NCBI RefSeq assembly: GCF_030816965.1
Contig: NZ_JAUSYQ010000002.1
Span: 8,298,001 to 8,362,000 of the forward strand
DNA: 64,000 bases
Origin: Streptomyces canus
Lineage (GTDB): Bacteria > Actinomycetota > Actinomycetes > Streptomycetales > Streptomycetaceae
Direction: 5' to 3'
Positions within the stretch are counted from its first letter, which is position 1. Every line of letters starts with the position of its first letter. The position numbers were made by a program, and so were the translations under genes. Of the stretch, positions 1-64,000 are shown piece by piece. The notes under the pieces are model-generated. The model worked only from the letters and a program-made list of their open reading frames with translations, searched no databases and had not been told where the DNA came from.

Positions 1-190
1 CGCGGTCGCGGTGGACGCGTCCGCCTCGCGTCCGCCGGTTCAGCCCGATGCCGTGCAGGCCGGGGGGCCTTGCCGGGCCGGAAGACCGCCCCGCCCGCAG
101 CAGCGCCGCGCCGGTCCCTTGGCTTGCCCGCGGCTGCTTCGAACCTAGGGCGGGACGTGGGAGCGCACCCGTTACCGGCACCCGTACGGG

Positions 191-985
191 TCAGACCTTG
201 CGCGCGACCCCCGCGTACACCGGCACGATGCCCTCCGCCTGGGCCGCCACGTCCTCGGGACCCGGACGCCAGCCCGACACCGGGATCACTCCGGGGCCGA
301 GCAGCTCCAGCCCGTCGAAGAAGCGGGAGAACTCGGCGAGCGAACGGGGGAAGAAGGGGGTGCCGTTGCGGCGGAACTGCTCGGCCGCCTTCTCGATGGC
401 CTCGGGGCTCAGATCGGGCGTGACCTGCGACAGGATCACGAAACTGCCCGGGGCGAGCTCGGCGACGTAGCGCTTGAGCAGCCCGTACGCGTCGTCGTTC
501 AGGTAGTGGGTGAGCGCCACCAGGGACAGTGCGATCGGCTCCGAGAAGTCCAGGGTCTCGGCGGCCGGCCGCAGGATGGTGTCCGGGTCGCGGACGTCCG
601 CATGCACGTAGTTCGTGGCGCCCTCGGGGGTGCTGTGCAGCAGGGCCTGCGCGTGCCTCAGGACGATCGGGTCGTTGTCCGCGTACACGACCTTCGAGTC
701 CGGGGCGATCTCCTGCGCCACCTGGTGCAGGTTGGGCTCGGTGGGGATGCCGGTGCCGATGTCGAGGAACTGGCGGACACCGGCCTCCGCGGCCGTCCGG
801 ACCGCCCGGTGCATGAAACGGCGGTTGGCACGCGCCCCGCGCACCGCGGCGGCGTCCACCTCGAGGATCTTGCGGGCCAGTGCCTCGTCCACCGGATAGT
901 TGTCCTTGCCACCCAGCCACCAGTCGTACACCCGCGCCGGGTGCGGGCGGCTCGTGTCGATCCTGGGTGCGTCGGATCCGGTCAT
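191..985 (-). CDS. SAM-dependent methyltransferase, DUF574/Methyltransf_19 family
   Basis: This 264-residue protein belongs to the actinobacterial S-adenosylmethionine methyltransferase family formerly called DUF574. The family hallmark HPARVYDWWLGGKDNY lies at residues 15-30, and the SAM-binding loop DIGTGIPT at about 75-82. The reading frame stays open upstream into the neighbouring regulator; I chose the ATG at 985 because the family starts just before that hallmark. It lies 61 bases downstream of a DUF5753 regulator on the same strand, a common pairing in Streptomyces. The substrate is unknown, and no DUF397 partner gene fits in the gap. Family assignment is firm; function is inference. 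Confidence 0.85.
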   Translation of the reverse strand: MTGSDAPRIDTSRPHPARVYDWWLGGKDNYPVDEALARKILEVDAAAVRGARANRRFMHRAVRTAAEAGVRQFLDIGTGIPTEPNLHQVAQEIAPDSKVVYADNDPIVLRHAQALLHSTPEGATNYVHADVRDPDTILRPAAETLDFSEPIALSLVALTHYLNDDAYGLLKRYVAELAPGSFVILSQVTPDLSPEAIEKAAEQFRRNGTPFFPRSLAEFSRFFDGLELLGPGVIPVSGWRPGPEDVAAQAEGIVPVYAGVARKV

Positions 986-1046
986 GCGGTGTCTTCTCCC
1001 CTGTGATGTGGTCGTGGTGCGCCTGGCGTGTGGTCGTGCTGCCCGC

Positions 1047-1910
1047 TCAGAAGTCCTCGCGGCGCTCCCGCAGCAGCTTCTTCGTGCGCTCGGCCGACGC
1101 GGCCCGCGCCGACATGTGGTCCAGGACCTCCAGATGCGTGGCGACCTCCTGGCGGGAGTCGAGATACAGCGCACCGGTCAGGTACTCGGTGAAGACCAGG
1201 TCGGGCAGCTCCGGCTCGGTGAAGCGGAACAGTGAGAAGGGTGCGTACGTCCCCGGGTGCGGGCCCTCCTCGAACTCGCACACCTGGAGCGTGACCCGGT
1301 CGCGCTCGGCGAACTCCAGGAGCTTGTCCAGCTGCTCGCGCATCACCTCGGAGCGGATGCTCACCGGGCGGCGCAGCACCGTCTCGTCCATGATCACCCA
1401 CAGGTGGGGCGCGTTCGGGCGCTCCAGCAGTCCCTGCCGGGCCATACGCAGCGACACATGCCGCTCCAGCGCCTCGGAACCCGACTGCCCGATGGTCCCG
1501 GCCTCCATGACGGCACGCGCGTAGTCCTCGGTCTGGAGCAGCCCGGGCACGAAGTGCGGCTCGTAGGACCGGATGATCCCGGCCGCGCCCTCGAGGCTCA
1601 CGTACAGGCTGAACCACTCGGGCAGCACGTCGTGGAACCGTTGCCACCAGCCCGGTTTGTTCGCCTCCTCGGCCAGCTGGACGAAGGCCTCGACCTGTTC
1701 CGCGGAGACGCCGTACGTCTCCAGGAGCACCTGGACATACGGGATCTTCAGGGCGACCTCGGCCATTTCTATGCGCCGCACGGTCGCGGGGGCCACCCGC
1801 AGTACCTGCGCGGCCTCCTCGCGCTTGAGGCCGGCCGCCTCCCGCAGTTCCTGAAGCCGTCTGCCGAGCACCACCTGGCCCACGGTCGGCGCAGGTCGCC
1901 GCTCACTCAC
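1047..1910 (-). CDS. XRE-family regulator with DUF5753 domain
   Basis: A 287-residue DNA-binding protein of the WhiJ-like or Scr1-antitoxin-like class that is abundant in Streptomyces. An N-terminal helix-turn-helix (about 12-65, with LRELREAAGLKREEAAQVL-like helices) is followed by a DUF5753 domain (about 95-280) containing the typical PHFVPGLLQTEDYARAV motif. These proteins often sit beside DUF397 or DUF574 genes and influence development or antibiotic production. Here the next gene on the strand is the DUF574 methyltransferase, so they may form a two-gene unit. The target operator cannot be read from the sequence. Confidence 0.88.
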   Translation of the reverse strand: MSERRPAPTVGQVVLGRRLQELREAAGLKREEAAQVLRVAPATVRRIEMAEVALKIPYVQVLLETYGVSAEQVEAFVQLAEEANKPGWWQRFHDVLPEWFSLYVSLEGAAGIIRSYEPHFVPGLLQTEDYARAVMEAGTIGQSGSEALERHVSLRMARQGLLERPNAPHLWVIMDETVLRRPVSIRSEVMREQLDKLLEFAERDRVTLQVCEFEEGPHPGTYAPFSLFRFTEPELPDLVFTEYLTGALYLDSRQEVATHLEVLDHMSARAASAERTKKLLRERREDF

Positions 1911-2096
1911 GCCACGCCTCCCCTACGCGTCGAAGCTTGCGTGCAGTGTGCCACGTTCCCGTGCCGGTCTCACCGGTCACGACCGCCTCCTTCCTTACCT
2001 CCCGCGTAATCGACCGGGAGTCGGCGGGCCGGGATCGTGGTGGTCGCGGGTCCCGGGCCGGCGCACTCCGGTCCGGGACCCGTTCCCCGAGCCCCG

Positions 2097-2921
2097 TCAG
2101 GGCAGCAGTGAGTGAAGGTACTTGCCCGTCGACGGGTCGGCCGGGAGGAACGTCTCGATGGCCAGCTCGGCGACCGTCACATCCATGGGCGTGTTGAAGG
2201 TGGACGTGGACGAGGTGAACGACAGCGTCCGGCCCTCGTGCTCGATCCGCATCGGCAGCGCGAAGTACGGGGCGGGGTCCGTGTGTTCGGGGCTGTCGTC
2301 GCCCTCGTGGACCGTCACCGGGTACGCCGACACCTCCTCGTAGAGCTCCCGCAGCGACTGGGAGCGGTGCAGGGCGATCTGCCGCCGCATCTGTTCCAGC
2401 AGATGCCCGCGCCACTCCGGCAGGTTGCGGATGCGCGGAGCGAGGCCCTCGGGGTGCAGGGTGAGCCGCATGGTGTTGAGAGGGGGCCGGAGCAGGGACT
2501 CCGGGATGCCGTCGAGGAGCATCATGATGCCCCGGTTCGCGGCCACGACGTGGTACGCGGCATCGAACACCAGAGCGGGATAGGGCTCATAGCCCTGGAT
2601 CAGCCGCTCGATCCCCTCGCGCAGGGCGTCCAGGGACGGATCGTCCAGCGGGGTCTCCGGGAAGCGCGGGGCGTACCCCGCCGCGAGGAGCAGCGCGTTG
2701 CGCTCCCGCACCGGCACGTCCAGATGCTCGGCGAGCCGCAGCACCATCTCCTCGCTCGGGCGGGAGCGTCCCGTCTCGACGAAGCTGATGTGCCGGGCAC
2801 TGGAGTCCGCCCGCAGCGCCAACTCCAGCTGGCTGACCCGCCGTTGCTCCCGCCAGGCGCGCAGAAGCGGACCGACGCCCCGATCGGAGGGGGCGGCTGT
2901 ACCGGAGGGGACGATGGTCAT
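2097..2921 (-). CDS. XRE regulator with MmyB-like ligand-binding domain
   Basis: This 274-residue regulator has an N-terminal helix-turn-helix (about 18-75, with the ISFVETGRSRPS recognition region) and a C-terminal MmyB-like domain (about 105-270, with the YPALVFDAAYHVVAANRG core). In this family the C-terminal domain resembles a PAS fold and binds hydrophobic ligands. The family usually controls a neighbouring oxidoreductase gene; here the divergent neighbour is the pterin dehydratase gene about 115 bases away, so the target may lie elsewhere. The length is normal for the family and the gene looks intact. Confidence 0.87.
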   Translation of the reverse strand: MTIVPSGTAAPSDRGVGPLLRAWREQRRVSQLELALRADSSARHISFVETGRSRPSEEMVLRLAEHLDVPVRERNALLLAAGYAPRFPETPLDDPSLDALREGIERLIQGYEPYPALVFDAAYHVVAANRGIMMLLDGIPESLLRPPLNTMRLTLHPEGLAPRIRNLPEWRGHLLEQMRRQIALHRSQSLRELYEEVSAYPVTVHEGDDSPEHTDPAPYFALPMRIEHEGRTLSFTSSTSTFNTPMDVTVAELAIETFLPADPSTGKYLHSLLP

Positions 2922-3035
2922 ACCTACGACCGTAACCGAGGAGCGGGCCCACGGGCGGGCCGCGGACCACGGTGAGCCGCGGAGGCACAGCTGTGGGACG
3001 CTGAAACACCCAGACTCTCAGGAAGGAGCGAGGTC

Positions 3036-3341
3036 ATGCCCGTCGAACCTCTGTCGCAGAAGGAGATCGAGGACCGGCTCGCGGAACTGCCGGGCTGGTC
3101 CGTCGACGACGGCCGCCTCACCCGCTCGTACCGCCTCGGCACGCACTTCGCCGCGACCGCGATGGTCGTCCACATCGCCCAGGTCCAGGAGGAGCTCGAC
3201 CACCACTCCGACCTCACTCTCGGCTACAACACGGTCGCCCTGTCCGTGCACACGCACAGCGCGGGCGGCGCCGTCACCGAGAAGGACTTCGAGCTCGCGC
3301 AGCGGGTGGAGGCGCTCGCCCAGGGTCACGGAGCGCAGTGA
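3036..3341 (+). CDS. 4a-hydroxytetrahydrobiopterin dehydratase (PCD/DCoH family)
   Basis: A 101-residue cytoplasmic enzyme that dehydrates 4a-hydroxytetrahydrobiopterin and so recycles the pterin cofactor of aromatic amino acid hydroxylases. Visible family features are the LPGWSVDDGRLTRSYR N-terminal segment and the active-site histidine region ELDHHSDLTLGYNTVALSV followed by THSAGGAVTEKDFELA, which together supply three conserved histidines. A GGAAGGAGC-type ribosome site precedes the ATG. The downstream methyltransferase begins within a few bases of its stop codon, so the two are probably co-transcribed, though no functional link is obvious. No phenylalanine hydroxylase lies in the window. 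Confidence 0.9.
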   Translation: MPVEPLSQKEIEDRLAELPGWSVDDGRLTRSYRLGTHFAATAMVVHIAQVQEELDHHSDLTLGYNTVALSVHTHSAGGAVTEKDFELAQRVEALAQGHGAQ

Positions 3342-3345
3342 GCCC

Positions 3346-4095
3346 GTGCTCGACTACGACAAGGAGGCCGACGCCTACGACGTCACCCGCGGCGGCGAAC
3401 CCCGGGCCGCCGCGGCCGCGGACGCCGTGCTCGGTCTGATCCCCGCGCAGACCCGGCGGCTCCTCGACGTGGCCTGCGGCACCGGGATCGTCACCCGCCG
3501 GCTCGCCGCCGCCCGGCCCGCGACCCGGGTCTCGGGCGCCGACCTGACGTACGGCATGGCCCGCATGGCCGCCGTACGGCTGCCCGGCGCGGTCGTGCTC
3601 GCCGACAGCCGTGCGCTGCCGTTCCCGGACGGAGTGTTCGACGCCGTCACCAGCGTGTGGCTGCTGCACCTCCTCGACCGGCCCGAGGACGTCCGTGCCG
3701 TGGTCGCCGAGTGCGCCCGGGTCCTGAGACCCGGCGGGGTGTACGTGACCACCGTCGACAAGGCCGCCGCACACGACGTGGGCAGCGACATCGACGCCGT
3801 CCTCGCCCCGCGCCCGCGGCGCCCCGCCCCGGACGCGGCGCCGCTCGTCGAGTCGTACGCCGCCGCACACAGCCTGCACCCGGCCGGGCAGGCCCGTTTC
3901 CCGGGCCGAGGCCAGGGCCGCAGTCCCCGGCGTACCGCCGCCGACCTGCGGCGCGGCTGGTTCACCCTGCTGCCGCCCGGCGACCCGCTCACGGAACGGT
4001 TCGCCGCCCGCCTTGAATTGAAGGCGCTGCCCGACCAGGAACTCCCGCGCCCCGACCCGGTGTTCAGCGTCCGGGCGTTCCGTAAGGCCGGCTGA
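3346..4095 (+). CDS. class I SAM-dependent methyltransferase
   Basis: A 249-residue Methyltransf_11-type enzyme. The SAM loop LLDVACGTGIVTRRLA is near residue 40, then the acidic loop SGADLTYGMARMA, the DSRALPFPDGVFDAVTSVWLLH segment and the post-motif VLRPGGVYVTTVDKA. The frame remains open far upstream, but coding content starts after the pterin dehydratase stop, so I use the GTG four bases beyond that stop. The gene's 3' end overlaps the convergent gene below by 32 bases. A basic, low-complexity stretch (about 150-190) interrupts the C-terminal half. Substrate unknown. Confidence 0.8.
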   Translation: MLDYDKEADAYDVTRGGEPRAAAAADAVLGLIPAQTRRLLDVACGTGIVTRRLAAARPATRVSGADLTYGMARMAAVRLPGAVVLADSRALPFPDGVFDAVTSVWLLHLLDRPEDVRAVVAECARVLRPGGVYVTTVDKAAAHDVGSDIDAVLAPRPRRPAPDAAPLVESYAAAHSLHPAGQARFPGRGQGRSPRRTAADLRRGWFTLLPPGDPLTERFAARLELKALPDQELPRPDPVFSVRAFRKAG

Positions 4096-4540
4096 AGTCC
4101 ATGGTCCAGTTGGTCACCCAGGTCTCCCCGCCGTCGACGGAGAACGCCTGCTCCCACCGGGCTCCGGCTGCTGACACGTCCGCCCATACGAACCGCACCC
4201 GCACGTCCTTCCCGTCGTACCTGTCGTCGCCGTAGAACTCGCCGCGGCCGCCCTCGAACCGTCCGATCACCGGCGGGTACAGCTTCCCGCTGCCGCTCGC
4301 GGCCCAGTTCAGCGACCACTGCTCGGTCTCGCGGTCGAACAGCCGCAGGGTGGCCCCCTTCGCTCCGAGGTGCGGCATGTCGATCTCGTCGACGTTCGCG
4401 GCCCCGTCGAACAGCGGCCGGCAGCGGCTGGTCGCGGGGAACTCCTCCCACCCGCTGTCCGGGTCGAGGAAGTCGGTGCGGCGGCGGTTCACGACCGTCC
4501 AGTCGCCGTGGAAGAAGTCGAAGTCGTGCGGGCTGCTCAT
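4064..4540 (-). CDS. conserved protein of unknown function, DUF1579/lipocalin-like
   Basis: A 158-residue soluble protein rich in tryptophan and beta-strand-like segments. It starts MSSPHDFDFFHGDWTVVNRR, which resembles proteins that open with a 'FDFxxGxW' motif, such as DUF1579 or lipocalin-like beta-barrel proteins. I do not recognise a specific function. Its ATG overlaps the stop of the upstream gene in an ATGA arrangement, so the two are translationally coupled. Its 3' end overlaps the convergent methyltransferase gene. Barrel-like family membership is inference from composition and the N-terminal motif only. Confidence 0.72.
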   Translation of the reverse strand: MSSPHDFDFFHGDWTVVNRRRTDFLDPDSGWEEFPATSRCRPLFDGAANVDEIDMPHLGAKGATLRLFDRETEQWSLNWAASGSGKLYPPVIGRFEGGRGEFYGDDRYDGKDVRVRFVWADVSAAGARWEQAFSVDGGETWVTNWTMDFSRPYGTPGR

Positions 4541-5016
4541 GAGCGGTCTCCCGTGGTTCCTTCGGGCAGGGAATCGGACAAGTAGGCGGCCAGATCCGGC
4601 ACTTCGGGTGCGAGCAGGTGGCGTACCCAGGCGTCCCGTTCGTGCAGGATCGGCGGGAGTTCGAACACGCAGCCGATCCAGGGCAGGTCCGGGGTGACGA
4701 AGTGCGTGGGGTCGACGTCCGGGCACCGGAGCGCCGGCTGCCCGGCGGCGGCACCCCGGAAGTGGAGCACGTTGTCCCACACCCAGCTGTAGACGTTGAG
4801 GTAGGCGCCGGTGTCCGCGCCCCGGTGCAGGACGACGAAGGCCGCAGGTGGCGTGCCGTCCGGCTCCGGCAGCAGCTCCGGGAGGATCTCGTACGCCGCC
4901 TTCTCGACGTCGGGCGCGATGCCGGCCGGGTCGGCAGTGACGTGGTAGCGCTTGATGTGCCGCCCGGCGACCTCGATCGGCGGTGGCACGGTCAGCAGCT
5001 TCTCGGTGAAAGCCAT
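4537..5016 (-). CDS. conserved hypothetical protein, coupled to the downstream gene
   Basis: A 159-residue soluble protein with no domain I can name. It starts MAFTEKLLTVPPPIEVAGRH and contains an aromatic-rich middle (VYSWVWDNVLHFRGAAA). I chose the ATG at 5016 because it gives a compact protein and leaves 34 bases to the divergent WYL regulator. Its last codon overlaps the start of the following gene (ATGA). The divergent layout suggests that the WYL protein regulates this pair. There is no signal peptide or membrane segment. Function is unknown. Confidence 0.75.
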   Translation of the reverse strand: MAFTEKLLTVPPPIEVAGRHIKRYHVTADPAGIAPDVEKAAYEILPELLPEPDGTPPAAFVVLHRGADTGAYLNVYSWVWDNVLHFRGAAAGQPALRCPDVDPTHFVTPDLPWIGCVFELPPILHERDAWVRHLLAPEVPDLAAYLSDSLPEGTTGDRS

Positions 5017-5050
5017 GCGCAGGACGCTAGGCCCACTTCCCTGACACCAT

Positions 5051-6007
5051 ATGTCAGTGAAGGCCGGCCGACTCGTCTCGATCCTCCTCCTGCTCCAGAC
5101 CCGGGGCCGGATGACCGCCGCCCAGCTCGCCCAGGAGCTGGAGGTGTCCGTGCGCACGGTCTACCGGGACGTCGAGGCCCTGAGCGCGGCGGGCGTCCCG
5201 CTGTACGGCGACGCGGGCCACGCCGGTGGCTACCGCCTCCTCGACGGCTACCGCACCCGGCTGACCGGCCTCACCGCGGAGGAGGCCGAGGCCCTCTTCC
5301 TTGCCGGAGCGCCCGGTCCCGCTGCCGAGCTGGGCCTGGGCTCGGTCCTCGCCGCCGCCCAGCTCAAGGTGCGGGCCGCACTGCCGGAGGAACTGCGGGC
5401 CCACGCCGACCGGATCAGCGGGCGCTTCCATCTCGATACGCCCGGGTGGTACACGGAGGCCGAACAGGCGCCGTTTCTCCCGGCGGTGGCGGAAGCGGTC
5501 TGGAGCAGCCGGGTGCTCCATGTCCTGTACCGCCGCTGGGCCGAACCCACCGACGTGGAGCGGCGGTTGGAGCCGTACGGACTGGTGTCGAAGGCGGGCC
5601 GCTGGTACCTCGTCGCCGGACCGGGACCGCGCACCTTCCGCGTCGACCAGATCCTCGAACTGGCCTCCTCGGACGAGGAGTTCACCCGCCCCGAGGGCTT
5701 CGACCTGGCTGCCTGGTGGACGGTGTACCAGCGGGACTTCCACGACCGGCTGTACCGGGGCGAGGCCCTCGTGCGGCTGGCGCCGGGCGTGCGGCTGCCG
5801 AGGGCGGTCCATGGCCGTACGGATTCCGAAGGTTGGACCCTCGCCCGGGTCCCTGTCGAGTCCGTCGAGCACGCCCATGGCGCATTCCTGCGCCTCGGCA
5901 CGGACATCGAGGTGCTGGAACCCTCCGAGCTGCGCGAACGGATGGCCCGGACGATTGCCGAACTGGCCGAAAGGTACGGCAACTCCGCTTCCCCGTGCGG
6001 CGACTGA
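5051..6007 (+). CDS. YafY-type regulator, HTH_11 plus WYL domain
   Basis: A 318-residue transcription factor with an N-terminal DeoR-like winged helix (about 1-60, with SVRTVYRDVEALSAAGVPLY) and a WYL ligand-binding domain (about 140-225, with the VERRLEPYGLVSKAGRWYLV motif), then a C-terminal WCX region. WYL proteins bind ligands such as nucleic acids or cyclic nucleotides and often control adjacent genes. It is divergent from the unknown pair at 4064-5016 across 34 bases, a spacing that favours shared control. The gene is full length. Confidence 0.88.
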   Translation: MSVKAGRLVSILLLLQTRGRMTAAQLAQELEVSVRTVYRDVEALSAAGVPLYGDAGHAGGYRLLDGYRTRLTGLTAEEAEALFLAGAPGPAAELGLGSVLAAAQLKVRAALPEELRAHADRISGRFHLDTPGWYTEAEQAPFLPAVAEAVWSSRVLHVLYRRWAEPTDVERRLEPYGLVSKAGRWYLVAGPGPRTFRVDQILELASSDEEFTRPEGFDLAAWWTVYQRDFHDRLYRGEALVRLAPGVRLPRAVHGRTDSEGWTLARVPVESVEHAHGAFLRLGTDIEVLEPSELRERMARTIAELAERYGNSASPCGD

Positions 6008-6050
6008 GGAGCGGAACCCGTCCGTCCTCACCGCTTCGGAGGTCCACCCC

Positions 6051-7922
6051 GTGCAGCACCCGCACCCGCACCGCAGACGCCGAGTCCTCCTCTCGGCGAC
6101 GACCGCCGCCGTGGCCCTCGTGGCCGCCGGCCTGACCGCACTGTCGCCCGGTACGGCCGAGGCCGCCACCGCCCGCCAGGTCGAGAGGCTCGACCGGGGA
6201 GTCGTCAGCGTGCACACCGGCAGCGGCAACCTGGTCAGCTGGCGCTGGCTCGGCACCGACCCGAACGACGTGTCCTTCAACGTCTACCGCGCCGGCACGA
6301 AGGTCAACTCGACCCCGGTCACCGGCTCCACGAACTACTTCCACTCCGGCGCGCCCGCCGAGGCCGACTACACCGTCCGGGCGATCGTCGGCGGTGTCGA
6401 GCAGGCGGACTCGGTCCACGCGGTCCAACTCCGCAGCGGCTACAAGGACGTTCCCATCAGCCCGCCGGCCGGTGGCACGACCCCTGACGGCGTCGCCTAC
6501 ACCTATGAGGCCAACGACGCGTCCGTGGCCGACCTCGACGGCGACGGGGCACTGGACTTCGTCCTCAAGTGGCAGCCGACCAACGCCAAGGACAACTCCC
6601 AGTCCGGCTACACCGGCAACACGATCCTCGACGGCGTCAAGCTGGACGGCACCCGGCTGTGGCGGATCGACCTGGGCCGCAACATCCGTTCCGGCGCCCA
6701 CTACACGCAGTTCCAGGCCTACGACTACGACGGCGACGGCAAGGCCGAGGTCGCCATGAAGACGGCGGACGGCACCGTCGACGGCACGGGCGCGGTGATC
6801 GGCAGCGCGTCGGCCGACCACCGCAACTCCAGCGGCTATGTCCTGTCCGGGCCCGAGTACCTGACGATGTTCAACGGCCAGACCGGCAAGGCCATGCAGA
6901 GCGTCGACTACGTCCCGGCACGCGGCACGGTGTCGTCGTGGGGCGACTCGTACGGCAACCGGGTCGACCGCTTCCTCGCGGGGACGGCCTACCTGGACGG
7001 CGCCCGCCCGTCGCTGATCATGGCCCGCGGCTACTACACCCGTACGGTGATCGCGGCCTGGGACTGGCGAGGCGGCACCTTCACCCGCCGCTGGACCTTC
7101 GACACCAACTCCTCGACCAACAGCGGCAAGGGCTACGACGGTCAGGGCTCGCACAGTCTGTCCGTCGGGGACGTCGACAACGACGGCAAGGACGAGATCG
7201 TCTACGGCGCGATGGCGGTCGACGACAACGGCAGCGGGCTGTGGACCACGAAGACGGGCCACGGCGACGCCCAGCACCTCGGCGACCTCGACCCCTCCCA
7301 CGCGGGTCTCGAGTACTTCAAGGTCTCGGAGTCGACCTCCCAGCCGGCGGAGCTGTACATCAATCCGGCGAACGGCACGGTGAACTGGAAACTGGCCGCG
7401 TGCTGCGACAACGGGCGGGGTGTCGCCGGCGACATCTGGGCCGGCAACGACGGTGCGGAGGTCTGGTCGGCCTCCGACACCTCGATCCGCGACGAGGCGG
7501 GCGCCACGAAGGGCCGCGAGCCGTCCTCGGCGAACTTCCTGTCCTGGTGGGACGGCGACACGGTCCGCGAACTCCTCGACGGCACCCACATCGACAAGTA
7601 CGGCACGTCGTCGGACACCCGCCTGCTGACCGGGGCGTCGGTCCACTCCAACAACAGCACCAAGGCGACCCCGTCCCTGTCCGGCGACATCCTGGGCGAC
7701 TGGCGCGAGGAGGTCGTCTGGCCGACATCGGGCAACACGGCGCTCAGGATCTACTCGACCCCGATCGAGACGACGACGAAGATCACCACCCTGCTCCACG
7801 ACACGATGTACCGCACGGGCCTGGCCTGGCAGAACACCGCCTACAACCAGCCCCCGCATCCGAGCTTCTTCATCGGCAACGGGATGGCGACGGCGCCCAG
7901 GCCGGCGGTGTACACGCCGTGA
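6051..7922 (+). CDS. secreted rhamnogalacturonan lyase, PL11 family
   Basis: A 623-residue extracellular enzyme predicted to cleave the rhamnogalacturonan-I backbone of pectin by beta-elimination. A GGAGG site lies 8 bases before the GTG start. An arginine-rich Sec or Tat signal peptide (about 1-37, ending SPGTAEA) is followed by the fibronectin-like segment and an eight-bladed propeller with repeated calcium-binding turns (DLDGDGALDF, DYDGDGKAEV, DVDNDGKDEI). The C-terminal LAWQNTAYNQPPHPSFF motif is typical of PL11. No carbohydrate-binding module is attached, unlike the neighbouring cellulases. A strong hairpin follows the stop. Lyase mode (endo or exo) cannot be told. Confidence 0.92.
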   Translation: MQHPHPHRRRRVLLSATTAAVALVAAGLTALSPGTAEAATARQVERLDRGVVSVHTGSGNLVSWRWLGTDPNDVSFNVYRAGTKVNSTPVTGSTNYFHSGAPAEADYTVRAIVGGVEQADSVHAVQLRSGYKDVPISPPAGGTTPDGVAYTYEANDASVADLDGDGALDFVLKWQPTNAKDNSQSGYTGNTILDGVKLDGTRLWRIDLGRNIRSGAHYTQFQAYDYDGDGKAEVAMKTADGTVDGTGAVIGSASADHRNSSGYVLSGPEYLTMFNGQTGKAMQSVDYVPARGTVSSWGDSYGNRVDRFLAGTAYLDGARPSLIMARGYYTRTVIAAWDWRGGTFTRRWTFDTNSSTNSGKGYDGQGSHSLSVGDVDNDGKDEIVYGAMAVDDNGSGLWTTKTGHGDAQHLGDLDPSHAGLEYFKVSESTSQPAELYINPANGTVNWKLAACCDNGRGVAGDIWAGNDGAEVWSASDTSIRDEAGATKGREPSSANFLSWWDGDTVRELLDGTHIDKYGTSSDTRLLTGASVHSNNSTKATPSLSGDILGDWREEVVWPTSGNTALRIYSTPIETTTKITTLLHDTMYRTGLAWQNTAYNQPPHPSFFIGNGMATAPRPAVYTP

Positions 7923-7928
7923 CATGAG

Positions 7929-7960
7929 CGACAGGGCGGCTGCGGACAGCCGCCCTGTCG
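7929..7960. terminator. bidirectional hairpin terminator between PL11 and GH74 genes
   Basis: A perfect 14-base inverted repeat (7929-7942 and 7947-7960) closes on a 4-base CGGA loop. It sits between the stop codons of two convergent genes, 7 bases after one and 6 before the other, as expected for a shared rho-independent-type terminator. No U-tract is present, which is usual in Streptomyces. Confidence 0.85.
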
Positions 7961-7965
7961 TCGGG

Positions 7966-10629
7966 TCAGGCCACCGTGCAGGCCTGGTCACCCACCTTGA
8001 ACGCGGTCGGTTTGCCGTTCGTTCCCGACCAGCTGCCCGTGAAGCCGAAGCTCACCGACGAGCCCGCGGCCACGTTGGCGTTCCAGCCGACGTTCTTCGC
8101 GGTGACCGTCGAGCCCGACTGGGCGGCCTCGGCGTTCCAGGTCTGGGCGATCGTCTGGGCGTTGGGGAAGGTCCAGCCGAGTGACCAGCCGGTCCAGGCG
8201 CTGGAACCGGTGTTGCTCAGCTGGACGTCCGCCTGGAAACCGCCCGACCACTGGTTGGTGATCTTGTAGGTCACCGCGCAGGCGCCCGTCGGGGTCGGGT
8301 CCGGCGGGTCCGTCGGATCGGTGCCGCCTCCGCCGGTGTCGGACGTCTCGCCGTAGATCACACCCCGCCCGTTGGTCGAGACGTACACCCGGCCGTACAC
8401 CCGCGGGTCACCGGTGATGGCCGCGCCGGTCCAACCCCACTGGTGGGCGTCGTCGTTGATGCGGGTCCAGGTCGCGCCCTTGTCGGTCGAGCGGAAGATG
8501 CCACGGACGCCGCCGATCTTCGCGCTGGTGTAGAGCGTCTGGTACGACGCCCCCGTGGCCGCCTTCCCGAATCCGATCGTGTCGGCCTGGTCGACGTTCG
8601 AGAGCTTCGACCAGCTCGCGCCGCCGTCCGTGGAGTGCCACAGACCGTACGCCCCGTCGGTGGCCCCGCCCGCGAGCCAGACGTCACCCTTCACGCCGGG
8701 CAGCGCCTTGAAGCGCACGCTGTCACCGCTCGGCAGTCCGGTCGCCGCGGACGCCGTGAACGTCGCCCCGCCGTCCGTACTCACGTAGAACTTCCCGGAC
8801 TTGAAGCCGTAGAAGGTCTTCGCGTCCACCCGGTCCGACTCCACGATCGCCCCGGCCGGGATGCCGCTCGACGCCGACCAGGACGAACCGAAGCCGGCCG
8901 TGTACTGCACACCCGCGCCGTCCGGGCTCCACACGAACCGGCTGCCGTCCGAGGCGGCGGCCACCGTTCCGCCCCCGCTCACACCAGAAGGGTCGCTCCC
9001 CGCGAACCAGTTGGCGCCGTTGTCCGTCGAGAACGCGATGTGCGGCCCGGAGTCCAGATTGCCGACCCGCACGACCGTGTTCGGGTTCGTCTCGGCGAAG
9101 TCCAGACTCGTGGTCGTGGTGAAGTTCGGGGAGGTGAACATCATCGACGGGACCTTGGTGAGGTCCGTGTGCCGGAAGCCGCCGATGTCGCCGAGCGCGC
9201 TCAGCAGCGGCGCGCCCGAGGGCGGCGACGCCAGGTCGAGGACCGCCGTCTCCTCCAGGCCCTGCACCATCGGCTTGATGGTGAACTGGCTGCCGGAGTC
9301 CCAGTTCGTGAGGTTCTCCGTGCCGTAGAGCGTCGCCCCCGTCCCGTACATCATGCGGTTCGAGTCGAACGGGTCGATCTCCAGCGACTCCGTCATCCAT
9401 CCGAGCTTCGGCGTCTGCTCGGGCGGCGACGGATTCGCCCCCCAGGTCAGCCACGGGGAGGAGGAGACGTCCATGGTGTACCGGTTCGCGCGGTTGGGGT
9501 ACGACGTGTAGTCCCACGCCTTCGTCCAGGTCGCCCCGCTGTCCGTGGAGCGGAAGATCTGGGTGTCCGGCCACCACGAGCTGTAGGCGGTGGCCATGAC
9601 CGTGCCGGGCTTCTGCCGGTCCACCGTCAGCCCGCTGAAGCCGTAGTAGGTGTCGGCCTCCGCGACCGGGCTGATGTTCGTCCAGGTGCCGGTCGCCGTC
9701 GCGTACCGCCACACCTGGCCCTTGCCGCCGTCGTACGGCCCGCCCTTGTCGCTGTAGGAGAGATACAGATAGCCGCCCGCCGCGTCCAGGACACCCTTGT
9801 GGGCCAGGTAGCCCGTCGGCTGGCCGGCGAGCCGCGTCCAGGTCGCGCCCGCGTCCGTCGACCGGTACACCGAGTTCTGGAGGTCCGCGACGCCGACGTA
9901 GATCGCCCGGGTGGCGTTCCCGGACGTGCCCGTCGACTCGTCGAAGGTCACCCAGACGATGCCCTGGTTGTCGCTGGCGTAGCCGCTGGTGTCGGTCGGG
10001 TCCTGCTGGTAGTTGCCGACGTTGGGGAAGTTCGCCACCTGGGACCAGGTCACCCCCGAGTCCGTCGAGCGCCACAGCCCCTTGCCGCTCGGCGCCCCGA
10101 GGTACAGCACGCTGTTCCTGTTCGGGTCCACCGCCAGCCGCTCGCCCATGCCCCGCCCCGGCATGTTGCCGCCGAGCTTGAAGGGCAGGTCGGTCTTCTG
10201 CCAGCTCGCGCCCCGGTTCGAGGAGCGCATGACCGCGCCGTTCTTCGGGTCCCAGCTGTTGGTGTACGTGCCGACGGCCGCGTACACCTTGTTCGGATCC
10301 ACGGAGTCGGAGGCCAGGCTGACCACGCCGGTGTGCCCCCAGTCGTCCCAGCCGACCGAGTCGAGCAGCGGTGTCCAGGTCTTGGAGGACTCCTGCCAGC
10401 GGTAGGCCCCGCCGATGTCGGTGCGGGCGTACGCCAGGTTCTTCTCGGAGCGGTTGAAGACGATCCCGGGGACGAAACCGCCCCCGTCGATCCGGGCGTT
10501 CTTCCAGGTGTACGTGTCGGCGGCGAGCGAGACCTTCGCGGTGCTGTCGGCCGCCAGTGCGGGTGGGGTGCCGGCGAGCAGCCCGGCCGCGAGCGCGAGC
10601 ACGGCCGTGAGGATGCGGGTTCTTCGCAC
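7966..10629 (-). CDS. secreted xyloglucanase, GH74 with C-terminal CBM2
   Basis: An 887-residue secreted enzyme that hydrolyses xyloglucan. The signal peptide spans about residues 1-26 (ending TPPALA). The GH74 double beta-propeller carries both catalytic aspartates in typical motifs: ARTDIGGAYRW (Asp near 71) and ALGDIGGFRHTDL (near 490), plus repeated BNR-like SxDxGxTW turns. A Gly-Thr-Asp-Pro linker leads to a C-terminal CBM2 (about 785-887, bounded by ACAVTYK and DQACTVA). The open frame extends further upstream, but the GTG at 10629 directly precedes the signal peptide. Two palindromic sites lie just upstream. Confidence 0.94.
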   Translation of the reverse strand: MRRTRILTAVLALAAGLLAGTPPALAADSTAKVSLAADTYTWKNARIDGGGFVPGIVFNRSEKNLAYARTDIGGAYRWQESSKTWTPLLDSVGWDDWGHTGVVSLASDSVDPNKVYAAVGTYTNSWDPKNGAVMRSSNRGASWQKTDLPFKLGGNMPGRGMGERLAVDPNRNSVLYLGAPSGKGLWRSTDSGVTWSQVANFPNVGNYQQDPTDTSGYASDNQGIVWVTFDESTGTSGNATRAIYVGVADLQNSVYRSTDAGATWTRLAGQPTGYLAHKGVLDAAGGYLYLSYSDKGGPYDGGKGQVWRYATATGTWTNISPVAEADTYYGFSGLTVDRQKPGTVMATAYSSWWPDTQIFRSTDSGATWTKAWDYTSYPNRANRYTMDVSSSPWLTWGANPSPPEQTPKLGWMTESLEIDPFDSNRMMYGTGATLYGTENLTNWDSGSQFTIKPMVQGLEETAVLDLASPPSGAPLLSALGDIGGFRHTDLTKVPSMMFTSPNFTTTTSLDFAETNPNTVVRVGNLDSGPHIAFSTDNGANWFAGSDPSGVSGGGTVAAASDGSRFVWSPDGAGVQYTAGFGSSWSASSGIPAGAIVESDRVDAKTFYGFKSGKFYVSTDGGATFTASAATGLPSGDSVRFKALPGVKGDVWLAGGATDGAYGLWHSTDGGASWSKLSNVDQADTIGFGKAATGASYQTLYTSAKIGGVRGIFRSTDKGATWTRINDDAHQWGWTGAAITGDPRVYGRVYVSTNGRGVIYGETSDTGGGGTDPTDPPDPTPTGACAVTYKITNQWSGGFQADVQLSNTGSSAWTGWSLGWTFPNAQTIAQTWNAEAAQSGSTVTAKNVGWNANVAAGSSVSFGFTGSWSGTNGKPTAFKVGDQACTVA

Positions 10630-10637
10630 GGGAGGAT

Positions 10638-10651
10638 CCTTTCCGGAAAGG
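10638..10651. promoter_or_regulatory. 14-bp palindrome overlapping the GH74 ribosome-binding region
   Basis: CCTTTCCGGAAAGG is a perfect palindrome 9 bases upstream of the GH74 start, and one arm includes the AAAGG ribosome-binding sequence. It shares the GGAAAG half-site of the palindrome 24 bases further upstream. It could be a second operator or a translation-blocking hairpin; the sequence alone does not decide. Confidence 0.5.
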
Positions 10652-10661
10652 GGGCGTGGGA

Positions 10662-10675
10662 GGAAAGCGCTTTCC
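10662..10675. promoter_or_regulatory. LacI/CebR-type operator-like palindrome upstream of GH74
   Basis: GGAAAGCGCTTTCC is a perfect palindrome, flanked to read TGGGAGGAAAGCGCTTTCCCA. It has the central GCGC and flanking G-rich arm of a LacI-family operator and resembles the CebR box TGGGAGCGCTCCCA, but with AAAGCGCTTT in the middle. A variant CebR site or a site for another LacI-family repressor is likely. Confidence 0.6.
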
Positions 10676-10807
10676 CAACGGTGCGAGAGTTGCCGGGCGA
10701 CCCCCAGTGCGGGAGGGGGCCGCCCGGCCGTTTCGGCCCCGCCGTCCGGTGGCGGGACCTCATACACGGAGCCTTCGAGCGGTTCCAGGGAAGGAACGGT
10801 GCCTGGT

Positions 10808-10905
10808 GCGCCCCTTCAGGGGCGCGGGACTGCATCGACTTTGCGGCTCCGCCGCGCGAGCGCGACAAGCCACAACGGACCCGCAGTCGACAACGGTCCA
10901 ACCCG
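10808..10905. repeat. Streptomyces-type intergenic repeat with two small hairpins
   Basis: The gap of about 300 bases between the GH48 and GH74 genes holds a stem GCGCCCC/GGGGCGC (10808-10825), a second stem GCGGC/GCCGC (10843-10855) and then CGACAAGCCACAACGGACCC. From memory, this CCTTCAGGGGCGCGGGacTGC...GACAAGCCACAACGG pattern recurs in intergenic regions of many Streptomyces genomes. It may act as terminator for the GH48 transcript. Family membership rests on recall, not on a search. Confidence 0.5.
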
Positions 10906-10927
10906 CGGAGCGCCCGGCGGGGGCTGG

Positions 10928-13843
10928 TTATTCGAGAAGCTCCGCGTACGACCCCATGGCCAGGGCGATGTCCGCCTGGGCCCAGAACCGGTGATAGGTG
11001 AACGACGGCACCGCGCCGCCCGCCAGATACGCCTCGATCTTCGACCAGGCCGGGTCGTCCTCGTAGAACGACCGGATGGACTCGAAGGTCGACGACGCGT
11101 TGATCGCGTCACCGTTCGGCATGGTCCCGGTCCAGCCGCTCGGGACGTACACCGAGTCGTCGAACCGGTTGTAGTCCGCCCGGTTCTCCGGCACCGCGAT
11201 CCCCAGGCTGTCCTGGTAGTTGCTCCACATGCCGTCCAGCAGGGCCTTGGCCGTGGAAGCGGCCTGGGTGTCACCACTGCGGTCCGCGTAGTACGTCAGG
11301 GTCTTGGCGTACGCGGCGGCCACGCCGACGTCATTGGTGTAGTCGGCGACGGTGACGTGAAGTCCGCTGTTGGCACCGGGGCTTGACGCGTTCCAGGTGT
11401 CGGGCTGGCCCGACCACTGAAGCGTCGACGGGATCTGGTAGGTGCCGTCCGGGTTGATCGTGGTCTTGGACAGCGCCCAGTCGACCCACTTGTCGAGGAC
11501 CGCCTTGGCCTGGGCGTTCCCCGTCTGCTGGTAGTACTCGGCGACCCGCTCCATCGACCACGCCTGGAAGCCGAACCACTGGTTGGACGGCGGGTCGTGG
11601 TAGACGGGCTGCTGGTCGTAGTACATGCCGTAGAACGTCGACTTCCCGGCCGGGGGAGTCGCGTAGCGGCCCGCCCAGCTGTTCGTCGCACCGCCCGCGA
11701 TGGCACCCTCGTCGGACTGCAGCCAGCGGTAGAACTCCAGCTGCCGGCTCAGCGAGGTGTTCCAGTCCGCCGCGCCCGTCGCCGACTTGGGCTTCAGGTC
11801 GGCGTACGAGCTCAGCGCGTACGCGGCCATCGGGTTCTGGTAGCCGCCGTGCGCGTGACTGGATCCGATGCGCCAGGCCCAGCCCGCCGAGGTGTCGGTG
11901 GCGCCGCCCCAGGCGTAGTACCAGGACAGCAGGTACATCGAGGCGTCCTTGCCCGTGCCGGCCGCGCAGGTGGAGGGACCGACACAGTTGCCGATCTTCT
12001 TGAAGTACTTGTCGTACATGGCGTAGCGCAGATAGTCGCCCATCTTCGCGGCCTTGCCCACGGTCGCGGAGACGTCAGAGCCCTTGCCCTGCTCCTTCGC
12101 CCACTTGTCGGCCCAGTACGCGGCCTGCACGGCACGCGCGTCGGCGTCCGGGGCGTTGGTGAACTTCCACTGCTTGGCGTAGGAGGCGTCACCGGTGAAG
12201 AGGTCCAAGTACCCGTTCTTGCCACCGTACTTGAACTGGTCACAGGTCGGCTGCGGCACCGTCTCCCACACCGACTCCTGCGCACCGCGCTGGAAGGTGT
12301 TGATGTACGACGGTCCGGTGTCCGTCGGTCCCGCCTCGCACTTGCCGGGCGAGTTGCCGTAGCCGTAGACGTTGTCGACGTCCTGCAGCCAGTGCATACC
12401 GTAGATGTCGTCGGTGCCGTACGCGGACTTCAGTTCACCGGCGATCGGATCCGACCCCACCGACACCCCGGTGTCCAGCTTCGCCGGGTACTCGTTCGGG
12501 GTGTCCAGCTCGGGCGCGTAGGTCGCCGGCTTGGAGGCGTTGTAGAACGAGTTGGTCGGCTGGTCGGCGTGGGTGGGGATCATGTACTTCTCCATGATGT
12601 CCCAGGCGCCGTTGAACTTGGACCAGTCGCCCGTCACCTTGCCGTACATGGCCTGGAGCCACAGGAGGTAGCTGTACGCCTCCGAGGTGGTCTCGTGGCC
12701 GTGGTCCGGCGCCTCGACGATCAGCGTCTCGACCGAGTGGTAGGGGATGCCCTCGGGGGAGAAGTAGCCGTTCGCCGGGTTGGTGATCTTGCCGTACAGA
12801 TCGAGGAAGCGGGCGTTGTAGGTGCCCGTCGCCGCGATCTGGGTGACCGTCACCGAGGCCTTGGCGTGGCCCGTCGCCGTCGACTCGAAGGTCGCCGCGC
12901 CGGTGCCGGAGGCATTGCCGGTGATGGTCACCGTCTGCGCGGTGTTCCAGTTCGACGGGGTGAAGGTGAGCGAGGCCCCGCCGGTCACCGAGAGGCCCGC
13001 GTTGCCGCCGGTGCGGGCGGTCGTGACGGTCACGTTGGCCGAGGGCTGCGTCGACAGCTTCACGGTGTACGTGCCCGTCTTGCCCTGCTGGACGGCGAGT
13101 TGGGTCGCCGAGGCGACGACCGCGGGACCCGAGGCGACCGTGATGCCGACCGGCGTCGACTCCCCGGACGCGCCCAGGCTGTCGTACGCCTTCGCGAGCA
13201 GCGAATGACTGCCCACGGTCAAGCTAGAGACCGAGAGCGAGTACGGCGATGTCGTGTCGGTGCCGAGCAGCGTGGTGTTGTCGTAGAACTCCACCTTGCT
13301 GATGGTCGCGTTGTCCGCGGCGGCGGCCGTCGCGGCGAGCGGGACCGCGGTGCCCTGGGTGTAGACCGCGCCCGCGGCCGGGCTGGTCAGCACGGTGATC
13401 GGCGGCTGATGGGCGCCGGTGCACGAGGTACCGTTGATCGCGAAGTTCGTCGGAGCCGCGTTGGCGCCGCTGTAGGTGAACTGCGCGCCGGTGGTGACGG
13501 CGGAGCCCGCGGCGATGTTCGCGTTGTACGTGGCGCTGTTGACCGTGACCGTCTGGCCGGACTGGGACCAGGTCCCGTTCCAGCCGTTGCTCAGCTTCTG
13601 GTTGCCCGCGTAGCTGTACGTCAGGGTCCAGCCGTTGATGGCGTCCGTGCCGCGGTTGGTGATCGTCAGATCCGCGGTGAAACCGGAACCCCAGTCGTTG
13701 GTCTTGTAGTCGACGCTGCACTGAACTGCAGCTGCTTGTGCGGGAGTTGAAGCCGCACTCAGCATCGCGAACGGCAGCGCCATGGCCGCCACGACAGCGG
13801 TCCACAATCGCCGGACGGTCCGGCGTCTCCTGGTGGGGGGCAT
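10928..13843 (-). CDS. secreted exocellulase, CBM2 - Ig-like - GH48
   Basis: A 971-residue processive cellobiohydrolase acting from cellulose reducing ends. Domain order: signal peptide (about 1-38, ending TPAQAAA), CBM2 (about 40-142), a bacterial Ig-like domain (about 148-238), a second beta domain (about 240-338), and GH48 catalytic domain (about 341-971). The catalytic acid Glu388 lies in the HGHETTSEA motif. AGGAGG sits 7 bases before the ATG at 13843. The gene is divergent from GH5-GH6 and has a perfect CebR box 48 bases upstream of its start. Full length for the actinobacterial type. Confidence 0.95.
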
Positions 13844-13890
13844 TGCTGGTTCCTCCTTGTGCGGCTCGGAGAAGTCAAGGCTTGAACCAG

Positions 13891-13904
13891 TGGGAGCGCT
13901 CCCA
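13891..13904. promoter_or_regulatory. perfect CebR/CelR box upstream of GH48
   Basis: TGGGAGCGCTCCCA is an exact match to the 14-base palindrome recognised by the cellobiose/cellotriose-responsive LacI-family repressors CebR (Streptomyces) and CelR (Thermobifida). It lies 48 bases upstream of the GH48 start codon in the 251-base divergent gap between GH48 and GH5. Cellulase genes of actinobacteria are typically derepressed through this site. Confidence 0.92.
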
Positions 13905-14033
13905 TAGTGAGGACGAGTGTTCAAGGGGTCAAGGTGCTTGAAGAGTCGAAAAGATTCGACGAACGGGTCTCGGAAAAGTCAAGTGACCCCTCTGTTCTTT
14001 GCCGTCACTTGGCGCTACCTTCCTTGGCACCAG

Positions 14034-14047
14034 TGGGAGCGATTCCA
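14034..14047. promoter_or_regulatory. degenerate CebR box upstream of GH5-GH6
   Basis: TGGGAGCGATTCCA matches the CebR consensus at 12 of 14 positions, with both mismatches in the right half. It lies 48 bases upstream of the GH5 ATG, mirroring the distance of the perfect box to the GH48 start. Each divergent unit therefore appears to have its own operator, the GH5-GH6 one probably weaker. Confidence 0.78.
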
Positions 14048-14094
14048 TCAGTCGACGCGTTCGTAACGGCGCGCTGATCTGCAAGGAGTCGCTC

Positions 14095-15567
14095 ATGCGA
14101 CACCCCCCGCGTTCAGTACTTTTAGCCGTTGCCGGCGCGGCCGCCCTCATCGGGTCCGTGACGGTGCCGGTGGTCACGGCGTCCGGCGCCGCCCCTGCCT
14201 GCTCGGTGGAGTACTCCGTCACCAGCCAGTGGGACAGCGGCTTCCAGGGTGCCGTGAAAGTCACCAACAACACGGCCGCCATGAGTAGTTGGAGCCTCGC
14301 CTTCGACTTTGCCGGCGGCCAGAAGCTCACCCAGGGCTGGAACGCGACATGGTCCCAGTCCGGTACGACGGTCACCGCGGCCAGTGAGAGCTACAACGGC
14401 TCCCTGGCCACCGGAGCGAGCGTCAGCGCCGGATTCATCGCGTCCTGGTCGGGGAGCAACGCCGTTCCGAACTCGTTCAAGCTCAACGGCACCAGCTGCA
14501 ACACGGCTGTCGAGCCCTCGCCCACACCGGAGCCGACGGATCCCGCGGAAGACGGGCCCCCCGTCCTTCGCGCGTCGGGCAACAAGCTCGTGGACGCCGG
14601 CGGCGTGACCCGCCGTCTGCTCGGCGTGAACCGGTCCGGCGGAGAGTTCATGTGCGTCCAGGGCCGCGGCATCTTCGACGGCCCGGTCGACGACGCCTCC
14701 GTGAAGGCGATCGCCGACTGGAAAGCGAACACGGTCCGCATCCCTCTCAACGAGGAGTGCTGGCTGGGACTGTCCAACATCGACCCGGCCTACGCCGGAG
14801 CGAACTACATCAACGCCGTCAAGGACCTGGTCGCCAAGGTCAAGGCCCACGGCATGACACCCGTGGTCGAACTGCACTGGACCCACGGGCAGTACACCGG
14901 CAACTCCGCCGGCTGCTCCGACGTGCACGCCAGCTGCCAGAAACCGATGCCCGACATGCAGTACACGCCCTCCTTCTGGGCCTCGGTGGCCAACACCTTC
15001 AAGAACGACCGCACCGTCGTCTTCGACCTGTTCAACGAGCCCTACCCGGACCGCGCCACCTCCACGACCACCCAGGCGTGGCAGTGCTGGCGGGACGGCG
15101 GCAGCTGCCCGGGCATCGGGTACGAGGTCGCCGGTATGCAGGATCTCGTCGACAGCGTCCGGGGCACCGGCGCGGCCAACCTGATCCTGGCCGGGGGGAT
15201 CGCCTACTCCAACGACCTCAGCCAGTGGCTGACGTACAGACCGGCCGACCCGGCGGGCAATCTCGCCGCCGCCTGGCACGTGTACAACTTCAACACCTGC
15301 GCCAACGAGAGCTGCTGGAACTCCACGCTCGCCCCGGTGGCCGCCCAAGTCCCCCTCGTGGCAGGGGAGATCGGCGAGAACACCTGCGCGCACGGCTTCA
15401 TCGACCAGGTCATGAAGTGGTTCGACGACCGCGGTCTGTCGTATCTCGGCTGGACCTGGAACACCTGGGACTGCTCCTCCGGACCGTCCCTGATCAGCAG
15501 CTACGACGGCACACCCACAGCGTTCGGCACCGGGCTGCGTGACCGTCTGCGCGCCCTGAACGGATAG
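14095..15567 (+). CDS. secreted cellulase, CBM2 - GH5
   Basis: A 490-residue extracellular glycoside hydrolase. A signal peptide (about 1-32) precedes a CBM2 (about 36-137, ACSVEYSVTSQW to NGTSC), a Pro-Thr-Glu linker (about 139-152) and a GH5 domain (about 155-490). The acid/base Glu315 lies in FDLFNEPYP and the nucleophile Glu425 in VAGEIGEN; HWTHGQYTG supplies the substrate-cleft histidine. Beta-1,4-endoglucanase is most likely from the context with GH48 and GH6, but beta-mannanase cannot be excluded. The upstream frame is open; the ATG follows AAGGAG by 7 bases. GH6 starts 48 bases after the stop, probably in one transcript. Confidence 0.92.
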   Translation: MRHPPRSVLLAVAGAAALIGSVTVPVVTASGAAPACSVEYSVTSQWDSGFQGAVKVTNNTAAMSSWSLAFDFAGGQKLTQGWNATWSQSGTTVTAASESYNGSLATGASVSAGFIASWSGSNAVPNSFKLNGTSCNTAVEPSPTPEPTDPAEDGPPVLRASGNKLVDAGGVTRRLLGVNRSGGEFMCVQGRGIFDGPVDDASVKAIADWKANTVRIPLNEECWLGLSNIDPAYAGANYINAVKDLVAKVKAHGMTPVVELHWTHGQYTGNSAGCSDVHASCQKPMPDMQYTPSFWASVANTFKNDRTVVFDLFNEPYPDRATSTTTQAWQCWRDGGSCPGIGYEVAGMQDLVDSVRGTGAANLILAGGIAYSNDLSQWLTYRPADPAGNLAAAWHVYNFNTCANESCWNSTLAPVAAQVPLVAGEIGENTCAHGFIDQVMKWFDDRGLSYLGWTWNTWDCSSGPSLISSYDGTPTAFGTGLRDRLRALNG

Positions 15568-15615
15568 CACCCGCCCAACGGACAACATCCGCGAACGAGA
15601 AGGAAACCCGCACTC

Positions 15616-17331
15616 ATGAGTCGTACGAGAACAGCGCTCCTCGCTGCCCTGGCGCTCGTCGCCGGGGCCTCCGGGACCGCGCTAGCCGTGGCCCCCGGGG
15701 ACGCAGGCATCGCCGCCGTCCCCTGCACCGTGGACTACAAGGTGCAGAACCAGTGGGACACCGGCTTCACCGCGGCCGTCACGATCACCAACAACAGTGC
15801 CGCCAAGTCGAGTTGGTCGCTGAAGTGGTCGTACGCCGGTAACCAGAAGGTCACCAGCGGCTGGAACGCCAAGATCAGCCAGAGCGGGACGGCCGTCACC
15901 GCGGCCAACGAGAGCTACAACGGCACGCTCGGCACCGGCGGTTCGGCCAGCTTCGGTTTCCAGGGCACCTACAGCGGCACCAACGCCGTCCCGGCCACCT
16001 TCACCCTCGACGGGGTGACCTGCAACGTCGACGGCGGCGGCCCCACCGACCCGGGCCCGACCGACCCCGGCACCCCCGGCACCAAGGTCGACAACCCCTA
16101 CGCCGGCGCCAAGGTGTACGTGAACCCCGAATGGTCGGCGAAGGCCGCGGCCGAACCCGGTGGCAGCCGGATCTCCAACCAGCCCACCGCCGTGTGGCTC
16201 GACCGGATCGCCGCGATCAACGGCGTCAACGGCGGAATGGGACTGCGCGCCCACCTCGACAAGGCCCTGGAGCAGAAGGGCAGCGGCGAGCTCGTCGTCC
16301 AGCTGGTCATCTACAACCTGCCGGGCCGTGACTGCGCGGCGCTCGCCTCCAACGGCGAACTCGGCGCCACGGAGATCGACAAGTACAAGACGCAGTACAT
16401 CGACCCGATCGCCGCGATCCTCGCGGACCCCAAGTACGCCTCGCTGCGGATCGTGAACACGGTCGAGATCGACTCGCTGCCCAACCTGGTCACCAACGTC
16501 TCGCCGCGGGCCACAGCCACCGCCAACTGCGACACGATGAAGGCCAACGGCAACTACATCAAGGGTGTCGGCTACGCGCTGAACAAGCTCGGTGACGCCC
16601 CCAACGTCTACAACTACGTGGACGCCGGGCACCACGGCTGGCTCGGCTGGGACGACAACTTCTCCGCGAGCGTCCAGACGATCAAGCAGGCGGCCACCGC
16701 CGAGGGCGCCACTCTCAGCGACGTGCAGGGCTTCATCACCAACACCGCCAACTACAGCGCCCTGAAGGAGCAGAACTTCACCATCAACGACTCCGTGAAC
16801 GGCAAGTCCGTGCGCGAGTCCAAGTGGGTCGACTGGAACCGGTACACCGACGAGCTCTCCTACGCCCAGGCCTTCCGGCAGGAGGCCGTGAACCAGGGCT
16901 TCGCCTCGGGCGTCGGCATGCTGATCGACACCTCCCGCAACGGCTGGGGCGGCACCGCCCGGCCCACCGGTCCCGGTGCCACCACGGACGTGGACACCTA
17001 CGTCAACGGCGGCCGGATCGACCGGCGCATCCACGTCGGCAACTGGTGCAACCAGGCCGGGGCCGGTCTCGGTGAGCGTCCGAAGGCCAGCCCGGCCGCC
17101 GGGATCGACGCCTACGTGTGGATCAAGCCTCCGGGTGAGTCCGACGGGGCCAGCTCCGCGATCCCGAACGACGAGGGCAAGGGCTTCGACCGGATGTGCG
17201 ACCCGACGTACACCGGCAACCCGCGCAACAACAACAACATGTCCGGTGCGCTGCCGAACGCCCCACTGGCGGGGCACTGGTTCTCGGCGCAGTTCCAGGA
17301 GCTCATGAAGAACGCGTACCCGGCGCTCTAG
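15616..17331 (+). CDS. secreted cellobiohydrolase, CBM2 - GH6
   Basis: A 571-residue secreted cellulase that releases cellobiose from non-reducing ends. Signal peptide (about 1-24), CBM2 (about 36-137), a short Gly-Pro-Thr-Asp linker (about 139-156) and a GH6 domain (about 158-571). The catalytic acid Asp286 lies in TVEIDSLPNLVTN, and the conserved loop YNLPGRDCAALASNGE (about 233-248) carries the second active-site aspartate. The long ARPTGPG-containing C-terminal loops are typical of exo-acting rather than endo-acting GH6 enzymes. Together with GH48, which works from the other chain end, and GH5 it forms a complete cellulose-degrading set. Confidence 0.95.
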   Translation: MSRTRTALLAALALVAGASGTALAVAPGDAGIAAVPCTVDYKVQNQWDTGFTAAVTITNNSAAKSSWSLKWSYAGNQKVTSGWNAKISQSGTAVTAANESYNGTLGTGGSASFGFQGTYSGTNAVPATFTLDGVTCNVDGGGPTDPGPTDPGTPGTKVDNPYAGAKVYVNPEWSAKAAAEPGGSRISNQPTAVWLDRIAAINGVNGGMGLRAHLDKALEQKGSGELVVQLVIYNLPGRDCAALASNGELGATEIDKYKTQYIDPIAAILADPKYASLRIVNTVEIDSLPNLVTNVSPRATATANCDTMKANGNYIKGVGYALNKLGDAPNVYNYVDAGHHGWLGWDDNFSASVQTIKQAATAEGATLSDVQGFITNTANYSALKEQNFTINDSVNGKSVRESKWVDWNRYTDELSYAQAFRQEAVNQGFASGVGMLIDTSRNGWGGTARPTGPGATTDVDTYVNGGRIDRRIHVGNWCNQAGAGLGERPKASPAAGIDAYVWIKPPGESDGASSAIPNDEGKGFDRMCDPTYTGNPRNNNNMSGALPNAPLAGHWFSAQFQELMKNAYPAL

Positions 17332-17371
17332 ATCTGCCGAGCGCAGGGCGTGACACCCCGCCGGGGTCTGG

Positions 17372-18148
17372 TCAGTTCTCCTTGGCCAGGCCCCGGCGGA
17401 TCGCGAACTCGACCGCCGAATAGTCGCCGTCGGGCCGGTCCAACTCGTAGGGCCGTGCCGGGAGCAGGGGCGGCTGGGCCATGAAGCGGGGGCTCGTGCC
17501 GTGGTGGGGCTGGGCCGCGTGGACCAGGAAGGGGTGACAGAGGTAGACGTCCCCCGGGCTGCCGGTGGCGTGGGCGAGCGGGCGGTGTGCCGAGGCCTTG
17601 TCCACCTTCGGGCCCAACTCCAGGAAGGACGCGCCCTGTTCGCCGTACGGCTCCAGGATCGGCGGTACGTCGAGATGGGAGCCGATTCTGATGCGGGTCG
17701 GGGCGTCGGTCTCGGTGACCTCGCTGAACAGGAACAGCATCAGCAGGGCGCGGTCCCTGGAGCGCAGGTTGGTGTGGTACATGCCGGCGGGTGCGTCCTC
17801 GGGAAGGTAGCTACCCTCAATGTGCCAGCCCGCGTCGTCCGGTTCCTCCGCGTGCGGAAACCGCAAGGGGAAAGCGCCCAGTGAGTAGCGGGGCTGCCAG
17901 CGGTTCTCGCCCACCAGCAGGTCGAACGCCTCGTGCAGTGCCGGAGAGTTGGCGGCCGCCGCGAAGGGGCCCTGCGCCATTCCGGCCACCCAGACCACCG
18001 GATCCTTCCAGGAGGCCGGGTCCTCGGGGTCGTAGCCCGTCTCCCGCCACAGCAGCGACGCGCAGTGCTGGGCGACGCGTGGCGGGAAGGCGCCCTCGAT
18101 CTTCACGAATCCGTCTTCGAGGAAACGCTCCACCAGTTCGTCGTCCAT
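17372..18148 (-). CDS. phytanoyl-CoA dioxygenase (PhyH) family protein
   Basis: A 258-residue Fe(II)/2-oxoglutarate-dependent oxygenase-like protein. The N-terminal FLEDGFVKIEGAFPP segment and the C-terminal GDVYLCHPFLVHAAQPHHG segment are typical of PhyH. The first metal motif reads GWHIEGSYL, so the usual HxD is HxE; the distal histidine is present. I chose the ATG at 18148 because the region further upstream has low-complexity T-rich sequence and no coding character. No clear ribosome site precedes it. It is divergent from a methyltransferase across 148 bases. Substrate unknown; a natural-product or betaine-like substrate is possible. Confidence 0.82.
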   Translation of the reverse strand: MDDELVERFLEDGFVKIEGAFPPRVAQHCASLLWRETGYDPEDPASWKDPVVWVAGMAQGPFAAAANSPALHEAFDLLVGENRWQPRYSLGAFPLRFPHAEEPDDAGWHIEGSYLPEDAPAGMYHTNLRSRDRALLMLFLFSEVTETDAPTRIRIGSHLDVPPILEPYGEQGASFLELGPKVDKASAHRPLAHATGSPGDVYLCHPFLVHAAQPHHGTSPRFMAQPPLLPARPYELDRPDGDYSAVEFAIRRGLAKEN

Positions 18149-18296
18149 GGGGTCATCGTGGGGGACCGGCCGGGGTGGGCGCATCCCCTTTTTTTTGCGT
18201 CTGCTTTGCCGTGTTTTTTGCTGCCCTGGCAACATCACTGGCCTCTTCGCGGTGCGTCGGAGCACGCTGGCCGCATCCCGAGGAGAGGCTGGCACC

Positions 18297-19184
18297 ATGG
18301 CGCACGATCACGACACCCACGGTCACCATCACCACGACCACACCGACATCGACTGGTCCAGGATGGCCGAGCACCTGGAGACCCAGGCGGAACTGTTCAC
18401 GCCCCTGTACGAGCGGGCCCTGGCCTGGCTCGGGCACAAGCAGACCGAGCCGGGGCTGATCGTCGACGCGGGCAGTGGGCCCGGGGTGCTGTCCTGTCTG
18501 CTCGCCGAGGCGTTTCCGGGGGCCCGGGTGGTCGCCGTCGACGGGGCCGAACCGCTCCTTGAGCGGGCCCGGGCCCGGGCCGCCCGGCTCGGTGTCGCCG
18601 ACCGCTTCGGCACCCTCGCCGGTGAACTGCCCACAATCCTCGACGACTTGGACTACCCCGTCGACCTCCTCTGGGCCAGTCGGAGCCTGCACCACCTCGG
18701 GGACCAGCGGGCCGGGATCGCCGCGTTCGCCGCACGCCTGGCGCGGGGCGGCACGTTGGCGCTGATGGAGGCCGGGCTGCCCGCGCGCTTCCTGCCCCGG
18801 GACATCGGGATCGGGCGGCCGGGGCTCCAGGCGCGGCTCGACGCGCTGGAGGAGGAGCGGTTCGCGCAGATGCGGGCGGGGTTGGCCGACTCCGTCGCCG
18901 AGGTCGAGGACTGGCCCGCGCTGATGGCCTCCGCCGGGCTGCGGCACACCGGTACGCGTAGCTTCATGCTGGATCTTCCGGCGCCGACGACCGATCGGGC
19001 CCGTGCGTACATCGCCGCGTCGCTCGGGTGGCTGCGGGAAGGTTTTGCCGAGCAGCTGGACGCGGACGACCGTGACACGCTTGACCGGTTGCTCGATCCT
19101 GAAGACGCAGCGAGTGTGCATCGGCGGCCGGACGTGTTCCTGCTGGCGGCGCACACGGTGCACACGGCTGTGCGGACCGGTTGA
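18297..19184 (+). CDS. class I SAM methyltransferase with His-rich N-terminus
   Basis: A 295-residue methyltransferase. Residues 2-17 are a histidine/aspartate-rich tract (HDHDTHGHHHHDHTD) that could bind zinc or nickel. The SAM loop IVDAGSGPGVLSCLLAE is near residue 65, then AVDGAEPLLERARARA and SLHHLGDQRAG. The C-terminal half (about 190-295) is helical and resembles methyltransferases with a capping domain. AGGAGAGG precedes the ATG by about 8 bases. It is divergent from the PhyH gene, so the two may share a substrate pathway, though this is inference from position only. Confidence 0.83.
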   Translation: MAHDHDTHGHHHHDHTDIDWSRMAEHLETQAELFTPLYERALAWLGHKQTEPGLIVDAGSGPGVLSCLLAEAFPGARVVAVDGAEPLLERARARAARLGVADRFGTLAGELPTILDDLDYPVDLLWASRSLHHLGDQRAGIAAFAARLARGGTLALMEAGLPARFLPRDIGIGRPGLQARLDALEEERFAQMRAGLADSVAEVEDWPALMASAGLRHTGTRSFMLDLPAPTTDRARAYIAASLGWLREGFAEQLDADDRDTLDRLLDPEDAASVHRRPDVFLLAAHTVHTAVRTG

Positions 19185-19789
19185 GGTACTCGGTGATCAG
19201 TGCGCCTCTGACGTGCCGGACACGGGAGGGAACGAAGTGGTCGGACAGTACTCGCGGTTTCATCTCCTCCCGCGGTGTCCGGTCCAGCGGCTGCCCTGCC
19301 GGATCCCCTGCGGCCACGATCCGTTCTGTTGCCGGCATGCGGGCGCGGATCGCCGGGGCGGAGACTTCTGTGCCCTACAGGGTTTCCGACGCCGCCGGGC
19401 CGTGCTCCAGGGCCAGATCGCGCAGCCGCCGTACCGAGTCCGGGTCGGCCACTGACCAGACGCGGCGGCGGGAGGGCAGGGCAGCGCGATCACGGTCGCG
19501 GCCATGGCGAGAGCCCGGGTCCGGCTCAGCCGCTCGAGGGCCGCGGGGTCAGGGCCAGTGCGCTCACTCCGGCGAAGCCCGGAGCCCTGGTGGCCGCGAG
19601 CGACCCGGACGGACCTGCCCACGGGGGGATACTCCGGTGCTCGCCCTCGGATTCACCCGGACGGTGGCGTGGCGGCGCTACTTCCTGTCGGCCGACTACC
19701 GCCGAACCTGCGGCACTTGACTTCGAGAACACTTCAACTGATGTACTCCCTGCCATCCACGAGATCGCAGGGGAACACAGGGGGAAGCC
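19185..19789. other. 600-base gap with possible decayed coding relic on the minus strand
   Basis: No intact gene is visible in this stretch. Minus-strand frames contain short protein-like runs in different phases, for example VADPDSVRRLRDLALEHG and EMKPRVLSDHFVPSRVRHVRG, broken by frame changes and stops. That is what a decayed gene would look like, but I cannot name a family. The last 60 bases hold the ribosome site (GGGGGAAG) of the SDR gene. Confidence 0.4.
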
Positions 19790-20494
19790 ATGTCCGACGA
19801 TTCACCGGTCGCGCTCATCACCGGCGGCGGCAGCGGTATCGGCGCCGCAGTCGCACGGCAACTGCTCGACGCGGGTCACCGGGTGGCCGTCACCGGGCGG
19901 GGCGAGCCGCGCCTGCGTGCCTTCGCCGAGGAACTCGGCAGCCCGGACGGCCTGTTGACGTTCGTCGGCAACGCCGCCGAGTACAGCGACATCAGCGCCG
20001 CGGTCGACGGCACGCTCAAGGAGTTCGGCCGACTGGACACGGTCGTCGCCAACGCGGGGTTCGCCACCCATGACACCGTCGCCGGGGGCGACCCGGCCGG
20101 CTGGACCGAGATGGTGCTGACCAACGTGCTCGGCCCCGCCCTCCTCATCCGTGCCTCCATCGACGCGCTCAAGGAGACTCGCGGCCGGATCGTACTGATC
20201 GGCAGCGTCGCCGGGTTCATCCACGGGCCCGGCAACATCTACGGGGCGACGAAGTGGGCGGTGACCGGGCTCGCCGAGAACGCCCGCCGTGAGGTCACCG
20301 AGTTCGGTGTCGGCGTCACCCTGGTGGCCCCAGGCCGTGTGGAGACGCCGTTCTGGGACGGCTACGGCAGCCTCCCGCCCGGCCACCTGCTCACCGCCGA
20401 CCAGATCGCCGACTCGGTGGTGTGGGCCGTACGGCAGCCTGAGGGCGTCGACATCAACACCGTCGTCGTACGACCGATCGGGCAGCCCGTCTGA
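19790..20494 (+). CDS. SDR-family NAD(P)-dependent oxidoreductase
   Basis: A 234-residue classical short-chain dehydrogenase/reductase. The cofactor loop TGGGSGIG is at 11-18, the NAG motif at 88-90, and the catalytic Ser139, Tyr151 and Lys155 are in place (YGATK). The GRGE segment after the second strand suggests NADP preference, which is inference. GGGGGAAG precedes the ATG by 4 bases. It converges on an aldo/keto reductase gene with a shared hairpin terminator between them. The substrate is unknown. Confidence 0.9.
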   Translation: MSDDSPVALITGGGSGIGAAVARQLLDAGHRVAVTGRGEPRLRAFAEELGSPDGLLTFVGNAAEYSDISAAVDGTLKEFGRLDTVVANAGFATHDTVAGGDPAGWTEMVLTNVLGPALLIRASIDALKETRGRIVLIGSVAGFIHGPGNIYGATKWAVTGLAENARREVTEFGVGVTLVAPGRVETPFWDGYGSLPPGHLLTADQIADSVVWAVRQPEGVDINTVVVRPIGQPV

Positions 20495-20515
20495 CGGCTG
20501 ACGCCGGACACACGA

Positions 20516-20560
20516 CGGCCGGCGGTGGGGCCCCTACGACAGGGACCGCACCGCCGGCCG
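20516..20560. terminator. bidirectional hairpin terminator between SDR and aldo/keto reductase genes
   Basis: A perfect 12-base inverted repeat (CGGCCGGCGGTG at 20516-20527 and its complement at 20549-20560) with a 21-base loop lies between two convergent stop codons. Confidence 0.8.
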
Positions 20561-20572
20561 AACGGTGTGCCG

Positions 20573-21409
20573 TCAGGCGGCGTTGAACGTCGACGGGTCC
20601 GGGCCGAGACGCCGGTCCTCGTTGAGCGCGCTGATCGCCGCCAGGTCCTCGGCGTCCAGGCTGAAGTCGAAGACCTCGATGTTCTCCTTGATCCGGGACG
20701 GGGTCACGGACTTCGGGATCACGACATTGCCGAGCTGGAGGTGCCAGCGCAACACGACCTGGGCGGGAGTGCGGTCGTGCTTCCGGGCGATGGCCACGAT
20801 GGCCGGGACCTCCAGGAGACCCTTGCCGGAGCCGAGCGGCGACCAGGCCTCGGTGGCGATGCCCTGCTCTGCGTGGTACTCGCGGGCCGCGTGCTGCTGA
20901 AGGTGCGGGTGCAGCTCGATCTGGTCGACGGCCGGGATGACGGACGTCTCGGCGATCAGCCGCTCCAGGTGGTCGGGTTCGAAGTTGGAGACGCCGATGG
21001 CCCGGATCCGGCCGTCGGCGTGCAGCTTCTCGAACGCCTTGTAGCTGTCGACGTACAGGTCACGGGAGGGCGTGGGCCAGTGGATGAGGTACAGGTCCAC
21101 GTAGTCCAGGCCGAGCTTCTCCAGCGAGGTGTCGAAAGCGCGCAGGGTCGAGTCGTAGCCCTGGTCGCCGTTCCAGAGCTTGGTGGTGACGAAGATGTCC
21201 TCGCGGGCCACTCCGGAGGAGGCGATGGCCTTTCCGGTGCCCTTTTCATTGCCGTAGATCGCCGCTGTGTCGATGCTGCGGTACCCGGCCTCGAGCGCCG
21301 TGGCGACCGCGCGCTCGGCCTCGTCGTCCGGCACCTGCCAGACGCCGAAACCCAGCTTGGGCATCTCGACGCCGTTGTTGAGGATGATCGGGGGGACCTT
21401 GCTGCTCAC
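20573..21409 (-). CDS. aldo/keto reductase (2,5-diketo-gluconate reductase-like)
   Basis: A 278-residue NADPH-dependent carbonyl reductase with an (alpha/beta)8 barrel. The catalytic tetrad Asp47, Tyr52, Lys77 and His110 is visible in SIDTAAIYGNE, TTKLWN and YLIHWP. The cofactor-binding C-terminal segment IPKSVTPSRIKEN is intact. I placed the start at the GTG at 21409, which gives the normal family N-terminus (VPPIILNNGVEMP) after an AAGGA site 10 bases upstream; the open frame extends 16 codons further. AKR5-type members reduce small aldehydes and keto acids, so the physiological substrate is unresolved. Confidence 0.9.
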   Translation of the reverse strand: MSSKVPPIILNNGVEMPKLGFGVWQVPDDEAERAVATALEAGYRSIDTAAIYGNEKGTGKAIASSGVAREDIFVTTKLWNGDQGYDSTLRAFDTSLEKLGLDYVDLYLIHWPTPSRDLYVDSYKAFEKLHADGRIRAIGVSNFEPDHLERLIAETSVIPAVDQIELHPHLQQHAAREYHAEQGIATEAWSPLGSGKGLLEVPAIVAIARKHDRTPAQVVLRWHLQLGNVVIPKSVTPSRIKENIEVFDFSLDAEDLAAISALNEDRRLGPDPSTFNAA

Positions 21410-21609
21410 GAGCTCTTGATCCTTACGGTTGCCGTCAGATTCCACTCCTATGGTCAACGATCACGAGCCGTGATGCATTCCTGACCCGAGAATCCATCCC
21501 GTCTCTTTAGTTCAGACCATTGACCGTCAACTGCCCTGCGGCGACTCTGGATTGCGTCACTGAACGTCGTGCACGAATGTGAACGCCTATCTCCGAGGTG
21601 ATTTGTGTC

Positions 21610-22398
21610 ATGAGCACATCCAGAAGGGTTCTGCTGGGGGCCGCCCTCGCCGGTGCGGCGGGAGCCGCGGCCGGACTGCCGGCCGCCACCACCGCCCACG
21701 CCGCCTCCTGGCAGCAGAAGTGGGCCCCGTCCGCGAGCGACGACGGCCTCGGTGCCTTCGAGACGATCGAGGACGACCGCGCCGACTCGCACCCCGCCGG
21801 GCAGCCCCACATCTACGCCACCGGCGACAACTGGCGCTTCAACATGCACATGGCCGACCGCGACACCTCGACCGACCGGCAGCGCCAGGAGGTCACGGGT
21901 CTGCGCACGAGCGGCAGCAGCTACCTCAGGTGGACCGAGGGCCAGACCTGGCGGATCACGTACTCGATGTACATCCCGAGCTCACTGAAGGCGACCACCA
22001 GCTTCACCCACATCATGCAGATGAAGCAGCCGGGCACCGGCACCTCCCCGATCGTCGTGCAGTCCCTGCGCCGGGTGAACGGAGCGCAGACCATCGAACT
22101 GAAGCTGTTCGAGGACGACATCCTGGTGGGCCGCACGAGCCTGGACCCGCTGCACGACCGATGGACGGACGTCGACTTCCAGATCAAGGTGGGCAACGGC
22201 TCGGCGGGCTCGGTCCGCTGGATCCTGAAGTCCGGCGGCTCGACGGTGATCGACGCGTCGAAGACCGGGGTCGACACCTTCCTGGCGGACCGGGTGCGCC
22301 CGAAGTGGGGCATCTACCGCTCCCTGGGCGACACCTCGGGGTCCCTCCAGGACACCTATCTCCTGCTGACCGGGCTGCGCGGCTACCAGCTCGTGTGA
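21610..22398 (+). CDS. Tat-exported polysaccharide lyase-like protein
   Basis: A 262-residue secreted protein. The N-terminus MSTSRRVLLGAALAGAAG has a twin-arginine signal, with predicted cleavage after TTAHA near residue 34. The mature part has the jelly-roll-like pattern of the heparin-lyase-I-like 'polysaccharide lyase' family (about 40-260, with YLRWTEGQTWRITYSMYIP and RPKWGIYRS motifs), to which PL20 glucuronan lyases also relate. I start at the ATG at 21610 because GAGGTG lies 9 bases upstream. Substrate cannot be assigned; an acidic polysaccharide is likely. Confidence 0.78.
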   Translation: MSTSRRVLLGAALAGAAGAAAGLPAATTAHAASWQQKWAPSASDDGLGAFETIEDDRADSHPAGQPHIYATGDNWRFNMHMADRDTSTDRQRQEVTGLRTSGSSYLRWTEGQTWRITYSMYIPSSLKATTSFTHIMQMKQPGTGTSPIVVQSLRRVNGAQTIELKLFEDDILVGRTSLDPLHDRWTDVDFQIKVGNGSAGSVRWILKSGGSTVIDASKTGVDTFLADRVRPKWGIYRSLGDTSGSLQDTYLLLTGLRGYQLV

Positions 22399-22406
22399 CG
22401 AGCGGC

Positions 22407-24233
22407 TCAGGCCCGGTACAGCGCCTCGACCTCGTCCGCGTACGCGGTCTCGATCGCCTTGCGCTTGAGCTTCAGGGACGGGGTCAGCAGCCCGTGCTCC
22501 TCGGTGAAGGGCTGAGCGAGGATACGGAAGGTGCGGATCGACTCGGCCTGGGAGACCAGGGTGTTGGCGGCGACCACGGCCCGCCGCACCTCGGTCTCCA
22601 GGTCGGCGTCCCGCACCAGCTGGGCCGGGGACATCCGCGGCTTGTCGCGCATCCCCAGCCAGTGTTCGACGGCCTCCTGGTCGAGGGTGACCAGGGCGGC
22701 GATGTAGGGGCGGTCGTTGCCCACGACGATGCACTGGGAGACCAGCGGATGGTCGCGCACCCGCTCCTCCAGCACCCCGGGGGAGACGCTCTTGCCGCCG
22801 GAGGTGACGAGGATCTCCTTCTTGCGGCCGGTGATGGTGAGATAGCCGTCCTCGTCGAGGGAGCCGAGGTCCCCGGTGGCGAGCCAGCCGTCGTGCAGGG
22901 TCTCGTCGGTGGCCTTGTCGTTGTTGAGATAGCCCTGGAAGACGTTGGCGCCGTAGAGCCAGATCTCGCCGTCGTCCGCGATGTGCACGGTCATGCCGGG
23001 GATGGGCTGGCCGACCGTCCCGTAGCGGGTGCGCTCGGGCGGGTTGGCGGTCGCCGCCGCCGTCGTCTCGGTGAGGCCGTACCCCTCGTAGATGTGCACG
23101 CCGGCGCCGGCGAAGAACAGTCCCAGCTTGCGGTCCATGGCCGAACCGCCGGTCATGGCCTGCTTGATGCGGCCGCCCATGGCCGCCCGCATCTTGGAGT
23201 AGACGAGCTTGTCGAAGAGCTGGTGCTGCATCCGCAGCCCCGCCGACGGACCGGGCCCGATCCCCCAGGCCTTGGCCTCCATGGCCTCCGCGTACTTCAC
23301 CGCCACGTCGACGGCCTTCTCGAACGGACCGGCCTTGCCCTCCTTCTCGGCCTTGCGGCGCGAGGCGTTGAAGACCTTCTCGAAGATGTACGGCACGCCG
23401 AGGAAGAACGTCGGCTTGAACGCGGCGAGGTCGGGCAGCAGGGCGGCCGCGTTCATCTGCGGCTGGTGGCCGAAGCGGACCCGGCCACGGACCGCGGCCA
23501 CCTGCACCATCCGCCCGAAGACGTGCGCGAGCGGCAGGAACAGCAGGGTGGCCGCTTCGTCGCCCTTCTTGGAGTGGAACACCGGCTCCCAGCGCTCGAT
23601 GACGGTGTCCGCCTCGTACATGAAGTTGCCGTGGCTGATCACACAGCCCTTGGGCCGGCCGGTGGTGCCCGAGGTGTAGATGATCGTCGCGACCGAGTCG
23701 GGGGTCACGGCCTGCCGGTGGCGGTGCACCACGTCGTCCTCGATGGCCGCGCCCGCGTCGTACAGCTCCTGCACGGCGCCGGAGTCCAGCTGCCATAGCC
23801 GGTGCAGCCGCGGCAGCCGGTCGATGACGGTGGCGATCGTCATCGCGTGGTCCTCGTGCTCCACGATCGCGGCCGTGCACTCGGCGTCGTACAGCGCCCA
23901 GAAACACTGCTCGGCGGAGGAGGTCGGATAGACCGGCACCACCTGCGCGCCGATCGTCCAGAGCGCGAAGTCGAACAGGGTCCACTCGTAGCGGGTGCGG
24001 GACATGATCGCGACCCGGTCGCCGAAGCGGATGCCCTGGGCAAGCAATCCCTTGGCGAGGGCCATGACCTCGTCGCGGAACTCCGCGGACGTCACGTCCC
24101 GCCACTGTCCGTTCTCGTCCTTGCGGCCGAGGGCGATGTGGAGCGGGTCGTTCTGGGCATGCTCGAAGACGACGTCGGCCAGTCCGCCCACCGGGGGTGC
24201 CAACGCCAACGGAGGGTTGGTGAACTCGCGCAA
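22407..24233 (-). CDS. long-chain acyl-CoA synthetase, FadD15-like
   Basis: A 608-residue AMP-forming ligase that activates fatty acids to acyl-CoA. Motifs visible: the P-loop-like IIYTSGTTGRPKG, the A5 motif YEGYGLTETTAA, the ATP-binding GWLATGDLGSLDEDGYL and the hinge ITGRKKEILVTSGGK. The start is a TTG at 24233 that matches the family N-terminus REFTNPPLALAPPVGGLADVVF and follows a purine-rich GGGGAGCGGGG stretch. Length is typical. It is transcribed alone, convergent with the lyase-like gene 8 bases away. Chain-length specificity is not readable. Confidence 0.9.
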   Translation of the reverse strand: MREFTNPPLALAPPVGGLADVVFEHAQNDPLHIALGRKDENGQWRDVTSAEFRDEVMALAKGLLAQGIRFGDRVAIMSRTRYEWTLFDFALWTIGAQVVPVYPTSSAEQCFWALYDAECTAAIVEHEDHAMTIATVIDRLPRLHRLWQLDSGAVQELYDAGAAIEDDVVHRHRQAVTPDSVATIIYTSGTTGRPKGCVISHGNFMYEADTVIERWEPVFHSKKGDEAATLLFLPLAHVFGRMVQVAAVRGRVRFGHQPQMNAAALLPDLAAFKPTFFLGVPYIFEKVFNASRRKAEKEGKAGPFEKAVDVAVKYAEAMEAKAWGIGPGPSAGLRMQHQLFDKLVYSKMRAAMGGRIKQAMTGGSAMDRKLGLFFAGAGVHIYEGYGLTETTAAATANPPERTRYGTVGQPIPGMTVHIADDGEIWLYGANVFQGYLNNDKATDETLHDGWLATGDLGSLDEDGYLTITGRKKEILVTSGGKSVSPGVLEERVRDHPLVSQCIVVGNDRPYIAALVTLDQEAVEHWLGMRDKPRMSPAQLVRDADLETEVRRAVVAANTLVSQAESIRTFRILAQPFTEEHGLLTPSLKLKRKAIETAYADEVEALYRA

Positions 24234-24564
24234 ACCCCGCTCCCCGCTCTCCCTGGCGCTCAGTGACGCTCCGCACAGCGCCGTGAAAGCTACCCCACCC
24301 AGACATCCGGCGGGAGAGGGGCCGAAGCCGAGGGGGGCTCACGTATGGCCTGGTCAGTACGGGAAAATACGCTCACATGGGGAAGGGTCGGACAGAAAAC
24401 TGACGGTTGAGTAAGGTTCCCAGCCGTAATCTCCACCGAATCTGTACGATCCGACTACGGCTCGCGGCCTTGGTGAAACGGTTGTTCACGGGATGCCGTC
24501 TTCTCTTCTCTCAGCGCCGCCGAACCGGAATTCGTCACTTCGCCGGGGGATGTCGCTACGCCCG
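24234..24564. other. 330-base gap without a gene
   Basis: This stretch lies between the start of the acyl-CoA synthetase gene and the end of the LysR gene, both on the minus strand. It is less GC-rich than its surroundings at 24400-24530 and contains only weak inverted repeats, such as GTGAA/TTCAC at 24473-24489. It should hold the acyl-CoA synthetase promoter, but no convincing -10/-35 pair or operator can be named. Confidence 0.5.
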
Positions 24565-25428
24565 TCACTGCCGGTGCAACCGGTCCCCACCCGCCAGAAT
24601 CGCGGCGGCAAGCGCATCCGCCGCCCCCTGGGCGGCCGTACGCCGGCGACCGTGCACCAGGACGAAGTCCACCCGCCCGAGCTCGGGCAGTCCGAAGCGG
24701 TCCGGCATCCGCACCAGCCCCGGCGGGACCAGCCCCCGGGAGTGCGCCATCACTCCCAGTCCGGCCCGCGCCGCCGCGATCAGCCCGTTCAGGCTCCCGC
24801 TGGTGCACACGATCCGCCACGCGCGCCCCTGCCGCTCCAGCGCCTCCAAGGCCAGTGTCCGAGTGATCCCCGGCGGCGGATACACGATCAACGGCACCGG
24901 GCGGTCCGCGTCCAGGCGCAGCCGTTCCGCCCCGATCCACACCAGCCGGTCGTGCCACACCAGCTCACCCCGGGGATCCTCCGGCCGTCGCTTGGCGAGC
25001 ACGAGGTCCAGCTTCCCGGCGGCCAGCTGCTCGTGCAGCGTGCCCGACAGCTCGACCGTGAGCTCCAGATCCACCTCGGGATGGTCGTACCGGAAGCCCT
25101 CGAGGATCTCCGGCAGCCGCGTCAGCACGAAGTCCTCCGACGCCCCGAACCGCAGCCGCCCCCGCAGGCGAGTGCCGGTGAAGAACGCCGTGGCCTGGTC
25201 GTGCACCTCCAGGATCCGGCGCGCGAACCCCAGCATCGCCTCGCCGTCCTCCGTCAGCTCCACGGAGTGGGTGTCCCGGGTGAACAGCTGCCGCCCGGCG
25301 GCGTCCTCGAGCCGCCGTACATGCTGGCTCACGGTCGACTGGCGCAGCCCCAGCCGCCGGGCGGCCTGCGTGAAGCTCAGGGTCTGCGCCACCGCCAGGA
25401 ACGTACGCAGCTGTGACGGGTCGTACAC
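24565..25428 (-). CDS. LysR-family transcriptional regulator
   Basis: A 287-residue regulator with the N-terminal LysR helix-turn-helix (about 3-62, LSFTQAARRLGLRQSTVSQHVRRLE) and a two-lobed effector-binding domain (about 88-285). It is divergent from the SBF-like transporter gene across 154 bases, the usual LysR arrangement, so it most likely senses the transported substrate and activates the transporter gene. The ligand is not deducible. The gene is intact and of normal length. Confidence 0.9.
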   Translation of the reverse strand: MYDPSQLRTFLAVAQTLSFTQAARRLGLRQSTVSQHVRRLEDAAGRQLFTRDTHSVELTEDGEAMLGFARRILEVHDQATAFFTGTRLRGRLRFGASEDFVLTRLPEILEGFRYDHPEVDLELTVELSGTLHEQLAAGKLDLVLAKRRPEDPRGELVWHDRLVWIGAERLRLDADRPVPLIVYPPPGITRTLALEALERQGRAWRIVCTSGSLNGLIAAARAGLGVMAHSRGLVPPGLVRMPDRFGLPELGRVDFVLVHGRRRTAAQGAADALAAAILAGGDRLHRQ

Positions 25429-25582
25429 GGTGCCAGGTTATCGCGGAACGTGATGACAGTCAGAGTGGTATGCCGGATTCCCGATCAAGGAGTGAAAGAG
25501 GACGATGGAGGGGGACCCTCCGTCCTGAGGGAGGCACCCGCATGGCCCCGTACCGCCGTCGAGCACGAGTAAGTGGAGCACC

Positions 25583-26635
25583 GTGAAGCGCCTGAAGTGG
25601 CCGGCCTGGATGCCGGTCGACCCGTACATCCTGCTGTTGCTCGGCACGGTGGCCCTCGCGGCCCTCGTACCGGCACGCGGGACCTCCGCGGACGTGGCCT
25701 CCGGAGCCTCCACGGCGGCGATCGCCTTCCTCTTCTTCCTCTACGGCGCCCGCCTCTCCACCCGTGAGGCCCTGGACGGGCTCAAGCACTGGCGGCTGCA
25801 CATCACGGTCCTCGCCTGTACGTTCGTGATCTTCCCGCTGCTGGGCCTGGCCGCCCGCGGACTGGTCCCGGTCTTCCTGACGGACCCGCTCTACCAGGGC
25901 CTGCTCTTCCTCACCCTGGTCCCCTCCACCATCCAGTCCTCGATCGCCTTCACCTCGATCGCCCGCGGAAACGTGCCCGCCGCGATCTGCGCCGGCTCCT
26001 TCTCCTCGCTGGTGGGCATCGTCATCACCCCGCTCCTCGCGGCCGCCCTGCTCGGCAGCAGTGGCGGGGGGTTCTCGGCCGACTCGCTCCTGGAGATCGT
26101 GCTCCAGCTGCTCGTGCCGTTTCTGGCGGGCCAGTTGACGCGCCGCTGGATCGGCGGCTTCATCACCCGGCACAAGAAGGTCCTCGGCCTCGTCGACCGC
26201 GGATCGATCCTGCTGGTCGTCTACACCGCGTTCAGCGAGGGCATGGTCCAGGGCATCTGGCACCAGGTGAGCCCGCTCAGGCTCGGCGGGCTGCTGATCG
26301 TCGAAGGCATCCTGCTCGCCCTGATGCTCGCCCTGACCTGGTACGGCGCCAAGGCGCTCCGCTTCGGCCGCGAGGACCGCATCGCCATCCAGTTCGCGGG
26401 CTCGAAGAAGTCCCTCGCCTCCGGACTGCCCATGGCCAGCGTCCTGTTCGGCGCGCACGCCTCCCTCGCCGTGCTGCCGCTGATGCTCTTCCACCAGATG
26501 CAGCTGATGGTGTGCGCGGTGATCGCCAAGCGCCGCTCGCACGACCCCGTCCCCGGGGAGACCGCGGGGGTCAGCGCGCCGGAATCAGCCGCAGCGTCAC
26601 GAACCTCGGTCGGTACAGCGACACGTTCCGGTTGA
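25583..26635 (+). CDS. bile acid:sodium symporter-like (SBF_like) membrane transporter
   Basis: A 350-residue membrane protein with about nine or ten hydrophobic helices, of the YfeH/SBF_like branch of the bile-acid:Na+ symporter superfamily. Conserved helix motifs VPSTIQSSIAFTSIARGN and FAGSKKSLASGLPMA correspond to the crossover regions that bind sodium and substrate. The GTG start follows GGAG by 6 bases. Its last 65 bases overlap the convergent DUF4185 gene, and the last 20 residues are poorly conserved and polar. Divergent LysR gene suggests substrate-induced expression. The substrate is probably a small organic acid, but this is inference. Confidence 0.88.
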   Translation: MKRLKWPAWMPVDPYILLLLGTVALAALVPARGTSADVASGASTAAIAFLFFLYGARLSTREALDGLKHWRLHITVLACTFVIFPLLGLAARGLVPVFLTDPLYQGLLFLTLVPSTIQSSIAFTSIARGNVPAAICAGSFSSLVGIVITPLLAAALLGSSGGGFSADSLLEIVLQLLVPFLAGQLTRRWIGGFITRHKKVLGLVDRGSILLVVYTAFSEGMVQGIWHQVSPLRLGGLLIVEGILLALMLALTWYGAKALRFGREDRIAIQFAGSKKSLASGLPMASVLFGAHASLAVLPLMLFHQMQLMVCAVIAKRRSHDPVPGETAGVSAPESAAASRTSVGTATRSG

Positions 26636-27797
26636 GCTGCGCCGAAGCGGCCGCTGTCTCCAGCCAGTTGACGTCGTAGCTGAGCACCAGCCGTCCCCCG
26701 CCGCTGAGTTCGAGGTGCGCCTGCGGGTTGTAGGCGGCGACCTGGCCCGAGGGCAGGGGCGGAGTGAAGTCCTTCTCCGGACCGTGCCACGGTCCGGTGG
26801 GAGAGCAGGCCCAGTACGAGGTCACGGCAGCGAGCCCCTTCGTCCCCGCCGCCATGGTGAACAGCACGTACGTCCCGTCCTGCCGTACGACGGAGAAGGC
26901 GCTGCCCACTCCGGTGCGCCGTCCGTCCCCGAGCACCGGGCGCGGGCGGGCGCCGGTCGTCCAGGCCGAGCCGTCCCAGTACTCCCAGGCGCCCGGCTCC
27001 GCGAGCCCGCCCTCCGGCACCCGGGCCACGTACGCCGACGACGCGGAACGGGACGCGGCCTGGCCGTCGTCGCCCCCGAAGACGTACGTCCACTCGCCGT
27101 CCTCGATCAGCGTCGTGCCGAACAGCACCCGACGGGACGGGTCCTTGACCCGCTGCTCGTCGAGGACCTTCGTGATCGACTCGACGCGCAGGTCGGGCAG
27201 CGAGAGCGTGGCGACCTCGGTGGCGGTCGGGACGCCGTAGATCCAGGGGTACTGGCCGGAGGTGCGCACCCACAGCAGGACCCGGAGGACCTGTTCGTCC
27301 GAGCCGGGGGAGCGGGGTTCGACGCGGGCCGCTACCGGCCAGCGCCACTGGTTCGGGCCGGGGTCCGGGAACAGGGGGGCGGGGAGGGTGGTCTCCAGGC
27401 GGCCGTGGCGCATCAGCACGGCCGAGTTGCGCACCAGGGGCGCGGTGGTGTCGCGCCAGGCGTGCGGCTCGCCGAAGGGGTTGGGAGGGCCGTACACCTG
27501 GCCGAGGTAGGTGTCGGAGAACAGCCACAGCAGCCGTCCGTCGGGCAACCGCACCGAGTGGGTTCCGTCGCCGCCGGTCCAGTCGTCGCCGCGGGTGGCG
27601 TCGTCGCCGTAGCGGGCGAACTCGGCGGTGAGCCGGTCGTCCGCCGACCAGGAGCCGACGGTGCGCGGTGTGCAGTCGCCGGCGTCCCGCCCGTCGCCGT
27701 CCGGAAGAGCGGTGATCAGCACGGCTCCGAGCACCAGCGCCAGCAGCAGACCGACGCCGGTGCCGGTTCGCTGTCGTGCTCGTGCGTCCTCGGGCAC
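26571..27797 (-). CDS. membrane-anchored DUF4185 domain protein
   Basis: A 408-residue protein with a short basic N-terminus, one membrane helix (about 15-33, GLLLALVLGAVLITAL) and a large extracytoplasmic DUF4185 domain (about 50-400). That domain is related to five-bladed propellers of glycoside hydrolase clans; typical motifs are THSVRLPDGRLLWLFSDTYLG and GSAFSVVRQDGTYVLFTMAAG. I chose the GTG at 27797, 11 bases after the sialidase relic's stop; the frame is open for 16 more codons. No catalytic assignment can be made. Confidence 0.82.
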   Translation of the reverse strand: MPEDARARQRTGTGVGLLLALVLGAVLITALPDGDGRDAGDCTPRTVGSWSADDRLTAEFARYGDDATRGDDWTGGDGTHSVRLPDGRLLWLFSDTYLGQVYGPPNPFGEPHAWRDTTAPLVRNSAVLMRHGRLETTLPAPLFPDPGPNQWRWPVAARVEPRSPGSDEQVLRVLLWVRTSGQYPWIYGVPTATEVATLSLPDLRVESITKVLDEQRVKDPSRRVLFGTTLIEDGEWTYVFGGDDGQAASRSASSAYVARVPEGGLAEPGAWEYWDGSAWTTGARPRPVLGDGRRTGVGSAFSVVRQDGTYVLFTMAAGTKGLAAVTSYWACSPTGPWHGPEKDFTPPLPSGQVAAYNPQAHLELSGGGRLVLSYDVNWLETAAASAQLNRNVSLYRPRFVTLRLIPAR

Positions 27798-27808
27798 GGT
27801 TCGCGACG

Positions 27809-28188
27809 TTAGCGGCTGTCGCTCACCTGGTCCATGGGCAACCACAGGACGGTGTCCGACGTGGCGGCGTCCGAGCCGGTGAAGAAGAGGTCGTCCGCGG
27901 AGTCCCCGCAGCTGAGGACCCGCCCCTCGGCGAACACGAGCAGGGTGCCGCCGGCGGTACGGACGATCACCGGGAAACGGAAACAGGCGTAACCGGGGTC
28001 ACGGTCCGCCCTGAAGAGGATCTGCTGCTCGAACCGCGGTGCGGAAGAGGGGGGTTGGGCGTGAGCGGTGCCCGCTGGAGCGAGCGGGGCGAGCAGGGCA
28101 AGGCGGTGGTCACGGAAACGGCGGTCAGGGAGGTTCTCAGACGTGCGCGACTCGACGGCACGGGCGCCCTCCGCACCTCGCGCCTCAC
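27809..28188 (-). pseudogene. truncated, frameshifted exo-alpha-sialidase relic
   Basis: One frame encodes APRFEQQILFRADRDPGYACFRFPVIVRTAGGTLL then FAEGRVLSCGDSAD, which matches the start of secreted BNR-repeat sialidases (the FRIP and first-blade region). The protein then stops about 30 residues later after an unrelated tail instead of continuing for several hundred residues. The signal peptide is split between two frames: LRTSLTAVSVTTA in one and LALLAPLAPAGTAHA in the next, implying a frameshift near 28105. So the gene is broken twice. The DUF4185 gene follows immediately and may once have been co-transcribed. Confidence 0.75.
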
Positions 28189-28209
28189 AAGAACCCCGCG
28201 CGTGTCCCG

Positions 28210-29127
28210 TCACGGATGGAGTACGACTTTTCCGAGGTTGCGCCGCGCCTCGATCACCCCGTGCGCCTCCGCCGCGTCCTCCAGGGCGAACTTCCCGTGC
28301 ACGACGGGCCGGAGGTCGCCGTCCAGGAACATCCGCCACAGCTCCCGCCGCCACCGCTCGTACAACTCCGGCCGCTCACGGGCGATCCGGCCCATCTGGA
28401 AGCCCGTCACCGACTTGGCGCCGACGAGGAGGTCGTACGCCTGGATCGTCCCGCCGCCCGAGCTGTACGCCACCAGCCGCCCGCCCGGGGCCAGGGCGGC
28501 GATTGCCGGGGCGAGCAGCTCGCCGCCGACCGCGTCGAGGACGTAGTCGACGGGATCTCCCCAACTGCCGTCCCGGTACAGGGCGGTGGCGTCGGCGCCG
28601 AGCGAGCGCACGAAGTCCGCCTTGGTCGGGTCGGAGACCGCGCCCACGACCCGGGAGGCGCCCCGGGCCCGCGCGAGCTGCACCGCGAGGTGGCCGACCC
28701 CGCTCGCTGCCGCCGTGATCAGCGCCGTCTCTCCCGGCTCGGGGCGCGCCGCCTCCAGTGCGCCGAGTGCGACCAGGCCGCTGCGGACCAGGGCGACCGC
28801 GTCGACCGCCGAGGCTTCGTCGGGGACCGGGGAGGCCATGGCCTCGTGCAGCAGCGCGAAGTCGGCGTAACCGTGGCCGAAGCACAGCCCCGTGACGCGT
28901 TCACCGGGACGGAAGCGGGCGACCCCGGCGCCGACGGACACGACCTCACCGGCGAGCTCGCCCCCGAGCGGCACCGGTTCCGCCGCCTCGGGGACCTTGC
29001 GGACGACGGGGAGCGTGACGCCGACCGCCTCGCAGCGCACGAGGAGCTCGCCCGGGCCCGGCTCGGGGACCGGCACCTCCTCCAGGAACAGCGGGCCACC
29101 CGTGGACCCGTAACGGACGCGACGCAT
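28210..29127 (-). CDS. zinc-independent quinone oxidoreductase-like dehydrogenase (MDR superfamily)
   Basis: A 305-residue NADPH-dependent medium-chain reductase. The N-terminal GroES-like domain (about 1-115, GGELAGEVVSVGAGVARFRPGERV) lacks zinc-binding cysteines. The Rossmann motif ASGVGHLAVQLARARG is near residue 150. The ATG at 29127 follows GGGAGG by 7 bases. The gene is divergent from a MarR regulator with a large perfect inverted repeat between them, so it is probably the MarR target and may reduce quinones or electrophiles. Substrate unproven. Confidence 0.9.
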   Translation of the reverse strand: MRRVRYGSTGGPLFLEEVPVPEPGPGELLVRCEAVGVTLPVVRKVPEAAEPVPLGGELAGEVVSVGAGVARFRPGERVTGLCFGHGYADFALLHEAMASPVPDEASAVDAVALVRSGLVALGALEAARPEPGETALITAAASGVGHLAVQLARARGASRVVGAVSDPTKADFVRSLGADATALYRDGSWGDPVDYVLDAVGGELLAPAIAALAPGGRLVAYSSGGGTIQAYDLLVGAKSVTGFQMGRIARERPELYERWRRELWRMFLDGDLRPVVHGKFALEDAAEAHGVIEARRNLGKVVLHP

Positions 29128-29149
29128 CGACCGACCTCCCATGGATTCA

Positions 29150-29192
29150 TTGGACTTCCCAACGATAAGTTGCCGGTCGTTGGGAAGTCCAA
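29150..29192. promoter_or_regulatory. MarR-type operator: perfect 16-bp inverted repeat
   Basis: TTGGACTTCCCAACGA (29150-29165) and its exact complement (29177-29192) are separated by 11 bases. Each arm is itself a near-palindrome (TTGGactTCCCAA), so the site could bind two MarR dimers. It lies 23 bases from the MarR ATG and 23 from the oxidoreductase ATG, covering both promoters. Confidence 0.88.
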
Positions 29193-29215
29193 CGAATAGT
29201 GGCTAGGGTGGCCGC

Positions 29216-29653
29216 ATGGCCGAAGCACCCCTCCCCGTGATCCGCTCCCTCCCCAGCTGGCTCCTCGGACGCGCCGCCGCCCGCGGACGGGCCCTGGTGG
29301 CCGAGGCACTGGCCACCGAGGGCTTGAAGATGTGGCACCACGTGGTGCTCTCCGCCGTCCGCGACCTCGCCCCCGTCGCCCAGGCCGACCTCGGCCGCGG
29401 GGTGCGGCTCGACCCCAAGGACCTGGTCGGCGTCCTGAACGACCTCCAGTCCGCCGGTCTCGTCCTGCGCGAACCGGACCCCGGGGACCGCCGCAAGAAC
29501 GCGGTGACCCTCACGGACCAGGGGGCACGGCTGCTGAAGCGCTGCGAGAAGGCCGCCCGCCAGGCCAACGACGAGCTGCTCGCCCCCCTCTCCACGGCCG
29601 AACGCGACCAGTTCATGAGCCTGTTGATCCGGATCTCCGGCACGGAGGGCTGA
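29216..29653 (+). CDS. MarR-family transcriptional regulator
   Basis: A 145-residue winged-helix dimeric repressor. The DNA-binding part (about 45-110) includes LKMWHHVVLSAVRDLAP, the recognition helix ADLGRGVRLDPKDLVGVL and the wing LREPDPGDRRKNAVTLT with the conserved DxRR. It probably represses itself and the divergent quinone oxidoreductase through the inverted repeat at 29150-29192 and releases on binding a small phenolic or electrophile. The isochorismatase-fold gene follows 19 bases after the stop and may be in the same transcript. Confidence 0.92.
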   Translation: MAEAPLPVIRSLPSWLLGRAAARGRALVAEALATEGLKMWHHVVLSAVRDLAPVAQADLGRGVRLDPKDLVGVLNDLQSAGLVLREPDPGDRRKNAVTLTDQGARLLKRCEKAARQANDELLAPLSTAERDQFMSLLIRISGTEG

Positions 29654-29672
29654 TGGCGGATAACGTTCCGTC

Positions 29673-30200
29673 ATGACCGGACCCCTCGCGCTCGATCCCG
29701 CACGCAGCGCCCTCGTACTCGTCGATCTGATGGACCGCATCGTCGCGCTGCCCCTGGAACCCCGCAAAGGCACCGAAGTCCTCACCGCCGCCGAGGAGTT
29801 GGCGACCGCCTTCCGCACGGTCGGTGCACCCGTCGTGCTCGTGCGCGTCGAACGGCCCGGCGTCACTGACCAGCCTCCCGGAAGCGGGCTCGTGACCGGT
29901 CTCGCCCGCCCCGGCGACATCGAGATCGTGAAGCGGACCATCGGTGCCTTCCAGGGCACGGGCCTGGACGCGCGTCTTCGCGAACTCGGCGTCGCCACGC
30001 TCGCGTTCGGCGGGATCGCCACCAATCTCGGCGTGGAGTCCACCGCCCGCGCCGCCCTCGACCTCGGCTACGACCTCGTCTTCGTGGAGGACGCCATGGC
30101 CGCCTTCACCGCCGCCGAGCACGAGTCCTCGGTGCGGCTCGACTTCCCGCGCCTGGGCACGGTGGTGACGGCGGATCAGGTCCGCTTCGTCGCGAGCTGA
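29673..30200 (+). CDS. isochorismatase-fold hydrolase lacking the catalytic cysteine
   Basis: A 175-residue protein of the cysteine-hydrolase/isochorismatase superfamily. The first catalytic aspartate is present (VLVDLMD, Asp18), as is a lysine in IEIVKRTIGAF. The nucleophile motif reads GGIATNLGVESTARAA, with glycine where true cysteine hydrolases have cysteine (NxCVEST). E. coli YecD-type homologues share this glycine. It is therefore probably a non-amidase member or works by the isochorismatase route. It is likely co-transcribed with the MarR gene. Substrate unknown. Confidence 0.82.
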   Translation: MTGPLALDPARSALVLVDLMDRIVALPLEPRKGTEVLTAAEELATAFRTVGAPVVLVRVERPGVTDQPPGSGLVTGLARPGDIEIVKRTIGAFQGTGLDARLRELGVATLAFGGIATNLGVESTARAALDLGYDLVFVEDAMAAFTAAEHESSVRLDFPRLGTVVTADQVRFVAS

Positions 30201-30204
30201 ACGC

Positions 30205-30300
30205 TCGGACCAGGACCGTCCCGCGCCGGTGCTGGCCCGGACCACCCCGGGCTCGACCGCGTTGACCCGGGTCGGGGCCGGCGCCAGGTCCGGCGAGGCG
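30205..30300 (-). pseudogene. small relic of an SDR gene
   Basis: The minus strand of this gap translates to ASPDLAPAPTRVNAVEPGVVR, which closely resembles the RVNAVSPGVV segment that follows the catalytic YxxxK of short-chain dehydrogenases. No start, cofactor loop or active site remains. It appears to be a decayed fragment of about 30 codons. Confidence 0.4.
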
Positions 30301-30301
30301 G

Positions 30302-31150
30302 TCAGCTCTGGGCGGCCGTTGCCTCCAGGGCGAGCCGGTGTTCTCCCGCGTACACGTTCATGGAGTGGCCGCGGAGGAAGCCGACGAGGGTGAGGCCGGT
30401 TTCGGTGGCGAGGTCGACGGCCAGGGAGGAGGGTGCGGAGACGGCGGCCAGCATGGGGATGCCGGCCATGACGGCCTTCTGCGCGAGTTCGAACGAGGCC
30501 CGCCCGGAGACGAGAAGGATGACGCGGTTCAGGGGGAGAGTGTCGTTCTGGAGGGCCCGGCCGACCAGCTTGTCGACGGCGTTGTGGCGGCCGACGTCCT
30601 CGCGTATGTCGAGCAGTTCGCCGTGTTCGGTGAAGAGGGCGGCGGCGTGCAGGCCCCCGGTCCGGTCGAAGACCCGTTGGGCTGCGCGGAGCCGGTCGGG
30701 GAGGCTCGTGAGCAGCTCGGGTTCGACACGGACCGGGGGAGTGTCGTTGATCGGCCAGCGCGTCGTCGTACGCACCGCGTCGAGGCTCGCCTTGCCGCAC
30801 AGGCCGCAGGAGGAGGTCGTGTAGACGTTCCGTTCGAGCGTGATGTCGGGGATCACCACCCCGGGGGCTGTCTTCACGTCGACGACGTTGTACGTGTTCG
30901 AGCCGTCGGTGGTGGCGCCGGCGCAGTAGATGATGTTGTGCAGGTCGCTGTGTTGGGCGAGGACGCCTTCGCTGACGAGGAAGCCGGCGGCGAGGGCGAA
31001 GTCGTCGCCGGGGGTGCGCATGGTGATCGCGAGGGGTTTGCCGTTGAGGCGGATCTCCAGTGGTTCCTCGGTGACCAGGGTGTCCGGGCGGGAGGAGACC
31101 GCCCCGTCGCGGATGCGGATCACCTTGCGTCGTTCCGTGACTCGTCCCAT
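30302..31150 (-). CDS. fdhD: FdhD, formate dehydrogenase sulfurtransferase (copy 1)
   Basis: A 282-residue protein that transfers sulfur from a cysteine desulfurase to the molybdenum cofactor of formate dehydrogenase. The CxxC pair sits in TTSSCGLCGKASLD, and the C-terminal EDVGRHNAVDKLVGRAL and SGRASFELAQKAVMAGIP motifs are conserved. From about 30336 to 31150 the DNA is nearly identical to the second fdhD at 56325-57139, with differences clustered near the 3' end. It is divergent from an OFA transporter with a palindromic operator in the gap. No complete formate dehydrogenase gene is in the window. Confidence 0.95.
   Translation of the reverse strand: MGRVTERRKVIRIRDGAVSSRPDTLVTEEPLEIRLNGKPLAITMRTPGDDFALAAGFLVSEGVLAQHSDLHNIIYCAGATTDGSNTYNVVDVKTAPGVVIPDITLERNVYTTSSCGLCGKASLDAVRTTTRWPINDTPPVRVEPELLTSLPDRLRAAQRVFDRTGGLHAAALFTEHGELLDIREDVGRHNAVDKLVGRALQNDTLPLNRVILLVSGRASFELAQKAVMAGIPMLAAVSAPSSLAVDLATETGLTLVGFLRGHSMNVYAGEHRLALEATAAQS
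30336..31150. repeat. near-identical duplicate tract, fdhD copy 1
   Basis: This 815-base tract aligns without gaps to 56325-57139 (offset 25,989). By eye I count about 20 differences, about 15 of them in the first 260 bases and about 5 in the remaining 550. Outside the tract the sequences diverge at once. Direct orientation. Confidence 0.9.
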
Positions 31151-31245
31151 ATGTGTCTCAGTCCCGGTTCTGTACGTGCGGGGTGGTGACCTTCACGATC
31201 TCATTGTCCTGCACATGGAGGGGGAGGTCGCAGCCTCACTCCGAA

Positions 31246-31261
31246 ATACTGTCTACAGTAT
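31246..31261. promoter_or_regulatory. GntR/FCD-type operator between fdhD1 and the OFA transporter
   Basis: ATACTGTCTACAGTAT is a perfect 7-2-7 inverted repeat in the divergent gap, 95 bases from the fdhD1 start and 128 from the transporter start. The core TGTCTACAG recurs upstream of GntR copy 1 and of the panE-like operon, and in altered form upstream of GntR copy 2. The spacing and T.GT..AC.A pattern fit FadR-subfamily GntR operators. Confidence 0.78.
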
Positions 31262-31389
31262 GCTCCTCCTTTTCGGTAAGGATGCACGCGCGACCCGTCG
31301 ACCGTTCGTCGCGTCCGGGATACCGCTCATCGCATACGGTCGACGCGCCGCCTTTTCAACCAGCTTGTTTGTTCCTACCGTCCGGGATC

Positions 31390-32724
31390 ATGAGTCCCCC
31401 TGTCGCGCCCCCGGGTTGGAGCCGCTGGCTCGTCCCCCCGGCCGCCCTCTCGGTCCACCTCTCCATCGGCCAGGCGTACGCCTGGTCCGTGTTCAAGCCG
31501 CCGCTCGAGTCCGCGCTCGGTCTCAGCGGCACACAGAGCGCACTGCCCTTCCAGCTCGGCATCGTGATGCTCGGTCTGTCCGCCGCGTTCGGCGGCACGC
31601 TCGTGGAGCGCAACGGGCCGCGCTGGGCGATGACAGTGGCGCTGATCTGCTTCTCGTCCGGCTTCCTCCTCTCCGCGCTGGGCGCGGCCACCGAGCAGTA
31701 CTGGCTGATCGTCCTCGGCTACGGCTTCGTCGGCGGCATAGGCCTCGGCATCGGCTACATCTCCCCGGTCTCCACCCTGATCAAGTGGTTCCCGGACCGG
31801 CCCGGCATGGCCACCGGCATCGCCATCATGGGCTTCGGCGGCGGCGCGCTCATCGCCTCGCCCTGGTCGGCGCAGATGCTGGACTCCTTCGGCTCCGACA
31901 GCTCCGGGATCGCGCTGGCGTTCCTCGTGCACGGGCTGTCGTACGCCGTCTTCATGCTCCTCGGGGTCCTCCTGGTGCGCGTGCCGCGCAGCGAGAAGCC
32001 GGTCGAGAGCGCGCCCAGCGCTTTCGAAGGGCCGCAGGTCTCGGCGCGCAACGCCGTGCGCACGCCTCAGTTCTGGTGTCTGTGGGTCGTGCTCTGCATG
32101 AACGTGACCGCGGGCATCGGCATCCTGGAGAAGGCCGCGCCGATGATCACGGACTTCTTCAAGGAGACGTCGACCCCGGTCTCGGTGTCAGCGGCGGCCG
32201 GCTTCGTCGCCCTGCTGTCGGCGGCCAACATGGCCGGCCGGATCGGCTGGTCGTCGACGTCCGACCTGATCGGACGGAAGAACATCTACCGCGTCTACCT
32301 GGGCGTGGGCGCGGTGATGTACGGGCTCATCGCCCTGTTCGGCGACTCCTCCAAGCCGTTGTTCATCCTGTGCGCGCTGGTGATCCTGTCCTTCTACGGC
32401 GGCGGCTTCGCGACGATCCCCGCCTATCTGAAGGACCTCTTCGGCGCCTACCAGGTCGGCGCCATCCATGGCCGGCTGCTCACCGCCTGGTCCACGGCCG
32501 GCGTCCTCGGACCGCTGATCGTGAACTGGATCGCCGACCGGCAGGAGGACGCGGGCAAGAGCGGGGCCGCCCTCTACGGCCTGTCGTTCGTGATCATGAT
32601 CGGGCTGCTCGTCGTCGGCTTCGTCGCCAACGAGCTGGTCCGCCCCGTCAGCGCCCGCCACCACATTCCCGCACCGAGGGAGGCAGCCGATGTCGCAGTC
32701 CGACAGCAGTCAGAGTCCGCCTGA
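31390..32724 (+). CDS. OFA-family MFS transporter (oxalate/formate antiporter family)
   Basis: A 444-residue transporter with 12 predicted membrane helices, of the oxalate/formate antiporter family. Family features include GQAYAWSVFKPPLE in helix 1 and GYISPVSTLIKWFPDRPGMATG in the helix 4-5 region. The frame is open well upstream, but I start at the ATG at 31390, just before helix 1. It is divergent from fdhD1 and overlaps by 35 bases a 45-residue small membrane protein that matches the 'MFS transporter small subunit' type found with OFA proteins. A shared operator lies upstream. Substrate oxalate or formate is inference. Confidence 0.88.
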   Translation: MSPPVAPPGWSRWLVPPAALSVHLSIGQAYAWSVFKPPLESALGLSGTQSALPFQLGIVMLGLSAAFGGTLVERNGPRWAMTVALICFSSGFLLSALGAATEQYWLIVLGYGFVGGIGLGIGYISPVSTLIKWFPDRPGMATGIAIMGFGGGALIASPWSAQMLDSFGSDSSGIALAFLVHGLSYAVFMLLGVLLVRVPRSEKPVESAPSAFEGPQVSARNAVRTPQFWCLWVVLCMNVTAGIGILEKAAPMITDFFKETSTPVSVSAAAGFVALLSAANMAGRIGWSSTSDLIGRKNIYRVYLGVGAVMYGLIALFGDSSKPLFILCALVILSFYGGGFATIPAYLKDLFGAYQVGAIHGRLLTAWSTAGVLGPLIVNWIADRQEDAGKSGAALYGLSFVIMIGLLVVGFVANELVRPVSARHHIPAPREAADVAVRQQSESA

Positions 32725-32827
32725 CCGCCGCCCGCTGATCGCCCTCGCCTGGGTGTGGGTCGGCGCACCGCTCGCCTACGGGCTCTACGAACTCGTACAG
32801 AAAGCGACGCAGCTGTTCACCGGGTGA
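32690..32827 (+). CDS. MFS transporter small subunit, 45 aa
   Basis: A very short gene overlapping the end of the OFA transporter in another frame. GAGGGAGGC lies 6 bases before the ATG. The product has a polar N-terminus ending PPDRRPLIALAW and one membrane helix (about 16-33) with the pattern WVWVGAPLAYGLYEL, then a short C-terminal tail. This is the pattern of the small proteins that accompany OFA-type MFS carriers in actinobacteria. It may be an obligate partner or assembly factor. Neither of the two OFA genes at 60-63 kb has such a gene directly after it. Confidence 0.82.
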   Translation: MSQSDSSQSPPDRRPLIALAWVWVGAPLAYGLYELVQKATQLFTG

Positions 32828-32972
32828 CTGTTCGGAAGGTGTTCGGGCGTCCGAGGGTGTGACGGAAGCCGACAACTCGGGCGCCCGATTCCTGTGGCCT
32901 TACGCGCCCGCGTACCCGTGAGTCACTGATCAGACTGGAGGATCCCTACCCAAGGCAACGAGGGGACCCTCC

Positions 32973-33911
32973 ATGAACGGCTCGCGGATCGCCGCAGTCG
33001 GCCACTACCAGCCCGCCAAGGTACTCACCAACGAGGACCTGGCGGGCCTGGTCGACACCAGCGACGAGTGGATCAGGTCCCGGGTGGGGATCCGGACCCG
33101 CCACATCGCCGGTCCCGACGAGCCGGTCGACGAGCTCGCCTCGCACGCCGCCGCCAAGGCGCTGGCCTCGGCCGGGCTCGCCCCCGCCGACATCGACCTG
33201 GTCCTGGTCGCCACCTCGACCGCCGTCGACCGGTCCCCGAACATGGCCGCCCGGGTCGCGGCCCGGCTCGGCATCCCCTCGCCGGCCGCGATGGATGTCA
33301 ACGTGGTGTGCGCCGGCTTCACCCACGCGCTGGCCACCGCTGACCACACGGTCCGGGCCGGTGCGGCGACCCGGGCACTGGTGATCGGCGCCGACAAGAT
33401 GTCGGCGGTGACCGACTGGAGCGACCGCACCACCTGTGTCCTCGTCGGCGACGGGGCGGGTGCGGCGGTCGTCGAGGGGGCCGACGTGCCCGGTATCTCT
33501 CCTGTGCTGTGGGGATCGGTGCCGGAGATGGGGCACGCCGTGCGGATCGAGGGCGAGCCGGCGCGGTTCGCGCAGGAAGGGCAGAGCGTCTACCGCTGGG
33601 CGACCACCAAGCTTCCGGCGCTGGCCCGGCAGGCCTGCGAGCGCGCCGGGCTCACCCCCGAGGACCTCGCCGCGGTCGTGCTGCACCAGGCGAACCTGCG
33701 GATCATCGAGCCGCTCGCGGCGAAGATCGGCGCGGTCAACGCCGTGGTCGCCCGTGACGTCACCGAGTCCGGGAACACCTCGGCGGCCAGCATTCCGCTC
33801 GCGTTCTCCAAACTGGTCGAGCAGGGCGAGATCTCGACCGGGGACCCGGTGCTGCTCTTCGGGTTCGGTGGGAACCTGTCGTACGCCGGACAGGTCGTCC
33901 GCTGCCCGTGA
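32973..33911 (+). CDS. beta-ketoacyl-ACP synthase III family enzyme
   Basis: A 312-residue KAS III (FabH-like) condensing enzyme. The catalytic triad is intact: Cys in MDVNVVCAGFTHAL, His in LHQANLRII and Asn in ESGNTSAASIPLAF. It stands alone, without acyl carrier protein or other fatty-acid genes, between the OFA small-subunit gene and GntR copy 1. It may therefore act on CoA thioesters or serve a specialised pathway; a housekeeping role is less likely because fab genes normally cluster. It starts at the ATG 145 bases after the small-subunit stop. Confidence 0.87.
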   Translation: MNGSRIAAVGHYQPAKVLTNEDLAGLVDTSDEWIRSRVGIRTRHIAGPDEPVDELASHAAAKALASAGLAPADIDLVLVATSTAVDRSPNMAARVAARLGIPSPAAMDVNVVCAGFTHALATADHTVRAGAATRALVIGADKMSAVTDWSDRTTCVLVGDGAGAAVVEGADVPGISPVLWGSVPEMGHAVRIEGEPARFAQEGQSVYRWATTKLPALARQACERAGLTPEDLAAVVLHQANLRIIEPLAAKIGAVNAVVARDVTESGNTSAASIPLAFSKLVEQGEISTGDPVLLFGFGGNLSYAGQVVRCP

Positions 33912-33962
33912 GGTGCGGGATGTGACGAGGTCGACTCGGTGTTCACCTGGCTCCTGTGCGCC

Positions 33963-33977
33963 GTAGACTGTAGACAA
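33963..33977. promoter_or_regulatory. operator-like site upstream of GntR copy 1
   Basis: GTAGACTGTAGACAA lies 55 bases before the GntR ATG. Its complement contains TTGTCTACAG, the same core as the fdhD1/transporter site. The flanking sequence GTGCGCCGTAGACTGTAG... is shared with the region upstream of GntR copy 2 (59062-59076). Autoregulation is likely. Confidence 0.68.
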
Positions 33978-34032
33978 AAGGCAACTGGTAGGGGTGTCCG
34001 AGGGTGTCCGCCCGCCGAGGAGGGGGACCGCG

Positions 34033-34710
34033 ATGTTGTCGACAGGTCTGCCGCAGGGAGCCGTGCCGAAGCTCGAGCGTCCCGGTCCGCTGCGCGATCG
34101 CGTGTACGAGGCGCTGCTCGAACTGATCACGACGCGGGCTCTGCAGCCGGGTCAGCATCTGGTGGAGAGTGAGCTGGCCGGGCATCTGGGGGTGTCGCGG
34201 CAGCCGGTGCGTGAGGCGTTGCAGCGGTTGAACACTGAGGGCTGGGTGGATCTGCGGCCTGCTCAGGGTGCGTTCGTGCATGAGCCGACGGACGAGGAGG
34301 CTGATCAGCTTCTGACCGTGCGGACGTTGTTGGAGGCCGAGGCGGCTCGGCTGGCGGCGGCGAACGCGGGCAGTGCCGGTATCGCCGTGCTGGAGGAGTT
34401 GTGTGCGCAGGGTGAGCGTGCGGTCGCCGCGGACGACGTGGATGCCGCGGTGGCTCTGAACGCCCGACTGCACGCCACGATCATGGAGTTGGCGGGCAAC
34501 GCGGTCCTGGCGGAGCTGGCGGGGCAGGTGGATCGCCGGGTGCGCTGGTACTACACGCCGATCGCCCGGCAGCGCGGCCGGCAGTCCTGGATCGAGCACC
34601 GTGAGCTGATCGCCGCGATCGCCGACCGCGACCAGCGGCGGGCCACCGAACTGATGCGGGAGCACACCGAGCACACGCGGACGTCGTACCACGCACGCCG
34701 ACGCTCGTAG
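34033..34710 (+). CDS. GntR-family regulator with FCD domain (copy 1)
   Basis: A 225-residue FadR-subfamily regulator. The winged helix (about 15-78) includes PLRDRVYEALLELITTRAL and the recognition helix LAGHLGVSRQPVREALQRL; the all-helical FCD ligand domain (about 90-212) has the metal/ligand histidines in LNARLHATIMELAGN and SWIEHRELIAAI. I chose the ATG at 34033. The central 510 bases are almost identical to GntR copy 2 at 59137, while the first 80 bases and last 80 bases differ. It probably controls the fdhD/OFA genes in response to oxalate, formate or a CoA ester. Confidence 0.92.
   Translation: MLSTGLPQGAVPKLERPGPLRDRVYEALLELITTRALQPGQHLVESELAGHLGVSRQPVREALQRLNTEGWVDLRPAQGAFVHEPTDEEADQLLTVRTLLEAEAARLAAANAGSAGIAVLEELCAQGERAVAADDVDAAVALNARLHATIMELAGNAVLAELAGQVDRRVRWYYTPIARQRGRQSWIEHRELIAAIADRDQRRATELMREHTEHTRTSYHARRRS
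34119..34632. repeat. near-identical duplicate tract, gntR copy 1
   Basis: Aligns without gaps to 59226-59739 (offset 25,107). By eye about five to seven differences over some 514 bases, whereas both ends of the genes differ much more. The offset differs from the fdhD tract, so the two tracts are not one block duplication. Confidence 0.88.
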
Positions 34711-34715
34711 TCACC

Positions 34716-35549
34716 TCACCGGAACGCGTCCGCGTGGTCCCGGGCCCAGCGGGCGAAAGTGCGCGGCGCCCGCCCCGTGACCTGCTCCACCGTGGGCAGC
34801 ACCACCGACTCGTCCAGGGTGCCGTCGACGAAGAAGCCGAAGAAGGCGTCGACATATGGTTTCGGCACGCCGGCCGCCTCCATCTCCGCGCGTGTCTCCT
34901 CGTGCTCCAGTCCCACCGCACGCAGGTCCCGGCCCAGCGTCTCGCCGAGGATCCGGACCCGGTCGGCGGGCAACAGCGCCTCGGGGCCGGTGACTTCGAG
35001 AACGCGGCCCGCGAACTCGTCCGACAGCAGGGCCCGGAGAGCGACCTGGGCGATGTCGTACGGGTCGATGTCGGTGGTCCGCGCGTCCGGGAAGGGCACC
35101 CGGACCGTGTCGCCCTCGCGGATCCGGTCCGCGAGCCGGAGCGCGTTGGTCATGAAGGTCGTCGGGCGGACGAACGTCCATGCCAGGCCCGAGTCGCGTA
35201 CGGCGTCCTCCGCGTCCAGCAGATAGCCGGCGACCGCGTTGTCCCGGTCGCCGGTGCCCGCCGACAGGCCGGAGAGCAGGACCACGCGACGCACGCCCGC
35301 GGCTCGCGCGTCCGCCAGAATCTGCCGCTGGCCGCCGTACCCGGGCATCAGGAACAGCCCTCGTACGCCGTCCAGTGCGGCCCGTACGGTCTCGGGCCGG
35401 TTCAGATCTCCCGCCACGGCCTCCACGCCCGCCGGTAACCCCTCGCTCCGCCCGGACCGGCTGACCGCCCGCACCCGCTCGCCGGACTCCGCCAGCGCAC
35501 GCGCGAGTTCGGCCCCCACGTTCCCTGTCGCACCCGTCACCAGAAACAT
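34716..35549 (-). CDS. NmrA/SDR-type NAD(P)-binding protein
   Basis: A 277-residue atypical short-chain dehydrogenase. The N-terminus MFLVTGATGNVGAELARAL is the GxxGxxG Rossmann loop of NmrA-like proteins, followed by FLMPGYGGQRQILADARAAGV. It lacks the YxxxK catalytic pair, as in other NmrA-like or azoreductase-like members. Such proteins serve as redox sensors or NADPH:quinone reductases. The ATG at 35549 follows AAGGGAGG by 6 bases; the open frame extends upstream but without coding signal. It converges on GntR copy 1 and is divergent from the ROK regulator 189 bases away. Confidence 0.85.
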   Translation of the reverse strand: MFLVTGATGNVGAELARALAESGERVRAVSRSGRSEGLPAGVEAVAGDLNRPETVRAALDGVRGLFLMPGYGGQRQILADARAAGVRRVVLLSGLSAGTGDRDNAVAGYLLDAEDAVRDSGLAWTFVRPTTFMTNALRLADRIREGDTVRVPFPDARTTDIDPYDIAQVALRALLSDEFAGRVLEVTGPEALLPADRVRILGETLGRDLRAVGLEHEETRAEMEAAGVPKPYVDAFFGFFVDGTLDESVVLPTVEQVTGRAPRTFARWARDHADAFR

Positions 35550-35738
35550 GTGCTGCCCTCCCTTGAGCCCATCCTGCGGGGCCGGGTGCCGGGACACCAG
35601 AGTGCGACAGGCCTTTGTCCTGCGAGTGGAGAAAGTCGGCATCAATCTGTGCACAGCTTCTTCCCAGGTTCGGCAGCCGCTGCTACGTTCCCCTCGAAAG
35701 CCCGGCAACTGGTGGCCGAATGAGGCGGGGAGGGGCTC

Positions 35739-36929
35739 GTGAGACGCATGACGGCACGACCCGCGAACGCGCATCAGGCCCGGCTGCTCAAGCTGTTGCG
35801 CGACGGAGGACCCAACTCCCGTGCGCAACTGGGCGATCAGGTCGACCTGTCACGGTCCAAGCTGGCCGTGGAGGTGGACCGTCTGCTGGAGACGGGCCTG
35901 ATCGTGGCCGACGGACTCGCCGCATCCCGCGGCGGGCGCCGCTCCCACAACATCCGGCTCGCCCCCAATCTGCGTTTCCTCGGCGTGGACATCGGCGCGA
36001 CCTCGGTCGACGTCGCCGTCACCAACGCCGAACTGGAGATCCTCGGTCATCTCAACCAGCCCATGGACGTCCGCGAGGGCCCGGTCGCGGTCTTCGAGCA
36101 AGTCCTGTCCATGGCCGCGAAGTTGAGGGCCTCGGGGCTCGCGGAGGGTTTCGACGGCGCCGGCATCGGCGTCCCGGGACCGGTCCGCTTCCCCGAGGGC
36201 GTACCGGTGGCTCCGCCGATCATGCCGGGCTGGGACGGCTTCCCCGTACGGGAGGCGCTCAGCCAGGAACTCGGCTGTCCGGTCATGGTCGACAACGACG
36301 TGAACCTGATGGCGATGGGGGAGATGCACGCGGGCGTCGCACACTCCGTGGGCGACTTCCTCTGCGTGAAGATCGGCACCGGCATCGGCTGCGGCATCGT
36401 CGCCGGCGGTGAGGTCCACCGCGGGGTGACGGGCAGCGCGGGCGACATCGGGCACATCCAGGCCGTGCCCGACGGACGCCCGTGCGCCTGCGGCAACCGG
36501 GGCTGCCTGGAAGCCCACTTCAGCGGGGCCGCCCTCGCCCGGGACGCCGTGGAGGCGGTCGAGCAGGGGCGCTCCGAGGAACTCGCCGCACGCCTCGCGG
36601 CGAACGGCAGTCTGACCGCGGTCCACGTCGCCGCCGCCGCTGCCGCCGGTGACGCCACCGCCCTCGACCTGATCCGTGAGGGAGGCAACCGGACCGGCCA
36701 GGTCATCGCCGGACTGGTCAGTTTCTTCAACCCGGGCCTGGTGGTGATCGGCGGCGGGGTGACCGGCCTCGGCCACACCCTGCTCGCCGCGATCCGCACC
36801 CAGGTCTACCGCCAGTCACTGCCGCTGGCGACCGGCAACCTGCCCATCGTTCTGGGGGAGTTGGGACCCACCGCCGGAGTCATCGGCGCGGCCCGGCTCA
36901 TCAGCGACCACCTGTTCTCACCCGCGTAA
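35739..36929 (+). CDS. ROK-family transcriptional regulator
   Basis: A 396-residue ROK repressor. An N-terminal winged helix (about 8-70, SRAQLGDQVDLSRSKLAVEV) precedes a sugar-kinase-fold domain (about 78-390) with the FLGVDIGATSVDVAV phosphate loop and the zinc-binding segment CACGNRGCLEAHF. Lacking any other partner, it most likely senses a sugar and represses the ABC importer that begins 115 bases downstream. GGGGAGG precedes the GTG by 6 bases. It marks the beginning of the large sugar/Ebo gene set. Confidence 0.9.
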   Translation: MRRMTARPANAHQARLLKLLRDGGPNSRAQLGDQVDLSRSKLAVEVDRLLETGLIVADGLAASRGGRRSHNIRLAPNLRFLGVDIGATSVDVAVTNAELEILGHLNQPMDVREGPVAVFEQVLSMAAKLRASGLAEGFDGAGIGVPGPVRFPEGVPVAPPIMPGWDGFPVREALSQELGCPVMVDNDVNLMAMGEMHAGVAHSVGDFLCVKIGTGIGCGIVAGGEVHRGVTGSAGDIGHIQAVPDGRPCACGNRGCLEAHFSGAALARDAVEAVEQGRSEELAARLAANGSLTAVHVAAAAAAGDATALDLIREGGNRTGQVIAGLVSFFNPGLVVIGGGVTGLGHTLLAAIRTQVYRQSLPLATGNLPIVLGELGPTAGVIGAARLISDHLFSPA

Positions 36930-37044
36930 GCCACTTCTCGGTACGGCACTGTCCGCCACGGCACCTTCTGACACGCCCCTCCAGCACAGCGCTCCTGCTT
37001 CGCCCTGCCCTGAAACCGGCCCGCACGCCCGCCAAGGGGACCTC

Positions 37045-38565
37045 ATGGCACCAGAACCACCGCTGCTCAGCATGTCCGGCATCACCAAGTCGTTCCCCGG
37101 AGTCCGGGCCCTCGACGGCGTGGACCTCGATGTCCAGGCCGGCGAAGTGCACTGTCTGCTCGGCCAGAACGGGGCCGGGAAGTCCACCCTCATCAAGGTG
37201 CTGGCCGGCGCCCACCAGCCCGACACCGGCCGCCTGCGCTGGCGCGGCGAGGAGGTCACGCTCCGCTCGCCGATCGCCGCCATGCGCCTCGGCATCGCCA
37301 CCATCTACCAGGAACTCGACCTGGTGGAGCACCTGTCCGTGGCCGAGAACGTCCACCTCGGCCACGAACCCACGGCCGCGGGGTTCGTCGTACGGGGCAA
37401 GGCGGCTCGTCGGTCGACAGCCGCACTGCTACGACGCCTCGGGCACCCGGAGATCGATCCGGCGCGCCTGGTCGGGGAGTTGCCGGCGGCACAGCAGCAG
37501 ATCGTGTCCATGGCGCGAGCCCTCTCCCACGACGTACGGCTGATCGTGATGGACGAACCGTCCGCCGCCCTCGACCCGGACGAGGTCGACAACCTCTTCC
37601 GGATCGTCGGCGACCTCACCGCCGAGGGCGTCGCCGTCGTCTACATCTCCCACCGCCTGGAGGAGATCCGGCGGATCGGGGACCGGGTGACCGTCCTCAA
37701 GGACGGCCGGGCCGTCGCCGTCGGACTGCCCGCGAAATCGACGCCGACGCGAGAGGTCGTGGCGCTGATGACGGGCCGCAACGTCGAGTACGTCTTTCCG
37801 GACCGGCCGACGGCTCCCGGGAAGGGCGAGAGGCCGCTGCTCGAAGTCCGAGGGCTCAGCAGACAGGGCGAGTTCGAACCCCTCGACCTCGTGGTCCGCC
37901 CCGGAGAGATCGTCGGCCTCGCCGGACTCGTCGGATCGGGACGCTCCGAGATCCTGGAGACGGTCTACGGCGCCCGGAAGCCCACCACCGGTCAAGTCCT
38001 CGTGGACGACAAGGCGTTGAAGCCGGGAAGTGTGCGAGCAGCCGTCCGCGCCGGGATCGGACTGGCCCCCGAGGAGCGCAAGGCGCAGGCCCTGCTGATG
38101 CTGGAGTCGGTCACCCGCAACGTCTCCGTCTCCTCCATGTCCCGCTTCTCCAGGGCCGGTTGGATCGACCGGGCCGCCGAACTCGGCGCGGCCCGGGCGG
38201 CGACCCGCGAACTGTCGTTGCGGCCCGACAACCCCTCCGTGCCGATCCGCACCCTGTCCGGCGGCAACCAGCAAAAAGCGGTCCTGGCCCGCTGGCTGCT
38301 GCGCGGCTGCCGGGTCCTGCTGCTCGACGAACCCACCCGGGGCGTCGACGTCGGCGCCCGCGCCGAGCTGTACGCGGTCGTTCGCCGACTGGCCGACGAA
38401 GGCCTGGCCGTGCTGCTGGTCTCCAGCGAGGTCCCCGAGGTGCTCGGCCTCGCCGACCGCGTCCTGGTGCTCCGCGAGGGCCGTGTCGTGCATACGGCGC
38501 CCGCCCGTGAGCTCGACGAACACCGTGTACTCGACCTCGTCATGGAAGGAAGCCCGGCGTCATGA
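37045..38565 (+). CDS. sugar ABC importer ATPase, RbsA type
   Basis: A 506-residue protein with two fused nucleotide-binding domains. First domain: Walker A GQNGAGKSTLIK (near 43) and Walker B LIVMDEPSAALDPD, with signature VGELPAAQQQ. Second domain: altered Walker A LVGSGRSEILE, signature LSGGNQQKAVLARWLL and Walker B VLLLDEPTRGVDVG. This asymmetric pair is typical of ribose, xylose or inositol importers. Its stop overlaps the start of the permease gene (ATGA), so the operon continues with tight coupling. Confidence 0.94.
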   Translation: MAPEPPLLSMSGITKSFPGVRALDGVDLDVQAGEVHCLLGQNGAGKSTLIKVLAGAHQPDTGRLRWRGEEVTLRSPIAAMRLGIATIYQELDLVEHLSVAENVHLGHEPTAAGFVVRGKAARRSTAALLRRLGHPEIDPARLVGELPAAQQQIVSMARALSHDVRLIVMDEPSAALDPDEVDNLFRIVGDLTAEGVAVVYISHRLEEIRRIGDRVTVLKDGRAVAVGLPAKSTPTREVVALMTGRNVEYVFPDRPTAPGKGERPLLEVRGLSRQGEFEPLDLVVRPGEIVGLAGLVGSGRSEILETVYGARKPTTGQVLVDDKALKPGSVRAAVRAGIGLAPEERKAQALLMLESVTRNVSVSSMSRFSRAGWIDRAAELGAARAATRELSLRPDNPSVPIRTLSGGNQQKAVLARWLLRGCRVLLLDEPTRGVDVGARAELYAVVRRLADEGLAVLLVSSEVPEVLGLADRVLVLREGRVVHTAPARELDEHRVLDLVMEGSPAS

Positions 38566-39581
38566 CGCAACATGTGTCCCCGCCCAGGGGAAGCGCCGAC
38601 AAAGTGCCTCCGGCGAGCGAATCGTTCGCGTGGCGAGGGGTGTTCGCCCGCGCCGACGTCCGCACCCTCTCCCTCCTCGGCGTGCTCGCCGTACTGATCC
38701 TCATCGGCGGCATCACCAAGCCCGACGAGTTCCTCGACACCCGCAACCTCCAACTCGTCCTCACCCAGGCCTCGGTGATCGGTGTCGTCACCGTCGGCAT
38801 GACCTTCGTCATCACCTCCGGCGGCATCGACCTGTCCGTCGGCGCGATCGTCGCCCTCGCCTCGGTGTGGGCCACCACCGTCGCCACCCAGGAGTACGGC
38901 TTCGCGGGCATCCTCTTCACCGCGGTGATCGTCGGAGTCGGCTGCGGCCTGGTCAACGGACTGCTCATCGCGTACGGCGGGATGGTCCCGTTCATCGCCA
39001 CGCTCGCCATGCTCGCCTCGGCCCGTGGACTCGCCCTGCAGATCACCGACGGCAGGACGCAGATCGTCTCGATCGACAGCGTGCTGGATCTCGGAGAGCG
39101 CGACGCGTATGTCCTCGGCATCCCTCCGCTGGTCCTCGTCTTCGCGGTCGTGACGATCATCGGCTGGCTGGTGCTGAACCGCACCACCTTCGGCCGCCGC
39201 ACGGTCGCCGTCGGCGGCAACGCCGAGGCCGCCCGGCTCGCCGGCATCGACGTCCGCCGTCAGCGCCTCTACCTCTACCTGCTGTCAGGACTGTGCTGCG
39301 GCATCGCCGCCTTCCTGCTGATCATCCTGTCCGGCTCCGGCCAGAACACCAACGGCAACCTCTACGAGCTCGACGCCATCGCCGCCGCGATCATCGGCGG
39401 CACCCTGCTCAGCGGGGGCCGCGGCACCATCACCGGCTCCGTGCTCGGTGTCCTGATCTTCACCACGATCACCAACATCTTCGCCCTGAACAACCTGCAG
39501 AGCGACGTCCAGCAGATCGCCAAGGGCGCGATCATCGTCGCCGCCGTGCTGGTCCAGCGCCGTACCGCAAGCACGACCTGA
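38562..39581 (+). CDS. sugar ABC importer permease, RbsC type
   Basis: A 339-residue membrane protein with about ten helices. The permease signature GGIDLSVGAIVALASV and the helix motif GRRTVAVGGNAEAARLAGIDV, plus IIGGTLLSGGRGTITGSVLG near the C-terminus, are typical of RbsC/XylH/YtfT-type permeases. A homodimer is expected to pair with the single two-domain ATPase. It overlaps the ATPase gene by 4 bases and precedes the binding-protein gene by 17 bases. Confidence 0.94.
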   Translation: MTQHVSPPRGSADKVPPASESFAWRGVFARADVRTLSLLGVLAVLILIGGITKPDEFLDTRNLQLVLTQASVIGVVTVGMTFVITSGGIDLSVGAIVALASVWATTVATQEYGFAGILFTAVIVGVGCGLVNGLLIAYGGMVPFIATLAMLASARGLALQITDGRTQIVSIDSVLDLGERDAYVLGIPPLVLVFAVVTIIGWLVLNRTTFGRRTVAVGGNAEAARLAGIDVRRQRLYLYLLSGLCCGIAAFLLIILSGSGQNTNGNLYELDAIAAAIIGGTLLSGGRGTITGSVLGVLIFTTITNIFALNNLQSDVQQIAKGAIIVAAVLVQRRTASTT

Positions 39582-39598
39582 GGAAAGGGTTCACCGCC

Positions 39599-40651
39599 AT
39601 GCCACAGCACACGAGCCGCTTCACCAGTCGCAGAGGGCTGCTCTTCGGGACCGCCGCCGTCGGGGCCGGTGCCCTCCTCGCAGGTTGCACCAGCAACGAC
39701 TCCAGCGACGACGAACCGGCCGCGAACGACCAGCCGGCCGCCGCCGAGTCGTCCGGCAAGCCGGTCACCATCGGCTTCGCCGGACCGCAGGCCGACCACG
39801 GCTGGCTCAACGCCATCAACGACAACGCCAAGAACCGGGCGAAGAAGTACTCCGACGTCACCCTGGAGATCACCGAGGGCTCCAACGACACCGCCCAGCA
39901 GATCGGCCAGATCGAGACCCTGATCAACAAGAAGGTCGACGTCCTGGTGGTGCTGCCCGCCGACGGCAAGGCCCTCACCCAGGTCGGCCTCAAGGCGATG
40001 CGCGCCGGGATCCCGGTCGTCAACCTCGACCGCATCTTCAACACCCCGCAGGCGTACCGCTGTTGGATAGGCGGCGACAACTACGGCATGGGCCTCAACG
40101 CCGGCCACTACATCGGCGAGAAGCTCAAGGGAAAGTCGAACGCCAAGGTCATCGAACTGGCCGGACTCGACAACCTCGAACTCACCAAGCAGCGCACCAA
40201 GGGCTTCGACGACGCCCTGAAGAACTATCCCAACGTCAGGAAGGTGGCCCGCCAGGCCGCCGAGTTCACGGTGGAGTCCGGGCAGGCCAAGATGGCCCAG
40301 CTCCTGCAGGCCCAGTCCAGCTTCGACGCGGTGTGGAACCACGACGACGACCAGGGCGTGGGCGCGCTGCGCGCCATCGACCAGGCCGGCCGCGACGACT
40401 TCCTGATGGTCGGCGGCGCGGGCGCCCTGTCCGCGTTCCAGGCCATCAAGCAGGACAACGGCGTCCTCAAGGCGACCGTCCTCTACCCGCCGACCATGGC
40501 CGCCTCCGCGATCGACCTCGCCCGCGCCCTCGGCCAGTCCAAGGGCATCAGCGGCCTCTCCGAGTTCGAGATCCCGGCCTCGCTCACCCTCTACTCGGCC
40601 GTCGTCGACAAGACCAACGTCGACCAGTACATGTCCACCGGCTTCAAGTGA
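39599..40651 (+). CDS. sugar ABC importer binding lipoprotein, RbsB type
   Basis: A 350-residue substrate-binding lipoprotein. The N-terminus has a twin-arginine motif (TSRRGLLFG) and a lipobox GALLAGC, so it is probably Tat-exported and anchored to the membrane at the cysteine near residue 30. The periplasmic-binding-protein fold (about 52-345) has the ribose/galactose-type motifs DVLVVLPADGKALTQ and IPVVNLDRIF. The ligand is likely a pyranose or furanose sugar or cyclitol. Sequence alone does not give the ligand. Confidence 0.93.
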   Translation: MPQHTSRFTSRRGLLFGTAAVGAGALLAGCTSNDSSDDEPAANDQPAAAESSGKPVTIGFAGPQADHGWLNAINDNAKNRAKKYSDVTLEITEGSNDTAQQIGQIETLINKKVDVLVVLPADGKALTQVGLKAMRAGIPVVNLDRIFNTPQAYRCWIGGDNYGMGLNAGHYIGEKLKGKSNAKVIELAGLDNLELTKQRTKGFDDALKNYPNVRKVARQAAEFTVESGQAKMAQLLQAQSSFDAVWNHDDDQGVGALRAIDQAGRDDFLMVGGAGALSAFQAIKQDNGVLKATVLYPPTMAASAIDLARALGQSKGISGLSEFEIPASLTLYSAVVDKTNVDQYMSTGFK

Positions 40652-40809
40652 GGCGTCCCGATCCGGGGCCTGGCTTACCGACCGGGCCGGCCGCGAGCAG
40701 CGGTGCGCCCCCGCCCGGCCGACCCGAACGGCAGGTCCCAGGAGCCCGGTTCGTCGACGGACCGGGCTGCACCCCCCACCGCGCCACGACGACGAGGAGG
40801 ACATCGCGC

Positions 40810-42012
40810 ATGGCACAGCCGCAGCAGTCAGAAGAGGCCGAGGTGCCGCCGCTCCGGGTCGGCATGGTCGGCTACGCCTTCATGGGCGCCGCCCACTCCC
40901 AGGGCTGGCGGACCGTAGGACGCGTCTTCGACCTGCCCCGCCGCCCGGTGCTCGCCGCGATCTGCGGACGGGACGCGGACGCCGTGCGCCGGGCAGCCGA
41001 CCGGCACGGCTGGGCGGCCGCCGAGACCGACTGGCGGGCCCTGATCGAGCGGGACGACGTCGACCTCGTCGACATCTGCACCCCCGGCGACAGCCATGCC
41101 GAGATCGCCGTCGCCGCGCTCGCCGCCGGAAAGCACGTGCTGTGCGAGAAGCCCCTCGCCAACACCGTCGAGGAGGCCCAGGTGATGACCCGGGCGGCCG
41201 AAGAGGCCTTCGGCCGGGGTCAGTTCGCGATGGTCGGCTTCAACTACCGCCGGGTGCCCGCCACCGCGCTGGCCCGCCGGATGGTGGCGGAAGGACGGCT
41301 CGGCACACTGCGGCACGTGCGGGTGTCCTACCTCCAGGACTGGCTCGTGGACCCGGAGTTCCCCCTGACCTGGCGGCTGCGCCGGGAGCAGGCAGGCTCG
41401 GGTTCGCTCGGCGACCTGGGCGCGCACATCGTCGACCTCGCCCAGTACCTGGCGGGAGAGACACTGGCCGGAGTCTCCGCGCTGACCGAGACCTTCGTTC
41501 GGGAGCGCCCGCTGACCGGCGGCGCCGTCACAGGCCTGTCCGCCGTCTCCGGGACCGGGACCGGGCAGGTCACGGTGGACGACGCGGCCCTGTTCACCGG
41601 CCGCTTCACCTCCGGCGCCCTCGCCTCCTTCGAGGCCACCCGGTACGCCACCGGCCGCAAGAACTCCCTGCGCATCGAACTCAACGGCGAACGCGGCTCG
41701 TTGGCCTTCGACCTGGAACGCCTCAACGAACTCTCCTACCACGACGGCACGGAACCCGCGGCGCACGCCGGTTTCCGCCGCATCCTCGTCACCGAGCCCG
41801 ACCATCCCTACCTGGACGCCTGGTGGCCGCCCGGCCACGGCCTCGGCTACGAGCACACCTTCGTCCACCAGGCCCGCGACCTCGTCCACGCGATCGCCGA
41901 GGGCCGCCGCCCCGAACCCTCCTTCGCCGACGGGCTCCAGGTCCAGCGGGTGCTCGCGGCCGTGGAGGAGAGCGCCGAGAAGAACTCCGTCTACACCCCG
42001 ATAGCCGTCTGA
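40810..42012 (+). CDS. Gfo/Idh/MocA-family oxidoreductase
   Basis: A 400-residue NAD(P)-dependent dehydrogenase. The Rossmann loop [17 protein letters not shown] is near residue 18, the catalytic lysine is in [11 protein letters not shown], and [15 protein letters not shown] contributes the second active-site residues (Asp and His). Family members oxidise sugars, glycosides or inositols, often at C3. It follows the ABC importer by 158 bases on the same strand, and precedes the TIM-barrel isomerase by 16 bases. The pair suggests oxidation then isomerisation of the imported sugar. The frame is open upstream; the ATG follows GAGGAGG. Confidence 0.92.
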
Positions 42013-42028
42013 GGAGGCTCCGAAAAAG

Positions 42029-43033
42029 ATGCCGCGTCAGTTCACGCTCTTCACCGGCCAGTGGGCCGACCTCCCCCTCGAAGAGGTCTGCCGCCTCGCC
42101 CGCGACTTCGGCTACGACGGACTCGAACTCGCCTGCTGGGGCGATCACTTCGAGGTCGACAAGGCGCTCGCGGATCCGTCGTACCTGGACTCCCGGCACG
42201 CGCTGCTCGACAAGTACGGCCTCAAGTGCTGGGCGATCTCCAACCACCTGGTCGGCCAGGCCGTCTGCGACGCCATCATCGACGAACGCCACCAGGCCAT
42301 CCTGCCGGGCGAGGTGTGGGCCGACGGCGACCCGGAAGGGGTGCGGCAGCGGGCCGCGAACCGTATGAAGGACACCGCGCGGGCCGCACGCGCCTTCGGC
42401 GTCGACACCGTCATCGGCTTCACCGGCTCCGCCATCTGGCACCTGGTCGCCATGTTCCCGCCCGCCCCCGAGTCGATGATCGACCGCGGCTACGAGGACT
42501 TCGCCGAGCGCTGGAACCCGATCCTCGACGTCTTCGACGCGGAGGGCGTGCGGTTCGCCCACGAGGTCCACCCGAGCGAGATCGCCTACGACTACTGGAC
42601 AACACAGCGCGCGGTGGAGGCAGTCGGCGGCCGGGCGGCCTTCGGCCTCAACTTCGACCCCTCCCACTTCGTGTGGCAGGACCTCGACCCGGTCAACTTC
42701 CTGTGGGACTTCCGCGACCGGATCTACCACGTCGACTGCAAGGAAGCCCGCAAACGCCTCGACGGCCGCAACGGCCGCCTCGGCTCCCACCTGCCCTGGG
42801 GCGACCCGCGCCGCGGCTGGGACTTCGTCTCCGCCGGGCACGGCGACGTCCCCTGGGAGGACGTCTTCCGCATGCTGCGCTCCATCGACTACCAGGGCCC
42901 GATCTCGGTCGAGTGGGAGGACGCCGGCATGGACCGGCTCCAGGGCGCTCCGGAGGCACTGAACCGACTGAAGGCGTACGACTTCGAGCCGCCGTCGGCC
43001 TCGTTCGACGCGGCGTTCGGCGGCAACGAGTAA
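42029..43033 (+). CDS. sugar phosphate isomerase/epimerase-type TIM barrel
   Basis: A 334-residue xylose-isomerase-like TIM barrel. Metal-binding residues can be seen in [13 protein letters not shown] (Glu), [14 protein letters not shown] (Asp/His), [11 protein letters not shown] (Asp) and ISVEWEDAG (Glu). Such enzymes in Gfo/Idh clusters isomerise or dehydrate 3-keto sugars or inosose intermediates. It is 16 bases downstream of the Gfo/Idh gene, with GAGGAGG before the ATG. The exact reaction is not deducible. Confidence 0.9.
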
Positions 43034-43117
43034 GCCGCACTGGTCAGTTCCGGGATGACGGCGCATCCCGGCGCACCCGCACCCACCCGTACGACCGGCC
43101 CCTTTCTGGAGGCATCC

Positions 43118-45625
43118 GTGCACGGGAAAGACCGCACCACCACAACCGGCAGAATCGAGACCCACAGACGACGCGCCCCCTGGCGCAGAGCGGCGGCCCT
43201 GCTCACCGGCTTCCTGCTGGCCGGCGCCTCCCTCACCCTCGCCGCTCCCCAGGCAGGCGCAGCCGTCGCCGAGCCGGGAGCCGCTCAGGCCGCCGCCGAG
43301 GACTTCCAGCAGGTCACCCTCGCCAAGGGCGAGCCGGAGGTCGGGGAGCCCATGTCGCTCGCCGTCCTCCCGGACCGCTCGGTCCTGCACACCTCCCGCG
43401 ACGGCGAACTCCGCATCACCGACGCGGCCGGCACCACCCGGCTCGCCGGAAAGCTCGACGTCTACTCCCACGACGAGGAAGGCCTCCAAGGCGTCGGCGT
43501 GGACCCGCAGTTCACCACCAACCGCTTCATCTACCTCTACTACGCACCCCCGTTGAACACCCCGGCGGGTGACGCCCCCGAGACCGGCACCGCGGCCGAC
43601 TTCGCACCCTTCGACGGCGTCAACCGGCTCTCCCGGTTCGTCCTGAAGACCGACGGCACCCTCGACGCCGCCAGCGAGACGAAGATCATCGACATCCCCG
43701 CCAGCCGCGGCATCTGCTGCCACGTCGGCGGCGACATCGACTTCGACGCGGCCGGCAACCTCTACCTGTCGACGGGCGACGACTCCAATCCCTTCCAGTC
43801 GGACGGGTTCACGCCCATCGACGAACGCGCCAACCGCAACCCGGCCTTCGACGCCCAGCGCACCGCCGGCAACACCAACGACCTGCGCGGCAAGATCCTG
43901 CGCATCAAGGTCAACGCCGACGGCTCGTACGCCATCCCCGACGGCAACCTCTTCGCGCCCGGCACGGACAGGACCCGGCCCGAGATCTACGCCATGGGCT
44001 TCCGCAACCCGTTCCGCTTCAGCGTCGACAAGCAGACGGGGATCGTGTACGTCGGCGACTACGGCCCCGACGCGGGCGCCGCCGACCCGGCCCGAGGCCC
44101 CGCCGGCCAGGTCGAGTTCGCGCGCGTGACCGGCCCCGGCAACTTCGGCTGGCCGTACTGCACGGGCGACAACGACGCCTATGTGGACTACGACTTCGCG
44201 ACCGGCACCTCGGGCGCCGCCTTCGACTGCTCCGCGCCGAAGAACAACTCCCCGCACAACACCGGCCTCACCGACCTTCCCCCGGCGCAGGCCGCCTGGA
44301 TCCCCTACGACAACGGATCGGTACCCGAGTTCGGCACCGGCTCCGAGTCCCCGATGGGCGGCCCGGTCTACCACTACGACCCCGCGCTCGACTCACCCGT
44401 GAAGTTCCCCGAGGCCTACGACGGCGACTTCTTCGCCGGGGAGTTCGGCCGCCGCTGGATCAAGCGGATCACCAGCGACGACAACGGCACCGTCCAGTCG
44501 ATCAACGACATCCCGTGGACCGGCACCCAGGTGATGGACATGGCCTTCGGTCCCGACGGCGCACTGTACGTCCTCGACTACGGAGTCTCCTGGTTCGGCG
44601 GCGACGAGAACTCCGCCCTGTACCGCATCGAGAACGCCACCGACGGCCACTCCCCGGTCGCACAGGCCGCGGCCGACCGTACGTCAGGACAGGCACCCCT
44701 GCGAGTCCGGTTCTCCTCCGAGGGCACCAGCGACCAGGACGGCGACGCCCTCACCTACAGCTGGGACTTCGGCGACGGCGCCACGTCCACGGCGGCGAAC
44801 CCGACCCACACGTACAAGAAGAACGGCACCTACACGGCGACCCTGACCGCGAAGGACGCGAGCGGCCGCACCGGCAGCGCCAGCGTGCAGATCGTCGTCG
44901 GGAACACCGCGCCCAAGGTGACGCTCGAACTCCCGCAGGACGGCCGGCTGTTCAGCTTCGGTGACGCGATCCCGTTCAAGGTGCGGGTGAGTGACCCCGA
45001 GGACGGCCGGTCCATCGACTGCACCAAGGTCAAGGTCACCTTCGTCCTCGGCCACGACAGCCACGGCCACCCCGTGACCTCCGCCAACGGCTGCACCGGC
45101 ACCATCCAGACCAGCGCCGACGGCGGTCACGACGAGGACGCCAACATCTTCGGTGTGATGGACGCCGAGTACACCGACAACGGTGGCGGCGGCCAGGCCC
45201 CGCTGACCACCCACGACCAGAGCGTCCTGCAGCCCAGGCACCGCCAGGCCGAGCACTTCGGCACCGGCTCCGGCGTCTCGGTCATCGCCAAGGACACGGC
45301 ACACGGCGGCAACACGGTCGGCGACATCAACAACGGCGACTGGATCGCCTTCACACCGTACGTCCTGAGCAACGCCAAGTCGCTCACCGCACGCGTCTCC
45401 TCGGGCGGCACCGGAGGCACCCTCGAGATCCGCGCGGGGTCCGCGACCGGCACCCTGCTCGGCACGGCGGCCGTACCGGTGACCGGCGGCTGGGAGACCT
45501 TCCAGGACGTCACCGCCAACCTGTCCCGCGCGCCCAGGGGCACCACCACGCTCTACCTGGTCTTCAAGGGGAGCGGCACCGGCGCCCTGTTCGACGTGGA
45601 CGACTTCACCTTCACGACCGGCTGA
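43118..45625 (+). CDS. secreted PQQ-dependent sugar dehydrogenase-like protein with PKD and CBM6-like domains
   Basis: An 835-residue secreted protein. GGAGG lies 6 bases before the GTG at 43118; an arginine-rich signal peptide (about 1-49) follows. The six-bladed propeller (about 65-510) contains DEEGLQGVGVDPQFTTNRF and FRNPFRFSVDKQTG, typical of soluble PQQ-glucose-dehydrogenase relatives. A PKD domain (about 525-610, YSWDFGDGATS) and further beta domain precede a C-terminal CBM6-like module (about 708-835, RQAEHF and GDWIAF). No PQQ biosynthesis genes are visible, so the cofactor would have to be scavenged or made elsewhere. It may oxidise sugar ends of polymers. Confidence 0.86.
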   Translation: MHGKDRTTTTGRIETHRRRAPWRRAAALLTGFLLAGASLTLAAPQAGAAVAEPGAAQAAAEDFQQVTLAKGEPEVGEPMSLAVLPDRSVLHTSRDGELRITDAAGTTRLAGKLDVYSHDEEGLQGVGVDPQFTTNRFIYLYYAPPLNTPAGDAPETGTAADFAPFDGVNRLSRFVLKTDGTLDAASETKIIDIPASRGICCHVGGDIDFDAAGNLYLSTGDDSNPFQSDGFTPIDERANRNPAFDAQRTAGNTNDLRGKILRIKVNADGSYAIPDGNLFAPGTDRTRPEIYAMGFRNPFRFSVDKQTGIVYVGDYGPDAGAADPARGPAGQVEFARVTGPGNFGWPYCTGDNDAYVDYDFATGTSGAAFDCSAPKNNSPHNTGLTDLPPAQAAWIPYDNGSVPEFGTGSESPMGGPVYHYDPALDSPVKFPEAYDGDFFAGEFGRRWIKRITSDDNGTVQSINDIPWTGTQVMDMAFGPDGALYVLDYGVSWFGGDENSALYRIENATDGHSPVAQAAADRTSGQAPLRVRFSSEGTSDQDGDALTYSWDFGDGATSTAANPTHTYKKNGTYTATLTAKDASGRTGSASVQIVVGNTAPKVTLELPQDGRLFSFGDAIPFKVRVSDPEDGRSIDCTKVKVTFVLGHDSHGHPVTSANGCTGTIQTSADGGHDEDANIFGVMDAEYTDNGGGGQAPLTTHDQSVLQPRHRQAEHFGTGSGVSVIAKDTAHGGNTVGDINNGDWIAFTPYVLSNAKSLTARVSSGGTGGTLEIRAGSATGTLLGTAAVPVTGGWETFQDVTANLSRAPRGTTTLYLVFKGSGTGALFDVDDFTFTTG

Positions 45626-45639
45626 AAGGAGGGGCTCGT

Positions 45640-46983
45640 ATGAACACAACCGGACGATGGACGACGGCCGTTGTGGGAGCCGCCCTGCTCCTCGGCTGCG
45701 TGTCAGAACCCGCCGCGTCGCACTCCCCGGACGCCGAACGGGTGCTGGTCTTCTCCAAGACGGCCGGCTTCCGGCACGACTCCATTCCCGACGGTGTCGC
45801 CGCGGTGAAGCAGCTCGGTGAGACCGGCGGCTTCACGGTCGACGCCACCGAGGACGCGAACGCGTTCACCTCGCGCAACCTGCGCCGGTACGACGCGGTC
45901 GTGTTCCTCTCCACCACCGGAGACGTCCTCGACCCCACCCAACAGCGGGCCTTCGAGGGCTACATCCGGCACGGCGGCGGATACGTCGGTATCCACGCGG
46001 CCGCCGACACCGAGTACGACTGGGCGTTCTACGGCGGCCTCGCCGGCGCCTACTTCCAGTCGCACCCGGCGATCCAGCCGGCCACGGTGGTGGCCGAGGA
46101 CCGGGCCCACCCGTCCATGTCGGGGCTGCCTCCGACGTGGAACCGGACCGACGAGTGGTACAACTACCGCTCCAATCCCCGTGACCGTGCCCACGTCCTC
46201 GCCTCGCTCGACGAGTCGTCGTACACCGGCGGCACCATGAACGGCGACCATCCGATCGCCTGGTGCCAGGACTACCAGGGCGGCCGTGCCTTCTACACCG
46301 GCCTCGGCCACACGAAGGAGTCGTACGCGGACCCGGCGTTCCGCGGCCATGTGCTGGGCGGCATTCGCTATGCGATCGGCGAGGCCCAGGCCGACTGCCG
46401 GCCGGAGAACGGCTACCGTCCGCTCTTCGACGGCACGGCCGAGTCACTGGACGCCTGGCAACAGGCGGGTCCGGGCTCCTTCACCCGGTCCGACGACGGC
46501 ACGCTCACCTCGTCCGGCGGTATGGGGATGCTCTGGTACGCCGGTCAGAGCTTCGGGGCCTACTCCCTGAAGCTCGACTGGAAGATGGCCGGCGCCTCCG
46601 GTGACGACAACTCGGGTGTGTTCGTGGGCTTCCCGCCCTCGGACGACCCCTGGTCCGCGGTGGACAACGGCTACGAGATCCAGATCGACGCCACCGACGT
46701 ACCCGAGAAGACCACGGGGTCCGTCTACGGCTTCCGCTCCGCCGACCTCGAGAAGCGTGACCGTGCGCTGAACCCGCCGGGGGAGTGGAACACGTACGAG
46801 ATCCGCGTGGAGGGCGAACGCCTCCGCGTCTGGCTCAACGGCGTGAAGATCAACGATTTCACCAACACCGATCCGGCCCGGAGCCTGCGTGACGGGCATG
46901 TCGGCATCCAGAACCACGGAGCCGACGACCAGGTGTCGTTCCGCGACATCCGGATCAAGGAACTGCTCGTCAAGGGCGATTGA
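45640..46983 (+). CDS. lipoprotein with ThuA-like domain fused to DUF1080 (3-keto-glycoside hydrolase-like)
   Basis: A 447-residue surface lipoprotein (lipobox LLLGC near residue 20). The first half (about 34-250) is a ThuA-like class-I amidotransferase fold, with FSKTAGFRHDSI and GGGYVGIHAAADTEYDW. The second half (about 262-445) is a DUF1080 concanavalin-like domain (RPLFDGTAESLDAW, NSGVFVGFP, YEIQIDATD), a family now linked to hydrolysis of 3-keto-disaccharides. It lies 14 bases after the PQQ-type dehydrogenase gene. Together they suggest extracellular sugar oxidation followed by glycoside-bond cleavage. The reaction is inference. Confidence 0.85.
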   Translation: MNTTGRWTTAVVGAALLLGCVSEPAASHSPDAERVLVFSKTAGFRHDSIPDGVAAVKQLGETGGFTVDATEDANAFTSRNLRRYDAVVFLSTTGDVLDPTQQRAFEGYIRHGGGYVGIHAAADTEYDWAFYGGLAGAYFQSHPAIQPATVVAEDRAHPSMSGLPPTWNRTDEWYNYRSNPRDRAHVLASLDESSYTGGTMNGDHPIAWCQDYQGGRAFYTGLGHTKESYADPAFRGHVLGGIRYAIGEAQADCRPENGYRPLFDGTAESLDAWQQAGPGSFTRSDDGTLTSSGGMGMLWYAGQSFGAYSLKLDWKMAGASGDDNSGVFVGFPPSDDPWSAVDNGYEIQIDATDVPEKTTGSVYGFRSADLEKRDRALNPPGEWNTYEIRVEGERLRVWLNGVKINDFTNTDPARSLRDGHVGIQNHGADDQVSFRDIRIKELLVKGD

Positions 46984-47092
46984 GCGGCGGCGGGCGGGGG
47001 ACGCCGGACTCCCGCCCGCCGTCTTCACCCCTTCGTCGTCCATCCCTTCGTCGCAGGGTCTGCGCACCCATGTGCTCGGCAAGGAGGCTGCC

Positions 47093-48403
47093 ATGTCCGC
47101 GTCCGATTCCACACCGCGCGTCGGCGTCTGGCTGATCGGGGCCCGCGGTTCCGTCGCCACGACGGTCGTCGCGGGCTGCGCCGCCATGACGGCGGGCCTG
47201 CACCCGCCGACGGGCCTGCTCACCGAGACACCACCCTTCACCGAAAGCGGTCTGCCGGCCTTGTCCTCTCTGGTCTTCGGCGGCCACGACACGCTGGACT
47301 GCCCCTTGCCCAAACGGGCGGAGGCCCTGGCGGCGGGCGGTGTCCTGCCCCACGGCCTGCCGACAGCGGTGAGCGCCGAACTCGCCGCCGCGGAACGGGA
47401 GATCAGGCCCGGCGGCCCACTTCCCGGCGACACGAGGTCCGACGACGACCTGATCGCAGCCTTCGCCGCGGACATACGGTCCTTCGTACGACGGTGTCGG
47501 CTCTCGCGCGCGGTGGTGGTGAACGTGGCCTCCACCGAGCCCGCACCCACCGGCGACGCCCTGCCTCCGAGCTCCCTGTACGCGGCGGCAGCCCTGCGCG
47601 CGGGCTGCGCGTATGTGAACTTCACCCCCTCGACCGGCCTGCACCATCCTTTGCTGAGGCAGCAGGCCGAGTCCTTGGGTCTTCCGTTCGCGGGTCGCGA
47701 CGGCAAGACCGGCCAGACCCTGCTCCGGTCCGTCCTGGGCCCGATGTTCACCCAGCGTGCCCTGACGGTCCGGGCCTGGTCCGGCACCAATCTCCTCGGC
47801 GGCGGCGACGGAGCCTCCCTCGCCGACCCGTCGGCCGCCGCGGCGAAGAACGCCGGTAAGGAGCGCGTCCTGGCCGACACCCTCGGCACCACCCCGGAGG
47901 GCGAGGTCCACATCGACGACGTCCCCGCCCTCGGCGACTGGAAGACCGCCTGGGACCACATCGCCTTCGACGGATTCCTCGGCACCCGCATGGTCCTCCA
48001 GACCACTTGGCAGGGCTGCGACTCCTCCCTGGCCGCACCTCTCGTACTCGACCTGGCGCGTCTGGCCGCCCGCGCGCAGGAGAGGGGCCTGTCCGGCCCA
48101 CTGAGCGAACTGGGCTTCTACTTCAAGGACCCGGTGGGGCAGGGGCCCTCGGCGCTGGGGGAGCAGTACGGGCGGCTGGTGGGGTTCGCGGAGCGGCTGC
48201 GGGAAGAGCGCTCAGGGGGCGGGCAGCGGGGTGGTGGCTTTGCTGACGGTCCGGTCGCGGAGGGAGCGGACGGTGCGGACGTCGGGAGTGGCGGGGGCAG
48301 CGCGGGCGACTCCGGCGGTGGCGGCGATGGCGGCGTCTCCAGTTCGGTCGACAGTGGCGGCCTTGCCGGCGAGCCGGCCGATCGTTCGGGGGAGCAGTGG
48401 TGA
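47093..48403 (+). CDS. inositol-3-phosphate synthase homologue heading an Ebo-type cluster
   Basis: A 436-residue homologue of myo-inositol-1-phosphate synthase. The NAD loop is GARGSVATTVVAG (about 17-29); GRDGKTGQTLLR and GTNLLGGGDGASL match the MIPS catalytic and NAD segments; WDHIAFDGFLGTRM and SSLAAPLVLDLARLA match its C-terminal part. AAGGAGG precedes the ATG at 47093 by 6 bases. The last 65 residues are a Gly/Ser/Asp-rich tail with no family counterpart. S. coelicolor, as I recall, has the same gene next to SCO3242. It stands where other Ebo clusters have a dehydroquinate-synthase-like EboD. Product uncertain. Confidence 0.85.
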   Translation: MSASDSTPRVGVWLIGARGSVATTVVAGCAAMTAGLHPPTGLLTETPPFTESGLPALSSLVFGGHDTLDCPLPKRAEALAAGGVLPHGLPTAVSAELAAAEREIRPGGPLPGDTRSDDDLIAAFAADIRSFVRRCRLSRAVVVNVASTEPAPTGDALPPSSLYAAAALRAGCAYVNFTPSTGLHHPLLRQQAESLGLPFAGRDGKTGQTLLRSVLGPMFTQRALTVRAWSGTNLLGGGDGASLADPSAAAAKNAGKERVLADTLGTTPEGEVHIDDVPALGDWKTAWDHIAFDGFLGTRMVLQTTWQGCDSSLAAPLVLDLARLAARAQERGLSGPLSELGFYFKDPVGQGPSALGEQYGRLVGFAERLREERSGGGQRGGGFADGPVAEGADGADVGSGGGSAGDSGGGGDGGVSSSVDSGGLAGEPADRSGEQW

Positions 48404-49797
48404 GGACGAGCAGAGCCGTGGCACCGGAGCGCGTGTCCAAGGGCACGGGCGAGACGACGGCGACCCCCACCACGCCCTCGCTCAAGGAGCCTTCACCGCT
48501 CACCGCACCACCGAGCCGTACGCACACCAGCCGCCCCGACCGCGCCCGCGCCTGGGCCGAACTCCTGCGCCTGCCCGCCCTGTTCACCGTCCCCGGCGAT
48601 GCCCTGGCCGGAGCGGCGGCAGTCTCCGCACGCCCCAGTGCCCGGACTCTCCTCGCGATCGCCTCCTCCGTCTGTCTCTACGAGGCCGGCATGGCCCTCA
48701 ACGACTGGGCCGACCGCGACGTGGACGCTGTGGAACGCCCTCACCGCCCCCTCCCTTCCGGCCGAGTCCGCCCCGCGGCAGCCCTCGGCGCGGCCTGCGC
48801 CCTCACCGGCGCGGGCCTCTCGCTGGCGGCCTGCGCGGGCCGCCCCGCCCTCACGGTCGCGGTCCCCCTCACGGCCACGGTCTGGGCGTACGACCTCGCC
48901 CTGAAGAACACCCCGGCAGGACCGGTCGCCATGGCGACGGCACGAGGGCTGGACCTGCTGCTCGGTGCGGCGGCGACAGCGGGGGCCGGCGTTGTGGGCC
49001 GGAGAGGTGGGGCAAGCCCGTTGGCCCCCAGGGCCGGCGTGGACGGCGTGAGCCGGAAGGTCGGAGCGTGCCGAGCGTGGGCTACGGCCGTCGCCGACGA
49101 GCCTCGGGCGGCCTTGAGGGCGGCAGCCGTTCCCGGCGCCGTGCACGGCATCCGGCGGGCCCTGACCTCCGCTGCTCACCTCGGCGCTGCTCACCCCGGC
49201 ACCCGTAGGACCTGGCAGTCGGCTGCTCTCCTCGGCATCCGGCAGGCCCTGCCCTCCGCCGCCCTGCTCGGCGCCCACACCCTCGCCGTCACCACCGTCT
49301 CCCGCCGCGAGGCCCAGGGCGGCTCGCCCCTGGCCCCCTTCGCAGCGCTCGCCGTGACTGCCGCACTGACGCGGGCGGTGATCCGACAGCGTTCGCTCCC
49401 GACGGACCGGATCGACGGAAGCCGACGCGGTACCGGATCGCGCCGGCCGGCGGACCTGGCCGCCGCAGCCATGTCCCGCCTGTCACGCCCCCCGCGGCAG
49501 ACCGGCGCGCACATGCCCCCGCCCGGCCTCGACCCCCTCGGCGCACACGCGGCCCTGCGCCTCGCCCTCGCCGCCACCTACGCGGCCACTGCCGCCCGCC
49601 CCTACCTCCACGCCGCCCTCAACCCCTCACCCCCGCTCACCCAACGAGCCGTCACCGCCGGCATCAGAGCCACGATCCCCCTCCAGGCCGCCCTCACTGC
49701 CCGCTCGGGTGCGAAGGGCGCGACCGTCACGGCCCTGCTCACGACCGCCCTCGGCCCCCTGGCCGGACGCTTCGCGAGGAAGGTGAGTGTCACATGA
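48400..49797 (+). CDS. eboC: UbiA-family prenyltransferase, SCO3242/EboC type
   Basis: A 465-residue membrane prenyltransferase. The first prenyl-diphosphate motif NDWADRDVD is at 101-109, then RPHRPLPSGRV; several hydrophobic helices flank it. The second aspartate-rich motif is weak (ARGLDLLLG). Residues about 195-290 are an Ala/Arg-rich insertion with an internal duplication (GIRRALTSAAHLGA and GIRQALPSAALLGA), so the protein is about 100 residues longer than usual. The GTG at 48400 overlaps the upstream stop in a GTGA junction and is 5 bases after GGGGGAG. Donor and acceptor are unknown; a polar head group from the synthase homologue is plausible. Confidence 0.82.
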   Translation: MRTSRAVAPERVSKGTGETTATPTTPSLKEPSPLTAPPSRTHTSRPDRARAWAELLRLPALFTVPGDALAGAAAVSARPSARTLLAIASSVCLYEAGMALNDWADRDVDAVERPHRPLPSGRVRPAAALGAACALTGAGLSLAACAGRPALTVAVPLTATVWAYDLALKNTPAGPVAMATARGLDLLLGAAATAGAGVVGRRGGASPLAPRAGVDGVSRKVGACRAWATAVADEPRAALRAAAVPGAVHGIRRALTSAAHLGAAHPGTRRTWQSAALLGIRQALPSAALLGAHTLAVTTVSRREAQGGSPLAPFAALAVTAALTRAVIRQRSLPTDRIDGSRRGTGSRRPADLAAAAMSRLSRPPRQTGAHMPPPGLDPLGAHAALRLALAATYAATAARPYLHAALNPSPPLTQRAVTAGIRATIPLQAALTARSGAKGATVTALLTTALGPLAGRFARKVSVT

Positions 49798-50048
49798 CCG
49801 ACCCCCTCTCGCCGCGCCGACCCATTCCGGGCCCAGGCGACGACATGACCGGCCCCATTGCTCCGTCTCAGCCCCGGCCCCCTCGGGGCCGTGGTGCAGG
49901 CATGGCTGACCCCGTTGTCCGGCCCCGGCCCGTTGCCGGCTCCGGCGGCGACACGACTGCCCCAGTTGCTCCGCCCCGGCCCGCTCCTGGCGCCAACGGC
50001 ACCATGACCGCCCCCCTCGCTTCACCCCGCCCCGCCCCAGCCCCCGAC
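49794..50048 (+). repeat. five tandem degenerate codon repeats at the 5' end of the isomerase gene
   Basis: Five in-frame units (51, 57, 51, 51 and 45 bases) encode MTDPLSPRRPIPGPGDD-like peptides. They share the ATGACCG-C-CCCC opening in most copies. The region is entirely upstream of the catalytic barrel. Confidence 0.75.
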
Positions 50049-50912
50049 CCCACCCCGCTCCGCTTCGGCTACGGCACCAACGGTCTCGCCGACCTCCGTC
50101 TCGACGACGCCCTCACCCTGCTCGCCGACCTCGGCTACGACGGTGTCGGTCTGACTCTCGACCACATGCACCTGGACCCCCTCGCCCCCGACCTGGCCGC
50201 CCGCACCCGCCGCCTCGCCCACCGCCTGGACGCGCTCGGACTGACGGTCACCATCGAGACGGGCGCCCGCTATGTGCTCGACCCACGCCGCAAACACGGC
50301 CCCTCGCTGCTCGACCCCGACCCGGACGACCGCGCCCGCCGCGTCGACCTGCTGGTCCGGGCCGTCCAGGTCGCCGCCGACCTCGGCGCGCACGCCGTGC
50401 ACTGCTTCAGCGGCGTCACCCCGCCGGGCACGGACCCGGACACGGCGTGGAAACGGCTGGCCGGGACACTCACCCCCGTCCTCGACACCGCCGCCACCGC
50501 CGGCATCCCCCTCGCCATCGAGCCCGAACCGGGTCACCTCCTCGCCACCCTCGCCGACTTCCACCACCTCCGCACCACGCTCGGCGACCCGGCGGCCCTC
50601 GGACTGACCCTCGACATCGGCCACTGCCAGTGCCTCGAACCCCTGTCGCCCGCCGAGTGCGTGCACGCCGCGGGCCCCTGGCTGCGCCACGTCCAGATCG
50701 AGGACATGCGCCGGGGCGTCCACGAACACCTCCCCTTCGGTGACGGCGACATCGACTTCCCGCCCGTCCTGGCCGCCCTGGCCGACACCGGCTACCAGGG
50801 CCTGACGGTCGTCGAACTGCCTCGCCACTCCCACGCGGGCCCCCACTTCGCCGAACTCTCCCTCCCGTTCCTCCGTCAGGCAGTGGCGCTCTCACAAGGA
50901 AGCACCCCATGA
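49794..50912 (+). CDS. sugar phosphate isomerase/epimerase TIM barrel of the Ebo cluster, with repeated N-terminal extension
   Basis: A 372-residue protein. The catalytic barrel begins about residue 88 (LRFGYGTNGLADLRLDDAL) and shows metal sites IPLAIEPEPGH, LTLDIGHCQCL and RHVQIEDMRRG. The first 85 residues are five imperfect Pro-rich units of 15-19 residues, each beginning with M/T-T/A-x-P (MTDPLSP, MTGPIAP, MADPVVR, TTAPVAP, MTAPLAS). Four of the five begin with an ATG, so shorter forms may be made. The gene overlaps the prenyltransferase by 4 bases (ATGA) and EboA by 4 bases. Confidence 0.83.
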   Translation: MTDPLSPRRPIPGPGDDMTGPIAPSQPRPPRGRGAGMADPVVRPRPVAGSGGDTTAPVAPPRPAPGANGTMTAPLASPRPAPAPDPTPLRFGYGTNGLADLRLDDALTLLADLGYDGVGLTLDHMHLDPLAPDLAARTRRLAHRLDALGLTVTIETGARYVLDPRRKHGPSLLDPDPDDRARRVDLLVRAVQVAADLGAHAVHCFSGVTPPGTDPDTAWKRLAGTLTPVLDTAATAGIPLAIEPEPGHLLATLADFHHLRTTLGDPAALGLTLDIGHCQCLEPLSPAECVHAAGPWLRHVQIEDMRRGVHEHLPFGDGDIDFPPVLAALADTGYQGLTVVELPRHSHAGPHFAELSLPFLRQAVALSQGSTP

Positions 50913-51643
50913 CCCACTCCCATGCCCACCAGGCAACCTCCCCGGCGGACACCCAGGGCACCACCCTCGCCCGGACCCCGCTGCACGACCTCCACAGCCA
51001 CGTCTCCGAACGCCTCGGCGAAGCCGCCCGCACCTGGCTCGACCAGGCCCTCGACGAGGCCGCCGCCCACCCCGGCGCCCACGGCCCCATCTCCGTATGG
51101 GAGTTGCGCCTCGCCGAGGCCGGCCGCCGCTGCGGCCCCGAACACGCCGACGCCGTCCGCATCCTGATCCTGCACGCGGCCCGCGCCGACACCGACGCCC
51201 TGACCCGGGTCTACGCCCAGGGCACCGCCGCCGAACGCCGCGCCGTCCTGCACGCCCTGCCCCATCTGGTGTCCGGCCCCGAGGCCCTCCCGCTCGTCGA
51301 GGACGCCCTGCGCACCAACGACACCCGGCTCCTGGCCGCCGCCGTCGGCCCCTACGCCGCCCGTCATCTCGACACCCACCACTGGCGCCACGCCGTCCTG
51401 AAGTGCCTGTTCACCGGGGTACCCGTCGCCGAGGTGGCGGACCTGGACCGACGGGCCCACGCGGACGCCGAACTCGCCCGCATGCTCGGCGACTACGCCG
51501 CCGAACGCACCGCCGCGGGCCGTCCTGTGCCCGAGGACCTGCACCGCGTCCTGACCTTGACCGACCCCACGGCCACCCCACCCGCGCCGGCCGCCGACCA
51601 CGGCCCGAACGGCGCGGAAGGCATCCACGGCAAGGAGTCCTGA
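50909..51643 (+). CDS. eboA: EboA-domain protein
   Basis: A 244-residue soluble protein matching the EboA family by its motif-rich C-terminal half (LRTNDTRLLAAAVGPYAARHLD, then WRHAVLKCLFTGVPVAEV and ELARMLGDYAAERTAAGRPVP). The N-terminus is His/Thr-rich (MTHSHAHQATSPADT). EboA proteins have no known enzymatic activity. In cyanobacteria and some algal plastids they belong to the Ebo operon, which has been connected with transport of a secondary metabolite, scytonemin. Here it overlaps both neighbours (4 bases upstream, 1 base downstream). Confidence 0.88.
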   Translation: MTHSHAHQATSPADTQGTTLARTPLHDLHSHVSERLGEAARTWLDQALDEAAAHPGAHGPISVWELRLAEAGRRCGPEHADAVRILILHAARADTDALTRVYAQGTAAERRAVLHALPHLVSGPEALPLVEDALRTNDTRLLAAAVGPYAARHLDTHHWRHAVLKCLFTGVPVAEVADLDRRAHADAELARMLGDYAAERTAAGRPVPEDLHRVLTLTDPTATPPAPAADHGPNGAEGIHGKES

Positions 51644-52491
51644 TGCGCATCTTCGACCCCCACATCCACATGACGTCACGGACCACCGACGACTACCAGG
51701 CCATGCACACCGCCGGCGTCCGCGCCGTCGTCGAACCGTCCTTCTGGCTCGGCCAGCCCCGCACCTCTCCCGCCTCCTTCCTCGACTACTTCGACTCCCT
51801 GCTGGGCTGGGAGCCCTTCCGCGCCGCCCAGTACGGCATCGCCCACCACTGCACCCTCGCCCTGAACCCCAAGGAGGCCAACGACCCGCGCTGCGTCCCC
51901 GTCCTCGACGAGCTGCCCCGGTATCTCGTCAAGGACCAGGTCGTCGCCGTCGGCGAGATCGGCTACGACTCGATGACCCCGGCCGAGGACACCGCCCTCG
52001 CCGCCCAGCTCCAGCTCGCCGCCGACCACGAGCTGCCCGCGCTGGTCCACACCCCGCACCGCGACAAGCTCGCCGGTCTGCGCCGCACCCTCGACGTCGT
52101 CCGCGAGTCCGCCCTGGCGCCGGACCGGGTCCTGGTCGACCACCTCAACGAGACCACCGTCAAGGAGGCCAAGGACAGCGGCTGCTGGCTCGGCTTCTCC
52201 GTCTATCCCGACACCAAGATGGACGAGGAGCGGATGGTCGCGATCCTGCGCTCCTACGGTCCCGAACAGGTCCTGGTGAACTCCGCCGCCGACTGGGGCC
52301 GCAGCGATCCCCTCAAGACCCGCAAGGTCGCGGACCTCATGCTCGCCGAGGGCTTCACCGAGGACGACGTCGACCGCGTCCTGTGGCGCAACCCCGTCGC
52401 CTTCTACGGACTCAGCGGCCGGCTCAACCTCGACATCGCGGCCACCGAGGCCACCCACGAGGGCAACTCCATCCTCCGCGGCGGGGCGTGA
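51643..52491 (+). CDS. TatD-family metal-dependent hydrolase, EboB type
   Basis: A 282-residue amidohydrolase-superfamily protein. Metal ligands are visible in MRIFDPHIHMTSR (HxH), GEIGYDSM (Glu), LPALVHTPHRDK, LVDHLNETT and NSAADWGRSDP (Asp). The barrel is that of TatD-like phosphodiesterases and deacylases. Its start codon shares one base with the EboA stop (TGATG). In Ebo clusters EboB is this hydrolase. Substrate unknown; a phosphoester or glycoside formed in the pathway is plausible. Confidence 0.88.
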   Translation: MRIFDPHIHMTSRTTDDYQAMHTAGVRAVVEPSFWLGQPRTSPASFLDYFDSLLGWEPFRAAQYGIAHHCTLALNPKEANDPRCVPVLDELPRYLVKDQVVAVGEIGYDSMTPAEDTALAAQLQLAADHELPALVHTPHRDKLAGLRRTLDVVRESALAPDRVLVDHLNETTVKEAKDSGCWLGFSVYPDTKMDEERMVAILRSYGPEQVLVNSAADWGRSDPLKTRKVADLMLAEGFTEDDVDRVLWRNPVAFYGLSGRLNLDIAATEATHEGNSILRGGA

Positions 52492-52494
52492 GCC

Positions 52495-53664
52495 ATGCGC
52501 TTCCGCCACCCCGACGGCACCACCGTCCACCTCGCCTACTGCACCAACGTCCACCCAGCCGAGACCCTCGACGGCGTCCTGGCCCAGCTCCGCGACCACT
52601 GCGAACCCGTCCGCCGCCGCCTCGGCCGCGACCGCCTCGGCATCGGCCTGTGGCTCGCCCGCGACGCCGCCCACGCCCTGGTCAGCGACCCCTCCGCGCT
52701 GCGCGACCTGCGCACCGAACTCGACCGCCGCGGCCTCGAAGTCGTCACCCTCAACGGCTTCCCCTACGAGGGCTTCGGCGCCGAAGAGGTCAAGTACCGC
52801 GTCTACAAGCCGGACTGGGCCGACCCCGAACGCCTCGACCACACCACCGCCCTGGCCCGCGTCCTCACCGGACTCCTGCCCGACGACGTCACCGAGGGCA
52901 GCATCTCCACACTGCCGCTCGCCTGGCGCACCGCCTACGACGAGGGGAGCGCCGACAAGGCCCGCACCGCCCTGCTCACCCTCGCCGAACGCCTCGACGC
53001 CCTCCAGGAGCTGACCGGCCGCTCCATCCGCGTCGGCCTCGAACCCGAGCCCGGCTGCGTCGTCGAGACCACCGGTGACGCCATCGCACCGCTGACCGCG
53101 ATCGCCCACGAACGCATCGGCATCTGCGTCGACACCTGCCATCTCGCCACCTCCTTCGAAAACCCGCAGACCGCCCTGGACGCGCTCACCGCGGCCCGTG
53201 TCCCCGTCGTCAAGTCCCAGCTCTCAGCCGCCCTGCACGCCGAACACCCCCATCTCCCCGAGGTCCGCGAGGCACTCGCCGCCTTCGACGAACCCCGCTT
53301 CCTGCACCAGACCCGCACCGGCACCTCCGCCGGCCTCCGCGGCACCGACGACCTCGGCGAGGCCCTCGCAGGCGGCGCCCTGCCCGACGGGGCACCCTGG
53401 CGCGCCCACTTCCACGTCCCGCTGCACGCGGCCCCCGCCGCACCGCTCACCTCCACGCTCCCCGTACTCAAGTCCGCCCTGACCCGGCTCGTCGGCGGCC
53501 CGCACCCGCTCACCCGCCACCTGGAGGTCGAGACCTACACCTGGCAGGCCCTCCCACCCGAACTGCGCCCCCGCGGCCGCACCCAGCTGGCCGACGGCAT
53601 CGCCGCCGAACTCACCCTCGCGCGCGACCTGCTGACGGACCTCGGCCTGAAGGAGCTGCCATGA
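52495..53664 (+). CDS. eboE: EboE, TIM-barrel metabolite traffic protein
   Basis: A 389-residue TIM-barrel protein of the EboE family. The beginning (HLAYCTNVHPAETLDGVLAQL) and FPYEGFGAEEVKYRVYKPDW are hallmark EboE segments; VGLEPEPGCVVET, GICVDTCHLATSFE and FHVPLHAAP supply sugar-isomerase-like metal sites. EboE was described in cyanobacterial and eustigmatophyte Ebo operons. It is separated from EboB by 3 bases and overlaps EboF by 4. It may isomerise or bind the pathway intermediate. Confidence 0.9.
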   Translation: MRFRHPDGTTVHLAYCTNVHPAETLDGVLAQLRDHCEPVRRRLGRDRLGIGLWLARDAAHALVSDPSALRDLRTELDRRGLEVVTLNGFPYEGFGAEEVKYRVYKPDWADPERLDHTTALARVLTGLLPDDVTEGSISTLPLAWRTAYDEGSADKARTALLTLAERLDALQELTGRSIRVGLEPEPGCVVETTGDAIAPLTAIAHERIGICVDTCHLATSFENPQTALDALTAARVPVVKSQLSAALHAEHPHLPEVREALAAFDEPRFLHQTRTGTSAGLRGTDDLGEALAGGALPDGAPWRAHFHVPLHAAPAAPLTSTLPVLKSALTRLVGGPHPLTRHLEVETYTWQALPPELRPRGRTQLADGIAAELTLARDLLTDLGLKELP

Positions 53665-55058
53665 ACCACCAGCCCCAAGAGGCGGCACCGACCCCTCTCC
53701 TCGTCCTCGACGTCGTAGGCCTCACCCCCCGTCTCCTCCGCCACATGCCCCACCTCAAGGCCCTCGCCCGGTCCGGATCCCATGCCCCGCTCGGCACCGT
53801 GCTGCCCGCCGTCACCTGCGCCGCCCAGTCCACCTTCCTCACCGGCACCCACCCCTCGGAACACGGCATCGTCGGCAACGGCTGGTACTTCCGCGAACTC
53901 GGCGACGTACTCCTGTGGCGACAGCACAACGGTCTGGTCGCCGGCGACAAACTCTGGGACGCCGCCCGCCGCGCCCACCCCGGCTACACGGTCGCCAACA
54001 TCTGCTGGTGGTACGCCATGGGCGCCGACACCGACTTCACCGTCACCCCCCGCCCCGTCTACTACGCCGACGGCCGCAAGGAACCCGACTGCTACACCCG
54101 GCCCCCGGACCTGCACGACGAACTCACCGAGAAACTCGGCACCTTCCCCCTCTTCCACTTCTGGGGACCCGGCGCGGACCTGGTCTCCAGCCAGTGGATC
54201 ATCGACGCGACCCGTCACCTCATGGGCACCCGCCATCCCGACCTGACGCTCTGCTACCTCCCCCACCTCGACTACGACCTCCAGCGCTTCGGCCCCGACG
54301 ACCCGCGCTCCCTGAAAGCCGCCGCCGACCTGGACAGGGCGCTCGCCCCGCTCCTGGACGACGCCCGCGCGGAAGGCCGTACCGTCGTCGCGCTGTCCGA
54401 GTACGGCATCACCCGCGCGGACCGCCCCGTCGACATCAACCGCGCCCTGCGCCGCGCCGGACTTCTCGAGGTGCACACACAGGACGGCATGGAGTACCTC
54501 GACCCGATGGCCTCCCGTGCCTTCGCGGTCGCCGACCACCAGATCGCCCATGTCTATGTGCGCCGCCCCGAGGACCTGGACGCCACCCGAGCCGCCCTCG
54601 ACGGCCTGCCCGGCATCGAGCAACTCCTCGACGACGAGGGCAAGAAGGCCCACCACCTCGACCATCCGCGCTCCGGCGAACTCGTCGCCGTGGCGGAGCC
54701 GGACGCGTGGTTCACGTACTACTACTGGCTCGACGACGACCGCGCGCCCGACTTCGCGCAGCTGGTCGAGATCCACCGCAAACCCGGCTACGACCCGGTC
54801 GAACTCTTCATGGACCCGCTCGACCCCTACGTCAAGGTCAAAGCGGCCACCGCGCTGGCCCGAAAGAAGCTCGGCCTGCGCTACCGCATGGCGGTCGTGC
54901 CCCTCGACCCGTCACCTATTCGCGGCAGCCACGGCCGCCTCCCCGAGAGCGACGACGACGGTCCGCTCCTCATCTGCTCCACCCCCCGCACCCTCGGCGA
55001 CCGCATCGCGGCCACCGACGTGAAGTCACTCCTGCTCCACCTCGCCGGTCTCGGCTGA
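53661..55058 (+). CDS. EboF-type alkaline-phosphatase-superfamily phosphodiesterase
   Basis: A 465-residue nucleotide pyrophosphatase-like enzyme. The first metal aspartate is in LLVLDVVGLTP, the nucleophile threonine in PAVTCAAQSTFLTGTHPSEHG, and the second Asp in YLPHLDYDLQRFG. The third metal site, normally a DHG motif, reads LSEYGITRA (coding bases about 54396-54422): Asp is replaced by Glu and His by Tyr. The C-terminal SHGRLP histidine may compensate. It overlaps EboE by 4 bases and is the last gene of the tight Ebo cluster, with 101 bases to the next gene. Substrate unknown. Confidence 0.88.
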   Translation: MNHQPQEAAPTPLLVLDVVGLTPRLLRHMPHLKALARSGSHAPLGTVLPAVTCAAQSTFLTGTHPSEHGIVGNGWYFRELGDVLLWRQHNGLVAGDKLWDAARRAHPGYTVANICWWYAMGADTDFTVTPRPVYYADGRKEPDCYTRPPDLHDELTEKLGTFPLFHFWGPGADLVSSQWIIDATRHLMGTRHPDLTLCYLPHLDYDLQRFGPDDPRSLKAAADLDRALAPLLDDARAEGRTVVALSEYGITRADRPVDINRALRRAGLLEVHTQDGMEYLDPMASRAFAVADHQIAHVYVRRPEDLDATRAALDGLPGIEQLLDDEGKKAHHLDHPRSGELVAVAEPDAWFTYYYWLDDDRAPDFAQLVEIHRKPGYDPVELFMDPLDPYVKVKAATALARKKLGLRYRMAVVPLDPSPIRGSHGRLPESDDDGPLLICSTPRTLGDRIAATDVKSLLLHLAGLG

Positions 55059-55159
55059 CCGGCCCGAAAGAGCGGCACCCGACGACCGGTCTTTTCCGAC
55101 TGGTCCCCAGTGAAGCACCCACCACTGACAACGCCCTCCGACACCGAGGAGTCCCAGGC

Positions 55160-56200
55160 ATGAGCCGCATCTCCCAGCCCGATCCCGAACTCACCCACCG
55201 CCTCACCAGACGAGGCATGCTCGGCGTGGCCGCGGGCGCCACCGCCGCCGCGTTGCTGGGCGCCGCAGCGACCCCGGCGACCGCCGCCACCGAGACGGCC
55301 GACAAGACGTCCGGCCGCGGCCGCCCCGTCCTGCCCCCCGGCCGCCTCGGCATCCAGCTCTACAGCCTCCGCGACAAGGTCTCCACGCTCGGCTTCGCCC
55401 CCGTCTTCGCCGAACTGGAGAAGTACGGCTACGACGAGGTCGAGTTCGCCGGCTACACCCAGGGCTCGGCCGGACCCATCACGCTGGCCCAGCTCAAGCG
55501 GCTGGCCCGCGACCACGGCCTGAACCCGATCGGCAGCCATGTCGGCTACTACTCGGACGACCCGAACGCCTACACCTTCGCCCAGAACCTCACCAAGGTC
55601 CTCGACGACGCGCAGGCCCTCGGCCTCAAACACATCGGCACCGCCTCGGGACCGTTCCGCTACGGCTCGACCGTCGACGCGTGGAAGCGCGCAGCCGAGG
55701 AGTTCAACACCTATGGAGCCGCGGCGAAGGCACGCGGCATGAAGTTCTACCAGCACAACCATTCCGAGGAGTTCTCCTTCGCCACCGACAACCCCAAGGT
55801 CCGTCTCTACGACGTGCTGCTCAAGGAGACCGACCCCGACCTGGTGTTCCTGGAGATGGACATCTACTGGGCGTACTCGGGACAGTTCCGCTTCTCCAAG
55901 CGGCCCGACGGCACCCCCGCCCCCTTCGAACCCCTCGACTACGTCCTCAGGCAGCCCCACCGCTACCCGCTCTTCCACGTCAAGGACGGGGTGAGCGACC
56001 CGGCCAACACCTACGGCTACCGCATGACCGACGTCGGCGACGGAGACATCGACTACCAGAAGTTCATCTCCGCCGTGACCCGGCTGCGGGGCGAGCGCCT
56101 CGCCCACCACTGGCAGGCCGAGCACGACCAGCCCGCCGAGTCCTTCACGTTCGCCCGCCGCTCCAGCGCGTACCTGCACTCGCTGCGGGAGAAGTGCTGA
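55160..56200 (+). CDS. Tat-exported sugar phosphate isomerase/epimerase-type protein
   Basis: A 346-residue secreted TIM-barrel protein. The signal HRLTRRGMLGVAAGATAAALL is a typical twin-arginine peptide cleaved near residue 43 (ATPATAA). The barrel begins at RLGIQLYSLRDKVS and shows YQHNHSEEFSF, VFLEMDIYWAYSG and LFHVKDGVSD metal-site motifs, as in other secreted isomerases. A Tat pathway fits a metal-loaded enzyme folded in the cytoplasm. AGGAG precedes the ATG. It lies 101 bases after EboF and ends at a terminator, so it closes the large gene set. Confidence 0.9.
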   Translation: MSRISQPDPELTHRLTRRGMLGVAAGATAAALLGAAATPATAATETADKTSGRGRPVLPPGRLGIQLYSLRDKVSTLGFAPVFAELEKYGYDEVEFAGYTQGSAGPITLAQLKRLARDHGLNPIGSHVGYYSDDPNAYTFAQNLTKVLDDAQALGLKHIGTASGPFRYGSTVDAWKRAAEEFNTYGAAAKARGMKFYQHNHSEEFSFATDNPKVRLYDVLLKETDPDLVFLEMDIYWAYSGQFRFSKRPDGTPAPFEPLDYVLRQPHRYPLFHVKDGVSDPANTYGYRMTDVGDGDIDYQKFISAVTRLRGERLAHHWQAEHDQPAESFTFARRSSAYLHSLREKC

Positions 56201-56214
56201 CAGCACACGCGTGA

Positions 56215-56265
56215 GGCGGGACCCCGACGGCGCAGGGGGCGCTCCCCGCCGGTCGGGGTCCCGCC
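56215..56265. terminator. bidirectional hairpin between the Tat isomerase and fdhD2
   Basis: A perfect 14-base inverted repeat, GGCGGGACCCCGAC at 56215-56228 and its complement at 56252-56265, with a 23-base GC-rich loop, lies between the convergent stops at 56200 and 56288. It ends the 20-kb sugar/Ebo gene set. Confidence 0.83.
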
Positions 56266-56287
56266 GTTCGTGCAGCGGGCAGGACCG

Positions 56288-57139
56288 TCAGCCCTGAGCG
56301 GCCGCGACGGCCTGCAGGGTGATGCGGTCCTCGCCCGCGTACACGTTCATGGAGTGGCCGCGGAGGAAGCCGACGAGGGTGAGGCCGGTTTCGGTGGCGA
56401 GGTCGACGGCCAGGGAGGAGGGTGCGGAGACGGCGGCGAGGATCGGGATGCCGGCCATGACGGCTTTTTGTGCCAGTTCGAACGAGGCCCGCCCGGAGAC
56501 GAGAAGGATGACGCGGTTCAGGGGGAGGTTGTTGTTCTGCAGGGCGCGGCCGATGAGTTTGTCGACGGCGTTGTGGCGGCCGACGTCCTCGCGTATGTCG
56601 AGCAGTTCGCCGTGTTCGGTGAAGAGGGCGGCGGCGTGCAGGCCCCCGGTCCGGTCGAAGACCCGTTGGGCTGCGCGGAGCCGGTCGGGGAGGCTCGTGA
56701 GCAGCTCGGGTTCGACACGGACCGGGGGAGCGTCGTTGATCGGCCAGCGCGTCGTCGTACGCACCGCGTCGAGGCTCGCCTTGCCGCACAGGCCGCAGGA
56801 GGAGGTCGTGTAGACGTTCCGTTCGAGCGTGATGTCGGGGATCACCACCCCGGGGGCTGTCTTCACGTCGACGACGTTGTACGTGTTCGAGCCGTCGGCG
56901 GTGGCGCCGGCGCAGTAGACGATGTTGTGCAGGTCGCTGTGTTGGGCGAGGACGCCTTCGCTGACGAGGAAGCCGGCGGCGAGGGCGAAGTCGTCGCCGG
57001 GGGTGCGCATGGTGATCGCGAGGGGTTTGCCGTTGAGGCGGATCTCCAGTGGTTCCTCGGCGACCAGGGTGTCCGGGCGGGACGAGACCGCCCCGTCGCG
57101 GATGCGGATCACCTTGCGTCGTTCCGTGACTCGTCCCAT
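56288..57139 (-). CDS. fdhD: FdhD, formate dehydrogenase sulfurtransferase (copy 2)
   Basis: A 283-residue protein almost identical to copy 1, with the same SSCGLCGK and EDVGRHNAVDKL motifs. The C-terminal 15-20 residues (EDRITLQAVAAAQG) differ from copy 1 (EHRLALEATAAQS). The start is the ATG at 57139 and lies 8 bases after the stop of a truncated formate dehydrogenase, with which it forms an operon. Function is sulfuration of molybdenum cofactor for formate dehydrogenase. Having two near-identical fdhD genes is unusual, as one is normally enough. Confidence 0.93.
   Translation of the reverse strand: MGRVTERRKVIRIRDGAVSSRPDTLVAEEPLEIRLNGKPLAITMRTPGDDFALAAGFLVSEGVLAQHSDLHNIVYCAGATADGSNTYNVVDVKTAPGVVIPDITLERNVYTTSSCGLCGKASLDAVRTTTRWPINDAPPVRVEPELLTSLPDRLRAAQRVFDRTGGLHAAALFTEHGELLDIREDVGRHNAVDKLIGRALQNNNLPLNRVILLVSGRASFELAQKAVMAGIPILAAVSAPSSLAVDLATETGLTLVGFLRGHSMNVYAGEDRITLQAVAAAQG
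56325..57139. repeat. near-identical duplicate tract, fdhD copy 2
   Basis: Partner of the tract at 30336-31150, in the same orientation and 25,989 bases away. Differences cluster near the 3' end of the gene. Confidence 0.9.
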
Positions 57140-57147
57140 GTCCGGCC

Positions 57148-57930
57148 TCAGTTCCGTATCGCCACGACGGGCATTTTCTCGATCCGAATCGCGGCAGCCT
57201 CGAACTCCACAACCCCCGCGACCGGGCAACTGGCCCTGAGGGAGCACCGGTTGGCGTCCACGCCGTCCGGTGGGCGGCCGGTCATGAACGCCACACCGGG
57301 CCGCAGTGCCGGATCCACCCACACCGGTGCCGTCGTCGAACCCCGCCGGGTCGCGACCCTCACCTGCTCGCCGACGACCACGCCGTAGCGCTCGGCGTCC
57401 TCCGGACTCAGCTCGACGCACTCGGCACGCCGCAGCGAAGACGCCGAACCACCCTTGTGCAGGCGGGCGTTGTGCGAGTCCAGCCGGAGGCCCTGGGTGA
57501 GCCTGACCGGATACTCCTCGTCCGTCAGGTCGACGGGAGGGGCATGCCGGACCAGGTGGAAAGGTGTACGCCGCTCTCGATCGGTATGACCGTGGCCGGT
57601 GAGCAGTGACAGGTTGATCAGCGCGCGGTCCTCGTCGTGCTCCGTGCCGTCGAACGCCCGGAACGGCTCACCCCGCGCGTAGGCCTGCGCCAACTCCCGT
57701 ATGACAGTGGCCGGTACGCCCGTCACCTTCACCGCGAGCGACACCGTCCACGGCTCGACGAGTTGTCTGTACTCCTCGAAGCCCTGGGTCGCACGATCGA
57801 TGAACTCCCGGTCGGCCAGGCCCGCCCGGATGATCTCCCGGCCGATCGCATGGGCCATCGGGGCCTCGGATCCGGCGTTCGGCCGGATCCGAGGTCCCGA
57901 CCCGATGGCGTGGGTGCCCGGTTCCGTCAT
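57148..57930 (-). pseudogene. internally deleted formate dehydrogenase alpha-subunit remnant
   Basis: A 260-codon frame composed of pieces of a molybdopterin oxidoreductase. Residues about 20-95 match the middle region (PMAHAIGREIIRAGLADREF, ATVIRELAQAYARG), about 95-125 a linker (EHDEDRALINLSLLTGH), and about 125-255 the C-terminal MopB domain (PPVDLTDEEYPVRLTQGLR, AERYGVVVGEQVRVATRRG, APVWVDPALRPGVAFM). The N-terminal Fe-S site, the catalytic Cys or Sec and most of the active site are missing. A full enzyme is about 700 residues or more. It overlaps panE-like by ATGA and precedes fdhD2 by 8 bases, so it may still be translated. Coding frame is open. Confidence 0.75.
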
Positions 57931-58898
57931 GCGGCGGACCGGATCGCGAGGAGGTCGGAGAGCGCGTGCACGGTGCGCAGCGTGGGCACGTCCACGCCGG
58001 TGATCTCCGCCAGCTCGATGACGGCGGTGAGGAGGACGTCGAGTTCCAGGGGCTTGCCGCGCTCCAGGTCCTGGAGCGTGGAGGTGCGATGGTCGCCGAC
58101 CCGTTCGGCGCCGGCGAGGCGGCGTTCGATGGAGACACCGACGGTACAGCCGAGGGCCTCGGCGACCGCGAGAGTCTCGGCCATCATGGTCTCGATGACC
58201 TTGCGGGTGCCGCCGTGCAGGCACATCTGGCGCATGGTGGCACGGGCCAGCGCGCTGATGGGGTTGAAGGAGATGTTGCCCAGCAGCTTGAGCCAGATGT
58301 CGTCCCGGAGGTTCGGCTCCACCGGGCACTTGAGCCCGCCCGCCTGCATGGCCTCGCTGAACGCCTGGCACCGGGGTGAGAGGCTGCGGTCGGGCTCCCC
58401 GATGGAGAACCGGGTGCCTTCCAAGTGCCGTACGACACCCGGCCCTTCGAGCTCGGTCGCCGCGTAGACGACACAACCGATGGCCCGGGAGGGCGCGAGC
58501 ACCGCACTGACCGCACCGCCCGGATCGACACTTTCGATGCGGTGGCCGTCGTGCGGGCCACCGTGCCGGTGGAAGTACCACCAGGGAATGCCGTTCTGGG
58601 CCGCGATGACCGCGGTGGTGTCGGTGAGAAGGGGCTCGATGAGCGGCCCGCACGCCGCGTACGAGTTGGCCTTCAGGCCGAGGAAGACGTAGTCGACCGG
58701 GCCGATCTCGGCCGGGTCGTCGGTGGCATGGACGTCAGCGGTGAAGTCACCGCGGGGGCTGAGGACTTGGACACCGTGCTGCCGCATGGCCGCCAGATGC
58801 GGACCGCGGGCGATGAGGTGGACGTCGGCGCCGGCGCGGTGGAGTGCCGCGCCGACGTAGGCACCGATGGCTCCGGCGCCGAGGATGGCGACTTTCAT
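57927..58898 (-). CDS. ketopantoate reductase (PanE/ApbA) family protein
   Basis: A 323-residue NADPH-dependent 2-keto-acid reductase. The Rossmann loop MKVAILGAGAIGAYVGAAL opens the protein; VDYVFLGLKANSY, NGIPWWY and the lysine-bearing DDIWLKLLGNISFNPISAL in the C-terminal domain are typical of the family. Placement in a formate/oxalate operon argues against housekeeping pantothenate synthesis; a glyoxylate- or hydroxypyruvate-type 2-keto acid is possible. Its last bases overlap the formate dehydrogenase remnant. A TGTCTACAG operator lies 57 bases upstream. Confidence 0.87.
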   Translation of the reverse strand: MKVAILGAGAIGAYVGAALHRAGADVHLIARGPHLAAMRQHGVQVLSPRGDFTADVHATDDPAEIGPVDYVFLGLKANSYAACGPLIEPLLTDTTAVIAAQNGIPWWYFHRHGGPHDGHRIESVDPGGAVSAVLAPSRAIGCVVYAATELEGPGVVRHLEGTRFSIGEPDRSLSPRCQAFSEAMQAGGLKCPVEPNLRDDIWLKLLGNISFNPISALARATMRQMCLHGGTRKVIETMMAETLAVAEALGCTVGVSIERRLAGAERVGDHRTSTLQDLERGKPLELDVLLTAVIELAEITGVDVPTLRTVHALSDLLAIRSAA

Positions 58899-58954
58899 GG
58901 GTGGAAGCTCCGTTCGGTGAGGGTGACCGAGGAACTGCCGACTTTGTCGACTGG

Positions 58955-58970
58955 ATATTGTCTACAGGAT
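58955..58970. promoter_or_regulatory. GntR-type operator upstream of the panE-fdh-fdhD2 operon
   Basis: ATATTGTCTACAGGAT shares the core TTGTCTACAG with the sites near fdhD1 and GntR copy 1. It lies 57 bases upstream of the panE-like start (minus strand), within the 238-base gap to the divergent GntR copy 2. Confidence 0.72.
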
Positions 58971-59061
58971 GGGAGGAGTGCTCAGCAAGGGTCGTGACGT
59001 CACCAAGCCCGGTGAGCTGCTGCTACGCCCTTGCGGCCCGCGCTCACGGTGGCTGTGCGCC

Positions 59062-59076
59062 GTAGACTGTAGGCGA
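59062..59076. promoter_or_regulatory. operator-like site upstream of GntR copy 2
   Basis: GTAGACTGTAGGCGA lies 61 bases before the GntR2 ATG and matches the site of GntR1 (GTAGACTGTAGACAA) at 13 of 15 positions. The surrounding GTGCGCCGTAGACTGTAG is shared by the two promoters. Confidence 0.62.
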
Positions 59077-59136
59077 AAACCAATTCATACTTGGCTCTCA
59101 GCTGCAGCGAAACGACGCTGTGCAGGAGGGACCGCG

Positions 59137-59814
59137 ATGTTGCCGACGACAGGACTGCCGTACGGGACGGTGCCCAGGCTCGAGCGTCCCGGTCCGCTGC
59201 GCGACCGTGTTTACGGGGCATTGCTCGAACTGATCACGACGCGGGCTCTGCAGCCGGGTCAGCATCTGGTGGAGAGTGAGTTGGCCGGGCATCTGGGGGT
59301 GTCGCGGCAGCCGGTGCGGGAGGCGTTGCAGCGGTTGAACACTGAGGGCTGGGTGGATCTGCGGCCTGCTCAGGGTGCGTTCGTGCATGAGCCGACGGAC
59401 GAGGAGGCTGATCAGCTTCTGACCGTGCGGACGTTGTTGGAGGCCGAGGCGGCTCGGCTGGCGGCGGCGAACGCGGGCAGTGCCGGTATCGCCGTGCTGG
59501 AGGAGTTGTGCGCTCAGGGTGAGCGTGCGGTCGCCGCGGACGACGTGGATGCCGCGGTGGCTCTGAACGCCCGACTGCACGCCACGATCATGGAGTTGGC
59601 GGGCAACGCGGTCCTGGCGGAGCTGGCGGGGCAGGTGGATCGCCGGGTGCGCTGGTACTACACGCCGATCGCCCGGCAGCGCGGCCGGCAGTCCTGGATC
59701 GAGCACCGTGAGCTGATCGCGGCGATCGCCGACCGCGACGAGGAGCGCGCTACCGCGGTCATGCGCCGGCACACCGAACACACGCGGAAGATGTACCACG
59801 ACCGCGAGAAGTAG
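59137..59814 (+). CDS. GntR-family regulator with FCD domain (copy 2)
   Basis: A 225-residue FCD-type regulator like copy 1, with the same winged helix and ligand-binding domain. The N-terminal 30 residues (MLPTTGLPYGTVPRLERPG) and C-terminal 20 (EERATAVMRRHTEHTRKMY) differ from copy 1, whereas residues 28-200 are essentially the same. AGGAGGG precedes the ATG by 7 bases. It is divergent from the panE-fdh-fdhD2 operon and lies near the OFA/frc genes. It probably recognises the TGTCTACAG sites here and at the first locus. Confidence 0.92.
   Translation: MLPTTGLPYGTVPRLERPGPLRDRVYGALLELITTRALQPGQHLVESELAGHLGVSRQPVREALQRLNTEGWVDLRPAQGAFVHEPTDEEADQLLTVRTLLEAEAARLAAANAGSAGIAVLEELCAQGERAVAADDVDAAVALNARLHATIMELAGNAVLAELAGQVDRRVRWYYTPIARQRGRQSWIEHRELIAAIADRDEERATAVMRRHTEHTRKMYHDREK
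59226..59739. repeat. near-identical duplicate tract, gntR copy 2
   Basis: Partner of 34119-34632, in the same orientation and 25,107 bases away. The flanking parts of the gene differ clearly, so identity changes sharply at the tract ends. Confidence 0.88.
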
Positions 59815-59965
59815 CCTCCGATCCTGTCCGCGACAGGGACAGCGACAGCGACAGCGACGCGGCCGCGAGGCGACCGGCTGCCGCCCGAGCCGCCCGGGCA
59901 GCCGGACCGACGGGCAGCCGAGCCGTCGAGCATCCAGGCAGCCGGCCTCGGTCCGGGTCGGCTGT

Positions 59966-60000
59966 TTTCGCGTTTCGCGTTTCGCGTTTCGCGTTTCGCG
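59966..60000. repeat. TTTCGCG x5 microsatellite-like repeat
   Basis: Five perfect head-to-tail copies of the 7-mer TTTCGCG, unusual in sequence of such high GC. It lies in the noncoding gap between GntR2 and the OFA gene. Confidence 0.95.
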
Positions 60001-60077
60001 GTTGCGGTCGCTGCCTCGCGGCCGGAGCGCTGAACCTCTGGGCCACGGGTGGGCCGCGGGCACCGGACCATCGGATG

Positions 60078-60119
60078 AGGCGGCCCTTCCCCGGCGAACG
60101 CCGAGGCGGAGGGCCGCCT
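60078..60119. terminator. hairpin between GntR2 and the OFA transporter genes
   Basis: AGGCGGCCCT (60078-60087) pairs with its exact complement (60110-60119) across a 22-base loop that itself can pair partly. It lies just before the convergent OFA stop codon at 60141. Confidence 0.7.
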
Positions 60120-60140
60120 GATCCGTCCGAACCGCCCCGC

Positions 60141-61556
60141 TCAGACCGCGGCTTGGGGCTGCGGTGCCGAGGTGCCGCTCCGGGGCCGTCCCGGCTGCCG
60201 TAGCAGCAGGGTGATCGCCGCCGCGACCATCGAGGTGGCGCCGGCCAGGGCGTACGCCCCGTCGTAGCCCCAGGCCGCGACCACCATGGAGCCGAGGCCG
60301 CCGCCGAACAGGCCGCTGATCAGCTTGCCGCTGTACACCAGCCCGTAGTTGGAGGCGTTGAAGTTCTCCCCGAAGTAGTCGGGGGTCAGCGCCGCGAACA
60401 GCGGGTAGAACGCGCCGCCGCCGAACCCGGAGAGGAACGCGAAGACCAGGAACAGCGACTCGCTCCTGATGTCGCCCGCCCAGATCACTCCGAACTGGGC
60501 GAGACCCAGCACGACGATCACGAACACCAGCGTGGACTTACGGCCCCACTTGTCGGACAGCCAGCCCACCACCCCGCGCCCGATGCCGTTGATGACCGCC
60601 ATGACGCCCATCGAGGAGGCCGCCACCAGCGGGCCGAAACCCACCTCCTTGGCATAGTCGACCTGGAAGGAGATCCCGAAGATCGACACCCCCGCGGTCA
60701 TGACGAGGGCGACCCACATGAGGGGAAGCATGCCGGTCCTGACGGCCTCCTTCGGCGTGTACTGCCGTACCGCCGGAGGGTTCTTGGCGAGAGCACCGGC
60801 CCCCTTCTCGCTGCCGCCGTGGGTGAGCGGGTCGATGTCCGCGGGCCACCAGTTCTTCGGCGGGTCCTTGAAGAAGAACGCGCACCCGACGACCACGATC
60901 AGGACGTAGCAGCCGATGAGGTCCAGCACGCGGTGGTAGTTCGCGGTGTCGAAGCCGTAGTTGAAGATGAAGATGAAGGGCAGTGATCCGTACGCGAAGC
61001 CGCCGTTGACGAACCCGGTCTTCGCTCCCCGGCGTTCGGGGAACCATTTGCCGACCATGTTGATGCAGGTCGCGTAGACCAGTCCGGCGCCGATACCTCC
61101 GACGACGCCGAAGCCCAGGATCGCCAGCAGCACGTTGTCGAGGTGCGACAGGGCGAGGAACCCGACCAGACACATGCCCGAGCCGATGTACATGGCCTTG
61201 CGGGCGGTCAGGATGCCCTTCTCCCGTAGCCAGCCCGCCGGGAAGGCGATGCCGGCCTGGAAGAAGACCCAGACACTGAGGATCCAGAAGGTGTTGCTCT
61301 GCGTCCAGCCGTGGGCGTGGGACAGGGTGTCCTCGGCCGAGCCGTACGCGTACTCGAAGACGCTGATGGCCATCATGGTGATCCAGGGCAGATACACCAT
61401 GAGTTTGCGCGAGTGGCCGAGGATGTCCCGGTCGGTCTCGCCGATGCGGTAGACGCGGCCGCCTGCGTCGGTCACTTCTCGGTAGGGACGTTGTGCGGCG
61501 GTGGAGTGTGCGGTCTTGTCGGTCTCGCTGCGTGCTGCGTACGGGTCTGCCGTCAT
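60141..61556 (-). CDS. OFA-family MFS transporter, second of a tandem pair
   Basis: A 471-residue 12-helix carrier of the oxalate/formate antiporter family. Features include the N-terminal YREVTDAGGRVYRIGETDR, MVGKWFPERRGAKTGFVNGGFAYG and the loop KDPPKNWWPADIDPL. It follows the first OFA gene of the pair with one base between stop and start (TGACATG), so the two are translated together. Its sequence is clearly related to that gene but not identical. Substrate is probably oxalate or formate; with the frc gene beside it this is likely. No small-subunit gene follows. Confidence 0.9.
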   Translation of the reverse strand: MTADPYAARSETDKTAHSTAAQRPYREVTDAGGRVYRIGETDRDILGHSRKLMVYLPWITMMAISVFEYAYGSAEDTLSHAHGWTQSNTFWILSVWVFFQAGIAFPAGWLREKGILTARKAMYIGSGMCLVGFLALSHLDNVLLAILGFGVVGGIGAGLVYATCINMVGKWFPERRGAKTGFVNGGFAYGSLPFIFIFNYGFDTANYHRVLDLIGCYVLIVVVGCAFFFKDPPKNWWPADIDPLTHGGSEKGAGALAKNPPAVRQYTPKEAVRTGMLPLMWVALVMTAGVSIFGISFQVDYAKEVGFGPLVAASSMGVMAVINGIGRGVVGWLSDKWGRKSTLVFVIVVLGLAQFGVIWAGDIRSESLFLVFAFLSGFGGGAFYPLFAALTPDYFGENFNASNYGLVYSGKLISGLFGGGLGSMVVAAWGYDGAYALAGATSMVAAAITLLLRQPGRPRSGTSAPQPQAAV

Positions 61557-61557
61557 G

Positions 61558-62949
61558 TCAGGCCATTTCCTCGCCGAGCGGTTGCGGGTTGGGTACGGTC
61601 CGACGGCTGGTCTGGGGCCTGCCGGGCGCCTTCAGGAACAGCGCGAGGACCGCGGACGCCAGGCCGATGGAGCCGGCCAGGACGAACGCGCCCTGGTAGT
61701 CCCAGACGCCGACCACGATCGAGCCGACACCGGAGCCCACGAGGCCCGAGATGAGTTTCGAGCTGTAGACCATGCCGTAGTTGGAGGCGTTGTTGTTCTC
61801 ACCGAAGTAGTCGGCCGTCATCGCGGCGAACAGCGGGAAGATCGCGCCGCCGCCGAAGCCGGAGACCATGGAGCAGAAGAGGAAGAACGGCATGCTGCCC
61901 ATCTGGCCGGAGATCAGCACACCGAACTGCGCGGTGCCCAGCACCAGACACACGATGATCAGGGTGTGGCGGCGGCCGCACTTGTCGGAGATCCAGCCGA
62001 TCACACCGCGTCCGGTGCCGTTGACGATCGCCTTCAGCGACATCGCCGTGGCCACGATCCCGCCCGCGAAGCCCATGTCCTTGCCGAACGGCACCTGGAA
62101 GGCGATGCCGAAGATGTTGATCCCGGCCGTGCACAGCAGGCAGAACCACATCATCCACAGGACGGGCGTACGCGCCGCTTCCTTCGGGGTGTACTGCTTG
62201 ACCGCCGGCGGGTTCTTCTCCAGCGCCCGCCGGATCTTCGGGTCGTCGGTCTGCTTGAGCGGGTCGACGTGCGGGGGCCACCAGTTCTTCGGCGGGTCCT
62301 TGAAGAACCAGCCCGCGAACGCCACCACGGCACAGCAGACGAGGCCCACCGTCACCAGGACGCCCCGGTAGTTGCTCAGGTCCATGTACGAGGTGAACAG
62401 GAAGACGAAGGGCACCGAGCCGTAGGCGAAACCGCCGTTGACCATGCCGGTCTTGCCGCCCTTGCGCTCCGGGAACCACTTGCCGACCATGTTCACGCAG
62501 GTCGCGTAGACAAGACCGGCGCCGATACCGCTGCACACGCCGAAGCCCAGGTAGGCGAAGATCACGTTCGGCGCGAACGCCAGCGAGATGTAGCCGAGGA
62601 TGGTGCCCAGCGCGCCGAGCATCATCGCGTAGCGGGCCGGGAGCTTTCCGCTCTCCCTGAGCTGCCCGGCCGGGAAGGCCACGGCCGCCTGGAAGAACAC
62701 CCAGACACCCATCAGCCAGAAGATGTGCCCACTGCTCCACAGATGCGCCTCGTGCAGTGTGTCCTCGGCCGAGGTGAACGCGTACTCCGAGGAACTGATG
62801 CCCAGCATGCCCATCCACGGGAAGAGCACCATGGTCCATCGTGGCCGTCCCATGATGTGCCGGTCGGTCTCGCCGATCCGGTACACGCGGCCGTTGCGGT
62901 CCGTCACCTCCCTGAAGGTGGCGGACGACGAATAATCGATGGTTGTCAT
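61558..62949 (-). CDS. OFA-family MFS transporter, first of a tandem pair
   Basis: A 463-residue carrier with 12 predicted helices and the same landmarks (FREVTDRNGRVYRIGETDRH, MVGKWFPERKGGKTGMVNGG, KDPPKNWWPPHVDPL). I start at the ATG at 62949; the longer frame lacks coding signal upstream. The gap of 173 bases to frc holds the frc terminator and probably its own promoter. The two tandem carriers may form a heteromer, or one may import oxalate while the other exports formate; both are inference. Confidence 0.91.
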   Translation of the reverse strand: MTTIDYSSSATFREVTDRNGRVYRIGETDRHIMGRPRWTMVLFPWMGMLGISSSEYAFTSAEDTLHEAHLWSSGHIFWLMGVWVFFQAAVAFPAGQLRESGKLPARYAMMLGALGTILGYISLAFAPNVIFAYLGFGVCSGIGAGLVYATCVNMVGKWFPERKGGKTGMVNGGFAYGSVPFVFLFTSYMDLSNYRGVLVTVGLVCCAVVAFAGWFFKDPPKNWWPPHVDPLKQTDDPKIRRALEKNPPAVKQYTPKEAARTPVLWMMWFCLLCTAGINIFGIAFQVPFGKDMGFAGGIVATAMSLKAIVNGTGRGVIGWISDKCGRRHTLIIVCLVLGTAQFGVLISGQMGSMPFFLFCSMVSGFGGGAIFPLFAAMTADYFGENNNASNYGMVYSSKLISGLVGSGVGSIVVGVWDYQGAFVLAGSIGLASAVLALFLKAPGRPQTSRRTVPNPQPLGEEMA

Positions 62950-63026
62950 AGTCTTCAAGCACTCCTTGCGTCGAAAGATCTGGCCAGCGCCCCCTGTCCA
63001 AATTCCTTTCGTGCGCGCACGGATCC

Positions 63027-63061
63027 CGGGGTCCGCCGACGCGCACCGCCGCCGGACCCCG
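63027..63061. terminator. hairpin after frc
   Basis: CGGGGTCCG (63027-63035) pairs with CGGACCCCG (63053-63061), a 9-base perfect stem with a 17-base loop. It lies downstream of the frc stop (minus strand) and upstream of the OFA pair. Confidence 0.72.
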
Positions 63062-63122
63062 TGCTCATTCACGTCATGGACCACCGCCCGAGGGCCGCGG
63101 GACGTGGCTCCGGTTCACCACG

Positions 63123-64000
63123 TCAGATCACCCCGCCCGACCTGAGCAGACGCAACTCCTCGTCGCCGAGTCCGAGTTCGCCGATGTAGATCTCTTCGTT
63201 GTGCTGGCCGAGGAGGGGTGGGGTGGTGATGGTGGTGGGGGAGTCGGAGAGTTTGAGGGGGTTGCCGACGGTGGTGAAGGTGCCGCGCTGCGGGTGCCCG
63301 ACTTCGACGATCATGTCGTTCGCGGCGAGGGAGGCGTCCTCGATGATCTCTTTCGGGGACAGGATCGGCCCGCACGGAATGTTGTGCGCGTTCAGCCGCT
63401 CCAGCACCTGCCACTTGGGCAGCGTCGCCGTCCATTCCTCGATCAGCTGGAACATCTTCGCCAGTTTCGGCAGGCGGGCCTCGGGGGTGGCCCACTCGGG
63501 GTCCTCGGCGAGTTCGGGCCGGCCGATCAGTGCCGCCAGGGGTGTCCAGCCGACGGGCTGGACGATGACGTACACGTAGTCGTTGGGGCCGCCGGGCGCG
63601 CACCGCACCGCCCAGCCGGGCTGCCCGCCGCCGGAGGCGTTGCCCGAGCGCGGCACCTCGTCGGTGAAGTCGTCGTTGGGGTACTCGGCGAGCGGGCCGT
63701 GGGCCAGGCGCTGCTGGTCACGGAGTTTGACCCGGCACAGGTTGAGCACCGCGTGCTGCATCGCCACGTTCACCCGCTGCCCGCGCCCGGTCCTCTCGCG
63801 CTGCAGCAGCGCGGCCAGGACGGCGGCCACCGCGTGGATCCCGGTGCCCGAGTCACCGATCTGCGCGCCGGTCGCCAGCGGCGGCCCGTCCTCGAAACCG
63901 GTGGTGGCCATCGAGCCGCCCATCGCCTGCGCCACCACCTCGTACGCCTTGAAAGCGGTGTAGGGGCCGTCCCCGAAACCCTTGATCGAGGCATACACGA
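63123..64000 (-). CDS. frc: formyl-CoA:oxalate CoA-transferase (partial, runs off the right edge)
   Basis: The visible 290 or so residues are the C-terminal two thirds of a class III CoA-transferase (CaiB/BaiF family). YASIKGFGDGPYTAFKAYEVV and LATGAQIGDSGTGIH match Frc, the latter holding the catalytic aspartate (Asp169 in the Oxalobacter enzyme). The family activates oxalate with CoA from formyl-CoA, ready for decarboxylation. The start and the first 130 or so residues lie beyond position 64000. Flanking OFA transporters and GntR regulators agree. No oxalyl-CoA decarboxylase gene is visible in the window; it may lie just outside. Confidence 0.92.
   Translation of the reverse strand, partial: VYASIKGFGDGPYTAFKAYEVVAQAMGGSMATTGFEDGPPLATGAQIGDSGTGIHAVAAVLAALLQRERTGRGQRVNVAMQHAVLNLCRVKLRDQQRLAHGPLAEYPNDDFTDEVPRSGNASGGGQPGWAVRCAPGGPNDYVYVIVQPVGWTPLAALIGRPELAEDPEWATPEARLPKLAKMFQLIEEWTATLPKWQVLERLNAHNIPCGPILSPKEIIEDASLAANDMIVEVGHPQRGTFTTVGNPLKLSDSPTTITTPPLLGQHNEEIYIGELGLGDEELRLLRSGGVI

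What the first reader, a model, noticed from the sequence alone, without database searches (positions are those of the whole stretch)
47093..55058. Ebo-type cluster with an inositol-phosphate-synthase homologue in the usual EboD position
Seven consecutive same-strand genes, nearly all overlapping by 1-4 bases or 3 apart: synthase homologue, UbiA-like EboC, TIM isomerase, EboA, TatD-like EboB, EboE, EboF-type phosphodiesterase. Ebo operons were described in cyanobacteria (scytonemin export) and algal plastids/bacteria, where EboD resembles 3-dehydroquinate synthase. Here a MIPS homologue that also makes a carbocycle from a sugar phosphate takes that place. Inference: the cluster builds a prenylated or lipid-linked cyclitol. 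No product is known to me.
Basis: partly seen in the sequence, partly recalled or inferred. Interest (0 to 1): 0.85.

Follow-up and report, generated by a model that had tools for sequence, protein, structure and literature searches.

The report
Ebo cluster with swapped ring-making module
A soil bacterium carries a form of a widespread but unexplained gene cluster in which the usual ring-forming enzyme is replaced by an inositol-phosphate-synthase relative plus a sugar-isomerase-like enzyme and a matching prenyl-attaching enzyme, which hints at ring-bearing membrane lipids built with interchangeable ring parts.

Summary
The seven-gene run at 47093-55058 is real. It is not peculiar to this genome: 25 of 27 fetched actinobacterial EboA loci and 64 of 64 well-flanked named loci have the MIPS homologue, and EboD was found in 0 of those 27 and 0 of all 80 named loci. 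Haloarchaea and Gemmatirosa have MIPS-type sets too. The EboB tree rejects one MIPS-type clade (p 1.4e-6). The EboC tree splits by cyclase type on one 100/100 branch if the long-branched Aureibacter row is left out. So MIPS+TIM+EboC looks like an exchangeable module, and EboC probably acts on the cyclase's ring. Best reading: a prenylated C6-cyclitol lipid; all chemistry is inferred. New variant of a known kind.

The parts
47093..48403 (+). MIPS homologue (436 aa; conserved part about residues 1-366, then a low-complexity tail); stands in place of EboD
   Evidence: PF07994 113 bits, PF01658 101 bits, TIGR03450 only 35.8 of 638; nearest solved structure A. fulgidus MIPS 1u1i, 193 bits; catalytic lysines kept
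48397..49797 (+). EboC, UbiA-type prenyltransferase of the SCO3242 family (466 aa; internal low-complexity insert around 49030-49270)
   Evidence: NF045897 360 bits (cut-off 260); NF035940 EboC 110 of 250; repeats in the insert
49794..50912 (+). Extra xylose-isomerase-like TIM barrel; travels with MIPS; conserved part from about 50040
   Evidence: PF01261 152 bits; in 25 of 27 actinobacterial loci and 0 of 10 EboD-type loci; model pLDDT 85, nearest folds sugar 3-epimerases
50909..51643 (+). EboA-domain protein
   Evidence: NF035938 168 bits, cut-off 50
51643..52491 (+). EboB, TatD-like metal hydrolase
   Evidence: PF01026; alignment A1
52495..53664 (+). EboE, TIM-barrel protein
   Evidence: NF035939 426 bits, cut-off 250
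53661..55058 (+). EboF, type I phosphodiesterase / nucleotide pyrophosphatase family
   Evidence: PF01663 242 bits
43055..45625 (+). Neighbour, possible partner: glucose/sorbosone-dehydrogenase domain with PKD and CBM6
   Evidence: PF07995, PF18911, PF03422; a GSDH gene lies within 10 kb of EboB in 7 of 11 genomes
45640..46983 (+). Neighbour, possible partner: ThuA plus 3-keto-disaccharide hydrolase domain
   Evidence: PF06283, PF06439
55160..56200 (+). Neighbour: further TIM-barrel protein with an N-terminal stretch that looks like a Tat signal (my reading); 101 bases after EboF
   Evidence: PF01261 62.5 bits; matched in 70 of 80 named loci

Best explanation
This is the MIPS form of the Ebo pathway. 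The MIPS homologue closes a six-carbon ring, most likely from glucose 6-phosphate. The neighbouring TIM-barrel enzyme epimerises or isomerises that cyclitol (or inosose) phosphate. EboC attaches a prenyl chain to the resulting ring. EboB, EboE and EboF trim it (hydrolysis, a second isomerase-type step, removal of a phosphate or phosphodiester) and EboA is an accessory protein. The product would be a membrane-bound prenylated cyclitol needed for something outside the cytoplasm, as the other form is needed for export of the scytonemin monomer in Nostoc. SHOWN here: the genes and their order, the exchange of EboD against MIPS plus TIM, retention of the MIPS catalytic residues, and that EboC lineage follows cyclase type. 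INFERRED: every reaction, the substrate, the prenyl donor, the order of steps, the product and its role.
For: MIPS and TIM are each in 25 of 27 actinobacterial EboA loci, both together in 24, EboD in 0 of 27; in 10 EboD-type loci MIPS 0, TIM 0. Invariant K252, K256, K284, K345, N233 and D310 in 15 aligned MIPS-family proteins, matching the residues altered in three mutant A. fulgidus entries where those were printed. EboB tree: one MIPS clade rejected, p 1.4e-6. EboC tree: 23 rows of MIPS-type clusters (2 of them without MIPS in the stretch held) against 8 EboD rows on one 100/100 branch, the actinobacterial EboD-type row L191 on the EboD side. Gemmatirosa: EboB with actinobacteria rejected, p 2.6e-45; EboC with Deinococcus rejected, p 0.0019. 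TIM and EboA in one frame in 2 of 101 loci. TIM model nearest to sugar 3-epimerases. Nostoc ebo deletions accumulate scytonemin monomer (PMC6282210, passages); flavobacterial EboC homologues farnesylate quinoline acids in vitro (PMC9235831, passages).
Against: No reaction or product has been measured. The tested EboC homologues took aromatic acceptors, not cyclitols. The EboC split needs the long-branched Aureibacter row left out: with it, that EboD row falls beside the haloarchaeal rows. The EboF tree does not reject one MIPS clade (p 0.164). Only one EboG-plus-MIPS genome (Gemmatirosa) was available. MIPS is missing in L044, L056 and in the Haladaptatus stretch, TIM in L052 and L056; L043 has only a partial MIPS match.
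Confidence: 0.45

Rival explanations
1. Same product by two routes: MIPS plus TIM makes the very carbocycle (or an equivalent intermediate) that EboD makes in one step, so the final product is the same in both forms.
For: EboA, EboB, EboE and EboF are shared by both forms; the exchange occurs in both the EboA and the EboG background; EboB and EboF do not sort by cyclase type.
Against: EboC sorts by cyclase type, which suggests that its acceptor differs. EboD-family cyclases are thought to use a C7 sugar phosphate (proposal in PMC5133447), MIPS a C6 one (family knowledge).
Confidence: 0.2
2. The MIPS homologue makes ordinary myo-inositol 3-phosphate and the pathway uses plain inositol phosphate; the TIM barrel acts on another intermediate.
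For: Catalytic residues are those of true MIPS; nearest solved relative is a true MIPS.
Against: The genome already has a MIPS of the mycothiol equivalog family, so plain inositol phosphate should be at hand; ebo MIPS carry W-x-G-x-N where 6 of 6 non-ebo matches and the A. fulgidus row have W-x-S-x-N; the TIM accompanies MIPS so regularly.
Confidence: 0.2
3. Ebo proteins are not a biosynthetic pathway but act together directly in moving metabolites across the membrane, as proposed for Nostoc; the cyclase supplies a side cofactor at most.
For: All five single ebo deletions in Nostoc gave the same phenotype with the monomer kept in the cytoplasm (PMC6282210, passages).
Against: The soluble members belong to enzyme families; a ring-forming enzyme is present in every fully held MIPS-type named locus (64 of 64) and in 10 of 10 EboD-type loci (chosen as such); the MIPS active site is intact. 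A pathway making one cofactor would also give one shared phenotype.
Confidence: 0.1
4. Housekeeping: the cluster's MIPS is simply a second supply of inositol for phospholipids or mycothiol.
For: It is annotated 'inositol-3-phosphate synthase' in public records.
Against: Dedicated TIGR03450 MIPS at 5.096 Mb (733.7 bits) against 35.8 bits here; same linkage to ebo genes in Actinobacteria, Gemmatirosa and haloarchaea.
Confidence: 0.05

Closest known systems
ebo operon eboA-F of eustigmatophyte plastids, Bacteroidetes, Cyanobacteria and others (PMC5133447, PMC6282210)
   Same: EboA domain, EboB, UbiA-type EboC, EboE and EboF in one tight cluster
   Different: there the sugar phosphate cyclase is EboD (DHQ-synthase superfamily) and only one TIM barrel (EboE) is present; here MIPS plus an extra TIM, and another EboC lineage
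myo-inositol-1-phosphate synthase of Archaeoglobus fulgidus (PDB 1u1i)
   Same: fold family and catalytic residues; both make or should make a carbocycle from a sugar phosphate with NAD
   Different: ebo copies carry W-x-G-x-N instead of W-x-S-x-N, are clustered with a TIM barrel and EboC; activity untested
five-membered-cyclitol-phosphate synthase (PDB 6k96; recalled as Ari2 of aristeromycin synthesis)
   Same: a MIPS homologue recruited to specialised metabolism
   Different: much more distant from the window enzyme (57 bits against 193 for A. fulgidus MIPS)
BE-40644 pathway of Actinoplanes (as described in PMC5133447)
   Same: a cyclitol is made and then farnesylated by a UbiA-superfamily enzyme
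   Different: uses a DHQS-type cyclase on a C7 sugar; Ebo proteins are not described for it in the passage seen
EDB cluster of Pseudomonas fluorescens NZI7 (as described in PMC6282210)
   Same: contains an ebo cluster; disruption removes a nematode-repelling trait
   Different: EboD form; product unknown

Membership tests
ebo operon (EboA-EboF) | EboA domain | tested here: met
   NF035938 168 bits, cut-off 50; the narrower EboA_family model NF035937 is not reached (67 of 320)
ebo operon (EboA-EboF) | EboE equivalog | tested here: met
   NF035939 426 bits, cut-off 250
ebo operon (EboA-EboF) | UbiA-type EboC | tested here: inconclusive
   UbiA domain yes; EboC equivalog NF035940 110 of 250 not reached, sister model NF045897 reached (360 of 260); first Asp motif kept
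ebo operon (EboA-EboF) | TatD-like EboB and phosphodiesterase EboF | tested here: met
   PF01026 and PF01663; 50-57% identity to Azospirillum, Mycetohabitans, Salipiger and Ketogulonicigenium counterparts by tblastn
ebo operon (EboA-EboF) | EboD, DHQ-synthase-superfamily cyclase | tested here: not met
   only aroB in the genome; 0 of 27 and 0 of 80 related loci
MIPS family | NAD-binding and MIPS domains with catalytic Lys, Asn and Asp residues | tested here: met
   PF07994 and PF01658 over cut-off; K252, K256, K284, K345, N233, D310 invariant in 15 rows; roles recalled
MIPS family | mycothiol-type INO1 equivalog (TIGR03450) | tested here: not met
   35.8 of 638 bits
MIPS family | conversion of glucose 6-phosphate to inositol 3-phosphate | not testable with these tools
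   needs purified protein
xylose-isomerase-like sugar epimerases/isomerases (extra TIM) | PF01261 domain and TIM-barrel fold | tested here: met
xylose-isomerase-like sugar epimerases/isomerases (extra TIM) | a particular activity (3-epimerase, inosose isomerase, dehydratase) | tested here: inconclusive
   no NCBIfam cut-off reached; many folds within a few Z units

The most novel reading that the evidence does not exclude
Ebo pathways are a modular family of prenylated-ring membrane cofactors: a tailoring core (EboA or EboG, B, E, F) plus an exchangeable ring module, either EboD with its EboC or MIPS+TIM with its EboC, spread over bacteria, plastids and archaea. In the MIPS form the ring lipid serves oxidation of sugars outside the cytoplasm, in keeping with the neighbouring GSDH, ThuA and 3-keto-disaccharide-hydrolase genes. 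It would be an unrecognised class of ring-bearing isoprenoid carriers beside quinones and polyprenyl phosphates.
Probability: 0.15. Interest if true: 0.88.

Novelty: new variant of a known kind. Interest (0 to 1): 0.62.

Why it matters
The papers on ebo operons that I saw give no product, although the operons occur in many phyla and in algal plastids. Two unrelated ring-forming enzymes alternating in one cluster, with the prenyltransferase changing in step, is comparative evidence that EboC acts on the cyclase's ring. It also offers a tractable host (Streptomyces), names the genes to delete, and predicts a ring whose precursor can be fed in labelled form, so an open question becomes directly testable.

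Tried and rejected
Rejected: (a) MIPS as the housekeeping enzyme (second MIPS present). (b) A hidden EboD: one PF01761 match in the genome, aroB; tblastn with AroB and with Azospirillum EboD found none in the 27 and the 80 related loci. (c) A one-gene replacement: the extra TIM goes with MIPS. (d) One MIPS-type clade by descent of the whole cluster (EboB; not significant for EboF).

The fold comparison of the TIM model lists many sugar epimerases and xylose isomerases close together; it supports the fold, not a substrate. Art22, ranks 2 and 3 there, could not be followed up (listing only; no paper there held the word Art22 among the 8 listed). The MIPS tree is weakly resolved at its base and has a very long housekeeping branch; the TIM tree lacks the haloarchaeal TIM rows because my script skipped them. 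I draw nothing from either. L192 and L193 hold only distant TatD matches at 29% identity and were not used.

Rows dropped, trimmed or limited: EboC trees leave out L034 and L056, and in the second tree and also Aureibacter L155 (long branch); the EboC tree does not hold L191. Frames were trimmed for L041 EboF, L191 EboC, and MIPS and TIM rows. In the EboC counts two rows of the MIPS-type group (L044, L156) have no MIPS in the stretch held. The EboB and EboF trees use a chosen subset of the 27 loci and only L145 and L146 of the 80. Of the 80 named loci 16 failed my flank criterion; 15 of 80 show no MIPS match, 14 of them with under 2.6 kb held upstream; L111 has 10 kb upstream and no MIPS, EboC or TIM match, with 989 bases downstream. 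L048 and L088 appear to be the same contig, so the two sets overlap. EboD-type loci come from plasmid records (9) and one genome (1). The GSDH test was thought of after seeing the neighbours.
Full report
WHAT IS THERE. The window (70% G+C) lies in a 10.66-Mb genome of two contigs; the nearest named loci are Streptomyces. The seven frames at 47093-55058 are open and tightly packed. Family searches identify a MIPS homologue, a UbiA-type enzyme of NCBI's 'SCO3242 family', a xylose-isomerase-like TIM barrel, an EboA-domain protein, a TatD-like EboB, EboE (equivalog cut-off passed) and a type I phosphodiesterase, EboF.

A separate EboD: the genome has one match to the DHQ-synthase domain, directly after a shikimate-kinase frame, so it is aroB of an aroKB pair. 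A housekeeping role: the genome has a second MIPS at 5.096 Mb that passes the mycothiol-type equivalog cut-off (733.7 bits, cut-off 638), whereas the cluster's enzyme scores 35.8. Neither refuter holds.

HOW GENERAL IN ACTINOBACTERIA. EboA domains occur in 26 of 396 sampled genomes of the phylum, at 28 places. I fetched up to 20 kb around the 27 places other than the window. MIPS is matched in 25 of 27, the TIM in 25 of 27, both in 24, the other five genes in 27 of 27, EboD in 0 of 27. One of the 25 MIPS matches, L043, is partial. The exceptions tell something: L044 lacks MIPS and L052 lacks TIM, and each is the second copy in a genome whose other copy (L039, L035) has all seven genes; L056 lacks both and has a split EboE match and a short EboC frame. 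Of the 64 with at least 6.5 kb upstream and 3.5 kb downstream of EboB, 64 have MIPS and 57 show all seven genes. NCBI's annotation already shows the pieces side by side, and SCO3242 and SCO3243 of S. coelicolor were listed among CDA-cluster genes as a putative transferase and a myo-inositol phosphate synthase (PMC3610822, passages). The EboD form also exists in the phylum: L191 (EboD, EboG, B, E, C, F), and the text of PMC9235831 describes an ebo set with EboD for a comparison that includes Saccharomonospora (passages).

BEYOND ACTINOBACTERIA. tblastn against plasmid records gave 41 records for MIPS and 51 for EboB. MIPS-type sets appear in Halobaculum, Halocatena and Natronococcus (MIPS, UbiA, two or three TIM barrels, TatD, phosphodiesterase; EboA not matched, EboE only weak 23% matches to the TIM genes) and in Gemmatirosa (MIPS, TIM, EboC, EboB, EboE, EboF and EboG; unannotated record, genes located by tblastn). 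Haladaptatus has the haloarchaeal set but no MIPS in the stretch held. The haloarchaeal UbiA scores about equally to the EboC and SCO3242 models, below both cut-offs. EboD-type clusters: Azospirillum, Mycetohabitans, Gloeothece, Salipiger, Ketogulonicigenium, Roseivivax, Aureibacter, two Deinococcus, and L191. In these 10 loci MIPS is matched in 0 and the window-type TIM in 0. So EboD alternates with MIPS plus TIM, in both the EboA and the EboG background.

EXCHANGE HISTORY. EboB tree (34 rows; 22 MIPS, 9 EboD, 3 neither): at least two changes between EboD and MIPS, one MIPS-type clade rejected (p_AU 1.4e-6); with L191 added the quick tree needs three. Haloarchaeal EboB held together with actinobacterial EboB is rejected more weakly (p 0.018). 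EboF needs two changes but does not reject one clade (p 0.164). EboC behaves otherwise: with all rows one MIPS clade is not rejected (p 0.32), and without the long-branched Aureibacter row 23 rows of MIPS-type clusters (21 with MIPS) and 8 EboD rows part on a single 100/100 branch, with L191 on the EboD side. In Gemmatirosa the conflict is significant both ways: EboB with the actinobacteria rejected (p 2.6e-45), EboC with Deinococcus rejected (p 0.0019). I read this as exchange of a block {MIPS, TIM, EboC} against {EboD, its EboC}. In the window and in Gemmatirosa these three genes are neighbours. Against a perfect rule: with Aureibacter included that EboD row falls beside the haloarchaeal rows, and the EboG-plus-MIPS case rests on one genome.

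PROPOSED MECHANISM AND ITS LIMITS. Ring closure by MIPS, adjustment by TIM, prenylation by EboC, tailoring by EboB, EboE and EboF. The order and all chemistry are inference. An isoprenoid-cyclitol compound was proposed for the EboD form in PMC5133447. What is added here is that the ring-making part is exchangeable and that EboC changes with it.

A POSSIBLE ROLE. In 11 genomes (4 to 10.7 Mb, 1 to 11 GSDH genes each by my count) a GSDH gene lies within 10 kb of EboB in 7 of 11, or 4 of 8 genera, where 0.4 to 4.6% per genome is expected (p 1.2e-5 by genus; the family was chosen after seeing the window, so this is a lead). The gene lies 5' of the cluster in the window and 3' of EboF in L045, L046, L049 and L051. 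ThuA genes are near in several. A PQQ-dependent dehydrogenase is annotated beside the clusters of Natronococcus and Salipiger. Together with the Nostoc export phenotype (PMC6282210, passages) this points to work outside the cytoplasm.

NOVELTY. Searches of the CC-licensed PMC library for EboA+EboC+inositol, inositol-3-phosphate synthase+UbiA+TatD, EboE+Streptomyces, Ebo/cyclitol terms since 2017, and MIPS/UbiA/cyclitol/prenyltransferase combinations listed no paper reporting the MIPS form (listings, of which the ebo papers were looked into by passages). The word inositol does not occur in the main text of PMC5133447 or PMC6282210. Subscription papers and supplements were not searched, so it may be in print elsewhere. 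Verdict: new variant of a known kind, interest 0.62.

Noticed in passing
L063 8947-15573, L064 9001-18313, L068, L160: A different cluster in Hymenobacter, Roseomonas and two Methylobacterium pairs a MIPS homologue with the same TIM subfamily (44-47% identity to the window TIM); in the two annotated records it also has YcaO, Gfo/Idh/MocA and PIG-L-deacetylase genes (in Roseomonas a GT4 glycosyltransferase too). It hints at a second pathway using a MIPS-TIM pair.
   Followed up: partly
window 43055-46983: A gene with a glucose/sorbosone-dehydrogenase domain and a ThuA/3-keto-disaccharide-hydrolase gene lie just upstream; GSDH genes lie near EboB in 7 of 11 actinobacterial genomes.
   Followed up: partly
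L191 7523-13197: A genome of the actinobacterial phylum (G301) carries the EboD/EboG form, so both forms exist in the phylum.
   Followed up: yes
L044, L052: In two genomes with two ebo copies the second copy lacks one module gene: MIPS in L044, TIM in L052, while the other copy is complete.
   Followed up: no
window 48980-49290 and 48210-48400: Low-complexity, partly repeated insert inside EboC and a Gly/Ser-rich tail on MIPS; lengths vary among close relatives.
   Followed up: partly
L059-L060 and other plasmid records: Complete MIPS-type ebo clusters sit on Streptomyces plasmids beside biosynthetic genes (a type II polyketide set in L059, an adenylation-domain gene in L060).
   Followed up: no
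L156: Haladaptatus has the haloarchaeal ebo-like set but no MIPS in the 16.8 kb held.
   Followed up: no
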